DNA from: Desulfuromonadales bacterium
Lineage (GTDB): Bacteria; Desulfobacterota; Desulfuromonadia; Desulfuromonadales; BM103
Reading direction: 5' to 3'
Assembly (NCBI GenBank): GCA_030145195.1
Contig: JAQYVY010000031.1
Span: 1 to 43,888, forward strand
DNA length: 43,888 bases
Shown here one piece after another: positions 1 through 43,888 of this stretch (position 1 is the first letter of the stretch; each line of letters begins with the position of its first letter). A program made the translations under genes and the position numbers. Below the pieces are notes generated by a model. It was not told the origin of the DNA. It saw nothing but the letters and a program-made list of their open reading frames with translations, and did no database searches.

Positions 1-1181
1 CGTTGGTTGTAACTGAGCAGGTAGGAAACAGTCCCCCCCACGGTAATGGCGTCCATCCCGTAATTATCACAGAGTTGAATCAGGGCCGCGGCCTGACCGG
101 CGTCGTGCAAACCAAGATTGGTGCCAAGCAGATTCAAAGGCTCATAATCGAACTTGGCCAGAAACTCGCCCTCGCTACCGTCTGCATTCCGTTTGGATAT
201 ATTGTTGTGACAGGTGATGCCGCAGCGATAGCAGGCCTCGGACTTGATCAGGTACTTTTTTTCAACCTGCGTCCGAAACAGTCGTTCCGGCAGGTCGTTG
301 CCTTGTGGCCGGAAGTTATTGACCGGCACGGCATGAAAAGCCTGCAGAACATCGTACGCCGCCCAGGTCCCTCCGCCACCACCACGCTTGATCGGCTGCA
401 GCCGCGCTGAGCCGCCACCCTTGATCACGTTGAGGTTGGCCTTTTTAACCGGCTCGGGAGTCTTGCCCAGCTGATCGCGACTCTGAGCAACCAGGGCGAG
501 CACATTTTTATAACCCATGAGGCTGCCCATGCCGCCACGACCGGCAAAGCGACATTTATCCCGTTTTGATTTGAGCTGATTCTCCGTGCTCAACGCCACC
601 GCTCCGGCATAAACGTTCTGCCAATGTTCCCCTGCCGGGCCAATCGCCGCGAAATGGGCATCCGCGTACTCTTGCTGCAGCGCCATGATCTTGTCGTGAG
701 TCGAAAGTCCCAGCAGATGAGCTGCGGGCTTAAGCTCTACCTCGGGACCATCGGCGCCTTGACGAATCACCACGTAAACCGGCTGCGCGGAGCGATTCTC
801 AAAGATCAGTTCATCGAGCCCCGTCCATTTCAGTTTGGCGCCAAACTTTCCGCTGCCAGCAGACCACATTGCCGCCGGCAAGCCTTTTTTCGAACCTTTG
901 ATCGGACTGTAGCCCGAGAAGTAAGTCCGCAGCCCGGTCATGGCATGACTGCCTGTCAACAGACCGACATTGACAATCAGCGGGTTTTGCTCGACATAGG
1001 CTGCCTGGATATCGCGTTTGGCCAGAAGTTGAAAGGAACGGCCAAAGCCACCCAGCACATCCTCAAGGTTGCGGCAGGGCAACTCCTCCATCTTCATATC
1101 AGCAGTATTCAGGTCGACCGTACAGCGGCGATACAGTACCGAGCCCGGGTCCTCGGCCGGTTTGTTTGTCAAAAAACGCAT
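1..1181 (-). CDS. aor: Aldehyde:ferredoxin oxidoreductase family protein (tungsten enzyme), C-terminus cut by window edge
   Basis: The first 393 residues are visible; the frame runs off the left edge without a stop. AOR-family enzymes are usually about 600 residues and oxidise aldehydes to acids at a tungsten bis-pterin centre beside a 4Fe-4S cluster, passing electrons to ferredoxin. Seen here: the pterin-binding signature AGRGGMGSLMG near residues 213-223 and a CxxCxxxC cluster motif (C317, C320, C324); a fourth Cys would lie past the edge. ATG at 1181 is preferred to the in-frame ATG at 1187 because GGGAGAG sits about 7 bases upstream of the former and touches the latter. It follows the MoaD-like gene by 47 bases and lies near moeA and tupABC, which fits a tungsten cofactor. 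The aldehyde or acyl substrate cannot be read from the sequence. Confidence 0.9.
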   Translation of the reverse strand, partial: MRFLTNKPAEDPGSVLYRRCTVDLNTADMKMEELPCRNLEDVLGGFGRSFQLLAKRDIQAAYVEQNPLIVNVGLLTGSHAMTGLRTYFSGYSPIKGSKKGLPAAMWSAGSGKFGAKLKWTGLDELIFENRSAQPVYVVIRQGADGPEVELKPAAHLLGLSTHDKIMALQQEYADAHFAAIGPAGEHWQNVYAGAVALSTENQLKSKRDKCRFAGRGGMGSLMGYKNVLALVAQSRDQLGKTPEPVKKANLNVIKGGGSARLQPIKRGGGGGTWAAYDVLQAFHAVPVNNFRPQGNDLPERLFRTQVEKKYLIKSEACYRCGITCHNNISKRNADGSEGEFLAKFDYEPLNLLGTNLGLHDAGQAAALIQLCDNYGMDAITVGGTVSYLLSYNQ

Positions 1182-1228
1182 AAGCATCTCTCCCGTTTCA
1201 GCTCTAATGCTTGATCAAACGGTTACGC

Positions 1229-1453
1229 TCAACCACCCTCAACCATGGGCAACAGTGAAAGAATATCATTTTCTTTCAGGATGTGCCCGGCATCAACATG
1301 AGATCCGTTGACCAACAAAATATCGACATGTTCAGACGGCAATTTTAATTCTTCAATAACGTCACCGACCGCGATCCCGGTCGAAAAGTCAAAGCTCTTT
1401 TCTTTGAAACGACCGAGCTGTAAGACGGCATATAGTTTTACCGTAATCTTCAC
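1229..1453 (-). CDS. MoaD/ThiS-family small sulfur-carrier protein
   Basis: This is a 74-residue beta-grasp protein that ends in Gly-Gly after the sequence LLPMVEGG. The exposed GG tail is the feature MoaD/ThiS proteins use: it is adenylated, then thiocarboxylated, to donate sulfur to molybdopterin (MoaD) or thiazole (ThiS). Position just upstream of the AOR gene on the same strand points to the pterin role, and AOR-linked MoaD-like proteins are common in anaerobes. The start is GTG at 1453 with GAGG upstream. No MoaE or MoeB partner is in the window, so the function as the general MoaD rather than a dedicated AOR accessory is unresolved. Confidence 0.8.
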   Translation of the reverse strand: MKITVKLYAVLQLGRFKEKSFDFSTGIAVGDVIEELKLPSEHVDILLVNGSHVDAGHILKENDILSLLPMVEGG

Positions 1454-1555
1454 GTTACAACCTCAACCATTCTTAGAAACTGCGAGAAAAACCAGGTATC
1501 GACCTCGCAGCAAGTTTCGGGGAATATCGGACTTATAACCCAAGCAATAAACTGT

Positions 1556-1643
1556 GTTGGCCACTAAGTCACAAAGCCACCAAGAGGGCTAAAAAACGTA
1601 AGGCTTTCTTCGTGTCTTGGATATTTGGTGGCTAACCATTTTT
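1556..1643. repeat. Intergenic imperfect inverted repeat, copy 1
   Basis: The left arm GTTGGCCACTAAGTCACAAA is answered by a right arm containing TTCGTGTCTTGG and GGTGGCTAAC, so the unit can fold into a long imperfect hairpin. It is nearly identical to the copy starting at 1678. Related units lie at 5307, 6552, 9601 and 20801. The unit sits about 100 bases upstream of the moaD-like start and downstream of moeA. No ORF is apparent inside it. Confidence 0.75.
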
Positions 1644-1677
1644 CCGTTTTGGCCCTGTTTATCATTCAAACAACAAT

Positions 1678-1766
1678 GTTGGCCACTAAGGCACAAAGCC
1701 ATGAAAGAGGGCTAAAAAAGGTAAAGTTTTCTTCGTGTCTTAGCGACTTGGTGGCTAACTATTTTT
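1678..1766. repeat. Intergenic imperfect inverted repeat, copy 2
   Basis: A close second copy of the 1556 unit, in direct orientation 122 bases away, with the same GTTGGCCACTAAG start, TTCTTCGTGTCTTAG middle and GGTGGCTAAC end. It begins about 45 bases past the moeA stop codon, so its hairpin could act as a transcription terminator or mRNA 3' end. The two copies with their spacers account for the whole moeA to moaD gap; nothing else is recognisable there. Confidence 0.75.
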
Positions 1767-1810
1767 CGGTTTAATCTTTTGTTACGGCACCTTGCATAGA
1801 CTTATTAAAG

Positions 1811-3034
1811 TTATATCTGATCATTGGGTTCAGGCAAAAAAGCACCCAGCAACTGCACCTCTACTTCCTCGCCAGCGGCGAACTCATGCCGTTCCATCGG
1901 CAGCATCGCCACCGCGTTGGCTTGCAGTGATGTCGACAAGATCCCTGACTTTTGATCCCCGGCGCTGTACGCCACCAATTGCTGACCCTCCTGACAGAGC
2001 CGGATGCGCAGCAGGTTGAGCCGACCGGGTTTCTTGCGGACCGACTCCTTGAGAACCGCCTTAAGCAGCGGCCGGAGAATGTTGCGGTGGCCCATCATCT
2101 TCAGCAGCGCCGGACGCACAAATTGTTCAAAGACCATGAGCGCCGACACCGGGTTGCCGGGGAGAGAAAACACCGGCCGACCGTTGAGGAGACCAAAAGC
2201 AGTCGGGTAGCCAGGCTTAAGCTGAATTTTCCAGAAAAGCTCCTGCCAGCCCAACTCGCAGAGCACCTCTCTGACCAGATCCCGTTCACCAGCGGAAACC
2301 CCTGCAGAGGTGATCAAAACATCGGCCCCGGCCGCCTTAAGCAACGAGCCCATGAGACTCTCGCGGTCATCGCTGGCGATGCCAAGTAATTGGGGAACGG
2401 CTCCGACCGCCTTGACCGCAGCACCCAGGGCAAAAGAGTTGCTGTCGGAGACCTGGCTGGCAGCAAGCGGTTGTCCCGGAGCAACCAGTTCGTCGCCGGT
2501 GGAGAGGATTGCAACGCGGGCTTGACGGTGAACGCTGACTAAACTCTGCCCCAAAGCGGCCAGAACGCCGAGTTCAACTGGACCAAGCACGCTCCCGCTA
2601 GCGAGCGCAGCTTGACCGGCGCCCACATCTTCCCCCCGGGCACGGATATGATCGCCCTTACAAACTTTGCCCGGGATTGAAAGGCGCTCGCCCTTGAGCT
2701 CAGCAAGCTCAAACGGAACCACCGCATCGGCACCGGGCGGCACCGGCGCGCCGGTCATGATTCTGGCTGCGGAATCAGGTGCGATGGCGGGTTCGGGCTG
2801 CCCTCCGGCCAGGATACAGCCGGTCACAGCCAAAGTGGCCCCGGAAACACAATCTTTGGCCCGCACGGCATAACCGTCCATGGCCGAATTATCCCACAGC
2901 GGCAAATCCCGGGACGCAACGACGTCCTGAGACAAAGCCTGACCGAGCGCATCAAGCAACGGTCGGTCTTCAGTCTCCAGAGAGACGCAGTTGTCCAGAA
3001 TCAGGCACCGGGCCTCTGCAAAGCTCACAGCCAT
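1811..3034 (-). CDS. moeA: Molybdopterin molybdenumtransferase MoeA
   Basis: A 407-residue protein of normal MoeA length. MoeA inserts molybdate (or tungstate) into adenylated molybdopterin in the cytoplasm. Seen motifs in order: DNSAMDGYAV near residues 48-57, the RARGEDVGAG stretch near 130, ILSTGDELV near 175, TSAGVSAGERD near 245, and PGNPVSALMVFEQFVRP near 290, followed by the C-terminal domain. It lies 17 bases downstream of tupC on the same strand, so transporter and insertase are probably co-transcribed. With AOR and TupABC as neighbours, tungsten is the likelier metal, but that is inference. Confidence 0.95.
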   Translation of the reverse strand: MAVSFAEARCLILDNCVSLETEDRPLLDALGQALSQDVVASRDLPLWDNSAMDGYAVRAKDCVSGATLAVTGCILAGGQPEPAIAPDSAARIMTGAPVPPGADAVVPFELAELKGERLSIPGKVCKGDHIRARGEDVGAGQAALASGSVLGPVELGVLAALGQSLVSVHRQARVAILSTGDELVAPGQPLAASQVSDSNSFALGAAVKAVGAVPQLLGIASDDRESLMGSLLKAAGADVLITSAGVSAGERDLVREVLCELGWQELFWKIQLKPGYPTAFGLLNGRPVFSLPGNPVSALMVFEQFVRPALLKMMGHRNILRPLLKAVLKESVRKKPGRLNLLRIRLCQEGQQLVAYSAGDQKSGILSTSLQANAVAMLPMERHEFAAGEEVEVQLLGAFLPEPNDQI

Positions 3035-3051
3035 TCAACACTCTCCATAAA

Positions 3052-3726
3052 TCATACCGCCAGACCAGCAGCGCGTGCAGGCTCAATCCTGCCGGCGTTC
3101 AGAGCTATAACCTTGGCATTCAAGCGCTCGGGCAACGCTGGATCATGGGTTGCAAAAACAACGGTTGTGCCGCGTTGCCGCAAACTCTGGACCAGAGCTT
3201 CAAATTTTGGCAGGCTATCGTTATCGACATTGGCTGTCGGTTCATCAAGCAACAGCAGTCTGACATTTAACACCACGGCACGGGCCAGAGCAACCCGCCT
3301 CGCCTCACCAGTAGAAAGCTCTGAGACATGCCGGGAATCAAGTTCCGTGATCCCCAGCAACGCCAGCGCTTCGGCAATGCGGAGACGCTGTTCATGGCGC
3401 TGAACGCCACGGAGCTTGAGACCATAAGCCAGATTCTGATGCACCGTGCCGGTGAAGAGGTACGGGGCTTGATCCACCAGCGAAAGCTCTTGCCGCATCC
3501 TCCGTCTGGCACTGTAGCCACTCACTTCCGCGCCAGCGTAACAGAGGGTACCGCCAGCGGGCGCTTCAAGCAGGGCCATGATTCGGAGTAAAGTGCTCTT
3601 GCCTGAACCGTTAGGACCGGTCAGGGCATAGACGTTCCCCTCTTCCAGAGCGAGCCGCTCAACCCGCAGCGTAAACTCGCCTTTACGAGAATCGATATTT
3701 TCTAACGCAAGGATCGGTGACATCAT
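3052..3726 (-). CDS. tupC: Tungstate ABC transporter, ATP-binding protein TupC
   Basis: This 224-residue ABC ATPase has Walker A GPNGSGKST near residues 38-46, the signature LSTGEARRVALARA near 136-149, Walker B LLLLDEPTANVD near 157-168 and the H-loop ATHD near 193. It follows the permease gene directly: tupB ends at 3727 and tupC starts at 3726. Substrate assignment comes from the neighbouring TupA and TupB, because ABC ATPases of this type look alike. No molybdate-binding TOBE domain is present, as expected for the short TupC/WtpC-like form. Confidence 0.9.
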   Translation of the reverse strand: MMSPILALENIDSRKGEFTLRVERLALEEGNVYALTGPNGSGKSTLLRIMALLEAPAGGTLCYAGAEVSGYSARRRMRQELSLVDQAPYLFTGTVHQNLAYGLKLRGVQRHEQRLRIAEALALLGITELDSRHVSELSTGEARRVALARAVVLNVRLLLLDEPTANVDNDSLPKFEALVQSLRQRGTTVVFATHDPALPERLNAKVIALNAGRIEPARAAGLAV

Positions 3727-4413
3727 CTACTTTTGCTGCAGCACATTGAGAAAAACATTGACCATCAGGGCCACGGTCATCAGCACCAGCCCCAGCGCCA
3801 GCCCGAAGGCAAACTCGCCCTTACTCGTCTCCAACGCGATTGCGGTCGTCATGGTCCGGGTATAACCACGGATATTGCCTCCCAGCATCATGGCCACCCC
3901 GACTTCGGCGATGACTCTGCCGAAAGCAGCAATCACCGCAGCCATGACGCCGAAACGGATTTCCCGCAGCAGCCGCAATTGACTCTGCAGCGGTGAGGCC
4001 CCAAGCGTCAGGGCCGTCGGCAGGATTCTTGGATCAGCACCGGCCACAGCCACCAGGGTATAATTGGCGACAATCGGCGTTGCCAACACGGTCTGGCCAA
4101 CAATCATCACCCAGGGGGTAAACAGCAACCCCCAGCTCCCCAGGGGACCCTGACGACTGAACAAGCCGAACAACAGCAGGCCCACGACCACCGTCGGCAG
4201 GGCCATCAGGGTGTTGAGCAGGGTCACCACCAGGCGACGCCCGCGAAAATAACTGGTTCCCAGCAGCATCCCGGCCGGCACTCCGAGAAGCGACGCCAGC
4301 AGCAAAGAGCAGACTGACGTGTAGACAGAGACGCCCACGGTCGATAAGACCTCTGGATCAAACGTCAGGATCAGGTTGAGCGCCGCGGCCACAGAATCAA
4401 ACAGATATTGCAA
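3727..4413 (-). CDS. tupB: Tungstate ABC transporter, permease TupB
   Basis: A 228-residue, strongly hydrophobic inner-membrane protein with about five or six predicted membrane segments. The EAA-type loop that contacts the ATPase is visible as ALTLGASPLQSQLRLLREIR near residue 135, followed by GVMAAVIAAFGRVIAEVGVA, which is typical of TupB/ModB-like permeases. It lies 9 bases after tupA and abuts tupC. Order tupA-tupB-tupC-moeA on one strand supports a single transcript. Confidence 0.9.
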   Translation of the reverse strand: MQYLFDSVAAALNLILTFDPEVLSTVGVSVYTSVCSLLLASLLGVPAGMLLGTSYFRGRRLVVTLLNTLMALPTVVVGLLLFGLFSRQGPLGSWGLLFTPWVMIVGQTVLATPIVANYTLVAVAGADPRILPTALTLGASPLQSQLRLLREIRFGVMAAVIAAFGRVIAEVGVAMMLGGNIRGYTRTMTTAIALETSKGEFAFGLALGLVLMTVALMVNVFLNVLQQK

Positions 4414-4422
4414 CGCTCCTCC

Positions 4423-5223
4423 CTATTGCGCAACAAAGAAGAGCTGCTCACCACTCTTACGAAAACCGCTGATCAACGCACGCGCCGGAGCAGACACCAG
4501 GTAATCACAAAAAGCCTTGGCCAGCAGATAGTTGACATGAGGTTGTTGAGCCGGATTCACCGGAATCACACCATAGGCATTGAACAGCCGACGATCACCG
4601 CTGAGGATGACTTCGAGTTCAAGCTTGTCTTTGAAAGCCAGGTAGGTACCACGATCACAGAGGGTGTAAGCCATGCGTTCGTTCGCCATCACCAGAACTT
4701 CTCCCATGCCGCGACCGGCTTCAAGATACCAACTGCCCTCGGGAGTGACACCGGCTTCACGCCAGAGTTGCCGCTCGCGAAAATGGGTGCCCGATTCATC
4801 ACCCCGTGAGATAAAGTCGGCGGTGGATGCCGCAATGCGGGCAAAAACCGTTGTGACATCAGCATCCCCGCGGAGCCCCGCCGGATCGGTTGCCGGGCCG
4901 AGCACAACGAAGTCGTTATACATCACGTCACTGCGGGCAACGCCAAACCCGGCGGCAACAAAGGCCTCTTCCTGAGCACGGGCGTGCACCAGCACCACAT
5001 CAACATCACCAGTTTCACCTAGCTTGAGCGCCTTACCGGTACCGACGGCGATCACATCGACATGACAGTCCTGTGCGGCTTCAAAGGGTGGCAGCAAGAG
5101 ATCAAGCAGCCCAGAATTTTCGGTTGAGGTCGTGGTCGCCAAGCGCAGCCGTTCAAGCGCCAGCGCCTGGCACGGCAGACATAATATTCCGATGAGGGAT
5201 AAAACAGCAAAACTTCTTAACAA
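4423..5223 (-). CDS. tupA: Tungstate ABC transporter, periplasmic binding protein TupA
   Basis: A 266-residue exported protein with an N-terminal signal peptide (hydrophobic core up to ALA-LE near residue 23). The mature part opens with LATTTSTENSGLLD, the TTTS-type oxyanion-binding motif that marks TupA and separates it from ModA. Further TupA-like stretches are GTGKALKLGETGDVDVVLVH near 62-81 and SRGDESGTHFRE near 138-149. The start codon is TTG at 5223, chosen because AGGAG stands 7 bases upstream. A GGGTT-AC-AACCC palindrome lies 64 bases upstream at 5287-5298 and may be an operator. Confidence 0.92.
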   Translation of the reverse strand: MLRSFAVLSLIGILCLPCQALALERLRLATTTSTENSGLLDLLLPPFEAAQDCHVDVIAVGTGKALKLGETGDVDVVLVHARAQEEAFVAAGFGVARSDVMYNDFVVLGPATDPAGLRGDADVTTVFARIAASTADFISRGDESGTHFRERQLWREAGVTPEGSWYLEAGRGMGEVLVMANERMAYTLCDRGTYLAFKDKLELEVILSGDRRLFNAYGVIPVNPAQQPHVNYLLAKAFCDYLVSAPARALISGFRKSGEQLFFVAQ

Positions 5224-5286
5224 CTTATGACTCCTGATAGATTTTCAAGCAACAGACTCGGTCAGACTCCGCCAAAAAACAATACA

Positions 5287-5298
5287 GGGTTACAACCC
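5287..5298. promoter_or_regulatory. 12-bp palindrome upstream of tupA, possible operator
   Basis: The plus-strand sequence GGGTTACAACCC is a perfect 5-bp inverted repeat around two bases, 64 bases before the tupA start. A metal-responsive repressor site would be expected in this place, but the sequence does not match a ModE site that I recognise, and no regulator gene is adjacent. The 9-mer GTTACAACC recurs at the start of the moaD-like gene, where it may be chance. Functional role is speculative. Confidence 0.25.
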
Positions 5299-5306
5299 AA
5301 ACAAAA

Positions 5307-5440
5307 GTTAGCCACTAAGTCACCAAGACACGGAGTCAATCCTGGTATTTTTCTGTAAACATCATAATGGCAAGATCGAAAAGATTGTTCTTTACCCTAT
5401 AAAACGTACTTCTTGGAGCCTTTATGTCTTAGTGGCAAGT
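5307..5440. repeat. Intergenic imperfect inverted repeat, copy 3 (longer centre)
   Basis: The left arm GTTAGCCACTAAGTCACCAA matches the 1556 family, and the right arm contains TTATGTCTTAGTGGC. The centre is longer and unrelated. It occupies most of the gap between the nitronate-monooxygenase-family gene and tupA. No gene is visible in this 290-base gap. Confidence 0.6.
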
Positions 5441-5513
5441 ACAAACTTTTTTAGGCATAGGACCGAAACAATATGTCAGCAAAGCGAACAAATTGTTTGC
5501 GCGAGAAGATGGC

Positions 5514-6494
<981 letters not shown>

Positions 6495-6551
6495 TCATCG
6501 CCTCAAGGTTAAGGTTATACCCTCCGATAGCAGGTAAAAGCTAACCCACAA

Positions 6552-6650
6552 TTTTTGCCACAAAGACATAAAGACACAAAGGGAAGGTTTGAAAATACCT
6601 TTTCACCTGGTTCTCTCTGTTTTTTCGTGACTTCGTGACTTCGTGGCAGA
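6552..6650. repeat. Intergenic imperfect inverted repeat, copy 4
   Basis: The left side reads TTTTTGCCACAAAGACATAA and continues with AAGACACAAAGGG; the right side reads TTTTTTCGTGACTTCGTGAC and closes with TTCGTGGCAGAA. The halves are roughly complementary. An internal direct duplication CGTGACTT-CGTGACTT is visible. It fills the gap between tesB and the preceding gene's start. Confidence 0.65.
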
Positions 6651-6664
6651 ACCTGTATTTATGA

Positions 6665-7519
6665 TCAGAGCTTGCGAATCATCCCTTCCTGCGCCACAGA
6701 CGCGACCAATTTGCCATCGCGACTAAAGAGGTTGCCACGGCTGAAACCCCGGCCGTGCGAGGTACTGGGACTGTCCATGCTATAGAGCAGCCACTCGTCG
6801 ATGCGAAAGTCGCGATGAAACCACATGGCATGATCAAGGCTTGCGGCCCGGATCACGCCCTGGGTGAAGGTCAGGCCATGGGGCAGCAAGGCCGTGCCGA
6901 GCAGAGAATAGTCGGAGGCGTATGCCAACAAAATTTTATGCATCACCGGATCATCCGGCAGAACACCGTCGGCCCGCAGCCAGATATCCTGCATCGGGGG
7001 CGCTGGTTCAGGATCAAGCAAATGCGTGGGGCGTACCGGGCGTAACTCGATGGGCCGCTGCCACCTCAAAAACCGGTCCAGTTTATCCGGGATATCGGCC
7101 AAAACCTCTCTGCCAAGCTCCGTCATATTCGGCAAGGTTTCCGGGTCCGGTACCTCTGGCATCACGCACTGATGCTCAAGTCCCTCCTCACTGATTTTGA
7201 AGGACGCCGACATATTAAAGATCGGCTTACCGCGCTGCAGGGCGACAACTCTCCGGGTCGAATAGCTCTTGCCGTCACGAATCCGGTCCACCTCGTAATC
7301 GATCGGAGCATTCTTGTTTCCGGGACGAAGAAAATAGCCGTGCAACGAATGTGCATCTCGGCCTGCCACCGTATGACTGGCCGCAAACAGCGCCTGGCCG
7401 AGAACCTGGCCACCATAGACATGGGGGCTGCCAATGTCGCGACTCTGACCGCGAAACAGATTCTCCTCGAGGGACTCAAGGGTCAAATGTTTGAGTAAAT
7501 CCTGGACTATCTCACTCAT
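6665..7519 (-). CDS. tesB: Acyl-CoA thioesterase II (TesB family)
   Basis: This 284-residue double-hotdog protein hydrolyses acyl-CoA to free fatty acid and CoA. The N-terminus aligns well with Escherichia coli TesB: LFRGQ, then YGGQVLGQALFAA near residues 35-47 and HSLHGYFLRPG near 58-68. The C-terminal hotdog contains ASLDHAMWFHRDFRIDEWLLY, with the catalytic Asp in the SLDH segment, and SRGRG-type residues (SHGRGFSRG). ATG at 7519 is preferred over 7528 because its protein begins in register with TesB and GGATGG lies upstream. It is 39 bases past the start region of the Fe-S oxidoreductase operon. Confidence 0.92.
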   Translation of the reverse strand: MSEIVQDLLKHLTLESLEENLFRGQSRDIGSPHVYGGQVLGQALFAASHTVAGRDAHSLHGYFLRPGNKNAPIDYEVDRIRDGKSYSTRRVVALQRGKPIFNMSASFKISEEGLEHQCVMPEVPDPETLPNMTELGREVLADIPDKLDRFLRWQRPIELRPVRPTHLLDPEPAPPMQDIWLRADGVLPDDPVMHKILLAYASDYSLLGTALLPHGLTFTQGVIRAASLDHAMWFHRDFRIDEWLLYSMDSPSTSHGRGFSRGNLFSRDGKLVASVAQEGMIRKL

Positions 7520-7566
7520 GACTGCCATCCACTGACGTCAACAGATTCTGGAGAAGACTTCACGGT

Positions 7567-9561
7567 CTACGATAACCGCTCGACTAATATTTCGGTAATG
7601 TCCTTAGCGACCAGGCTCTCGTCCTTCTCCAGGCCCTTGATCCCATCTTCGAACATGGTCAGGCAGAAGGGGCAGCTGGAGACGAGCAGACCGGTACCGG
7701 TCGCGTCCGCCATGCCCACGCGTTTATTGGCGATCCGTTCCCCAAGATTCTCCTCAGCGAGAATTCGCCCGCCCCCGGCGCCACAGCAGAAGCTTTCGCG
7801 CTCATGCTTTGACATTTCGATAAGCTTGCCGCCGGCGACATGCAGCAACGCACGCGGTTGCTCGTAAAGATCGTTATAGCGTCCCAGGTAGCAGGAATCG
7901 TGATAGGTACAATCGAAACTACTGGCGCTCAACTTGAGGGCGCCCCTGGTCACCAGTTGCTCCAGGAAGACGGTGTAGTGTTCGACTTCGAGAGCGAAAT
8001 CGAGGTCACGGTAATCTTTGGCCAGAGTGTTGAAACAGTGCGGGCAAGTGGTCACCACTTTTTTCACATTGTAACGTTTCATCAGCTCGATATTCTCGGC
8101 CGCCTGCGCCTGGTAGAGATATTCGTTGCCCAGTTTCCGAACCGGATCGCCACAGCATTTTTCTTCTTTGCCGAGAATCCCGACCTTGACCCCGGCCGCC
8201 TGGCAGAGCTTGATAAAGCTGGTGGCAATCTTGATATTACGCTTATCAAAAGACGCGTAACAGCCGACAAAGTAGAGGATATCGACCTCCGGGTCCTCGG
8301 CCAGAGGTTTCACCCCAAGTGCTTCGGCCCAGTCACCACGGGTGGCATAACCCAACCCGAACGGATTGCCATTGACTTCGATATTGTCGGCAGCGACCGT
8401 AACTTCTTCGCCGGGGAACTCCCCTGCCATCAACACCAGGTTGCGCCGCATATCGACGATCTTGTTAACATGCTCGATTGCGGCCGGGCAGATCTCCTGG
8501 CAGGCGCGACAGGTGGTACAAGCCCACAGGGCATCCTTGGACACCGTTGCGATCAGATTGGCTTCCGGCTTTTCAAACGCCAGCTCGCCGATCTGGGCCA
8601 CCACCTTCATCGGCGAGAGCGGCTTATCTGTCGCATACGCCGGGCAGCGATCCTGGCAGCGTTTGCACAGGGTGCAGGCATCGGCGTCAAAAACGTCTTT
8701 CCAGGTGAATTCGGCGATCTCAGCCACGCCAAAGGTCTCGGCCGCTTCATCTTCCAGATCTAAAGTCACCAGATTGCCCCTGGGGCCCTGATCGGCAAAG
8801 AGATAATTGGCGCTGGTCGTAAAGATATGCCGAAACTTGGTGAAGGGGATCAACATGATAAAGCCGACGACCAACACCAGATGCAGCCACCACAAGCCGA
8901 GATGCAGGTTGCGCAGAGACGCTTCCCCGAGCGAGGCCACAGCTTTAGCGACCATCAGCCCCACCGGCGACCAGAGCGCCAGCGGCGTTCCCAGTTCAGT
9001 CACCGCCATGCGCGCACCCTCAATAAAAAACCCAGTCAGCAAAATGGCAAATAACAGCCCATGCATCACCGCATCATCAACTTTTGACTCCAGGCCGTCC
9101 GGACGCACCAGGTAACGCCGCACGAACAGCCCCGCAAGCATCACCATAGCAACCAGACCGGCCAGGTCGAGCACAATGGAGAAGAGCAGATAGAACGGGC
9201 CTTTAAGAAACTTGACCCCAAAAAACAGGTCGGTGAAATCCGCCTGCAGCGCAACCAGACAGGTGCCGATAAAGAGGCAGAAGAAGCCCCAGAAGAACAA
9301 CGCATGCGCAATTCCCGGGCCTCTCACCGCCAGCACCTTGGTCTGCAGCAGTACAGCTTTGACCAACCCGGCAATTCTCTCTCCGAGGTTATCGGTCCGG
9401 TTTAAGGGTTGAGCCTGGCGGTAAACCTTGACTCGCTGTAGAAAGCCCCAGGCCAGGACGGCAATCGCAATGCACGCCGACGCATACATGGGAATAAGGG
9501 TTCCGGCGCCCTTGCCCAGGTTCCAGTAAATCTCGCGGGTAAATTCCATAACCTTCTTCAA
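7567..9561 (-). CDS. Membrane-anchored HdrD-like Fe-S oxidoreductase (Etf:menaquinone oxidoreductase type)
   Basis: A 664-residue fusion. Residues 1 to about 260 form a NarI-like cytochrome b domain with about six membrane segments and several His residues suited to haem b. Next come two ferredoxin-type motifs, CTLCKRCQDRCP near 295-306 and CTTCRACQEICP near 346-357. Two CCG domains follow (CCGDP near 468 and CCGAGGG near 590), as in heterodisulfide reductase HdrD. Proteins of this architecture next to etfBA act as Etf:(methyl)menaquinone oxidoreductase (EMO) in Geobacter and Syntrophus. The likely job is passing electrons from acyl-CoA dehydrogenases through EtfAB to menaquinone. Start is uncertain: TTG at 9561 or ATG at 9549. 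Confidence 0.9.
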   Translation of the reverse strand: MKKVMEFTREIYWNLGKGAGTLIPMYASACIAIAVLAWGFLQRVKVYRQAQPLNRTDNLGERIAGLVKAVLLQTKVLAVRGPGIAHALFFWGFFCLFIGTCLVALQADFTDLFFGVKFLKGPFYLLFSIVLDLAGLVAMVMLAGLFVRRYLVRPDGLESKVDDAVMHGLLFAILLTGFFIEGARMAVTELGTPLALWSPVGLMVAKAVASLGEASLRNLHLGLWWLHLVLVVGFIMLIPFTKFRHIFTTSANYLFADQGPRGNLVTLDLEDEAAETFGVAEIAEFTWKDVFDADACTLCKRCQDRCPAYATDKPLSPMKVVAQIGELAFEKPEANLIATVSKDALWACTTCRACQEICPAAIEHVNKIVDMRRNLVLMAGEFPGEEVTVAADNIEVNGNPFGLGYATRGDWAEALGVKPLAEDPEVDILYFVGCYASFDKRNIKIATSFIKLCQAAGVKVGILGKEEKCCGDPVRKLGNEYLYQAQAAENIELMKRYNVKKVVTTCPHCFNTLAKDYRDLDFALEVEHYTVFLEQLVTRGALKLSASSFDCTYHDSCYLGRYNDLYEQPRALLHVAGGKLIEMSKHERESFCCGAGGGRILAEENLGERIANKRVGMADATGTGLLVSSCPFCLTMFEDGIKGLEKDESLVAKDITEILVERLS

Positions 9562-9600
9562 GTCCTTGATCTGCTATCGGTTGTGTCTTAAAAACATTTA

Positions 9601-9680
9601 AACGCAAAGACGCAAAGTCGCCAAGAGAACCAACACCAGCTTTGATAACTTTCCTTTGCGCCTTTGCGGCTTAAGTGAGC
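9601..9680. repeat. Intergenic imperfect inverted repeat, copy 5
   Basis: The left side AACGCAAAGACGCAAAGTCG is mirrored by CTTTGCGCCTTTGCGGCTTA on the right, giving a long hairpin. It is most like the unit at 20801, which opens with the same ACATTTAACGCAAAGACGC-like start. It lies between the etfA stop and the start of the Fe-S oxidoreductase gene, so a hairpin here could separate their transcripts. No ORF is seen in this 217-base gap. Confidence 0.7.
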
Positions 9681-9778
9681 AAAACGAACGAGCGTTAAAC
9701 GGGTTTAAAGGTTTCGGCTCTAACTATTCGTCTCACTGGTGTCTGTGACAGACGTTTGTTTTTCTACAGCCACAGCGG

Positions 9779-10696
9779 TTAGAGCTTCTGAATTCTCTCG
9801 GTGAGCGCCGGCACCAGTTCTTTCAGGTCAGCGACCGCCAGAACATCTGCGACTTCACCAATGGGCGCGTCCTTGTCGGTGTTGATGGCAATGATAAACT
9901 CGGACTTTTTCATCCCGGCCAGGTGTTGAATCGCCCCGGAGATACCGCAGGCGACATAGAGCTTTGGCGAAACCGTCTGCCCAGTGGTGCCGATCTGGCG
10001 GTTATGCTCGGCCCATTCGGCATCGACCACCGGACGGCTGGCACCATATTCGCCACCGAGGGCTTCGGCCAACTGCGAGATCATCTCGAGGTTCTCGGCT
10101 TTACCGATCCCGCGACCGGCGCTAACGATGATCTCGGCCTTGGTCAGATCAACCCCGCCCTTTTCAACCGCTTCGTAGCCACCGAACTCAAGCGGCGAAG
10201 CTGTCGCGGTTTCGATCTTCTCAACTTTCGGCGTCCCGCTCGGCTCGGCACTCAGGCCAAAGGCGCCGCCTTGCAGCGTGACCACGGTCTGAGCGGTCTT
10301 CGACTGCAGATCCCGCCGCAATTTGGCATTGCAGGCAGGCACCACAAAAGTGTTCCCCGCAACATCGACAACTTCCGAGATCTGGGCTGCGTTCAGCGCC
10401 AGAGCAACCCGCGGCGCAAGATCCCAGCCGTACGAAGAATGGCTGAAGACGATCAGCTCAGGCTGTTCTTTGGCGATCACATCAAGCAGCAACTGCTTAT
10501 GCACGGCCGGGTTGAACTCACCGGCTTGAGCAACATCGGCGAGATAAAGCGTGCCGTCGTACTTTGGCAGGGCGGTGTCGCTGCCAACCAGAAACATCGC
10601 ACTTTCGGCCCCCAGCTTTTCAGCAAAGGCAACCAGCTCGTAGGTCGCGTTCAGCAACGCACCCTCTCTATATTCTGCAACCAGTAGAGTTTTCAT
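9779..10696 (-). CDS. etfA: Electron transfer flavoprotein alpha subunit EtfA
   Basis: A 305-residue protein from ATG 10696, chosen because GGGAG lies 5 bases upstream and MKTLLVAEYREG matches EtfA N-termini; a longer frame upstream has no family similarity. The C-terminal FAD domain shows GASRPVVDAEW near residues 222-232, IGTTGQTVSPKLYVACGISG near 237-256 and IAINTDKDAPI near 270, all typical. With EtfB it forms the soluble heterodimer that accepts electrons from acyl-CoA dehydrogenases. It starts 10 bases past etfB, and the putative quinone reductase gene follows. Confidence 0.95.
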   Translation of the reverse strand: MKTLLVAEYREGALLNATYELVAFAEKLGAESAMFLVGSDTALPKYDGTLYLADVAQAGEFNPAVHKQLLLDVIAKEQPELIVFSHSSYGWDLAPRVALALNAAQISEVVDVAGNTFVVPACNAKLRRDLQSKTAQTVVTLQGGAFGLSAEPSGTPKVEKIETATASPLEFGGYEAVEKGGVDLTKAEIIVSAGRGIGKAENLEMISQLAEALGGEYGASRPVVDAEWAEHNRQIGTTGQTVSPKLYVACGISGAIQHLAGMKKSEFIIAINTDKDAPIGEVADVLAVADLKELVPALTERIQKL

Positions 10697-10706
10697 ATCA
10701 GCTCCC

Positions 10707-11480
10707 CTAGGCGAGTACGCCCGTCTTTTCTTTGAGAATCTGCACCAACTGATCGGCGATAGCGCCGACATCGCCTTCCAACACCAATCCGCCGCCTTTC
10801 TTCTCCGGGACATACATCTTGACGGTCTCCTGCCGGGCACCATCCTGAAGCAACGTGGCGACTTCGAGGGTGAGCAGTTCCTTCTTTTTGGCCTTCATGA
10901 TGTTGGGCAGAGTCGGATAGCGCGGGGTATTCAGTCCAAGCTGGCAGGTCAAAAGAGCTGGCGCCTGAGTCTTGATGATCGCCCGCAGGCCGCCTTCCAG
11001 TTCCCGCTTGGCAGTGATCTGACCATTATCAAAGGCGAAGTCGACAATGGTGCTGACACTGGGCAACCCGAGCATCTCAGCCACCAGCACCCCGACCTGG
11101 GCGCTGCCGCGATCTTGCGACTGCATCCCGGTAAAGATCAGGTCAAAACCCTTATCGCGGGCAAAGGCAGCGATAATTGACGCGATTTCAAAGGGGTCTT
11201 TTGCGTAAGAGGCATCATCATTGACATGCACCCCGCGATCACAACCCATGGCAAGCGCCTTCTTCATCGTCTCCTTGACCTTGTCAATGCCGATCGAGAG
11301 CACCGTCACATCGGCTTCACCAACCTGGTCTTTCACCTGGACCGCCTGCTCGACAGCGAACTCGTCATACTCATTCATCCGCCAGGCCAGATCGACGTTG
11401 TCATACCACTTGCCTTCGGTGTTCACTTTGAATTTCGATTCCATGTCCGGAACCTGCTTTATGCACACCAGAATTTTCAC
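10707..11480 (-). CDS. etfB: Electron transfer flavoprotein beta subunit EtfB
   Basis: A 257-residue protein beginning MKILVCIKQVPD, the standard EtfB opening, with NEYDEFAVEQAV near residues 37-48, FTGMQSQDRGSAQVG near 116-130 (the AMP or second-FAD loop region) and a C-terminal arm rich in Lys (IMKAKKKEL) that contacts EtfA. The start is GTG at 11480 with GGGGTG upstream. Whether this Etf is bifurcating cannot be decided by eye; the adjacent quinone-linked Fe-S protein favours the non-bifurcating electron-carrier role. Confidence 0.95.
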   Translation of the reverse strand: MKILVCIKQVPDMESKFKVNTEGKWYDNVDLAWRMNEYDEFAVEQAVQVKDQVGEADVTVLSIGIDKVKETMKKALAMGCDRGVHVNDDASYAKDPFEIASIIAAFARDKGFDLIFTGMQSQDRGSAQVGVLVAEMLGLPSVSTIVDFAFDNGQITAKRELEGGLRAIIKTQAPALLTCQLGLNTPRYPTLPNIMKAKKKELLTLEVATLLQDGARQETVKMYVPEKKGGGLVLEGDVGAIADQLVQILKEKTGVLA

Positions 11481-11555
11481 AATTCACCCCCGGCTGACTG
11501 ATTAACGGTTGAAGTCATCAACAAATCCATAAAGGAGACAGGATACTTGACTATC

Positions 11556-11584
11556 AGTATAACCGCTTAAAACCATTAGTGAAA
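11556..11584 (-). promoter_or_regulatory. Candidate sigma-70 promoter of etfBA
   Basis: On the minus strand TTTCAC (11584-11579), a 17-base spacer and TATACT (11561-11556) stand about 75 bases before the etfB GTG. The -10 is good and the -35 is weak. Confidence 0.4.
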
Positions 11585-11649
11585 AGCTTGTAAATATTTT
11601 TTGTTTATTATTGCGATGAGGGTGCGACTTTGACGAATCAAGCAAAACA

Positions 11650-11689
11650 AACAAGGGGCCAACCTTATGCAGGCTAACCCCTTGTTTTT
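11650..11689. terminator. Bidirectional intrinsic terminator-like hairpin
   Basis: AACAAGGGG (11650-11658) pairs with CCCCTTGTT (11678-11686) around a 19-base loop that has extra partial pairing. T-rich runs follow on both strands (TTTTTG on plus, TGTTTTGC on minus). It would end minus-strand transcripts from the 87-residue gene before etfBA. Confidence 0.6.
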
Positions 11690-11715
11690 GCGATGGTACC
11701 CCGAGCATTCAGAAG

Positions 11716-11757
11716 GGACACTACAGGGACACTTCTAGTAGTGTCCCTGTAGTGTCC
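11716..11757. repeat. Perfect 18-bp inverted repeat (REP-like hairpin) at a stop codon
   Basis: GGACACTACAGGGACACT (11716-11733) and its exact reverse complement (11740-11757) flank a 6-base loop TCTAGT. Each arm itself contains the short unit ggACACT twice. The right arm ends on the last base of the TAG stop of the 87-residue gene. A related AGGGACACT...TGTCCC hairpin occurs at 16343. It resembles palindromic REP elements mobilised by RAYT-type transposases, but no such transposase is in the window. Confidence 0.7.
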
Positions 11758-12020
11758 TATCGGGTTCTAAACTGAAAGCTATCGTGCTCCTCGCGGGCGA
11801 TATCCGCCCTCACCTCTTCGACACTACGCTTGTAGATAATCTCACGGCCCATGATGCTGCCGGCATAGGCCAGGTTGTTACGCGTTGGGGTCAGTTTGCA
11901 TTTGACATTATGCAGCCCCTCACCAAGCACAATCCAGATGGCATCGACCGCCTTATCGGAAGCCACGACCTCCAGGATTTGATTGTCCTCTACCTGTACT
12001 TTGATTTTTGCGTCAGCCAT
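11757..12020 (-). CDS. Hypothetical protein, 87 residues
   Basis: I do not recognise this protein. It is small, soluble and acidic at the start (MADAKIKVQVEDNQIL), with alternating hydrophobic positions that suggest beta strands, followed by a charged helical tail (SVEEVRADIAREEHDSF). There is no signal peptide, no Cys and no known motif. The ATG at 12020 has a distant GGAG. Normal composition and the absence of overlap suggest it is a real gene transcribed alone. A long hairpin covers its stop codon. Confidence 0.6.
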   Translation of the reverse strand: MADAKIKVQVEDNQILEVVASDKAVDAIWIVLGEGLHNVKCKLTPTRNNLAYAGSIMGREIIYKRSVEEVRADIAREEHDSFQFRTR

Positions 12021-12285
12021 TATGTTTGAGGCTCCTGTATTGAAGTTAGATATCGCCTGAATTCTGAATGATCATATGACCTTATGTAAGACCCTATTTC
12101 TAAACACATGATTATAGACAGCTAACTCGATCCAACCAAAGAGCCTTGTGCAATATCAAGGGTAGCCCCCATTCCTTAGATTCCGGTAGAAATTAATCCT
12201 TTTGTTTTCATCAAAAGCTGTTCTAAGATATACCCTTCGTTATAGATAGAAGATAAAGTAATTTTCAATAAATGGAGGGAATCCT

Positions 12286-12530
12286 GTGAAAAAAGTTTTG
12301 TGCTCTTTATCGTAATCCTTTGTGGATGCGTACCGCCCACGAATACACAAAGTTATCTGGATACAATGTCTCGTATCGGCACAGTTCAGCAACGGGATGA
12401 TTCAAAAAAAGAGATGCTGAGCTGCATCAGCAGAGCCCTGCATACTCCCGAAACCCAACTCGGCCAATCAAAGCAGGTCCCCCAGATCAACCTGCATGGG
12501 CGGCAGTTCTCCATGGCTGTTGCGAAATAA
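12286..12530 (+). pseudogene. Small lipoprotein gene interrupted by an apparent -1 frameshift
   Basis: GGAGGG at 12274-12279 sits 6 bases before GTG 12286, an excellent start, but that frame stops after nine codons at 12313-12315. The -1 frame, entered at the A6 tract (12289-12294) or T4 tract (12296-12299), reads MKKSFVLFIVILCGC and then continues for about 66 codons to TAA at 12530. That is a textbook lipoprotein signal with lipobox LCGC. Either a one-base indel has broken the gene, the read is wrong, or ribosomes slip at the A6 tract. An unshifted start at GTG 12300 is possible but lacks a spaced ribosome site and basic residues. The mature part (SYLDTMSRIGTVQQRDD) is unrecognised. It leads the lipoprotein/CHAT block. 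Confidence 0.55.
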
Positions 12531-12622
12531 TTCGACAGAGCAGAACCTGCCAAGGTTGGCTCTTTAACAATACAGTAGCCGCTCGCAAGCTACGTACATT
12601 TTATTTTTTCAAGGAGAAGAAC

Positions 12623-13540
12623 ATGACACAAAGAAAACTACTCGTACTTCTGATTGTGACAGCGCTACTTTTAAGCGGCTGCATCCGAGCAATGGTCAAC
12701 TCGAGCATGAATAAACACTATTCACAACCGAATATGGTCAAAATTGCACCACCTCCAGATGCAAGTGAAGAAGCAATTTTCTACCACAACATCATGCAAG
12801 ATTACGGAACCTTTTTCGCATCCCTGCAAGGGGAGAGCCCAAAGGCCGAACTAACAGCCGAGCAGAAACTGGAGCTGGAAAAGACCATTAAGGAAGGCGA
12901 ACAGAAGAGCAAAAAAAATCTTATTGCGACCATGATGGAATCAGGAAGTTCAAAAATCGAGGCCGAGAGGATGTGGCGCTCCATATCAAAGATAGGTAAG
13001 GGTGACAACACCAAGAGTTACACCGCAAAAGTCCTCCCGACGGGGGCCAACCAAGGCACAGTTACCACCAGCAAATCGATGGGCTCAGACTATTCCATGC
13101 CCAATGTTACAGCATCAGTCGGCTTCATGTATATGGCTCAAGACATAGAAGAAGCTCGCACTATCCTCAAAGACCTCTACCGTAAAGTTGGTGAAATTAA
13201 CTTTGAATCAGACGGCTGGACAATAAAGAATGAAGATTATTTTCAGAAAGAGAATCAACGGATCTACGATGACTGTGTAAAGATCAAAAACATGATAGGA
13301 CCAACCGTAGGGGAGAAACTGAACAAACAGTACCAGAACAATATTGACACCTATGAGAAAAAACTCAATTCACCAATCGATTCATTGTCCTACAACTATA
13401 TCTGGGAGAGCGATGTAATCAGCAAACTCACCAACCTGCCCGAGACAGACCAGCTGAACATCATGTTCAGTGCGTTTGATGGAGGGGAACATTCTTCTGT
13501 CTCAGTAACGATCATGTACATAAAGATGGAATCTTTTTAG
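12623..13540 (+). CDS. Uncharacterised lipoprotein, 305 residues
   Basis: The N-terminus MTQRKLLVLLIVTALLLSGC is a clear lipoprotein signal with lipidated Cys at position 20; the next residue is Ile, so retention by an Asp+2 signal is not expected and an outer-membrane location is plausible. The mature part is hydrophilic and probably helical, with a Glu/Lys-rich stretch near residues 73-100 that may form a coiled coil. No family is recognised. A ribosome site AAGGAG precedes ATG 12623. It stands 92 bases after the small broken lipoprotein and 77 bases before the CHAT gene, from which a hairpin separates it. Confidence 0.8.
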   Translation: MTQRKLLVLLIVTALLLSGCIRAMVNSSMNKHYSQPNMVKIAPPPDASEEAIFYHNIMQDYGTFFASLQGESPKAELTAEQKLELEKTIKEGEQKSKKNLIATMMESGSSKIEAERMWRSISKIGKGDNTKSYTAKVLPTGANQGTVTTSKSMGSDYSMPNVTASVGFMYMAQDIEEARTILKDLYRKVGEINFESDGWTIKNEDYFQKENQRIYDDCVKIKNMIGPTVGEKLNKQYQNNIDTYEKKLNSPIDSLSYNYIWESDVISKLTNLPETDQLNIMFSAFDGGEHSSVSVTIMYIKMESF

Positions 13541-13552
13541 CAGTCAAAGACT

Positions 13553-13581
13553 AAAGCCCCTCTGAGTGACAGAGGGGCTTT
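13553..13581 (+). terminator. Strong hairpin between the lipoprotein and CHAT genes
   Basis: AAAGCCCCTCTG (13553-13564) and CAGAGGGGCTTT (13570-13581) pair perfectly over 12 bp around AGTGA. Only a short T run follows (CTTTACTGT), so it may terminate only partly and set the ratio of the two products. Confidence 0.65.
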
Positions 13582-13617
13582 ACTGTAGCACCCTTAAATT
13601 AGTGAGGAGTAGCCCCG

Positions 13618-16272
13618 ATGACGTACCAAACTGCCGTTAAGATCTTTTTGATTCTTCTATTTATCATATTACAAGGATGTGTCGGTGCGAGACGTTCGGA
13701 GGTTGCAATAAACCCCAAATTGGGACACATGCACAAGATGGCTGAGAACATCAATGACCTGATCAATGAGGGAATAAACCCAGAGAGCAAAAAAACACAG
13801 GAATTGACAGAAGATGAAAAAGACGCCCTGGTCAAGAAATGGTTTAACGAGGGCTATACGTCCTGGGAGGCGTCCGGGCTCAGTGGAAGCATCGCTATCA
13901 GCTCAAGTTTCAGTGATAATGTTTATGCTATCTACTCTCCAATCATCAGTTACTTTGAGGGCAAGGGCCGAATAGGTGAAGCAATCCCCTACCTCAAAGA
14001 GGGCAGTGCCGAGGCTTTAGAGAACCTCGTCATCGGCACCTACCTGGAGTGGCAAATAAAACTGATCGATGCCTACAACGCACTGGGACAAATCGATCTT
14101 GCTGAGAATGAAATCGTCAATCTCGAGAGAATCATACCGGAATATTTCGACTGCGACTTTGATGCAGACCTTCGCCAGTATGACAACCTGACAGTCTTCG
14201 TCAACATCGCTGTTCATCGGGTCAGACTTGATTTTTTGTTAAAGCAGGGCCGTGACATTGAGGTCCCGCTTTGGACGAAGAGATATAAATTTTTAAAATC
14301 GGCAACACAAACATATCCAGAGATAAGAAACTTTGAAGCCGATTCCCGACTGGATGGTCTCACTTTTCTAGTAGGCACTACAATGAAGAAATATGGAGGC
14401 GATAACTCCTATGACCGGATGAATGACAAATATTTCTTCACCTACGCGAAGCTGTTTAGTCTGAATGGACAGAACACGTTGGCATTTGAAGCTCTTGAAG
14501 AAGTCAAAGCATCTTACCGCATCAACATCAAGCGTCTGAAACTTATCGATTATTACTATGGCGCGTGGAACGGCTCACACAACAAGATGAACGACTCGAC
14601 TCAGCCGTACAGAAGTCGAAGCTGGCTCTATTCAAAAGACGCTGAGATTCAACTCCATCTCGACAACGCGCAGAAAGCTTTGGACCTTCTGCAACAGGCA
14701 AAAGTCGAATTTGCCAAGGTCGAGGAGTTGTACGATAAACTGCCTCCTTTCTACAGGCTGTACCACAAGATCGACTTTGACGCCCTGGAACTCAAATTCC
14801 TCGAAGCAAAAACGCTAGAAAAGCTAGGTCGCCATCAGGATGCGAGCGACCTTTACCGGGATAACATTACTTTTTCTGAAAAAATCCGACAGAGCCTTCC
14901 GGTGGAAGAAAGAAATCAGTTCTTCAGATCAACAGCCCAGGAAAGCTACTTCGGGCTCCTGCGATGCGCTACGGCACAATATATGGATAACCGTAGCAAT
15001 GAAACCTTCTCACAAGTTATTGCTGCGGCAGAGAACTTCCGCTCCCGGCAGCTTCGGGAAATGTTACAGAGCGATGACACCACCGACGTTCAGAATATCA
15101 ACTTGACCACTCTCCGCACGCAACTGCCGCAAAAGAGTGGCGCACTGCTGATCGTCGACATGGTCGAATCCTGTCTGGTGGCCTTCTTCGACGGCAAGAC
15201 CCACTCGGTCCATCTCTTCGCAAAAGAGGCTGCCTGGGATCAAAACATCTTCAAACTGCGCAACCGTCTGGCCGAAAACCAGCAGTTCGACTACGCCGGA
15301 TTACGCGAAATATCCCGCCAGGTCTTCACCGGGATCGAGGAACACTTAAGCGAAACAGATCGACTCTATGTCCTGTCCGACGGCGCCCTATCGGCCCTGC
15401 CGCTGGAGATCTTCCCGATCTGGACCAACTCGATTCTCGCCGATCTGACCACGGTCTCCTACCTGCCCTCGCTCGCCCTGCTCGGCCAAAGTTCATCAAG
15501 CAACCATGACAAGCAGCTATTTGCTGTGGCCGACCCAGTCTACAACGCCCAGGAAACCATTGACCGCCATATCGGGCGAGGGGTGATGCAGGCCACCAGG
15601 GGTAGCAGCGAGTTGAGCATGTTCCAGGCTCTGCCCGAGACCCGCGACGAGGTTCAGGACATCTTGACCGGCTTTACCAATAAGGGCTCAATGCTGCTCG
15701 GTAGCGAAGCCAAAGAGAGTAACGTCAAAACGATGGACCTGTCCCCCTACTCCCACATACATTTTGCAACCCATGGCGTCATCGGCGGCGAGATCCCAAC
15801 CCTGACCGAACCGGCGTTGGTGCTTTCCTACGAGGACGGTGAGGATGGTTTCCTGACCGCCAGCGAAGTCTCGAAACTCAACTTGAACGCCGACATGACC
15901 GTCCTTTCAGCCTGCAACACCGGTAACGGTAAATATTTCCGTGGCGAGGGTTTGATGGGGATTGGCCGCGCCTTCATGGTGGCCGGTTCCAAACAGGTCG
16001 TCGTTTCTCTGTGGCCAGTTGACTCCATGGCAACCAAAGAGTTGATGGTCAGCTTTTACCAGCAAATGGCCAGAGGATTGGATGCCCCCGCAGCTCTTGC
16101 AGCGGCAAAGCGTCAATACTATATGACAAACAAGCAGCAGCGAGAGGTTGAATCGGCCAGAGGGATTGGACGTAAGAGAATAAAGTCTTCTGGCGACACT
16201 CCGAAGCGCTTCAAGCAACGCGGCAACCCCTTCTTCTGGTCACCCTTCATCGTGATCTCGGCTGAGGGTTGA
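13618..16272 (+). CDS. TPR-CHAT protease with lipoprotein signal
   Basis: An 884-residue protein. Residues 1-21 (ending FIILQGC) form a lipoprotein signal with Cys21. TPR-like helical repeats run from about 120 to 440, for example QAKVEFAKVEELYDKL and LEKLGRHQDASDLYRDNI. The C-terminal third is a CHAT (caspase HetF-associated with TPRs) peptidase domain: HFATHGVIGGE with the presumed catalytic His719, VLSACNTGNGK with Cys766, then EGLMGIGRAFMVAGSKQVVV and the closing NPFFWSPFIVISAEG. CHAT proteins are usually cytoplasmic, so lipid anchoring is odd. AGGAG lies 8 bases before the ATG. The protease's target is unknown; the two preceding lipoproteins are the natural candidates for partners or substrates. 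Confidence 0.92.
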   Translation: MTYQTAVKIFLILLFIILQGCVGARRSEVAINPKLGHMHKMAENINDLINEGINPESKKTQELTEDEKDALVKKWFNEGYTSWEASGLSGSIAISSSFSDNVYAIYSPIISYFEGKGRIGEAIPYLKEGSAEALENLVIGTYLEWQIKLIDAYNALGQIDLAENEIVNLERIIPEYFDCDFDADLRQYDNLTVFVNIAVHRVRLDFLLKQGRDIEVPLWTKRYKFLKSATQTYPEIRNFEADSRLDGLTFLVGTTMKKYGGDNSYDRMNDKYFFTYAKLFSLNGQNTLAFEALEEVKASYRINIKRLKLIDYYYGAWNGSHNKMNDSTQPYRSRSWLYSKDAEIQLHLDNAQKALDLLQQAKVEFAKVEELYDKLPPFYRLYHKIDFDALELKFLEAKTLEKLGRHQDASDLYRDNITFSEKIRQSLPVEERNQFFRSTAQESYFGLLRCATAQYMDNRSNETFSQVIAAAENFRSRQLREMLQSDDTTDVQNINLTTLRTQLPQKSGALLIVDMVESCLVAFFDGKTHSVHLFAKEAAWDQNIFKLRNRLAENQQFDYAGLREISRQVFTGIEEHLSETDRLYVLSDGALSALPLEIFPIWTNSILADLTTVSYLPSLALLGQSSSSNHDKQLFAVADPVYNAQETIDRHIGRGVMQATRGSSELSMFQALPETRDEVQDILTGFTNKGSMLLGSEAKESNVKTMDLSPYSHIHFATHGVIGGEIPTLTEPALVLSYEDGEDGFLTASEVSKLNLNADMTVLSACNTGNGKYFRGEGLMGIGRAFMVAGSKQVVVSLWPVDSMATKELMVSFYQQMARGLDAPAALAAAKRQYYMTNKQQREVESARGIGRKRIKSSGDTPKRFKQRGNPFFWSPFIVISAEG

Positions 16273-16342
16273 TAGCCACGAGCAAGAACATTAATAGGCC
16301 CTGCGCCGTGCCACGTATTCGGGGGTCCAGCGCCCGGCAAAA

Positions 16343-16366
16343 GGGACACTCTCTTTTGACTGTCCC
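16343..16366. repeat. Short hairpin related to the 11716 palindrome
   Basis: GGGACA (16343-16348) and TGTCCC (16361-16366) flank a 12-base loop. The AGGGACACT stretch is shared with the palindrome at 11716-11757. It lies 71 bases after the CHAT stop codon and might serve as that transcript's 3' end. Confidence 0.4.
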
Positions 16367-16404
16367 CGGCTTCCGGCTCCGGTCTTTGCTGAGAGCTGAA
16401 TTCA

Positions 16405-16533
16405 GTGGCTAACAAACAAAAGCGGCCCACCCAGAATGCTCTGGAGGGGCCGCTTTGTGAGAAATTTCGAGAACTCTCTCAAGGCAACAGCTACATCGCT
16501 ACTATAGTTGGTATGGGACGATAATCGAACTCG
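16405..16533 (-). repeat. Direct repeat: decayed copy of the tRNA-Leu 3' end plus its terminator
   Basis: These 129 bases align almost end to end with 18579-18709. They contain a terminator hairpin (AAAGCGGCCC at 16419-16428 with GGGCCGCTTT at 16447-16456, and an inner CCAGA/TCTGG stem), then TCTCAAGGCAACAGCTA, then a damaged tRNA 3' end in which the T-arm CGAGTTCGATTATCG and the CCA remain readable on the minus strand. The acceptor strand is altered (CCCATA where the intact gene has CCCGGGTA) and the 5' half is missing. It is the left member of a direct repeat that brackets hipBA. Confidence 0.8.
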
Positions 16534-16858
16534 ATTTTAGGGGACATTCTATATCGCCCCAGTCAACACAAAAGATTAACCCTGTAAAACCGCATGTTAA
16601 AAATGCAGTCTGATTCTTCACGCAAATCTCCCTCTGTTTTCGTTCCGGCGTTCGTCTCACATCTTGGCGAATCTTGAGCGACCTCGTAAAAGAACTTCGG
16701 ATCGGCGCGTCTTTATAACTGGCAATGATGGCATTGCCTGCACCAAGGCGTGCAGTAGGCCAGCTTTGCCTTGCTTGGCGATCACCGGATGTCTTCTATT
16801 ATCCCCGTAGGTGGGTCAATTTTGCATGCCGATTAACACTTTGTCTAAAGAAACCACA
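16534..16858. other. Gene-free stretch with a possible insertion-sequence end
   Basis: No ORF is supported here. The segment GGTGGGTCAATTTTGCATGC, followed by CGATTAACACT (about 16811-16841), resembles terminal sequences of IS21-type elements, and the preceding bases could be decayed transposase, but neither reading frame gives a recognisable protein. The stretch lies between the left tRNA fragment and the hipA stop. Confidence 0.3.
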
Positions 16859-18049
16859 TCAGCGGCTCAGATAGTCATCAATTTCAGAAAACTGCTCAAT
16901 ATCCTTTTGCATCACTCCACAGGCATTAAATTCTTCACGCCATCCTGCCACAGCAGTAAAAACCTGCTCGACAATTTCAACAGCACCCGAGACACCCCAG
17001 ACCCGACCCATCCGCTCCAGGTTAGCCCGCCCCGGATAGACCGGATCGAGATCAAAGAACAGAACGTGCTCGCCTCGCTGTCCGATGTCCGGGACCAGGT
17101 CGAAGGCTGGCGACAACCTCCACCCCTCTTCACAGGTGCATGTCATCCAGAAGTTCTTCAGATGATCGTCGGTATTGTGTACGACTGCATTAAAAGCCAT
17201 CTGACGAAACAACCGTTCAGAATCGACTTGCGGGTCAGCACTGACCTTGCGCATCACGTCCAGGAGGTCAGTATATCGCGCATGATAGTACCCCGTAGCC
17301 TTGAGCAGTGTTTGCAGGCTGACCATGTGGCGCCGCCCCTGCGGCAAAATATCGAAACGCTCAACCAGCAACACCGGACGGCTGCCGCATTCGATCAGTT
17401 TTGTCGACGGAACGTCTAACCCAGCTTTTTTTGCCAAAACCATTGTCGCCGCTTCTATACGCACCACGTCGACATTGTCTTTGATACTCGGAAATTTGGC
17501 GAGGTAATGTTTGTCGGCCTGTTCGTCATGAACCAGAGCCTTGGGACGCGCTCCGCCTGGCGAACTTCCTGCACCAAGCAGCAGGTTGATATCAATATCA
17601 GATTTGTCACCACGCTCAAAAGCCTCAGCACCCCGCACCAGACGATCAAGATTCAAGACAGAAGCTTCCGATACTATTCTCTCCGGAACACCCTGCTCAG
17701 CATACGATAGCGCACCAAGCCCTGAAGCACCCAACTTGAGGAGAAGATTCGCCAGAATTTGCTGATGGAGAGGAATATCATTCTTACGAACCAATAAGCG
17801 CCGTCCCCAGACGTCAGGGAGACTGTCTTCGAACACTCCGAAAACACCTGGATGCTCGACATTGAATTCACCTTCACCCAACGGCAGGGAAACCGGGTCA
17901 AGTGCGAAGGCACCTGTATGGTTTAAATAGTCGGGCACATAACGAAAAGCTCCACGCCCCCTGCCATCGCCACCAATTTCGCAAACCATCTCTCCGGCAA
18001 GGACTTGGTTCGCTTTAAGAGTAACCCAGACTTCGATTCGATTGATCAT
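16859..18049 (-). CDS. hipA: HipA-family serine/threonine kinase toxin
   Basis: A 396-residue protein of usual HipA length. The N-terminal subdomain contains HPGVFGVFEDSLPDVWGRRLL near residues 66-86. The kinase core has the flexible SSPGGARPK loop at 162-170, VERF at 229-232, the catalytic HNTDDHLKN at 291-299 (D294 presumed catalytic) and the metal-binding SPAFDLVPD at 313-321. In Escherichia coli, HipA phosphorylates glutamyl-tRNA synthetase and induces dormancy; other HipA proteins hit other targets. All the expected active-site residues are present, so it looks intact. It overlaps hipB by four bases (ATGA), with antitoxin first. Confidence 0.93.
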   Translation of the reverse strand: MINRIEVWVTLKANQVLAGEMVCEIGGDGRGRGAFRYVPDYLNHTGAFALDPVSLPLGEGEFNVEHPGVFGVFEDSLPDVWGRRLLVRKNDIPLHQQILANLLLKLGASGLGALSYAEQGVPERIVSEASVLNLDRLVRGAEAFERGDKSDIDINLLLGAGSSPGGARPKALVHDEQADKHYLAKFPSIKDNVDVVRIEAATMVLAKKAGLDVPSTKLIECGSRPVLLVERFDILPQGRRHMVSLQTLLKATGYYHARYTDLLDVMRKVSADPQVDSERLFRQMAFNAVVHNTDDHLKNFWMTCTCEEGWRLSPAFDLVPDIGQRGEHVLFFDLDPVYPGRANLERMGRVWGVSGAVEIVEQVFTAVAGWREEFNACGVMQKDIEQFSEIDDYLSR

Positions 18050-18354
18050 TTTCCACCTTTACGCGATGCGCGCTGGCGTTTCGGTTTTTGTGTCTGCTCG
18101 TATTTGTCGAAAAGACTCTCTTTCGGCATAAGCAACCGATCAAGGTCCTCCACATGCCCGAGGAGATCCAAAGCCACTGCCCAGTGCCCAAGCTGCACCT
18201 TGTGATCACCGTTCTCCATCTTATAGAGTGTCGGGACACTTACACCAATGCGTGAGGCAAAGACCTTCTGCGTCTCATTACGTTGCAAGCGTTCCTCGCG
18301 CAACCGGGCGCCAAGAGCCTTTAAGCTTTCCGTGACCGAACCTGAGACTATCAT
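18046..18354 (-). CDS. hipB: HipB-family XRE antitoxin
   Basis: A 102-residue DNA-binding protein whose helix-turn-helix is visible as ETQKVFASRIGVSVPTLYKM. It neutralises HipA and represses the operon. ATG 18354 is chosen over GTG 18363 because TTAGG stands 8 bases upstream of it. The basic C-terminal tail (QTQKPKRQRASRKGGK) is longer than in the E. coli protein and may contact DNA or HipA. An inverted repeat over the promoter at 18380-18414 is the likely binding site. Confidence 0.88.
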   Translation of the reverse strand: MIVSGSVTESLKALGARLREERLQRNETQKVFASRIGVSVPTLYKMENGDHKVQLGHWAVALDLLGHVEDLDRLLMPKESLFDKYEQTQKPKRQRASRKGGK

Positions 18355-18379
18355 TTTCCACACCTAACCATAAGCATAA

Positions 18380-18414
18380 TTTGCATTATCCATAAATTTT
18401 CTAGTTTATGCAAA
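18380..18414 (-). promoter_or_regulatory. hipBA promoter overlapped by a candidate HipB operator
   Basis: Inverted half-sites TTTGCAT (18380-18386) and ATGCAAA (18408-18414) coincide with a minus-strand -35 TTTGCA (18414-18409) and -10 GATAAT (18390-18385), spaced 18 bases. A further half-site-like GCATAAT lies just downstream. A repressor bound here would block polymerase, as in other hipBA operons. The site and role are read from pattern only. Confidence 0.5.
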
Positions 18415-18578
18415 CTATATTTACTATTATCAGGACACAGTAGAAACTGACGGCAAAGAAGATTTAACAAGACAGATTGTTCTATGGGAACCATGAGTCC
18501 CCTATTGGAAGACAACGGTGACAACACAAAAAACGCCCGAATGGTAATCAGCCGGTCGTTTGCAGAGGAATGAACCAG

Positions 18579-18709
18579 GTGGGTAATAAACAAAAATGGC
18601 CCACCCAGAAGACTCTGGAGGGGCCGTTTTGTGAGAAATCCCGAAAAATTTCTCAAGGCAACAGCTAAGTCGCTGTTATAGTTGGTACCCGGGACGAGAA
18701 TCGAACTCG
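18579..18709 (-). repeat. Direct repeat, right copy: tRNA-Leu 3' end and terminator
   Basis: Right member of the repeat pair with 16405-16533. It includes the intact 3' end of the tRNA-Leu gene and 104 bases downstream. The two copies differ at scattered positions, so the duplication is not recent. The stretch 18415-18578, upstream of hipBA, contains no gene I can support. Confidence 0.8.
18593..18630 (-). terminator. tRNA-Leu terminator
   Basis: AAAATGGCCC (18593-18602) and GGGCCGTTTT (18621-18630) pair with one mismatch; CCAGA/TCTGG forms an inner stem. On the minus strand the hairpin is followed by a T-rich run (TTTTTGTTTATT). It lies about 50 bases past the tRNA 3' end. Confidence 0.65.
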
Positions 18710-18769
18710 TACAGGATTGCTCCCGAGGGATTTTAAGTCCCTTGCGTCTACCAGTTCCGCCACCCGGGC
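18683..18769 (-). tRNA. tRNA-Leu (anticodon UAA)
   Basis: The 87-base minus-strand gene begins GCCCGGGTGGCGGAA and ends CCCGGGTACCA. The acceptor arm pairs GCCCGGG with CCCGGGT, the anticodon stem-loop is AGGGA-CTTAAAA-TCCCT giving anticodon UAA, a long variable arm CGGGAGCAATCCTGT marks a class II tRNA, and the T-arm is ACGAG-TTCGATT-CTCGT. CCA is encoded. A degraded copy of the 3' end lies 2.2 kb away at 16405. Confidence 0.97.
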
Positions 18770-18790
18770 AAAGAATCAAAAGTTCGGCTA

Positions 18791-18820
18791 TTATTAGTGC
18801 AATTATGAGCAGTGTGTCAA
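18791..18820 (-). promoter_or_regulatory. Promoter of tRNA-Leu
   Basis: The minus strand carries a perfect -35 TTGACA (18820-18815), an 18-base spacer and -10 TAATAA (18796-18791), about 20 bases before the tRNA 5' end. Confidence 0.6.
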
Positions 18821-18833
18821 CCGGAGGTTTACT

Positions 18834-19037
18834 ATGCAGGACACTTTTATTTGCCCTCATTGCGGCAAACCGGGTCAACGCTACCGCAACCCCTTTCCGA
18901 CCGTGGACATCATCATACGAATCGCAGATCAAATTGTTCTGATTGAGCGCCGCAACCCACCTTTAGGTTGGGCTCTCCCTGGTGGCTTTGTCGATCTTCA
19001 GGCGGATTGTCGTGAGGCTTCTGCCGAGAAGAAATGA
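18834..19037 (+). pseudogene. Truncated Nudix hydrolase
   Basis: GGAGG then ATG opens a 67-codon frame. It has a small zinc-ribbon start (CPHC, without the second pair that would close it) followed by the Nudix beta strands VDIIIRIADQIVLIERRNPP and GWALPGGFVD. The frame should continue through the Nudix box (GX5EX7REUXEEXGU) for about 100 more residues, but after GGFVD it passes into unrelated residues and stops. The Glu residues that bind metal are lost, so the product is not expected to hydrolyse nucleotides. It runs convergently into the mqnA 3' end and overlaps it by 40 bases. Confidence 0.75.
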
Positions 19038-19843
19038 AAGTCGGGGACGGTGTCAAGCAGTTGATGTTTTTCACACAAGGTAAAGAACAGACGTAAGCCC
19101 TCAAGGTGGACATCACTCAAGTCGTAGTCGATTCCCTGCCAGTAATTTTCCAACCCGGCCGGGCTGAAGCCACTGTTCTCGGCGTAATGGGCGGCCAATG
19201 CGGGCAAATCGGCAAACGCCCGTTGCCGCGCACTTTTGAGTTGCGGGGTGAACCGGGCAATTTCATCAAAATGCTTTGAGACCGCATCGCGACGCAGCAG
19301 CCAGAGCGCGAACACAAAGGGCAAACCGGTAAAATGGTACCAAAGCGCGCCTAGATCGGTAATCTGCACATCCTGCGGACAGTTCTGCGCGGCAGTGAGA
19401 GCCCGGTCGCCAATCAGCAAGGCACTCTGGCCGGCGGCGAGGGCCTCTTCAACGCGACCTTGCGGCACCTGACAGCGCGCATCGTTCACACCGCAAAACT
19501 CCAGCAGAAGAATCTTTAACAGATTGATCGAGGTGGCGGACTCACCGGTTATGGCGATATCCTGGCCATCCAGCAGACTGATGGGCCCGCGGGAGAAGAG
19601 CAAGACACTATGGACCGGACCGATACTGCTGATTGAATGCTCGGGTAAGAGCAGATATTGATCGGCATTCAAGCCATACTCAAAAGACGAGGACGGGCAG
19701 GCATCAATCCGGCCTTGAGAGAGCAGAGTATTCAGTTCGGAGGGAACGCCGGAGACAATTTCGCCATCAAAGCCCTCATCAACCAAATAATGGAAATAAG
19801 GGACAACATTCAGATATGAGATACGACCGATACGAAGTGTCAT
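18998..19843 (-). CDS. mqnA: Chorismate dehydratase MqnA (futalosine menaquinone pathway)
   Basis: A 281-residue protein from ATG 19843; the longer frame upstream has no family similarity. MqnA removes water from chorismate to form 3-enolpyruvoylbenzoate, the first step of the futalosine route to menaquinone. Typical segments are RIGRISYLNVVPYFH at the start, GVPSELNTLLSQGRIDACPSSS near residues 46-67, TGESATSINLLKILL near 110-125 and LGALWYHFTGLPFVFALWLLR near 170-190. The last residues (EASRQSA) are encoded on the strand opposite the Nudix fragment and probably replace an original C-terminus. No other mqn gene is nearby. Confidence 0.9.
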   Translation of the reverse strand: MTLRIGRISYLNVVPYFHYLVDEGFDGEIVSGVPSELNTLLSQGRIDACPSSSFEYGLNADQYLLLPEHSISSIGPVHSVLLFSRGPISLLDGQDIAITGESATSINLLKILLLEFCGVNDARCQVPQGRVEEALAAGQSALLIGDRALTAAQNCPQDVQITDLGALWYHFTGLPFVFALWLLRRDAVSKHFDEIARFTPQLKSARQRAFADLPALAAHYAENSGFSPAGLENYWQGIDYDLSDVHLEGLRLFFTLCEKHQLLDTVPDFHFFSAEASRQSA

Positions 19844-19956
19844 GTTAATAAGGTCAACTCTGGGGTAAAGACGATCTTGATGTGAAGCTGTAGAATTGAG
19901 AAAAAATAATGTCGGGATATTATCACGCTCAACGGCATCGTTCAACGGTCAAAAAC

Positions 19957-20769
19957 TCAATGCTTTAAATTCCACTCCGGGTTGCCAAATTTTTCTTTCA
20001 GCAATAGCTGAGCCAGTGAATCTTCCAAAGCGCTTGGCTCGGAGTGCTCCCATTCAATCTGCAACTGACGTCTAAAAACTTCAGTCAGTCGAGACTCCAC
20101 GGTGGCGATATCGAGCGGCTCTGACGCCTGCAGATTTAGCCAGCCGACACTCTCCATCAGCTTGCGATCTTCAATTCTTAAGACCCTTCGCAACAGTTCC
20201 AGATCCATCTCAAGCGGCAACGAGCCATGCTGCAGAAACGCCTGACCGTGACGCTTTTGCGCACTCCCGGCGACCTTGCGCCCAGAGATCACCAGCTCAT
20301 ACTGTGAGGGTGCCGAGAAACAGACCGCTTTCGCCGGGTTGCTGTGACCACCACGGGGTTTGCCCGGCACCAACTCGGCTGGAAGGCCCAACTGCTGTAA
20401 AGTTTCCTGAAGGACTTCGGCGATCACCCGGTAGCAACTGAGGACATCATGCGCGAACTTGCCGGTATTCAGCGGCGCGATAACCGCGTAGGTGACTTCA
20501 TGATCATGCAGGACCGCCCGGCCTCCAGTTGTTCTGCGGACAACATCAAGGCCCTCCTGGCGGCAAACTTCGAGATCAAGGTCTTTCGCAACCGACTGCG
20601 CATAACCGATCGTAACCGTTGTCGGCTGCCAACGATAAAACCTCAGAATCGGGGGCGACTCGCCAAGCGCGACGCGTTGCAATAAGGCTTCGTCGAGAGC
20701 CATGTTCATGGCTCCGGACTGAAACCCAGAATTGATTAAGCGCCATTTCTGTATATTTGAGGTGTTCAC
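19957..20769 (-). CDS. Lipoate-protein ligase A / LipM-type octanoyltransferase family
   Basis: A 270-residue BPL_LplA_LipB-fold enzyme. It begins with the conserved WRLINSGFQSGAMNMALDEALL; next come RFYRWQPTTVTIGYAQ near residues 43-58 and RRTTGGRAVLHDHEVTYAV near 78-96, and the catalytic-lysine segment VISGRKVAGSAQKRH near 150-164. It lacks the extra C-terminal domain of E. coli LplA, and its length suits LipM-type octanoyltransferases or single-domain ligases. It attaches a lipoyl or octanoyl group to E2 or GcvH lysines. Start GTG 20769 is weakly supported by its ribosome site but is needed for the conserved N-terminus. Confidence 0.85.
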   Translation of the reverse strand: MNTSNIQKWRLINSGFQSGAMNMALDEALLQRVALGESPPILRFYRWQPTTVTIGYAQSVAKDLDLEVCRQEGLDVVRRTTGGRAVLHDHEVTYAVIAPLNTGKFAHDVLSCYRVIAEVLQETLQQLGLPAELVPGKPRGGHSNPAKAVCFSAPSQYELVISGRKVAGSAQKRHGQAFLQHGSLPLEMDLELLRRVLRIEDRKLMESVGWLNLQASEPLDIATVESRLTEVFRRQLQIEWEHSEPSALEDSLAQLLLKEKFGNPEWNLKH

Positions 20770-20800
20770 GACGATAGAATCCAGAAACAGGTGAAAACAT

Positions 20801-20899
20801 TTAACGCAAAGACGCCAAGCCGCAAAGGATATTAACTACAATCAAGTCAACAGCTCAGGTTTTGAAGCCTTTCTTTGCGTTCTTTGCGCCTTAGCGATA
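20801..20899. repeat. Intergenic imperfect inverted repeat, copy 6
   Basis: TTAACGCAAAGACGCCAAGC, followed by CGCAAAGG, is mirrored by CTTTCTTTGCGTTCTTTGCG followed by CCTTAGCGATAAA. It is the closest relative of the 9601 unit. It fills the gap between the accC terminator and the lipoate ligase-family gene. Confidence 0.7.
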
Positions 20900-20965
20900 A
20901 ATCTTATTGTTTTGTCCTATTAACTTGAGAACAAACTTCATTTGTTAAACTGGCGCTGATTGTAT

Positions 20966-20995
20966 CAAAAAGAAAGGCCAGGAGAACCTGGCCTT
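20966..20995 (-). terminator. Intrinsic terminator of the accBC transcript
   Basis: On the minus strand AAGGCCAGG, loop TTCT, CCTGGCCTT and then TCTTTTTG; a perfect 9-bp stem ending six bases past the accC stop. Confidence 0.9.
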
Positions 20996-21000
20996 AAACT

Positions 21001-22338
21001 TTAAAGTTTCAACCGCTCGATGAAGCCGGTGTCGATATCCCCATCGATAAAATCTTTGTTTTGCATAATTCTCTGATGAAACGGGATAGTCGTCTTAATT
21101 CCGCCGATAATGAACTCGTCGAGTGAACGAGCCATTCGCTTGATCGCTTCCTCGCGGGTATCGGCATGCACGATCAACTTGGCGATCATCGAATCGTAAT
21201 GAGGCAAGACGACATACTGGTCATAAGCAGCACTGTCGATACGAACACCGAGACCTCCTGGAGGATGATAACCATCAATCTTCCCAGGGAAAGGGGTAAA
21301 TTTAACCGGATCCTCTGCATTGATCCGACATTCAATGGAATGCCCCTTGATCTTAATATCCTTCTGCTTACGGCTCAATGGTTCACCGTAAGCGACCCGG
21401 ATCTGCTCTTTGATAATATCCACTCCAGTCACCATCTCGGTGACAGGGTGCTCGACCTGAACACGAGTATTCATCTCCATGAAGTAGAATTTGCCTTTGG
21501 TATCGAGCAAAAACTCCATGGTTCCGACGCTGGTATAGCCAATCGCCTTGCAGGCATTTACCGCACACTCACAAAGATCTTTGCGTTGCGCCGCAGAAAT
21601 GACGGGACAGGGCGCCTCCTCGATCAGTTTTTGATGGCGTCTCTGAATGGAGCAGTCACGCTCGCCAAGATGGATAACATTGCCGTGCTGGTCAGCGAGA
21701 ATTTGCACCTCAACGTGACGCGGATTCTCGCAAAATTTTTCGATATAGACATCAGCGTTACTAAATGAGGCCTTAGCTTCTGCACGGGCCATGGCAAACT
21801 GGTTTGGCAATGATGCCGGAGAATGGACAACCTTCATGCCCTTACCGCCACCGCCAGCAGTGGCCTTGATAATAACAGGGAAACCAATTGCCGAGGCAAT
21901 CCGCTGAGCTTCTTCTACCGTCTCGACATTATCTTCGGTTCCAGGAAGAATCGGCACACCAGATTTGATGACCGTTTGACGCGCGGCAATCTTGTCACCC
22001 ATCAGGCGGATATTGTCCGGGGTTGGCCCAATAAACACCAAACCACAATTTTCGCAGATTTCTGCAAATTCGGCATTTTCAGCCAGAAAACCATAACCAG
22101 GGTGAATGGCTTCGGCATCAGTAACTTCAGCAGCACTGATAATGGCCTTCATGTTGAGATAACTCTCACTGCTGGGCGCGCTGCCGATGCAGATACTCTC
22201 ATCGGCAATTTTGGTATGCAGGGCGTCGGCATCAACGTCGGAGTGAACCGCTACAGTAAGGATACCGAGTTCCTTACATGCGCGAATAATACGTACAGCA
22301 ATCTCGCCGCGATTGGCGATCAGAATTTTGCGAAACAT
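21001..22338 (-). CDS. accC: Acetyl-CoA carboxylase, biotin carboxylase subunit AccC
   Basis: A 445-residue protein of standard length. It carboxylates biotin on AccB using ATP and bicarbonate, the first half of malonyl-CoA synthesis. The start [20 protein letters not shown] is canonical, with [10 protein letters not shown] near residues 80-89, the glycine-rich ATP loop [12 protein letters not shown] near 157-168, [12 protein letters not shown] near 225-236 and [14 protein letters not shown] near 287-300. AAGGGAG precedes the ATG, 23 bases after accB. A strong terminator follows directly, so accC closes the operon. Confidence 0.97.
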
Positions 22339-22361
22339 TGGGTGTCTCCCTTACATCTAGA

Positions 22362-22832
22362 CTAGAGGCGTTCCACTTTGAAAAGAGGCTCGCCAAATTC
22401 GATCGGTGCGGCATCATCTTTGATGATTTCAATAATCTTGCATTTGAACTCAGCCTCAATCTCATTAAACATTTTCATAGCCTCAACCAGACAAACCGTT
22501 TGACCGGCCTCAACAACATCTCCCACACTGGCAAAATAATCAGCTTCGGGGCTCGGCTTGCGATAAAAAGTGCCTACCATTGGAGAGATAATCGTCTCAT
22601 AGTTATCATCTGCCGCAACGGGTGCAGCCACAGGAGCCGCTGCAGGCGCAGTGGCGACAGCAGGAGCCTGAGGAGTAGAGGACATGATATTTGTTGGGGC
22701 GGCCAGATGGATATATTCCTTATCTGGCCCGCGCTTAATAACAATTTTCTCTTCAGCATTTTCCATTTCAAACTCAGTAATATCGGTGTCGGTGATAATT
22801 TTAACCAAAGCCTTCAGATCTTTGATTTCCAT
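22362..22832 (-). CDS. accB: Acetyl-CoA carboxylase, biotin carboxyl carrier protein AccB
   Basis: A 156-residue protein from ATG 22832, set by an AGGAGG six bases upstream; the frame extends further but without similarity. An N-terminal helical part (EIKDLKALVKIITDTDITEF) is followed by an Ala/Pro-rich mobile linker near residues 60-85, then the biotinyl domain with SPMVGTFYRKPSPEA and the biotinylated lysine in EAMKM near residue 122. It works as the swinging arm between AccC and the carboxyltransferase, whose genes are outside the window. Confidence 0.97.
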   Translation of the reverse strand: MEIKDLKALVKIITDTDITEFEMENAEEKIVIKRGPDKEYIHLAAPTNIMSSTPQAPAVATAPAAAPVAAPVAADDNYETIISPMVGTFYRKPSPEADYFASVGDVVEAGQTVCLVEAMKMFNEIEAEFKCKIIEIIKDDAAPIEFGEPLFKVERL

Positions 22833-22884
22833 GTTGTTCCTCCTTGAGCAGCGCCTCTGTTGTTGAGGCCGCATTATGTATTTT

Positions 22885-23964
22885 TTAGTTTACCAGAACG
22901 TTACAAAACGTCTTGGGGATTTTTGTAAGAATCTTGCTACCATCGGATGTCACTAGTACCATATCTTCAATTCTGACACCACCCACGTCTGGGAGATAAA
23001 TCCCCGGTTCAATGGTAAAGATCATACCCTCTTCTGCCGTTAATCTGCTACGAGGTGAAACAACCGGAGCCTCATGAACTTCCAGACCAACGCCATGACC
23101 GAGGCCATGCCCAAAATACTGACCGTAACCAGCGAGGTCAATATGCTCCCGAGCAATTCGGTCCAATTCAATCAAAGCGATTCCGGGAACCACCGCAGCG
23201 AGGGCACGATCATGAGCCTCAAGTACAATATCGAAAATATTGCGAAGTTCGTCGCTGACTGCGCCCACAGCCAGGGTCACGGTTTCATCGGAATGATAAC
23301 CACGGAAACGGCAACCAAAATCGATCGTTACCAGATCGCCCTGTTCGATGATCCGCTCGCTCGCCACCCCGTGAGGCATGGCACCCCTATAACCGGAAGC
23401 AACAATAAAATCGAACGCTTTCTCCTCAGCGCCACGTTGTTTCAGGGCAAATTCAAGAGCTAGAGCAACAGCTCTTTCGCTGACACCCGGCTGGATCATA
23501 TTGCGAATTTCGGTAAAGGCCTCAAAGTTCGCCTGAGTTGCCACTGAGACCGCACTAACCTCATCGGGTTCCTTACTCAATCGCAAGGAATCCAATTGCT
23601 TACCCAGAGCCACCCATTGCCAGGATTCATCGCCCCTTTGTTGCAAATCCTGAGCAGTACCAAAGGCGAGTTCAGCTTCAAAACCAATCTTGGTGGGAGC
23701 ATAAGTCTTGAGTTGCGTAATGATACTGTCGCCCTTGACTTTATATTCTTCGACACGGTCAGCAACCACCTGCTCTCGCGCCTGCATAGTGTAGCGAGAA
23801 TCTGTTAAAAAAATCATCTCAGTCGATGAGACAATCAATGCACCGTCACTCCCCGTGAAGCCACAGAGATAACGAAGTTGCTCTGGCTTGGAGAATAGTA
23901 TGGCGCTCAGTTCCAACTCAACCAGGAGATTGGAGATTTTCTGCCGACGACAGGGATAATCCAT
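22885..23964 (-). CDS. M24-family Xaa-Pro aminopeptidase
   Basis: A 359-residue metallopeptidase that removes N-terminal residues preceding proline. A creatinase-like N-terminal domain (residues 1 to about 125) precedes the pita-bread catalytic domain. Two-metal ligands are visible in VTIDFGCRFRGYHSDETVT near 210-228 (two Asp), HGLGHGVGLEVHE near 287-299 (His), TIEPGIYLPD near 318-327 (Glu) and GGVRIEDMVL near 329 (Glu). An aroQ-pepP-like-accB-accC order is common in many bacteria (as with efp in some), and the genes lie close together on one strand. Confidence 0.92.
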   Translation of the reverse strand: MDYPCRRQKISNLLVELELSAILFSKPEQLRYLCGFTGSDGALIVSSTEMIFLTDSRYTMQAREQVVADRVEEYKVKGDSIITQLKTYAPTKIGFEAELAFGTAQDLQQRGDESWQWVALGKQLDSLRLSKEPDEVSAVSVATQANFEAFTEIRNMIQPGVSERAVALALEFALKQRGAEEKAFDFIVASGYRGAMPHGVASERIIEQGDLVTIDFGCRFRGYHSDETVTLAVGAVSDELRNIFDIVLEAHDRALAAVVPGIALIELDRIAREHIDLAGYGQYFGHGLGHGVGLEVHEAPVVSPRSRLTAEEGMIFTIEPGIYLPDVGGVRIEDMVLVTSDGSKILTKIPKTFCNVLVN

Positions 23965-23984
23965 GATTTCCTAAATTGGGGAGG

Positions 23985-24425
23985 TTATGACAAACGTGCC
24001 ATTAAGCCACGTAAGGCCAGTTGATAACCAACGGCACCAAAGCCTGCTATCTGTCCGACTACCACACCGGCGACATAGGAGTGATGACGAAAAGTCTCGC
24101 GGGCATGGATATTGGAAAGATGGACTTCGACCGTGGGCAATTCGATTGAGGAGAGGGCGTCACGCAAGGCAATACTGGTATGAGTATAACCGCCAGGGTT
24201 GATGATTATTGCAGCAAAGCCGTCGTCTGCGGCAGCATGAATACGGTCAATCAAGACCCCTTCATGATTGGTCTGGAATGCTTCGACTTCGCAGCCAAGA
24301 TCCGCAGCCAGAAGGTTCACATCACGGTTAATATCGTCAAGGGTCTGCCGTCCGTAAACTTCGGGTTCGCGTCGTCCCAAAAGATTCAGATTCGGCCCAT
24401 TTAGCAGGAGAAAACGAAGAACCAT
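23985..24425 (-). CDS. aroQ: 3-dehydroquinate dehydratase type II AroQ
   Basis: A 146-residue enzyme of the shikimate pathway that dehydrates 3-dehydroquinate; type II enzymes form dodecamers. Motifs: [20 protein letters not shown] near residues 6-25 with the catalytic Tyr24, [16 protein letters not shown] near 76-91, and [19 protein letters not shown] near 99-117 with the catalytic His. It starts two bases after the roadblock gene ends, so the two are translated in tandem. AroB of the same pathway is encoded three genes upstream in the same run. Confidence 0.96.
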
Positions 24426-24426
24426 A

Positions 24427-24786
24427 TCAATCTAAAGCCTCAATAAGATTAGCCCCTTCCCGAGTCATTAAATAGCGTCCTTTGCCAAAGTTGCCATCCC
24501 GATTTAATAGCAGGGCAAAGAAATAATCATCACAGAGGGTACGAATCACAATGATAAAACGATCTGTCAGTATTGAGATTTCTTCCATCTCGCCAAGACT
24601 CAATATCTCTGCGGTCTTGCGAATTTCCTTTAGGACATTAGAGTACTCAACCACAACCATCTGTAGATCAATCTCGTCCCCGGGCTGAAAAAACTGATCA
24701 ATGGCAATTCCGTCATAGCCCATGAGGACAGCACCGATGCCGCCACCAGCCTCTTCGACGACCCGTTGCAGAATATCGCTAAACAT
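24427..24786 (-). CDS. Roadblock/LC7-domain protein (MglB-like)
   Basis: A 119-residue single-domain protein. The roadblock fold is suggested by [19 protein letters not shown] near residues 14-32, the long helix [21 protein letters not shown] near 47-67 and strands [16 protein letters not shown] and YFFALLLN. Such proteins act as GTPase-activating or scaffold partners of small Ras-like GTPases such as MglA, which set cell polarity and pilus position in myxobacteria. No mglA gene is in the window. Its reading frame overlaps the TPR gene by eight bases, and it lies near the pil operon, so a role in pilus polarity is plausible but unproved. Confidence 0.8.
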
Positions 24787-25645
24787 GTATTCTCCCCTGC
24801 TTAATTACAGCAAGCCAGCGCTGGAAAACCGCCAGCGACGATTGTTTTTGAGGCTCATTATGGCCCACGACGACTGATTCTGGGGCCTCTTCGTGTGAAG
24901 CTACAGGCATCACTTGAGAAAGACCAGGTTCAGATGATGGCACGGATTCCTGAACGGGAGCAGACTGCTCTTCAGAAAGGGGTGATAGCGTATCGTCATG
25001 AGCCTGAAGTTGAACCAGTCGTTCGCGTGCCGTGGAATTATCGGGGTTATGCCTGAGTATCTCAGCATAAACAGTTATTGCCTTATCCAGCAAACCCTGC
25101 TTGACATAGATTTCCGCCAGCGTAGCCGTCGGAATCGGTGTCCCCTGCTCTTCCAATGGCATTTTTGTGGAGATAACAGAAGGCTTGGACTCAGAGATCA
25201 GCTTGATTTCAGACCAAGGTCTGGGCAAATCCAAAGCAATCAACATATCCGATATTTTATTGTCATCAGGATGAAAGACTGCGGCCTCACAGAGAATTTT
25301 ACGTGCCTGATCACGTTCACCACGAATTAGATGCAGCCGGGCTAAACCGACCAACGCAGCTTGGCACTGCCGATCAATACTGAGCGATTTGGCATATGAA
25401 CTCATAGCCTCATCGATACGACCCATTTGTCCAAGAACGCGCCCCATAGTGGCAAATCCAGGGCTGAAATGCGGCAACATGCGCGTACCGAGCTTAGTCG
25501 CTTCGAGCGCGTCGTCCAAGAGCCCGATCTGGCGATAAGCCTCAGCTAAGGGAACAAAAGCCGTAGAACTTGGATCTTTGGAAACTATCTGTAGATAGCT
25601 GCCGATCTTTCCGATCAAACTTCCACCAGTTTTAACCTGATTCAT
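24779..25645 (-). CDS. Tetratricopeptide-repeat protein
   Basis: A 288-residue soluble protein with four or five TPR units visible, for example AFVPLAEAYRQIGLLDDALEATKLG near residues 29-53 (shortened here to its pattern), a second around 64-95, and LAEIYVKQGLLDKAITVYAE near 176-195. The middle and end (about 210-270) are Pro/Glu/Ser-rich and likely disordered. TPR proteins bind partners; this one shares an eight-base overlap with the roadblock gene, so the two probably act together. Its own function is unknown. Confidence 0.8.
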   Translation of the reverse strand: MNQVKTGGSLIGKIGSYLQIVSKDPSSTAFVPLAEAYRQIGLLDDALEATKLGTRMLPHFSPGFATMGRVLGQMGRIDEAMSSYAKSLSIDRQCQAALVGLARLHLIRGERDQARKILCEAAVFHPDDNKISDMLIALDLPRPWSEIKLISESKPSVISTKMPLEEQGTPIPTATLAEIYVKQGLLDKAITVYAEILRHNPDNSTARERLVQLQAHDDTLSPLSEEQSAPVQESVPSSEPGLSQVMPVASHEEAPESVVVGHNEPQKQSSLAVFQRWLAVIKQGRIHV

Positions 25646-25658
25646 TATTCTTTTTCCA

Positions 25659-26738
25659 TTATTGGGACAGGATCTCTTGCAGAACCACTTCCAAGTTTTC
25701 TAACTTGTGCAGTTCAGAGGAACCTATCCCATGATTAAGAACGAATCTCACAGCTCCATCCTTGACTTTCTTATCACGTTGCATCACTTCAAGATACTCG
25801 GAAACGGTAAAGTCAGGTGGTGCGACAGGGAGGTCAAAATAGCTTAACAGTTCGCGAATACGGTCAACCTCTGCAGAGGTACAATGTCCCATTCTGTATG
25901 CAATTTGAGCAGCGACAACCATACCGATTGAAACCGCCTCGCCATGTTTAATTACACCATAACCTGACAAAGTTTCAACAGCATGACCAAAAGTGTGACC
26001 AAAATTCAGAATAGCCCTTAATCCCTGTTCTTTCTCATCATTTTCTACAACATTCGCCTTAATTTGGCAAGATATCATTACCGCATGGATGAGAGCCTCA
26101 GCTGATTGAGCTACGAGCGCAGCTCGATTTTCCTCAAGCCAATTAAAAAAAACAGGGTCTCGAATAATTCCATATTTTACAACTTCAGCAATCCCTGCAG
26201 AAAACTCTCTTTGGGGTAAGGTCGTAAGTGCCGCAACATCAATATGAACATGCTTTGGTTGATAGAAAGCCCCAATCAGGTTTTTCCCCTGAGGATGATT
26301 CACCCCGGTCTTGCCACCGACTGAACTGTCAACTTGTGCTAATAGAGTCGTCGGAACCTGGACAAAAGGAATACCACGAAGAAAAGTGGCCGCGGCAAAA
26401 CCGGCCATATCGCCGATAACGCCACCACCGAGCGCAATCAAGCCGCAGTAACGATCAAAACGTCGATCAATCAGAACATCATAGATGTTTTCAAGGGTGT
26501 TGATATTTTTGTATTCTTCACCGTCAGGCAGTCGAATGACACTGACCTGCCGTCCACCGGCAACCAGCGAAGCAACAATTTTCTCACAGTAAAGATCGCC
26601 GACCGTCGGGTTAGTCACCAAAGCCACTTTACTGGGGAATTCGACCTTATCAAGCGCAGAGCCGAGGTCTGCCAGAATGTGCTGACCAATCCAGATCGGG
26701 TAACTCCGCTCACCGAGACCAACTTCGATTTGAGGCAT
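25659..26738 (-). CDS. aroB: 3-dehydroquinate synthase AroB
   Basis: A 359-residue NAD-dependent zinc enzyme that forms 3-dehydroquinate from DAHP. Seen: the nucleotide-binding GGGVIGDMAGFAAATFLRG near residues 104-122, PTTLLAQVDSSVGGKTGVNH near 129-148, zinc ligands in EVVKYG near 185 and NFGHTFGHAVE near 248-258. It begins the group aroB, TPR, roadblock, aroQ. A hairpin after pilQ separates it from the pil operon by 126 bases, although pilQ-aroB adjacency is common in Proteobacteria. Confidence 0.97.
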   Translation of the reverse strand: MPQIEVGLGERSYPIWIGQHILADLGSALDKVEFPSKVALVTNPTVGDLYCEKIVASLVAGGRQVSVIRLPDGEEYKNINTLENIYDVLIDRRFDRYCGLIALGGGVIGDMAGFAAATFLRGIPFVQVPTTLLAQVDSSVGGKTGVNHPQGKNLIGAFYQPKHVHIDVAALTTLPQREFSAGIAEVVKYGIIRDPVFFNWLEENRAALVAQSAEALIHAVMISCQIKANVVENDEKEQGLRAILNFGHTFGHAVETLSGYGVIKHGEAVSIGMVVAAQIAYRMGHCTSAEVDRIRELLSYFDLPVAPPDFTVSEYLEVMQRDKKVKDGAVRFVLNHGIGSSELHKLENLEVVLQEILSQ

Positions 26739-26816
26739 GAATAGAGACCTTAAATATCAAGTCAATTCAATCTATCACATTGAGAATGACGTCAATAGGG
26801 ACTGCTATTATACAGA

Positions 26817-26841
26817 AAAGGACAGGGATTACCTGTCCTTT
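26817..26841 (-). terminator. Hairpin after pilQ
   Basis: AAAGGACAGG (26817-26826) and CCTGTCCTTT (26832-26841) form a perfect 10-bp stem around GATTA, with TTTTCTG after it on the minus strand. It ends the pilMNOPQ transcript or reduces read-through into aroB. Confidence 0.75.
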
Positions 26842-26864
26842 CCGCATCGTATCAGTCTTTCAAG

Positions 26865-29564
26865 TTACGGCTCAACAATACGTGGCGTAATAAATATCAA
26901 TAACTCTTTACGTGAGGTGGCCTTGGTTGTTGACTTAAACAAATGACCAATAAAGGGAATATCTTTTAGATAAGGGACACCGGTATTAGAACTACGTTCA
27001 TCCTCAATAAATATGCCACCAATCACTGTTGTTTGGCCATCACGAACCAAAACCTTTGTCTTGGCATCTTTTGCATCGATTGACAAGGCCGTACCACCAG
27101 CGATAGGAACAGAGGAACCGACTGCACTACTTGATGCACTGATCTCCAGGATAATACTTCCATCAGGGTTTATTTCAGGGGTCACTTCTAATTTAAGCTC
27201 GGCACTTTCAAACTCAACGTTTGTGCCTGCATCGCCAACTGTGGCATATGGAATTTTGGTTCCCTGAGAGATTGTCGCCTTCTCACCATTTAAGGTTGTT
27301 ACCCGCGGCGTTGAGATAACATTAGCCTCTCCAGAGGACTCCAAGGCAGAGATCAGCAGGTCAATCTGTAAGTTACCATCGAGTGCGCCGACAAGCATCT
27401 CGGATGCCATCCCCGCAGAGGTAAGAGGATTAAGGACATATGACCCGCCCAGCCCTAATGCAGCTTGAGTAACATCCAGGTTTTCATTAAATGGATCACT
27501 GGAGTCCTGGTAACCAAACAACCACTTTACACCCATATCAGCGGCAAAGTTGACATTCGCTTCAACAATACGTGCCTCGATCATGACCTGGCGTTCAGGC
27601 TTGTCAATCTGGGCAATCATTTCTTCCATGTTTTCAAGCACGCTAGCAACATCGCGAATGATCAACTGCTTATTGCGCGAGTCGGAAATGATAGTACCGC
27701 GTTCTGACTTAATATCGGTCAAATAGTCTTTCATATCATCTACAGAAGCGTGACTGATCGGAAAAACTTTACTTTCAAGAGCACCTTCATCAATCTCTAT
27801 TTGCTGAGCCTTCATGTCAGCCTGCTGAAGTTCCCTGATTTTATCTTTGGGCAAAACCCGCAAAACATTCCCCTGCTGAATTTTCCCCAAACCAGCAGTT
27901 TCTAGAATCAGGTCGAGAGCCTGATCCCAAGGGACATCAATCAAACGCAAGGTAACATTACCACCGACATCACTGCTGGCCAAAATATTAAGATTACTTA
28001 CATCGCCAATCAGTTGCAGAATACTCCGGACACTCGCCGAATCAAACACCAGGGTGATCTTCTCGCCATTATAAAGTGAGGCTTCCTCGGCCATTGTGTC
28101 CGCCGTATCGGGAGAAAATCCTGGAGACCCGTCGATCAAGGAGTCCGCGTCCGGGGTAGGCACCACAAGTTCTTTTTGAGTAACCGCTGGAGGAGTCGGT
28201 TCAGCATAAGCACCATCATCGACGACAAAACGAACCATATTGCCTTCTGCCTCCAAAGCATAAGCAACCGGACCCTTGAGATCAACCGCGATGCGAACAT
28301 TCTGGGTACCGTCTTCTGAGACAGTATAGGGTGTCACAGAAGTAACCGCGCTAGGGAAAGCAGAGGCATCAATAGTGCGGCGTAGAGCACGACTTATTGA
28401 TGTATTAATAATTTCGAAACGGATTAAACCACCGTCCTCGACAGGTTGAGATACGCTCGCAGGCCCTGTCAGTGTGACCGCAACAACACTGCGCCCATCA
28501 AAGTTCTCAAAATCAATCGCCTCAATAGCGACCGGACCGCTAGAAATTTTTTGCGGAGTTGCCTCGATTGGGGCCAAAGCAGGAGCAGACTCTGCTATCA
28601 CGACAGTGGTTTTTTCTTCTTCAACCGTGACTGGCGCAACCACCTTTTCGTCAACCAGGTTCGCTTCGGACATGGCACCAGCAACCGGTTTGGCAGTATC
28701 GCTCCAAGCAACCAAAACATCTGTGGTACGTTTGGTGACGGTATGATCAGGTAGCGTCGTACCGGCAGCATCAAAAACCAGCCTGACCTTATCGTCATAG
28801 GTTCCGACTCGCACCTGCTTCATTCCGGCGTCTGCGCGGAAAGACCGCTCTTTAAAACCAGGGCGGACATCATAAATGTCTACAATCAGTCGAGGAGGAT
28901 TATCCAGAGTAAAGTACTGGTGTTTACCGATTTTGCCATTCCCCTCAAGCAAGGCTTGACCAGAGGAAAGGTTGATATTACGCAAAACGTTGGCAGCCTG
29001 AATTGCATCGACGCTCACGGGCACAGGGAAAGCGGCCTCTTCTTTGGCAGCGGCCTCTTCTTTGGCAGCGACCTCTTCTTTGGATGCGACCTGGGGTTGT
29101 TCAACTTTTGGTGCATCAGGAGAAACTGTCGCAAAAGTTACCCGGAATTCATTCTTATCAAGGTTGACCTGATACTCAGTACCTTCTTGCAGGAGTATCT
29201 CAACACGAGAAAGAGTTCCAGAAGAGAGGTTAAAACTTGCGACCCGAACTTCCTGAAGAGGCCCCTGCTGAACAGAAAGCACTTCTTCAAGATCAGCTAG
29301 AGCCATGCCAGGGAAATCGATAACAACTCTGATCGGATCAAAAGAGTCATAGACGGTGTAACGATAACCCACCGGCTCCATGGTCTTAATAAGAACGGTC
29401 GGTGAGACTACGGCGGCTTCCATCGTTACCGATAAAAGCTTGTTCGGCTGCTCGGCAGCGAACGCCGAACTGCAAACCAGAGCCAAAAGAATCATCATGG
29501 CACTAAAGAAGCGGGTTGTTTTTCTCACCCAAAGTTGACTCAACATAGAATTCACCCCGCGCAT
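26865..29564 (-). CDS. pilQ: Type IV pilus secretin PilQ
   Basis: An 899-residue outer-membrane secretin through which the pilus passes. After a signal peptide (cleavage near AFA-AEQ, residue 37) come AMIN domains that bind peptidoglycan (for example YDSFDPIRVVIDFPG near 71-85 and a second and third unit further on), variable linkers, a secretin N0/STN domain around IRSILQLIGDVSNLNILAS near 520, N1 (SDSRNKQLIIRDV near 635) and the secretin core VEANVNFAADMGVKWLF to the C-terminal KELLIFITPRIVEP. ATG 29564 has AAGGAG eight bases upstream, inside the pilP end, and follows the pilP stop by three bases. An 18-base tandem repeat encodes a Lys/Glu/Ala linker. Confidence 0.96.
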   Translation of the reverse strand: MRGVNSMLSQLWVRKTTRFFSAMMILLALVCSSAFAAEQPNKLLSVTMEAAVVSPTVLIKTMEPVGYRYTVYDSFDPIRVVIDFPGMALADLEEVLSVQQGPLQEVRVASFNLSSGTLSRVEILLQEGTEYQVNLDKNEFRVTFATVSPDAPKVEQPQVASKEEVAAKEEAAAKEEAAFPVPVSVDAIQAANVLRNINLSSGQALLEGNGKIGKHQYFTLDNPPRLIVDIYDVRPGFKERSFRADAGMKQVRVGTYDDKVRLVFDAAGTTLPDHTVTKRTTDVLVAWSDTAKPVAGAMSEANLVDEKVVAPVTVEEEKTTVVIAESAPALAPIEATPQKISSGPVAIEAIDFENFDGRSVVAVTLTGPASVSQPVEDGGLIRFEIINTSISRALRRTIDASAFPSAVTSVTPYTVSEDGTQNVRIAVDLKGPVAYALEAEGNMVRFVVDDGAYAEPTPPAVTQKELVVPTPDADSLIDGSPGFSPDTADTMAEEASLYNGEKITLVFDSASVRSILQLIGDVSNLNILASSDVGGNVTLRLIDVPWDQALDLILETAGLGKIQQGNVLRVLPKDKIRELQQADMKAQQIEIDEGALESKVFPISHASVDDMKDYLTDIKSERGTIISDSRNKQLIIRDVASVLENMEEMIAQIDKPERQVMIEARIVEANVNFAADMGVKWLFGYQDSSDPFNENLDVTQAALGLGGSYVLNPLTSAGMASEMLVGALDGNLQIDLLISALESSGEANVISTPRVTTLNGEKATISQGTKIPYATVGDAGTNVEFESAELKLEVTPEINPDGSIILEISASSSAVGSSVPIAGGTALSIDAKDAKTKVLVRDGQTTVIGGIFIEDERSSNTGVPYLKDIPFIGHLFKSTTKATSRKELLIFITPRIVEP
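29032..29085 (-). repeat. 18-bp tandem repeat inside pilQ
   Basis: Three consecutive units of GCGGCCTCTTCTTTGGCA (plus-strand reading) lie at 29032, 29050 and 29068; the first two are identical and the third differs at a few bases. In the protein they give AAKEEA-type repeats in the linker between AMIN units. Whole-unit gains or losses would keep the frame. Confidence 0.85.
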
Positions 29565-29567
29565 TTA

Positions 29568-30095
29568 TTAAACTCCTTCCCGAGTGGGAACCTTTATTTC
29601 TAGAATATTGGTTAAGACATTTCCAGAAAAATCATAATATTTTTCTTCGACCTGAACCGATTGACTACTGATGGCTATTACCACGCCTTCATTTTTGCCT
29701 ATTTTCAACCCATTTGTCAGAATATAAGACTTTCCATCTGGAGCCATCACCATGGCTCTAGGCTCGCCCTTGCCGATAAGAACACCCATTAAGCGATACT
29801 GTGTCAGGTCATATTTCTGAAGCGGAGTCATCGGCTCAGATGAATCACTGATTGGCTTTCTAATTGTCGTCAAAGGAACAAAGGGATCCCTCCGACCTTC
29901 CTGGGAGTAAACAAATTTTTTCTCTTCCGGTTCCTTGACCTCTGCCAACTGAGGTGTCGGCACATTTTTAACCGGCGCTTTTGCAGTAACTTTCGGTTTT
30001 TGGGGTTGCGGTGTCGAGGTCGATTCTTCCGAACAGCCCGAACAACAAACCACGATAAAAAACCCGGAGACAAGGAACCCAAACCAACGTATCAT
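29568..30095 (-). CDS. pilP: Type IV pilus inner-membrane lipoprotein PilP
   Basis: A 175-residue lipoprotein: signal MIRWFGFLVSGFFIVVCCSGC with lipidated Cys21, then a Pro/Lys-rich linker (residues 28-55) and a C-terminal beta-domain containing GRRDPFVPL near residue 66 and YRLMGVLIGKGEPRAMV near 95-111, the usual PilP signatures. It links the PilN/PilO inner-membrane pair to the secretin. It lies 12 bases after pilO and three before pilQ. Confidence 0.93.
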   Translation of the reverse strand: MIRWFGFLVSGFFIVVCCSGCSEESTSTPQPQKPKVTAKAPVKNVPTPQLAEVKEPEEKKFVYSQEGRRDPFVPLTTIRKPISDSSEPMTPLQKYDLTQYRLMGVLIGKGEPRAMVMAPDGKSYILTNGLKIGKNEGVVIAISSQSVQVEEKYYDFSGNVLTNILEIKVPTREGV

Positions 30096-30107
30096 CTCAT
30101 ACCATCC

Positions 30108-30677
30108 TTATTTATCAACAAATCGGAATGTGGTCACTTTGCAGGAAATGTTCAAAATGGCCAGATCCCCCTGAACTCTGGGACTAGACAAACTCAAATT
30201 ACTGATATTAACAATACGCGACAACTCACCGACCGCTTGGGTAAATTCAGCTATCTGATGATAAGTACCCACCAAAGCAAGAGCGGCAGGAACTTCGGCA
30301 AAGAAACCTTTTGAAACCTCGCCCTTAGGAGTGAATGATTTGACGTCCAGACCATTGTCCTTTGCCAAAGAGGCAAGATTAGTCAACAGAGTTGGAATTT
30401 CCTTCTTGTTCGGCAACTGAGTTAAGGCCTCTTCCAGTTGCTTCTCCATTTTCGCAAATTCCGCCTTAAATTTCGGAAGATCATCCGCAATTTTCTGTTT
30501 CTGGGCCAGTTCAGCCACTAAACGAGCTTTATCCTGCTCGAGTTGACCGATCTTCTCATACTCCGGCAACCACATGAGCCAGACAAATGCGCCAACGATC
30601 AAGACAACCAGTACGGCAAGGATTATCACCCGTTGGTAAAGAGGCAGCTTGAGTAGTTTTTCAACCTTTGGATTCAT
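30108..30677 (-). CDS. pilO: Type IV pilus alignment protein PilO
   Basis: A 189-residue bitopic membrane protein with one N-terminal membrane segment (VIILAVLVVLIVGAFVWLMW, residues about 18-37), a coiled coil (EKIGQLEQDKARLVAELAQK onward to about residue 95) and a ferredoxin-like periplasmic domain ending in ISCKVTTFRFVDK. It pairs with PilN. It starts 24 bases after pilN. Confidence 0.93.
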   Translation of the reverse strand: MNPKVEKLLKLPLYQRVIILAVLVVLIVGAFVWLMWLPEYEKIGQLEQDKARLVAELAQKQKIADDLPKFKAEFAKMEKQLEEALTQLPNKKEIPTLLTNLASLAKDNGLDVKSFTPKGEVSKGFFAEVPAALALVGTYHQIAEFTQAVGELSRIVNISNLSLSSPRVQGDLAILNISCKVTTFRFVDK

Positions 30678-30701
30678 CTATTAACTCTCTCCCCTATATC
30701 C

Positions 30702-31301
30702 TTACGTTCCACCTTTACGGCGTTTTTTCTTGGTTGTTACGGCAGCAGCAATATCCGGTTTCTTAACATTGACCTTACAGGTCAAGTCAAATTGCTGGAA
30801 TTTAATTCCCGCTTGCACTATTTGCCTCGTCACTCTAAGTTCCACCGCATCGAATAAATCAGAAGCTTGCAGATTGCGCATAAAAAGAGCGACCGTTTCC
30901 TCGCTAACACCGATTCCGCTAATGCTGGCGTTTCCCCCACCCTCAGAAAACTTCGTAATCCAGAGTTTTGATGGCAGCGCCATATAAAGTTCATCAAGCA
31001 AAAAAACCGGGCCGGTACGGGCAGCTTTCAGTTTATCCAGGATATCAAGCTTTGAGCGCAACTCTTCTTGCCTTTTTTTAAATTGGTTAACCTCACCGAT
31101 TGTTTTCATCAGCTTGGAAATCTCAAACCGTTTCTGGTCAATCTCCGCTTCAGCATCCTGAACCTTCCCAAGGATATGCATATAGGCAGAACCGCACAGA
31201 CCCACAGCCAAAACCACAACAAGAGACAAAACAATAAGTTGTCCCTTAAGCATTTCTTTCTTCTGGGCGGCCTTTACCGGAATAAGGTTTATACGGATCA
31301 T
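30702..31301 (-). CDS. pilN: Type IV pilus alignment protein PilN
   Basis: A 199-residue bitopic protein. The cytoplasmic N-terminus MIRINLIP is the conserved segment that binds PilM. Next come a membrane segment (about residues 23-45), a coiled coil (AEAEIDQKRFEISKLMKTIG) and a periplasmic domain. The C-terminus is unusually basic (TTKKKRRKGGT). It overlaps pilM by four bases (ATGA), showing coupled translation. Confidence 0.94.
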   Translation of the reverse strand: MIRINLIPVKAAQKKEMLKGQLIVLSLVVVLAVGLCGSAYMHILGKVQDAEAEIDQKRFEISKLMKTIGEVNQFKKRQEELRSKLDILDKLKAARTGPVFLLDELYMALPSKLWITKFSEGGGNASISGIGVSEETVALFMRNLQASDLFDAVELRVTRQIVQAGIKFQQFDLTCKVNVKKPDIAAAVTTKKKRRKGGT

Positions 31302-32356
31302 TTGTCTCCCATCCTCCTCATTGCCAGTCCGACAGCCACGGTATAAATCGGGCCCAACTCCTGGAGATATTCAGGGTCGAAGTCTTTTTCGTTAAAAGAA
31401 ACTTGACGCCACGGATCTATCACATGCACCTCAACACCAAGGCGACTCTCGAGCGAAGACCTGACCGATGGCACCTTGGATACACCACCAGTAATGAATG
31501 CCATTTTTAGCTTTTCATCAGAAGACGTTGCAGAAAAGAAATCGATCGAGCGCTGAATTTCCTGAGTCAGGCTTTCGGTAGCATCTTCAATGACTTCCAG
31601 CACGGCATCAGCCGAAACATCAGCAACCTCACCACCAAGTTTGACTATTTCGGCATCCTCGTTATTCAAACCGAGACGTTTCTGAATTTCCTCATTATAA
31701 GCGCTGCCGCCAACCTGTATATCGCGAGTAAACACCGACATACCGCCACGAAGGATGTTGACGTTCATCGAACTGGCTCCCATGTCAATCAGAGCAACGA
31801 TCTCATCTTCATTTGTGCCGTAATTGGCATCGTAAACATTCTCCACAGCAAAACAGTCAATATCCATAACCTGTGGATTGAGGCCACACTCTTTAAAGAG
31901 CGCAACGTAATCGTTAACAAAATCTTTTTTCGCTGCCACCAGGATGACGTTCATCAAAGATGCATCATTAACATCCGGACCAAGGATCTGAAAATCGAGA
32001 TTAACCTCTGATATCTCAAAGGGAATATATTGTTCAGCTTCCCACTGGATAGAGGCTTCCATCTCCTCTTCGGTCATGATCGGCAACTGGATTTTGCGAA
32101 TGATAACCGAATGACCAGATATCGAGGTAGCGACATTTTTTGTCTTGAGCTTCTGGCTTTCCACCAGACTTTTCACGACATCAACAATAGAACTGGAATC
32201 CATAATGGCATTATCAACAATCGCTTCTGCTGGCAACATCGCCAAACCTAGACCGGCCAGTTGATAGACGCCCTTGGCTTCCTTAAGGTGCACCAGCTTT
32301 ACCGAACTAGAGCCGATGTCAATACCGATTACATCTTTTTTCTTTTGAAATAACAT
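31298..32356 (-). CDS. pilM: Type IV pilus assembly ATPase-like protein PilM
   Basis: A 352-residue actin-like protein from ATG 32356, set by AGGGG six bases upstream. Nucleotide-binding motifs are DVIGIDIGSSSVKLVHLK near residues 8-25 and ALIDMGASSMNVNILRGG near 186-203; MTEEEMEASIQWEAEQYIPF near 90-109 is typical of PilM. It docks on the inner-membrane face through PilN. It leads the pilMNOPQ operon. Confidence 0.96.
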   Translation of the reverse strand: MLFQKKKDVIGIDIGSSSVKLVHLKEAKGVYQLAGLGLAMLPAEAIVDNAIMDSSSIVDVVKSLVESQKLKTKNVATSISGHSVIIRKIQLPIMTEEEMEASIQWEAEQYIPFEISEVNLDFQILGPDVNDASLMNVILVAAKKDFVNDYVALFKECGLNPQVMDIDCFAVENVYDANYGTNEDEIVALIDMGASSMNVNILRGGMSVFTRDIQVGGSAYNEEIQKRLGLNNEDAEIVKLGGEVADVSADAVLEVIEDATESLTQEIQRSIDFFSATSSDEKLKMAFITGGVSKVPSVRSSLESRLGVEVHVIDPWRQVSFNEKDFDPEYLQELGPIYTVAVGLAMRRMGDK

Positions 32357-32452
32357 GCTCGCCCCTGGCTCAAACAACGATAGGTGCATAGCACCTTAAA
32401 ACGACCCCGATCCTTTGACACATGAATTCATGAGCAAACAGCGTACCAACCA

Positions 32453-32653
32453 TCACGCGTCTCCAGGAAAAACTTTATTGCGATCAGTCAGCTTAAGCCC
32501 CAACGCCAAAATAATCTTGCGCTTGGTCGACATACGGCACTCCGCACCATTTTCAATGCGATCGATTGTGACCGGTGACACACCTGCCTTGCGGGCAAGC
32601 TCAGCCTTACTCATCAATTGTGCTTCGCGGATTTCTCGAACTCGATTGTTCAT
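32453..32653 (-). CDS. Small XRE-family DNA-binding protein upstream of pilM
   Basis: A 66-residue helix-turn-helix protein from ATG 32653 (TAGG about 7 bases upstream; a longer frame from 32680 lacks a ribosome site). The motif runs SKAELARKAGVSPVTIDRIE, followed by a MSTKRKIILALGL helix. It is the first gene before pilM on the same strand, 96 bases away, and has a strong promoter upstream. Control of the pil operon or of itself is a reasonable guess; there is no partner toxin gene beside it. Confidence 0.8.
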   Translation of the reverse strand: MNNRVREIREAQLMSKAELARKAGVSPVTIDRIENGAECRMSTKRKIILALGLKLTDRNKVFPGDA

Positions 32654-32701
32654 AGTCAAACCTAGAGTTATAGTGGACATAATTATACAAAGTTAGGTCT
32701 A

Positions 32702-32729
32702 ATTATGGGTATATTAAAACAATTGTCAA
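32702..32729 (-). promoter_or_regulatory. Promoter of the XRE-pilMNOPQ operon
   Basis: Minus strand: perfect -35 TTGACA (32729-32724), 16-base spacer, -10 CATAAT (32707-32702). A second TATAAT at 32687-32682 and a TTAGACCTAA palindrome-like site lie between it and the XRE start and could be an autoregulatory operator. The gap 32654-32895 holds no gene. Confidence 0.5.
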
Positions 32730-32895
32730 GCAATTATATCTATATGTAGACCATATCATGTTGCTAAATATCAGAAATGACAGCGATTAACACAAGATCA
32801 AGGGGCGCATCACTTCGAATGCCACAAGATGAAGGATAAAAACCCAAATTATTTTTTCTGGAAATTGGAAGATTCGACAGAGGAACAATGATTAT

Positions 32896-33708
32896 TCACC
32901 AGAATGATTGCCATATATCATAAAAAACACTGCCATACCAACGCATGAGTGGATTCCAAAAGGCCACAAAGTAAATATAGAGCAGAGCGCCCACAGAAAG
33001 GAATGGCCCAAAAGGAATAGCCAACTTGCGATCAGCCTTTTTTATCAACATAAAGGGAACACCAACGACCGTGCCCAAGACTGATCCGATAAAGATGATC
33101 GGCAGGATTGCGGGCCACCCCAAAAACGCCCCAAGCATGGCTAGCAGCTTGACATCACCAAGCCCCATCCCTTCTTGCTTGGTCAAAAATTCGTAGCCCA
33201 GAGCAATAACCAACAAACTGCCACCCCCGATCAAAATCCCGAGCAGAGAACCCTGCCAGGAAACCCATGGGATCGCAAAGGAGCAGAGAAACCCAACAAG
33301 GATTCCAGGCAGACTGATCACATCAGGTATGATCTGATGATCGAGATCAATGAAGCTTATGACCACCAGTGTCGCTGACAGCAGCCAAAACACCAGAGTG
33401 AAGGACTGGAGGCCGAAACGATAGAAGAACAAGGCGAACAATATTCCGTTAAGGGCCTCGACCAAGGGATAGCGGCAGGAAACCGGTTCAGAACAATAAG
33501 CACAATGTGCTTTGAGGGCGACCCAGCTGATAAGGGGGATGTTGTGATACCACTTGATTACAGTCAAACAGTGAGGACAACGTGAACGCGGATGAACAAT
33601 CGATTCCCCGGCAGGAATGCGGTAGATGCAGACATTCAAAAAAGAACCAATCACGGCACCAAGAGAAAAAGAAAAGAGCAAAAATATTATCAGAGTCTGT
33701 AAAGGCAT
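32896..33708 (-). CDS. pilD: Prepilin peptidase / N-methyltransferase PilD
   Basis: A 270-residue integral membrane aspartic protease that cleaves prepilin leaders and methylates the new N-terminus. ATG 33708 is chosen over 33720 because GAGG stands six bases upstream. Seen: GAVIGSFLNVCIYRIPAGES, the two zinc-binding CxxC pairs (CPHC near 44 and CAYC near 69), the catalytic Asp segments FIDLDHQIIPD near 117-127 and GMGLGDVKLLAMLGAFLGW near 178-196, and about eight membrane segments. All key residues are present. It lies just upstream of the XRE/pil operon but has its own gap. Confidence 0.95.
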   Translation of the reverse strand: MPLQTLIIFLLFSFSLGAVIGSFLNVCIYRIPAGESIVHPRSRCPHCLTVIKWYHNIPLISWVALKAHCAYCSEPVSCRYPLVEALNGILFALFFYRFGLQSFTLVFWLLSATLVVISFIDLDHQIIPDVISLPGILVGFLCSFAIPWVSWQGSLLGILIGGGSLLVIALGYEFLTKQEGMGLGDVKLLAMLGAFLGWPAILPIIFIGSVLGTVVGVPFMLIKKADRKLAIPFGPFLSVGALLYIYFVAFWNPLMRWYGSVFYDIWQSFW

Positions 33709-33730
33709 AGCAAACCTCATCTCAAGTCGA

Positions 33731-34828
33731 TCAATAGATCAGCAACATGACTGCATTCAGAACTTCATCAACCGTGATCTCGCGAAGACATTGCGTTCCG
33801 ATCGGACACGGTGGCGTGTACCCAAATTTTGTACAAGGCGAACAGGGAAGATTTTTATTAATAACGATATGGCTATCGCCGAAGGGTGCCCACTTCGCCG
33901 CGATTCCGGATCCGAACAAAGAAACCGTGGGCTTACCAAGCCCAACACCAACATGAAGGACGCCTGAGTCCCCACTCACCAGAAGCGCAGCCCGCTCAAC
34001 AATTGCCGCCGACTCAGCTAACGAAGTTTTACCAGCAAAGTTTGCCCCATTCAGCCCGTAAATAATCTCATTTCCAGCCGCATGGTCCTCCTGCCCACCA
34101 ACAACAACAACAGGAATATTTATCTCAGCAAGTCCGCGGGCTAAGGCCCGAAACTTCTCCCATCCCCAACGCCGCTCAGGAATACTCGCCCCAGGGAACA
34201 GGGCCACAAATCTGCCAGAAAGACATTCTGCCAAGCGTTTATCTATGGATTCACGCGCTGCATCAGGGACAGTCAGAAACTTTTTACTCTCCGTATTTAT
34301 TCCTGGATTAAGCACTGACAACAGCTTCAAAAAGCTCGCCACCTCATAGGTCTCATGGCTATATTCAACAGTGTGTGTAAAAAGTTTTTTTCGTTCGTTG
34401 GTTGCGTAACCAAGTTTGAACGGTGCCTTTACGAAACGTACGAACACAGCAGACAGCCTGTGCCACTGCTCCGTGTCGACAACAATATCGTAGTGAGCAG
34501 ACATGACAGCTAAAAAATCCGCAGGCCGGTCATAAGTGAACACTCGATTGACAACGGGTACAAGATCAAAAACTTTGGCATTACGTCTTTCCGCCAAGAC
34601 ATCTATGACAGCCTCAGGATAAAACTCCTGAAGCGCCTGAATTGCCGGGACCAAAAGAACCGCATCTCCAATCCCACCAGGACGGATGAACAAAACCCTC
34701 TTGCAGCCGTTGAAAGCAACCAGTTTCGGGCTGGGGAGAACGGCAGTCAAGAACCGGCCCAAAACAGCATCAAGATGCTTCAGGAGTTCAATCCGATTCA
34801 TTCGAGAAAGCCTCGTAAAATCAATCAA
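33731..34828 (-). CDS. Glycosyltransferase family 9 (heptosyltransferase-like)
   Basis: A 365-residue GT-B enzyme. Key stretches: RVLFIRPGGIGDAVLLVPAI near residues 44-63, FPGASIPERRWGWEKF near 208-223, SGDSGVLHVGVGLGKPTVSLFGS near 287-308 (sugar-nucleotide site) and the Cys-rich CSPCTKFGYTPPCPIGTQC near 330-348 seen in many deltaproteobacterial family members. These enzymes add heptose (or related sugars) to LPS core on the inner-membrane face. It overlaps the next gene by four bases (ATGA), so the two are co-translated. Confidence 0.9.
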   Translation of the reverse strand: MIDFTRLSRMNRIELLKHLDAVLGRFLTAVLPSPKLVAFNGCKRVLFIRPGGIGDAVLLVPAIQALQEFYPEAVIDVLAERRNAKVFDLVPVVNRVFTYDRPADFLAVMSAHYDIVVDTEQWHRLSAVFVRFVKAPFKLGYATNERKKLFTHTVEYSHETYEVASFLKLLSVLNPGINTESKKFLTVPDAARESIDKRLAECLSGRFVALFPGASIPERRWGWEKFRALARGLAEINIPVVVVGGQEDHAAGNEIIYGLNGANFAGKTSLAESAAIVERAALLVSGDSGVLHVGVGLGKPTVSLFGSGIAAKWAPFGDSHIVINKNLPCSPCTKFGYTPPCPIGTQCLREITVDEVLNAVMLLIY

Positions 34829-35514
34829 GCCTCTTTTTGCATCAAAAGAACCACAGACTCACCAGAGCCAACTGGCAAGAGCAATCGCCCCAGTAAAAAC
34901 TGAAAGACAGTCCCCCAGGCAAATCTGAGATAGTTGGTCCAAGCTGGCCAATGCCGACGATAAGGGAAATCCCAAAGACCATCCGTTCCTGTGTGCAGAA
35001 TCTGGAAACCACGCTGCGCAAAAAATATCTGCCATTCAGAAGCAGACTTCAAGTTAACATGAGTTGGGTCACGATATGCGCTCCAATCATCGCCCTTCAG
35101 TTCCCGCCCTCGCCCTCCGGCATCCGGCATCACACACAAAAGCCTTCCGTTTGACTTGAGGCTTTCATGTAACATCTTCAACACGTCGGTTAAGTCACCA
35201 TCGGCAATATGCTCAAACACATGCAAAGCCACAATCCCGCTGAACGTGTCTTTGGGCAAAGTGGACACCTCCGCATGAACAGAAAGGCCTGGCAACACAT
35301 CAACCAAGTGCTCACGACAATACTCCGACAATTCCAGCCCTGCAACCGTCATATGAGGTTGCAAACGACGCAACAAAAAACCGGTCCCACAGCCAAAATC
35401 AAGGACTGGACCCGGTGCAAGCCATCGTCGCACCAGACGAGCATAAAACCAGAGCGCAGGGCGATCTCCCTGCTGGCGGTTCCGCTCATAATATTGTGCA
35501 TCAAACTCTTTCAA
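34825..35514 (-). CDS. Class I SAM-dependent methyltransferase
   Basis: A 229-residue protein with SAM motif I VLDFGCGTGFLLRRL near residues 38-52, motif II-like AGLELSEYC near 60, and the VFEHI motif near 105 in LHVFEHIADG. The C-terminal quarter is hydrophobic (FAWGTVFQFLLGRLLLPVGS), perhaps a membrane-associated tail. The start is TTG 35514 with AGGG upstream. Coupled with the GT9 gene, it probably methylates a lipid-linked glycan or core sugar; the acceptor is unknown. Confidence 0.88.
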   Translation of the reverse strand: MKEFDAQYYERNRQQGDRPALWFYARLVRRWLAPGPVLDFGCGTGFLLRRLQPHMTVAGLELSEYCREHLVDVLPGLSVHAEVSTLPKDTFSGIVALHVFEHIADGDLTDVLKMLHESLKSNGRLLCVMPDAGGRGRELKGDDWSAYRDPTHVNLKSASEWQIFFAQRGFQILHTGTDGLWDFPYRRHWPAWTNYLRFAWGTVFQFLLGRLLLPVGSGESVVLLMQKEA

Positions 35515-35799
35515 GTCAGGCCCTAAGTTCCCAAACGATCAACTTGGTAGATACAACCTTTTACCCGGCGAGGATCTCTTCGGGGGACAAAACAGGATTC
35601 AAATCAGTATATAACTTTATGCCAGAGAGATAATAACTCTCGGAGTCAAAGACATTTAAGCAACTATGATATTTTTACTATATTGATTTAGCATTCCAAG
35701 GTTGGAGATCACAATCCCTGACAAAGGCGTCTATGCAACAAAACGGCAGAAGGAAACGAAGACAACATATCTTGGACTCTAGTCACACCCTTAATAGAA

Positions 35800-36507
35800 T
35801 TACAGAATTTTAACGGCAACTTCTTGGTAAAGACCCTTCCTTCTCCAGACAGCCATTCTATTTGATAGAGATTGATAGTCATCCATGTACTCATCTATCC
35901 CCATCACCTTCCCTCTTGTCCCTAACCATTCGAACTTATGATTCGTTTCTTGAATGAACTCGTAGAACGCAAGCATTTCGTTATTTTCGAATCCTTGATA
36001 ATGAAGAAGCTCATCAAATACTATAATGCAACCAGGCTGGATAAGATTCTTACATAGATCAAAAATATCTTTCGTTGATGAGTATATATCGCAATCAATA
36101 TGTATAAAATCGAATTTATTTGAGTTATTGTTTTCAACAAAAGCAGGGAGAGTATCGCAGTAATAACCTTTGACTAATTTTACATTTTCACTGACTTTAG
36201 GGAACTGACCATTAAGTGAAAATTCTTGATCCCAATCATTACGACCATCATCCGGGAACCCTGTAAACGAATCAAATCCATAAACTGTTCTGTCTTTTAA
36301 TGCAGACGACATCATGTTAATAGTACTGCCTTTCCACACCCCAAACTCAGCAATTAATCCATTTGTCGTTTTGTCCATATTTCTCAAACAATATCTAAGA
36401 GTGTCGTTTCTAGGCGACAAGGTATAATTCCAAAAAGGTATCTTCTTATCTCTTAACTTGGGCAGTTCATTCCGAAGAAAAGACAAGTACTCTTTATTGT
36501 CAATCAT
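35800..36507 (-). CDS. TylF/MycF-type O-methyltransferase
   Basis: A 235-residue protein of the family that methylates sugar hydroxyls in macrolides and surface glycans using SAM and Mg. Seen: LIAEFGVWKGSTINMMSS near residues 51-68, GFDSFTGFPDDGRNDW near 77-92, FDFIHIDCDIYSSTKDI near 131-147 (metal-binding Asp pair) and IIVFDELLHY near 159-168. The gene is visibly AT-richer than the core genes, as surface-glycan genes often are. It stands alone; the 285-base gap after it holds no gene that I can support. Confidence 0.88.
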   Translation of the reverse strand: MIDNKEYLSFLRNELPKLRDKKIPFWNYTLSPRNDTLRYCLRNMDKTTNGLIAEFGVWKGSTINMMSSALKDRTVYGFDSFTGFPDDGRNDWDQEFSLNGQFPKVSENVKLVKGYYCDTLPAFVENNNSNKFDFIHIDCDIYSSTKDIFDLCKNLIQPGCIIVFDELLHYQGFENNEMLAFYEFIQETNHKFEWLGTRGKVMGIDEYMDDYQSLSNRMAVWRRKGLYQEVAVKIL

Positions 36508-36648
36508 TTCAAATCCTTAATTTGAGTCGACTATCGAGCGGGGAGAAACACCTTTGCGAGATTTTTCATGTTTACAAATAAATTCAGGCTAAACTAAACA
36601 GCTTTAAATAAAGACTCTCCAAAGAGTTATCTTAAACGGTTGTCTAGT

Positions 36649-37353
36649 TTACGCCTGCAATCTTTTACTCGGTCGAACCGCAGTTGAAAGCAACATTATT
36701 TCTTGTGAGAAGCGTATAAGTTTACTACGTGGACGCAGAGAGCGAGGGGAGACAAGAGCCACGAAGGAACAAAAAGGCTTCAACCAGGGCAACGCCCACA
36801 AAAAAGGGAGCTGTCTAAACTTCGCCACGTTCACATCATCAAACCCATTAATCAGAAAGATGTCTTTTAGAGAATTTGAGGTGAATGGTGTCCTGTGGGT
36901 ATAATCCTCGTAAAATGTTTTATAAACAGCCTCCCAATCAGGGACCATAGTAATAACCAAGCCACCGGGTTTAAGCACTCGATAAATTTCCTGCACCAAC
37001 TTCTCTGGAAAGTAGAAATGCTCCAAAACCGACTTCGAAAAAACTACATCGAAAGAATGATCAGGATAAGGCAGTGGTTCACCTTCCAGATCTGACTGTA
37101 ATATTTCAGCTTCAGGACAGACACTTTCTGCTGAAGTGGACAGATCAACCCCATACCCATCAAGACCACACCTGATAAACCCCCTCAAAAAATCGCCACG
37201 CCCGCAACCCAAGTCCAAGAGCTTGCACCCCTTTGGTAACTTATAAGCAGAAGATAAGTAACGAGCCAATTTGTCTGGATATTGAGTAAACGGCCTTTCC
37301 TTTTCACTATAAACAACCGCTACATAGTCTCTAGGTGAATTTTCTTCAGACAT
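36649..37353 (-). CDS. Class I SAM-dependent methyltransferase
   Basis: A 234-residue protein from ATG 37353, with GGAG eight bases upstream; a GTG nine bases earlier is less well placed. Motif I is LLDLGCGRGDFLRGF near residues 44-58, with VFSKSVLEHFYFPEKL near 105-120 and the motif III region VLKPGGLVITMVPDW near 126-140. It resembles methyltransferases in polysaccharide clusters that methylate sugars or quinone-like small molecules. The acceptor cannot be named. Confidence 0.85.
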   Translation of the reverse strand: MSEENSPRDYVAVVYSEKERPFTQYPDKLARYLSSAYKLPKGCKLLDLGCGRGDFLRGFIRCGLDGYGVDLSTSAESVCPEAEILQSDLEGEPLPYPDHSFDVVFSKSVLEHFYFPEKLVQEIYRVLKPGGLVITMVPDWEAVYKTFYEDYTHRTPFTSNSLKDIFLINGFDDVNVAKFRQLPFLWALPWLKPFCSFVALVSPRSLRPRSKLIRFSQEIMLLSTAVRPSKRLQA

Positions 37354-37486
37354 TACAAACACTCCACTAAACTACTCGTCGCACCTTCATCATCAAGCTC
37401 TACGCATTCAATAATCAGCATGTTCGAATAAGATGTTATATGAAGCCCCCCACTTATCTGGCAGGACTATCCTTTTGCATGAATTG

Positions 37487-37927
37487 TTATTCTTTGAGTT
37501 CTTCGACTAACTCCAAAATCATGCCATCAGGATCATGACAGTAGAGGACTTTAACCTTTCCATCTGGAGACTTTTGTGGGGGGCTAATGACTGAATGCCC
37601 ACTTTCTATCAATTCAATATATAGGTGGTCTATATTATTGATCGTAAATGCAACGTGCGAACAACCAATCCTGTTCGATGATTGATTTTTGAGTGGCACT
37701 TTGTCAGGATGAGAATGGTATTGTAGTAGTTCAACAAGCCCACCTCCTGTTGTTTTAAGCTTCACCCATTCGAGAGTGACTCCTGAGATACCTACCACAG
37801 ATTCTATAAAAGGGCCTTTTTCAACAGATCTTTTCCATGGGATAAGCCCAAGTACTCCCACGTAAAACGCCAAAGATTTGTCAAGATTCCTGACCACAAG
37901 ACCAGTGTGCCGCAATGCAGTTACCAC
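37487..37927 (-). CDS. Glyoxalase/VOC-superfamily protein
   Basis: A 146-residue protein with two beta-alpha-beta-beta-beta units. Metal-type ligands appear at His8 (ALRHTGLVVRNLDKSLAFYV), Glu near 55 (TLEWVKLK), His near 91 (GCSHVAFTINNIDHLY) and Glu near 140 (MILELVEE). VOC proteins isomerise, epimerise or open small metabolites. The start GTG 37927 overlaps closely with the aminotransferase stop and has AGAGG upstream. In an otherwise sugar-biosynthetic run it may be an epimerase or isomerase; substrate unknown. Confidence 0.85.
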   Translation of the reverse strand: MVTALRHTGLVVRNLDKSLAFYVGVLGLIPWKRSVEKGPFIESVVGISGVTLEWVKLKTTGGGLVELLQYHSHPDKVPLKNQSSNRIGCSHVAFTINNIDHLYIELIESGHSVISPPQKSPDGKVKVLYCHDPDGMILELVEELKE

Positions 37928-37928
37928 A

Positions 37929-39308
37929 TTACCTCTCTATGCAATCCGCAATTGTCTCCTCAAACACCTGAAGTCCCTCACGGAGAGCATCTTCGTTAAT
38001 AACCAAAGGTGGTGCGAGCTTGATCGATTCACGTCCCGTATGGACGACAAGTAGTCCTCGCTGCATAAGGGTTTCACAAATAACATTACATAAATTCGAC
38101 AAAGGTTCCCCTTGCGCGGTGTTGAAATGAACCGCAGCAAGCAAACCTTTCCCTGAGACGAGGCTGATATGCTCTGGGAATCGCCTTTTTATTTTGTTTA
38201 GTTCTGCAATGAACATCTCGCCAAGCACCAAAGAGTTTTCGATAAGACCGTCATCAAGAAGTGCTTCCAGATTTGCCTTGCCCGCCGCACAAACCAATGG
38301 GTTGGCAGAATGAGTAGAACTCATCGAGCCAATGTCAGGAAGATCTAATAACTTTTTACCTCCGAGAACAATGGAAAGAGGCAAACTTGAGCTCGCCCCC
38401 TTACCACAACAGAGCAAGTCAGGTTCAACCCCATAATGCATGTAACCGAAGAGCTTACCGGTACGCCCAAAGCCAGCCTGCATTTCATCAAACGAAAGGA
38501 TTAAGTCGTATTTTCGAGCAAAAGCTTCCACTGCCTGAACAAACTCTGGAGGATAGAACAAGGCTCCCCACCCCTGGAACGTCTCCATCATGAAACCGCA
38601 AAGATCGGTTTCAGGGTTCAGCCCTTTTTCTTCAATGAGGTTGTTCATTGTTTTCTGAAAATACGTTGCCGGGTCTTTCATAGCGTCTTGTCGCCATGGA
38701 TAGGGAAATGGAAGATGATACATATTAGGATCTGCATAACCAATCCACTCTTTTTGTGCCTGATTGTATCCCATCATCTGGGCACCCATAGTGCGCCCAT
38801 GCCAGTTGCCCTCAAATGAAATAATGCCAGGCTTTACCTTTCCGTTTTTCCACCCATACATGCGCATTAACTTCAAGGCACATTCAGTCGCCTCTGTGCC
38901 TGCCGAAAGAAGAAAAGCTTTCTCAAACTGGGGAGACGTTTGCGCTATAAGGTATTTAATGTAATCAACACGTTCTTTCGAACAATAGGTGTAAGTGTGA
39001 AGGAGTGGTTTATCAATAACCTTATGCAGAGCTTCTCTGATACGTGGGTTGCCGTGTCCACTATTAGCAACAAAAATTGTACTGGTAAAATCAAGCCACA
39101 TATTCCCCCAGGCATCTTCCACCTGAAAGCCTTCAGCACGATCCCATACGACAGGCATCTGCCCATGCATAGAGATTGACTCATATCTGTGCATATCTTC
39201 TAGAAGAGATAGGGATTCAGGAACTGGCAATGGCGTCGTTATTCTTCGATATTTAGTATCAACCTTGGGAACGTTTACAGGTTTAGTATTAAAATTCCAG
39301 CCAGACAT
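37929..39308 (-). CDS. Class III PLP-dependent aminotransferase
   Basis: A 459-residue protein from ATG 39308 (AGGAG about 7 bases upstream). It has the class III layout: LLSAGTEATECALKLMRM near residues 125-142, GNWHGRTMGA near 158-167, SFDEMQAGFGRTGKLFGY near 258-275 and the PLP-lysine in LLCCGKGASSSLPLS near 286. Relatives include 4-aminobutyrate and glutamate-1-semialdehyde aminotransferases. Usual nonulosonic-acid clusters use DegT-type enzymes instead. Encoded between the CMP-sugar synthetase-like gene and the VOC gene, it may aminate an aldehyde or keto group of the same product. Confidence 0.9.
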   Translation of the reverse strand: MSGWNFNTKPVNVPKVDTKYRRITTPLPVPESLSLLEDMHRYESISMHGQMPVVWDRAEGFQVEDAWGNMWLDFTSTIFVANSGHGNPRIREALHKVIDKPLLHTYTYCSKERVDYIKYLIAQTSPQFEKAFLLSAGTEATECALKLMRMYGWKNGKVKPGIISFEGNWHGRTMGAQMMGYNQAQKEWIGYADPNMYHLPFPYPWRQDAMKDPATYFQKTMNNLIEEKGLNPETDLCGFMMETFQGWGALFYPPEFVQAVEAFARKYDLILSFDEMQAGFGRTGKLFGYMHYGVEPDLLCCGKGASSSLPLSIVLGGKKLLDLPDIGSMSSTHSANPLVCAAGKANLEALLDDGLIENSLVLGEMFIAELNKIKRRFPEHISLVSGKGLLAAVHFNTAQGEPLSNLCNVICETLMQRGLLVVHTGRESIKLAPPLVINEDALREGLQVFEETIADCIER

Positions 39309-39309
39309 A

Positions 39310-40053
39310 TCAGCTCTCCTGCACAAAATTTTCAATTAAATAGCGATACAGAGGACTCCCTTGTTTTTCCAACTGAAACTCCAAGGCTTCAAAATCCTCT
39401 AACGTGTCAACTTCTTTGCAAACAGGAGAGACAAAGCCCATGACTTTATCACCGTGAATTGTGTCTGAGGCGGCGACAAAAGAAACCCGCAGGACATCAA
39501 CATATCCATCAGGAATGTAGACCGTTGGAAACATTTGTCTCGGTTGGTTAAGCATATCCATATCGTCAGTCTGGATTCCCGTAAAAAAACCATTTTCCTT
39601 TAACAAGAACCACTTGAAAGGAGATTCTGAGCAAGGATGTGCCGAGCGTAATGATGTGGCGTTAGGGGTTTCAATAAACCTCTGGACTGCCTGGGAAATA
39701 ACAGAAGGATCTCTGAATGGTGTTGTCGGCCGCAAATGAACTAGAAAATCGGGTTCACTCCCGCTTTCCTGTGCAGAAAACCAGTCGAGAGCGTGGATAA
39801 CAAAATCCCGATCAGGGGACTGATCCTGAGATAACTCCACAGGCCGAATAAACGGGACTTCGGCCCCATATTTCTTTGCTATTGATGCAATTTCTTCTGA
39901 ATCTGTAGAGACGATTACCCTGTCAATGCCTAACGCCAACCTTGCAGCAACGATTGAGTAAGCGATAAGGGGAAAGCCCCCTATAAGGCGTATGTTTTTC
40001 CCAGGGACCCCCTTTGACCCTCCACGTGCGGGAATGATTGCATACGTTTTCAA
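39310..40053 (-). CDS. Acylneuraminate cytidylyltransferase-like (CMP-sugar synthetase)
   Basis: A 247-residue protein that by family activates a 2-keto sugar acid with CTP. The start is probably TTG 40053, reading MKTYAIIPARGGSKGVPGKN: AGGAG lies six bases before it but touches the in-frame ATG at 40059. Motifs are the CTP-binding IIPARGGSKGVPGKNIRLIG, DRVIVSTDSEEIASIAKKYG near 48-67 and FLVHLRPTTPFRDPSVI near 103-119. It is followed by the aminotransferase one base after its stop. The sugar it activates is not identifiable; NeuA, PseF, LegF and Kdo-type homologues share these motifs. Confidence 0.87.
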   Translation of the reverse strand: MKTYAIIPARGGSKGVPGKNIRLIGGFPLIAYSIVAARLALGIDRVIVSTDSEEIASIAKKYGAEVPFIRPVELSQDQSPDRDFVIHALDWFSAQESGSEPDFLVHLRPTTPFRDPSVISQAVQRFIETPNATSLRSAHPCSESPFKWFLLKENGFFTGIQTDDMDMLNQPRQMFPTVYIPDGYVDVLRVSFVAASDTIHGDKVMGFVSPVCKEVDTLEDFEALEFQLEKQGSPLYRYLIENFVQES

Positions 40054-40190
40054 AAGCATCTCCTTGCATCTTTCCCAAAGAATAGTCGTGGAGACTGAAA
40101 TTCTGTCGTCCACACTCAAAAGCCCTTAAGAAAATATTTCTTGTCATCTGTACAGTCTCAAAAAAAACACCACCACTCATTATTTATATA

Positions 40191-41036
40191 CTATGACTTC
40201 ACCCCAGGAATATGCGCACGCAAGCTTCTCGCCACCGCAGCTTCTTTTTCAATCATTCCCAAAGAGCCATCCCCCATTGCCTTCTCAATTTTTCTTACAG
40301 CACCAGTTAACATCATAAGCCCAGCTGGCTCGACGGAAGCGGCCTGGTCAGACCCATACATAGCGCGATCAAGAGTAATGTGCCTTTCTAGGGACGAAAC
40401 CCCTAGCGCTGCAGCAGCGTAAGAAATAGCCAAGCCGGACTCATGACCACTGTATCCAACATCGCATTTGTAACGATCACGCAGTGTCCGAATACAACTC
40501 AAGTTTGCGTCTTCATCAGCCATCGGATAGGTCGATACACAGTGCATAAGCTCAAAAGGACAATCGGCCTCTTTAAATATCTGCACAGCCAGGTCAATCT
40601 CGTCAGCAGAGGACATTCCTGTCGATATAAACGTATGCTTTTTTTCAGAAGCCACCTCTCGGAGGAAGTCTTCATAAACCAACAGAGCAGAAGCAACTTT
40701 ATTGTAATTGCAGTTAAACTGTCGTAAGAATTTTTGGCTCTCCATATCCCATGCAGAAGCAAACCATTCGATACCCTTCTCTTTGCAATAAGAATCGATC
40801 TCTTTAAATTCATCCAGACCAAATTCAAGTCCTTCCTTTTGCTCCCGCTGAGTGGTTCCCCAAGGGCTTTCGCGTGGTGAATCGAGCATTTCCTTTTTAT
40901 AAACTAAGTCAATAGTTCTCTTCTGGAACTTGACAGCATCCGCGCCAGCTATTTTGGCGACATCAATTAATTTTTTGGCAATGCCAATATCACCATTATG
41001 GTTAATTCCAATCTCAGCAATAATAAAAATAGACAT
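40191..41036 (-). CDS. NeuB/PseI-family sugar-acid synthase lacking a SAF domain
   Basis: A 281-residue TIM-barrel protein from ATG 41036 (AGGAG, spacing 5). The family condenses phosphoenolpyruvate with an amino sugar to a nine-carbon keto acid. Seen: IIAEIGINHNGDIGIAKKLI near residues 4-23, DAVKFQKR near 34, CVSTYP near 168, DVGYSGHESGLAISYAAAA near 188-206 and LERHITLDRAMYGSDQAASV near 213-232. Typical NeuB is about 340 residues with a C-terminal antifreeze-like SAF domain over the active site; that domain is absent here, and no free-standing one is encoded nearby. Substrate may therefore differ. Confidence 0.87.
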   Translation of the reverse strand: MSIFIIAEIGINHNGDIGIAKKLIDVAKIAGADAVKFQKRTIDLVYKKEMLDSPRESPWGTTQREQKEGLEFGLDEFKEIDSYCKEKGIEWFASAWDMESQKFLRQFNCNYNKVASALLVYEDFLREVASEKKHTFISTGMSSADEIDLAVQIFKEADCPFELMHCVSTYPMADEDANLSCIRTLRDRYKCDVGYSGHESGLAISYAAAALGVSSLERHITLDRAMYGSDQAASVEPAGLMMLTGAVRKIEKAMGDGSLGMIEKEAAVARSLRAHIPGVKS

Positions 41037-41065
41037 TTTATCTCCTTTAGGTACTCGCAAATCAG

Positions 41066-41929
41066 TTATTTAGTATCGTTATTAATCACGATGTTTTCGT
41101 CAAGCACCAGATTATTTTTTTCACTCACCCCGGCAGTTGGTACGCCCCAGAACTGGCAATAAGAACAAAGGGGAATATCTTTCCGGCGTCCCTGAATATG
41201 CAAATTCAGCCATTCTCTTCGCTTGGGACTGTTCCAAATAGATTCCAACGAATCGGTATTTGCGTCGCCGATCACACCCAGACCTTTAGGATCAAAGCGA
41301 ACACAGATAGAGACTTTTCCCTCCCGATTAATCGCTATATGATTCAAAAAATCAAGGCAAATCCCTATTTCAGGGATAGTCGGGTCTTTCTTGTAATTAA
41401 AGCTCCCCATTGGCGAATGAAGGGTCCGTTTTATTTTTAAATCGACGAGATTTTCATATCTTTTACTATCAACCTCACCGTTCAACCTGACATTGGTAAA
41501 GGGCTTTCGATCTCCCTTTATTGCAAGAAACTCTTTAAGAATCTCATATTGCTCATCGGCTTCCGGGTCAGCCTCTATAATAGAAATCGCAAGGGTATCC
41601 AACTTGCCGATTATCTCATCCGCTTTCTCAACCAGCAACTTACCATTGGAAACGAGATTAGTTATCTGACGGTCAAAAAGGTCAACGGCTTTTCCAAAGT
41701 GGGGATACATAAGCCCCTCGCCATTATTATGCAGTTGAACGACAATATCCGGTGGCAATTGTCGGGCAATTTTTTGGACAAGCTCAAAATTCATATCCCC
41801 ATATTTAAGAGCTAACTCAGGGGATTCCGCTTCAACTTTGCGTCGGCCGCACATCCAGCACTGTTTATTACATCGATTGGTTAGTTCAACATTTACGTTG
41901 GCTAAGCCATTGAATGCATATCGTTCCAT
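41066..41929 (-). CDS. Radical SAM protein with SPASM-like C-terminus
   Basis: A 287-residue protein from ATG 41929 (GAGG about six bases upstream). The radical SAM cluster motif is CNKQCWMC near residues 19-26 in ELTNRCNKQCWMCGRR. A glycine-rich strand and QLHNNGEGLMYPHF near 66-79 follow. The C-terminal part has scattered Cys (GICLDF, SICVRF, CSYCQFWG) resembling an auxiliary cluster. Such enzymes do radical chemistry on sugars, peptides or cofactors. Encoded just before the NeuB-like gene with a 29-base gap, it may modify the sugar or a carrier; the reaction is unknown. Confidence 0.85.
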   Translation of the reverse strand: MERYAFNGLANVNVELTNRCNKQCWMCGRRKVEAESPELALKYGDMNFELVQKIARQLPPDIVVQLHNNGEGLMYPHFGKAVDLFDRQITNLVSNGKLLVEKADEIIGKLDTLAISIIEADPEADEQYEILKEFLAIKGDRKPFTNVRLNGEVDSKRYENLVDLKIKRTLHSPMGSFNYKKDPTIPEIGICLDFLNHIAINREGKVSICVRFDPKGLGVIGDANTDSLESIWNSPKRREWLNLHIQGRRKDIPLCSYCQFWGVPTAGVSEKNNLVLDENIVINNDTK

Positions 41930-42017
41930 TCTTTCCCTCATTTATCCAGAAATCTCGATGGAGGCAGGTGCGACCCTAACGAGGGCGCAAACACACTAAA
42001 AGATGAGGCCCAATACT

Positions 42018-42737
42018 TTATTGTGCCTTCCTCAACCAATAGTTCAAACAGTAAAGACCATGTCCATAAGTCGTAAAAAGATTGCCAGCACCCTTTGAAC
42101 ATTTCTCAACAGTTAGCCCCTCTTGGACAAATATTTTTTCACAGATTGGCTCCGTTAGTATGAGGGGGTGCATCTGGTCAACCACATAGTGGATATCAAA
42201 TGATAGAAACGCTAGACCATCATCCTTGAGGTAGCTCTTGATGTTTTTAATGATGTGCTCGAAATCATAACAATGATCCAGTACGTTTATACTAATGACG
42301 AGGTCCGCCATGTTGACACATTCGTCAATACATTCTTCTGCCGGACTTGAGTAGACCTTATCGGCATCGGGAAGATCACACCAAGGTATTTCCTTAATGA
42401 AGCGATCTGCGAGGGGTTCTAATGCAATGATCTTTGCGTTAGTAAAATACTTTGATCTGAGTTTGCTCCCTGCTCCCAGGTCAAGAATCGTCTTCCCTTC
42501 GTATGCCTCTGCGGGGAAACCAAAACAACTAAACAATTTTCTAGTTTGATCCATGAAATCTGAGGTTTCTCTCCATTTGTCCTTCTGGTGCGCGATAAAT
42601 TCTCCCTCCTGCCCTTCTTCCTGCCATTCGTCCCTGTCATGTTTGGCTTTTGGAACGAGTCCCGTAAAAAAAACTATTGTTCTATACATCAAAGATTTTA
42701 TTTTTTTCAATATCTTCCATATCATTTTTCTAATCAC
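42018..42737 (-). CDS. Class I SAM-dependent methyltransferase
   Basis: A 239-residue protein with a basic, hydrophobic N-terminus (MIRKMIWKILKKIKSLMYRT, then VFFTGLV) that may associate with the membrane. SAM motif I is ILDLGAGSKLRSKYF near residues 84-98, with DLVISINVLDHCYDFEHI near 144-161 and LKDDGLAFLSFDIHYV near 169-184. The start is GTG 42737 with AGGAG six bases upstream. It is the first gene of the glycan run beside the IS3 element. The 140-base gap to the element holds no gene. Confidence 0.82.
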   Translation of the reverse strand: MIRKMIWKILKKIKSLMYRTIVFFTGLVPKAKHDRDEWQEEGQEGEFIAHQKDKWRETSDFMDQTRKLFSCFGFPAEAYEGKTILDLGAGSKLRSKYFTNAKIIALEPLADRFIKEIPWCDLPDADKVYSSPAEECIDECVNMADLVISINVLDHCYDFEHIIKNIKSYLKDDGLAFLSFDIHYVVDQMHPLILTEPICEKIFVQEGLTVEKCSKGAGNLFTTYGHGLYCLNYWLRKAQ

Positions 42738-42877
42738 TTTTATCTCCTATAGCTCTTGTGGAACAACAAACTAAAATACAAGTTAAAACACAAGCTAGCG
42801 TGCTTGACATCGCTCAGCAGACAATGACTTCTAAGTTGTGTTTCAAGTCCACAAGCTAATAGTTTTTAAGGTTGGTC

Positions 42878-43714
42878 CTACCCACAAAAAGTGGACACGT
42901 TTAATTGAGCAAACTGCTGCTCAAACTTATGCGGACTGACATAACCAAGCGAGGAATGACGCCGCATCCGATTATAGAATATTTCGATATACTCAAACAC
43001 CCCGGCCTTTACTTCATCGACGGTCTTGTAATCCTCAGCGTAGATCAATTCCACCTTCAAGCGGCTGAAGAATGATTCCATCACTGCATTGTCCCAGCAA
43101 TTTCCCTTGCGGCTCATACTGCAATCGATATCGTAGTTTTTGAGTGCTTCCTGGTACTCATTGCCCCGGTACTGTACACCACGATCCGAATGGATCAGGG
43201 TGTTACCCTTTGGCTCTCGTTGCGAAACAGCCATATCGAGAGCTTCAAGGATCAGACTTTCACGCATGTGTCTTTCCAGCGACCAGCCAACAACCTTCCG
43301 CGAGAAAAGATCGACCACCGCTGCAAGGTATAACCAGGTGCGGCCAACCCTAATGTAGGTGATATCGGAAACCCACTTCAAGTTTGGGGCCGGAGCCTTA
43401 AAGTTCTGCCGCAACACATTGGCGCTAATATTGGTCTTGGCTTCCGTGCGCGGAAAGTAACGAAACCGCTTGCCGTTGCGAGCTCGTAAGCCTTGTTCCT
43501 TGAGCAGATCAGCCACATGGTTTCTGCTGCAGGCGATCCCTAGCTCGTTCAACTCAACAGTCAGTCGTGGAGCCCCGTAGCGCTTTTTGAAGAGTTTGAA
43601 GGTTGACTCGACCGCTATTCTAACGCGCTCCCTTTGCAGTTCACGTAGGCTGAAAGGTCGCTTCAGCCAGTCATAAAAACCTGACCTAGAGACCGAAAGA
43701 ACACGGCACATCAT
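42878..43714 (-). CDS. IS3-family transposase OrfB
   Basis: A 278-residue DDE integrase-type protein. An HTH-like region (residues 1-100, including SRSGFYDWLKRPFSLRELQR and RYGAPRLTVELNELGIACSR) precedes the catalytic rve domain: WVSDITYIRVGRTWLYLAAV (first Asp), HSDRGVQYRGNEY near 172-184 (second Asp) and VMESFFSRLKVELIY near 206-220 (Glu). The in-frame sequence continues upstream to 43790 without a stop, so the natural product is probably an OrfAB fusion made by -1 frameshifting; ATG 43714 is a nominal start. Confidence 0.95.
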   Translation of the reverse strand: MMCRVLSVSRSGFYDWLKRPFSLRELQRERVRIAVESTFKLFKKRYGAPRLTVELNELGIACSRNHVADLLKEQGLRARNGKRFRYFPRTEAKTNISANVLRQNFKAPAPNLKWVSDITYIRVGRTWLYLAAVVDLFSRKVVGWSLERHMRESLILEALDMAVSQREPKGNTLIHSDRGVQYRGNEYQEALKNYDIDCSMSRKGNCWDNAVMESFFSRLKVELIYAEDYKTVDEVKAGVFEYIEIFYNRMRRHSSLGYVSPHKFEQQFAQLNVSTFCG

Positions 43715-43758
43715 GGTAACTCGGTACTCATACCGACAAGATTCAATCAGGGCATACT

Positions 43759-43888
43759 TTATTCGTCGGCCTTTGCAAAGTACGCCGTCGCTTTTTTTAA
43801 GAAGTCGCGCTCCTCTTTGAGATCTGCGACCTCTTTTTTCAGTTTCCGGATTTCGGCGGATTCTTCTTTTGAATAGTTCGTGCCGTCC
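43759..43888 (-). CDS. IS3-family OrfA, C-terminal part only
   Basis: The last 42 or so codons are seen; the rest lies past the window edge. The segment EIRKLKKEVADLKEERDFLK is a leucine-zipper-like coiled coil and is followed by KATAYFAKADE and stop, the usual ending of IS3 OrfA. Confidence 0.9.
   Translation of the reverse strand, partial: DGTNYSKEESAEIRKLKKEVADLKEERDFLKKATAYFAKADE
43791..43798 (-). other. Slippery site for -1 frameshift (A7G)
   Basis: On the minus strand TTAAAAAAAGCG: tRNAs slipping back one base on AAAAAAA pass from OrfA into the OrfB frame, which is open from here (SDGVLCKGRR...) to OrfB. This is the classic IS3 mechanism for producing the active OrfAB transposase. Confidence 0.8.

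Follow-up and report, generated by a model that had tools for sequence, protein, structure and literature searches.

A toxin-antitoxin pair, hipBA, lies between an intact tRNA-Leu(UAA) gene and a displaced copy of the 3' end of that gene in the DNA analysed here, a 43,888-nt stretch of contig JAQYVY010000031.1 (Desulfuromonadales bacterium) that we refer to as the window. In our judgement, it is fairly likely that this islet is the att-flanked, integrase-less remnant of an element that integrated at tRNA-Leu(UAA) and that it has been kept by addiction. The parts of this explanation differ in strength. Integration at tRNA-Leu(UAA) appears well supported, and reduction from a larger island to the toxin-antitoxin pair is plausible, as judged from sequence comparisons. 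We infer that an integrase once stood at this locus and has since been lost, and that the islet is retained through addiction; it may cause post-segregational killing and may be mobile at present.

The direct repeat and the DNA that it encloses

The two copies of the repeat (Table 1) align with gaps over 158 columns at 81.6% identity (BLAST E between 1e-39 and 1e-35), and their ungapped core covers 129 nt at 81% (16385-16513 and 18559-18687). The pair scores 172, whereas 200 shuffles reached no more than 30; among the three self-matches found in the window at an E cut-off of 1e-3, it is the longest. The repeat of 129-131 bases described in a first-pass annotation of this DNA is therefore real, with a larger extent, up to the full gapped alignment. 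The same annotation took the left tRNA to be reduced to its 3' end, and the alignment agrees: about 27 nt are kept there. Copies in relatives keep 57-60 nt, a difference that counts against the remnant reading. The left copy can also be read as the usual 58-nt core minus 20 nt internally; the six bases that follow, ATTTTA, agree with the tRNA sequence where the edge would be expected (about 0.007 by chance). We read the left copy as the displaced original 3' end of the tRNA, although either copy may be the original. An order-wide search gave one tRNA-Leu(UAA) match for the window's genome among the matches listed, which suggests a single-copy gene. A search of the window for an additional att copy to the left of the islet found none; one there would have turned the CHAT region into a second islet.

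Table 1. Features of the hipBA islet and the adjoining tRNA-Leu gene
Feature	Position	Strand	Basis
Left repeat copy: ~27 nt of tRNA 3' end and flank	16379..16533	-	Alignment
Terminator-like hairpin, left copy	16419..16456	-	-27.6 kcal/mol
DNA between the copies, 2,018 bp	16534..18551	.	G+C 0.499 (window 0.492)
Dispersed-repeat remnant abutting the left tRNA remnant	16539..16618	.	74% copy on G000:C65
Stretch common to several relatives at 83-88%	16795..16845	.	Sequence search
hipA, toxin kinase, 396 aa	16859..18049	-	Pfam HipA_C (145 bits), Couple_hipA
hipB, antitoxin, 105 aa, HTH, 4-nt overlap with hipA	18046..18363	-	ORF list, Pfam HTH_31/HTH_3
Likely promoter and HipB operator, AT-rich	18364..18445	-	Five orthologs compared by eye
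Right repeat copy: last 27 nt of tRNA and 131 nt of 3' flank	18552..18709	-	Alignment
Terminator-like hairpin behind the intact tRNA, then T-rich stretch	18590..18632	-	-21.9 kcal/mol
tRNA-Leu (anticodon TAA), intact, integration target	18683..18769	-	ARAGORN, Rfam RF00005

The earlier description of a repeat enclosing only hipBA and its control region holds for genes: no others are present. It does not hold for all of the enclosed DNA, which also contains two stretches listed in Table 1 with copies elsewhere, in this genome or in others, at 16539-16618 and at about 16795-16845; the latter resembles what we take to be an IS21-type end. Neither an integrase nor a recognisable remnant of one was found between the copies in the ORF lists or with Pfam. 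This bears out the annotation on that point and counts against the remnant reading, as does the G+C content of the islet, which equals that of the window.

The pair itself has a HipA_C kinase domain, catalytic motifs and an adjacent HTH antitoxin. In an alignment with E. coli HipA, the motifs GAGSSPGGARPK, HNTDDHLKNF and FDLVP are all intact. Upstream of hipB, the AT-rich stretch contains imperfect inverted repeats (e.g., TTTGCAT / ATGCAAA) and is likely a promoter with a putative HipB operator. Comparison of hipA between the window and G008, a relative described below, gave a dN/dS of 0.11, a rough value at a dS of 1.26; it shows purifying selection on the HipA protein and is consistent with function. 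PADLOC and NCBIfam searches returned only matches that were weak, below cutoff or uninformative.

The same tRNA gene in related genomes

Relatives within the order provide evidence for integration. In the searched sets the window's genus is represented by the window's genome alone. The 87-nt tRNA query matched in 111 of 136 genomes of the order, and at least 15 of the 136 carry an extra interior copy, 53-60 nt long, of the 3' part of tRNA-Leu(UAA) (G004, G008, G009, G018, G019, G024, G033, G044, G058, G066, G067, G078, G114, G122, and G129). This count omits copies at contig edges (G060 and G123, and one in G019, which also has an interior one) and a 23-nt copy in G007; the search did not report the window's own left copy, and draft assemblies, including many MAGs, make up most of the genomes compared. 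In G033, ARAGORN calls the copy a whole tRNA-Leu, and it could be a second gene. Where tRNA and copy share a contig, nine inserts can be sized. The smaller ones measure 2.5 kb (G008), 3.2 kb (G024), 9.3 kb (G066), 10.8 kb (G067) and 13.2 kb (G058), and the larger ones 17 kb (G114), 20 kb (G033), 22.5 kb (G122) and, provided that the only contig of G044 forms a circle, about 44 kb in that genome. Among the 12 relatives' pairs that we aligned, which include three with tRNA and copy on different contigs (G004, G009, and G018), the shared part begins within the anticodon arm, at a distance of 57-60 nt from the 3' end of the tRNA.

Several of these inserts carry tyrosine integrases: G004 and G044 have the gene next to the tRNA, while G066, G067, G058, and G024 have it next to the copy. 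Over the aligned part, the enzymes of G067, G058, and G024 share 65-99% identity with that of G066; a second group is formed by the enzymes of G004 and G044, which share 44% identity. Two sites also appear empty: behind the tRNA comes a nitronate monooxygenase gene in G002 and kdsB (read by eye) in G005. By these comparisons, tRNA-Leu(UAA) is an integration hot spot in the order, and the reading of the window's repeat as the mark of integration at a tRNA gene is well supported, since the same gene in relatives holds larger, copy-bounded inserts, several with integrases. Separately, G005 has, on a small contig, a partial tRNA copy that covers the 5' half. Integrases of the window's own genome are on contigs other than that of the islet; one of them, a tyrosine integrase, lies 61 bp after tRNA-Leu(CAA) and is 38% identical to that of G004 at tRNA-Leu(UAA).

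The length of the repeat had been described as exceeding normal att cores. It is long, but not unusual at this gene: repeats run through the terminator in G024 (117 columns, 91%), G033 (125, 93%), and G122 (174, 74%). Folding of 12 pairs, the window's included, gave a strong hairpin ahead of a T-rich stretch in 11 of 12 cases on the tRNA side and likewise in 11 of 12 on the copy side; the exceptions are the tRNA side in G004, where the scan gave none and a hairpin is visible by eye, and the copy in G067, where it is weak and distant. Elements at tRNA-Leu(UAA) thus seem to bring a replacement terminator along, commonly together with the tRNA tail. With terminators at both ends and long repeats in relatives, the long repeat in the window needs no special explanation.

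A counterpart with hipBA at this same tRNA is found in G008. There, the order is tRNA-Leu, hipB, hipA, a 116-aa ORF without a Pfam match, a 57-nt copy with terminator and an acyl-CoA thioesterase gene, and hipBA has the same order and orientation as in the window. The HipA of G008 groups with that of G134 (85% identity, support 99/98), whereas AccC, as seen from the window, follows taxonomy (91% identity to G008, 80% to G134). This closeness to a HipA from another family favours separate acquisitions, and hipBA probably arrived separately in the window and in G008, as far as these sequences indicate. A single old insertion at tRNA-Leu, with later transfer of hipBA to G134, is possible. The acyl-CoA thioesterase gene beyond the copy in G008 corresponds to a gene further left in the window. 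G134 is the genome of another family, and its hipBA lies near tRNA-Asn.

Was the islet once a larger island, as had been proposed? Two relatives make this plausible. The G024 insert, which was found via the tRNA and not via HipA, contains only a shortened integrase, a Fic gene and small ORFs; its content looks like a step preceding the islet in the window, as judged from gene content. In G012, an 82-aa ORF adjoining the tRNA resembles an integrase N terminus by eye and has no Pfam match. On the other hand, no parent was found. Among 136 genomes of the order, 11 have a close HipA (the window's genome included), and no parent element combining this hipBA with an integrase was found among them. 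A search of 395 genomes of the phylum found no parent element either; eight have a HipA match, again including the window's, and the other seven show 41-51% identity. Nor was the flank found without hipBA, either in the relatives searched or in phages, where the left flank (16385-16700) had no match.

hipBA at other targets and alternative origins

Similar brackets around hipBA occur at unrelated targets. In a Desulfocapsa MAG (L148), hipBA stands behind tRNA-Arg and ahead of a copy of the 3' end of that tRNA and its terminator (108 bp, 88%); beyond the copy, a second short segment precedes a third piece of the tRNA, which is degenerate. In L107, hipBA sits between glmS and a 153-bp copy of the glmS 3' end (87%). 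Near tRNA-Asn (L064/L087), the order is again target 3' end, hipBA, copy, and in G134 (L087) hipBA is enclosed by a perfect 93-bp repeat of an ORF 3' end, which also takes the place of the stop codon of hipA. Three further loci, G009 (L044), L132, and L145, have a copy of a tmRNA or tRNA 3' end near hipBA and other toxin-antitoxin-type genes (RelB/ParE; AbiEi/AbiEii; HTH/IrrE-like peptidase).

We scanned 84 loci for such repeats (80 hipBA loci, the window, G065, G066, and G067), counting once those known under two names (L087 = G134, L088 = G008, L089 = G042, L090 = G009, L091 = G094, L093 = G133, L101 = G106). A bracketing repeat was found for 9 of 76 HipA-like genes, which include paralogs, and for 5 of 305 other ORFs at the same loci (p 3e-4). 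Four of the nine are target-3'-end copies, three are palindromic or of low complexity (L100, L116, and L119), and two are unclassified (L106 and L159). Duplication of the target 3' end, a class assigned by eye, thus occurs in 4/76 cases (the window, L087, L107, and L148) versus 0/305 (p 0.0015); with the palindromic L119 cases added, the counts are 5/76 and 1/305 (p 0.0014), and a 5/77 variant adds G008/L088, where the copy lies past the 400-base limit. At the level of loci, repeats of at least 45 bits were found in 12 of 74 hipBA loci with enough flank and at 10 of 259 control positions.

Most hipBA loci examined have no target-3'-end bracket. Close hipBA genes without a target repeat were seen in G065 and G106, and G067 has a dispersed repeat only, which counts against the remnant reading: the bracket pattern is confined to some members. 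A general association of hipBA with tRNA genes is weak as well. A tRNA or tmRNA gene is present in 12 of 80 hipBA loci, about what gene density predicts by our own estimate, although its 3' end points toward hipA in 10 of the 12 (by eye; p 0.02). Among orthologs of at least 72% identity, the window's genome included, 5 of 8 have such an RNA gene at most 4.5 kb upstream, and the remaining 3 sit on short contigs or close to the end of a contig; the chance calculation for these orthologs assumed background rates of 5-15%.

These brackets also bear on a different origin, which we regard as rather unlikely: hipBA may never have been part of a larger island and may be a very small passenger, a circle or fragment that combined hipBA with a target 3' end. 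Its insertion would have relied on an integrase supplied in trans or on homologous recombination inside the shared 3' end. Segments with hipBA only, or nearly so, at tRNA-Leu (the window and G008), tRNA-Arg (L148), glmS (L107), and the ORF near tRNA-Asn (L064/L087) would fit this; they are all co-directional with their target and enclose no integrase among their ORFs. The glmS copies are 13% apart, as would be expected if one derived from a diverged relative, and the integrase at tRNA-Leu(CAA) could be a source of activity in trans. However, no free form appeared in viral contigs, where 85 stretches fit a pattern and none is a relative, and HipA matches in 701 plasmid records are all below 60% identity. 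The extra 116-aa ORF in G008 and the mixture of toxin-antitoxin and further genes in L132 and L044 fit gradual reduction equally well. More generally, we advance only tentatively the idea that modules of this HipBA subfamily are recombinase-less passengers that land at gene 3' ends, supply a replacement 3' end and are kept by addiction. Their landing sites, by the same tentative reading, would be tRNA-Leu, tRNA-Arg, glmS, and positions near tRNA-Asn and tmRNA, reached with integrases in trans or by homologous recombination. If this is true, island finders that require an integrase would miss such elements.

The other origin proposed initially was a tandem duplication that picked up hipBA. In this case, tRNA-Leu and its terminator would have been duplicated without any integrase, one tRNA copy would have decayed, and hipBA would have lain or landed in between. 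This origin is compatible with the sequence alone, and both the missing integrase and a repeat that extends ~130 nt past the tRNA, further than crossover would require, would suit it; it is nevertheless improbable, because in relatives the same tRNA takes inserts that carry integrases and have repeats of this kind, and because the hipBA layout recurs at unrelated targets.

Retention of the islet and its relation to known systems

Under the favoured explanation, an att-flanked remnant kept by addiction, a mobile element would have entered the 3' end of tRNA-Leu(UAA) by site-specific integration, and the arriving DNA would have supplied a tRNA 3' end and a terminator of its own. The tRNA would therefore have stayed whole and would still terminate, and the original 3' end and terminator would have been pushed to the far side of the insert as the left copy. 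With loss of the integrase and the remaining cargo, hipBA and its control region would be what stayed between the att-derived repeats. Recombination between these repeats would delete hipBA, and the HipA kinase would persist while HipB is no longer made; a deletant that keeps HipA without new HipB would be selected against. Addiction would be the likeliest cause of the persistence of these two genes, and the islet probably resists deletion between its repeats. On the other hand, deletion of sgiAT is reported not to lower the stability of SGI1 in the absence of the helper plasmid (PMC5704250), and this result would count against addiction.

The islet is a natural test of whether chromosomal toxin-antitoxin pairs persist by punishing their own loss. 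With a pair of only 2 kb flanked by repeats prone to recombine, deletion rates could be compared with and without a live toxin, and the fuller inserts at the same hot spot in relatives can serve as a comparison. Among the papers listed by searches of the open-licence literature, none is, by its title or the opening of its abstract, concerned with hipBA-only islets at tRNA genes. Minimal mobile elements are small cassettes without a recombinase of their own that spread via flanking homology. The islet is likewise a small cassette without a recombinase; however, its flanks are direct repeats of the 3' end of one target and not two conserved genes.

Cis-mobilizable elements (CIMEs) are att-flanked remnants of ICEs or IMEs, as defined in PMC5704250. 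The islet resembles them in being bounded by att-derived direct repeats at a tRNA 3' end and in lacking integration and transfer genes, with only hipB and hipA enclosed. It differs in that its cargo is a toxin-antitoxin pair only, and both its descent from an ICE or IME and its mobilization in cis by an element integrating at its att site are putative. Islander marks the ends of tRNA genomic islands by an intact tRNA and a displaced 3' fragment in the same orientation, as found here, whereas the islet has no integrase and its repeat runs through the terminator. Islander rejects candidates without an integrase and those smaller than 2 kb (PMC4383910), so remnants such as this islet would not appear there; surveys that demand an integrase would pass over them in general. 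Finally, the overlapping hipB-hipA genes, the HTH antitoxin and the HipA_C kinase with an N-terminal Couple_hipA domain are those of a type II HipBA system; the toxicity of this HipA and its neutralization by HipB are predicted, and the protein is distant from E. coli HipA, scoring 41.8 bits against 3tpd_A.

A candidate integrase and the flanks of the islet

The window's own genome (G000) encodes a tyrosine integrase on another contig, close to tRNA-Leu(CAA), and this enzyme might act in trans. It shares 38% identity with the integrase that lies beside tRNA-Leu(UAA) in a relative, G004.

On the tRNA side of the islet, the Nudix ORF is truncated: it encodes 67 aa, whereas its counterparts in relatives have 145-160 aa, and its match covers only positions 4-44 of the 134 in the Pfam model. 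A stretch of the type GGGGACGGTGTC lies at the end of this ORF. On the other side, the 3' half of the CHAT-domain ORF has a second copy in the same genome (G000:C44:7678-8941), with 89% DNA identity. An ORF at the window's right edge has a sequence resembling that of an IS3-type transposase.

Features of the window and of the compared loci
Feature	Location	Strand	Remark
Tyrosine integrase	L174 1282-2564 (G000:C10)		61 bp 3' of tRNA-Leu(CAA)
CHAT-domain ORF	window 13618-16272	+	immediately left of left repeat copy
Nudix ORF	window 18834-19037	+	adjoins tRNA; Pfam match
ORF	window 42878-43714	-	right end of window
tRNA-Arg 3'-end pieces	L148 2527-6315		three in series
tmRNA	L132 11189-11540	-	
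Direct repeat, perfect, 93 bp	L064 650-742 and 2323-2415 (G134)		around hipBA
Orphan duplicate of hipB-hipA junction	L045 11819-11947 (G042)		129 nt, 88%
HipA gene	L092 1127-2314		product 72% identical to window HipA; contig binned as Lentisphaerota

hipBA at other RNA genes

In a Desulfocapsa MAG (L148), the tRNA-Arg 3'-end pieces enclose hipBA, followed by a segment that encodes a DUF4143 ATPase, an arrangement that looks like tandem accretion. At locus L132, a segment with AbiEi/AbiEii and hipBA is bounded on one side by a tmRNA and on the other by a copy, 28 nt long, of the tmRNA 3' end; no integrase was recognized by eye in the ORF list of this segment.

The tRNA-Asn region of G042 and of G134, a genome of another family, holds several hipA-like genes. 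In G134, the right copy of the direct repeat replaces the hipA stop, resulting in a 416-aa frame whose tail is common to the ORF upstream.

HipA relatives possibly outside the phylum

HipA proteins encoded on Kiritimatiellae contigs are 62-63% identical to that of the window. The likeness on these and the Lentisphaerota-binned contigs reflects either cross-phylum transfer or mis-binning.
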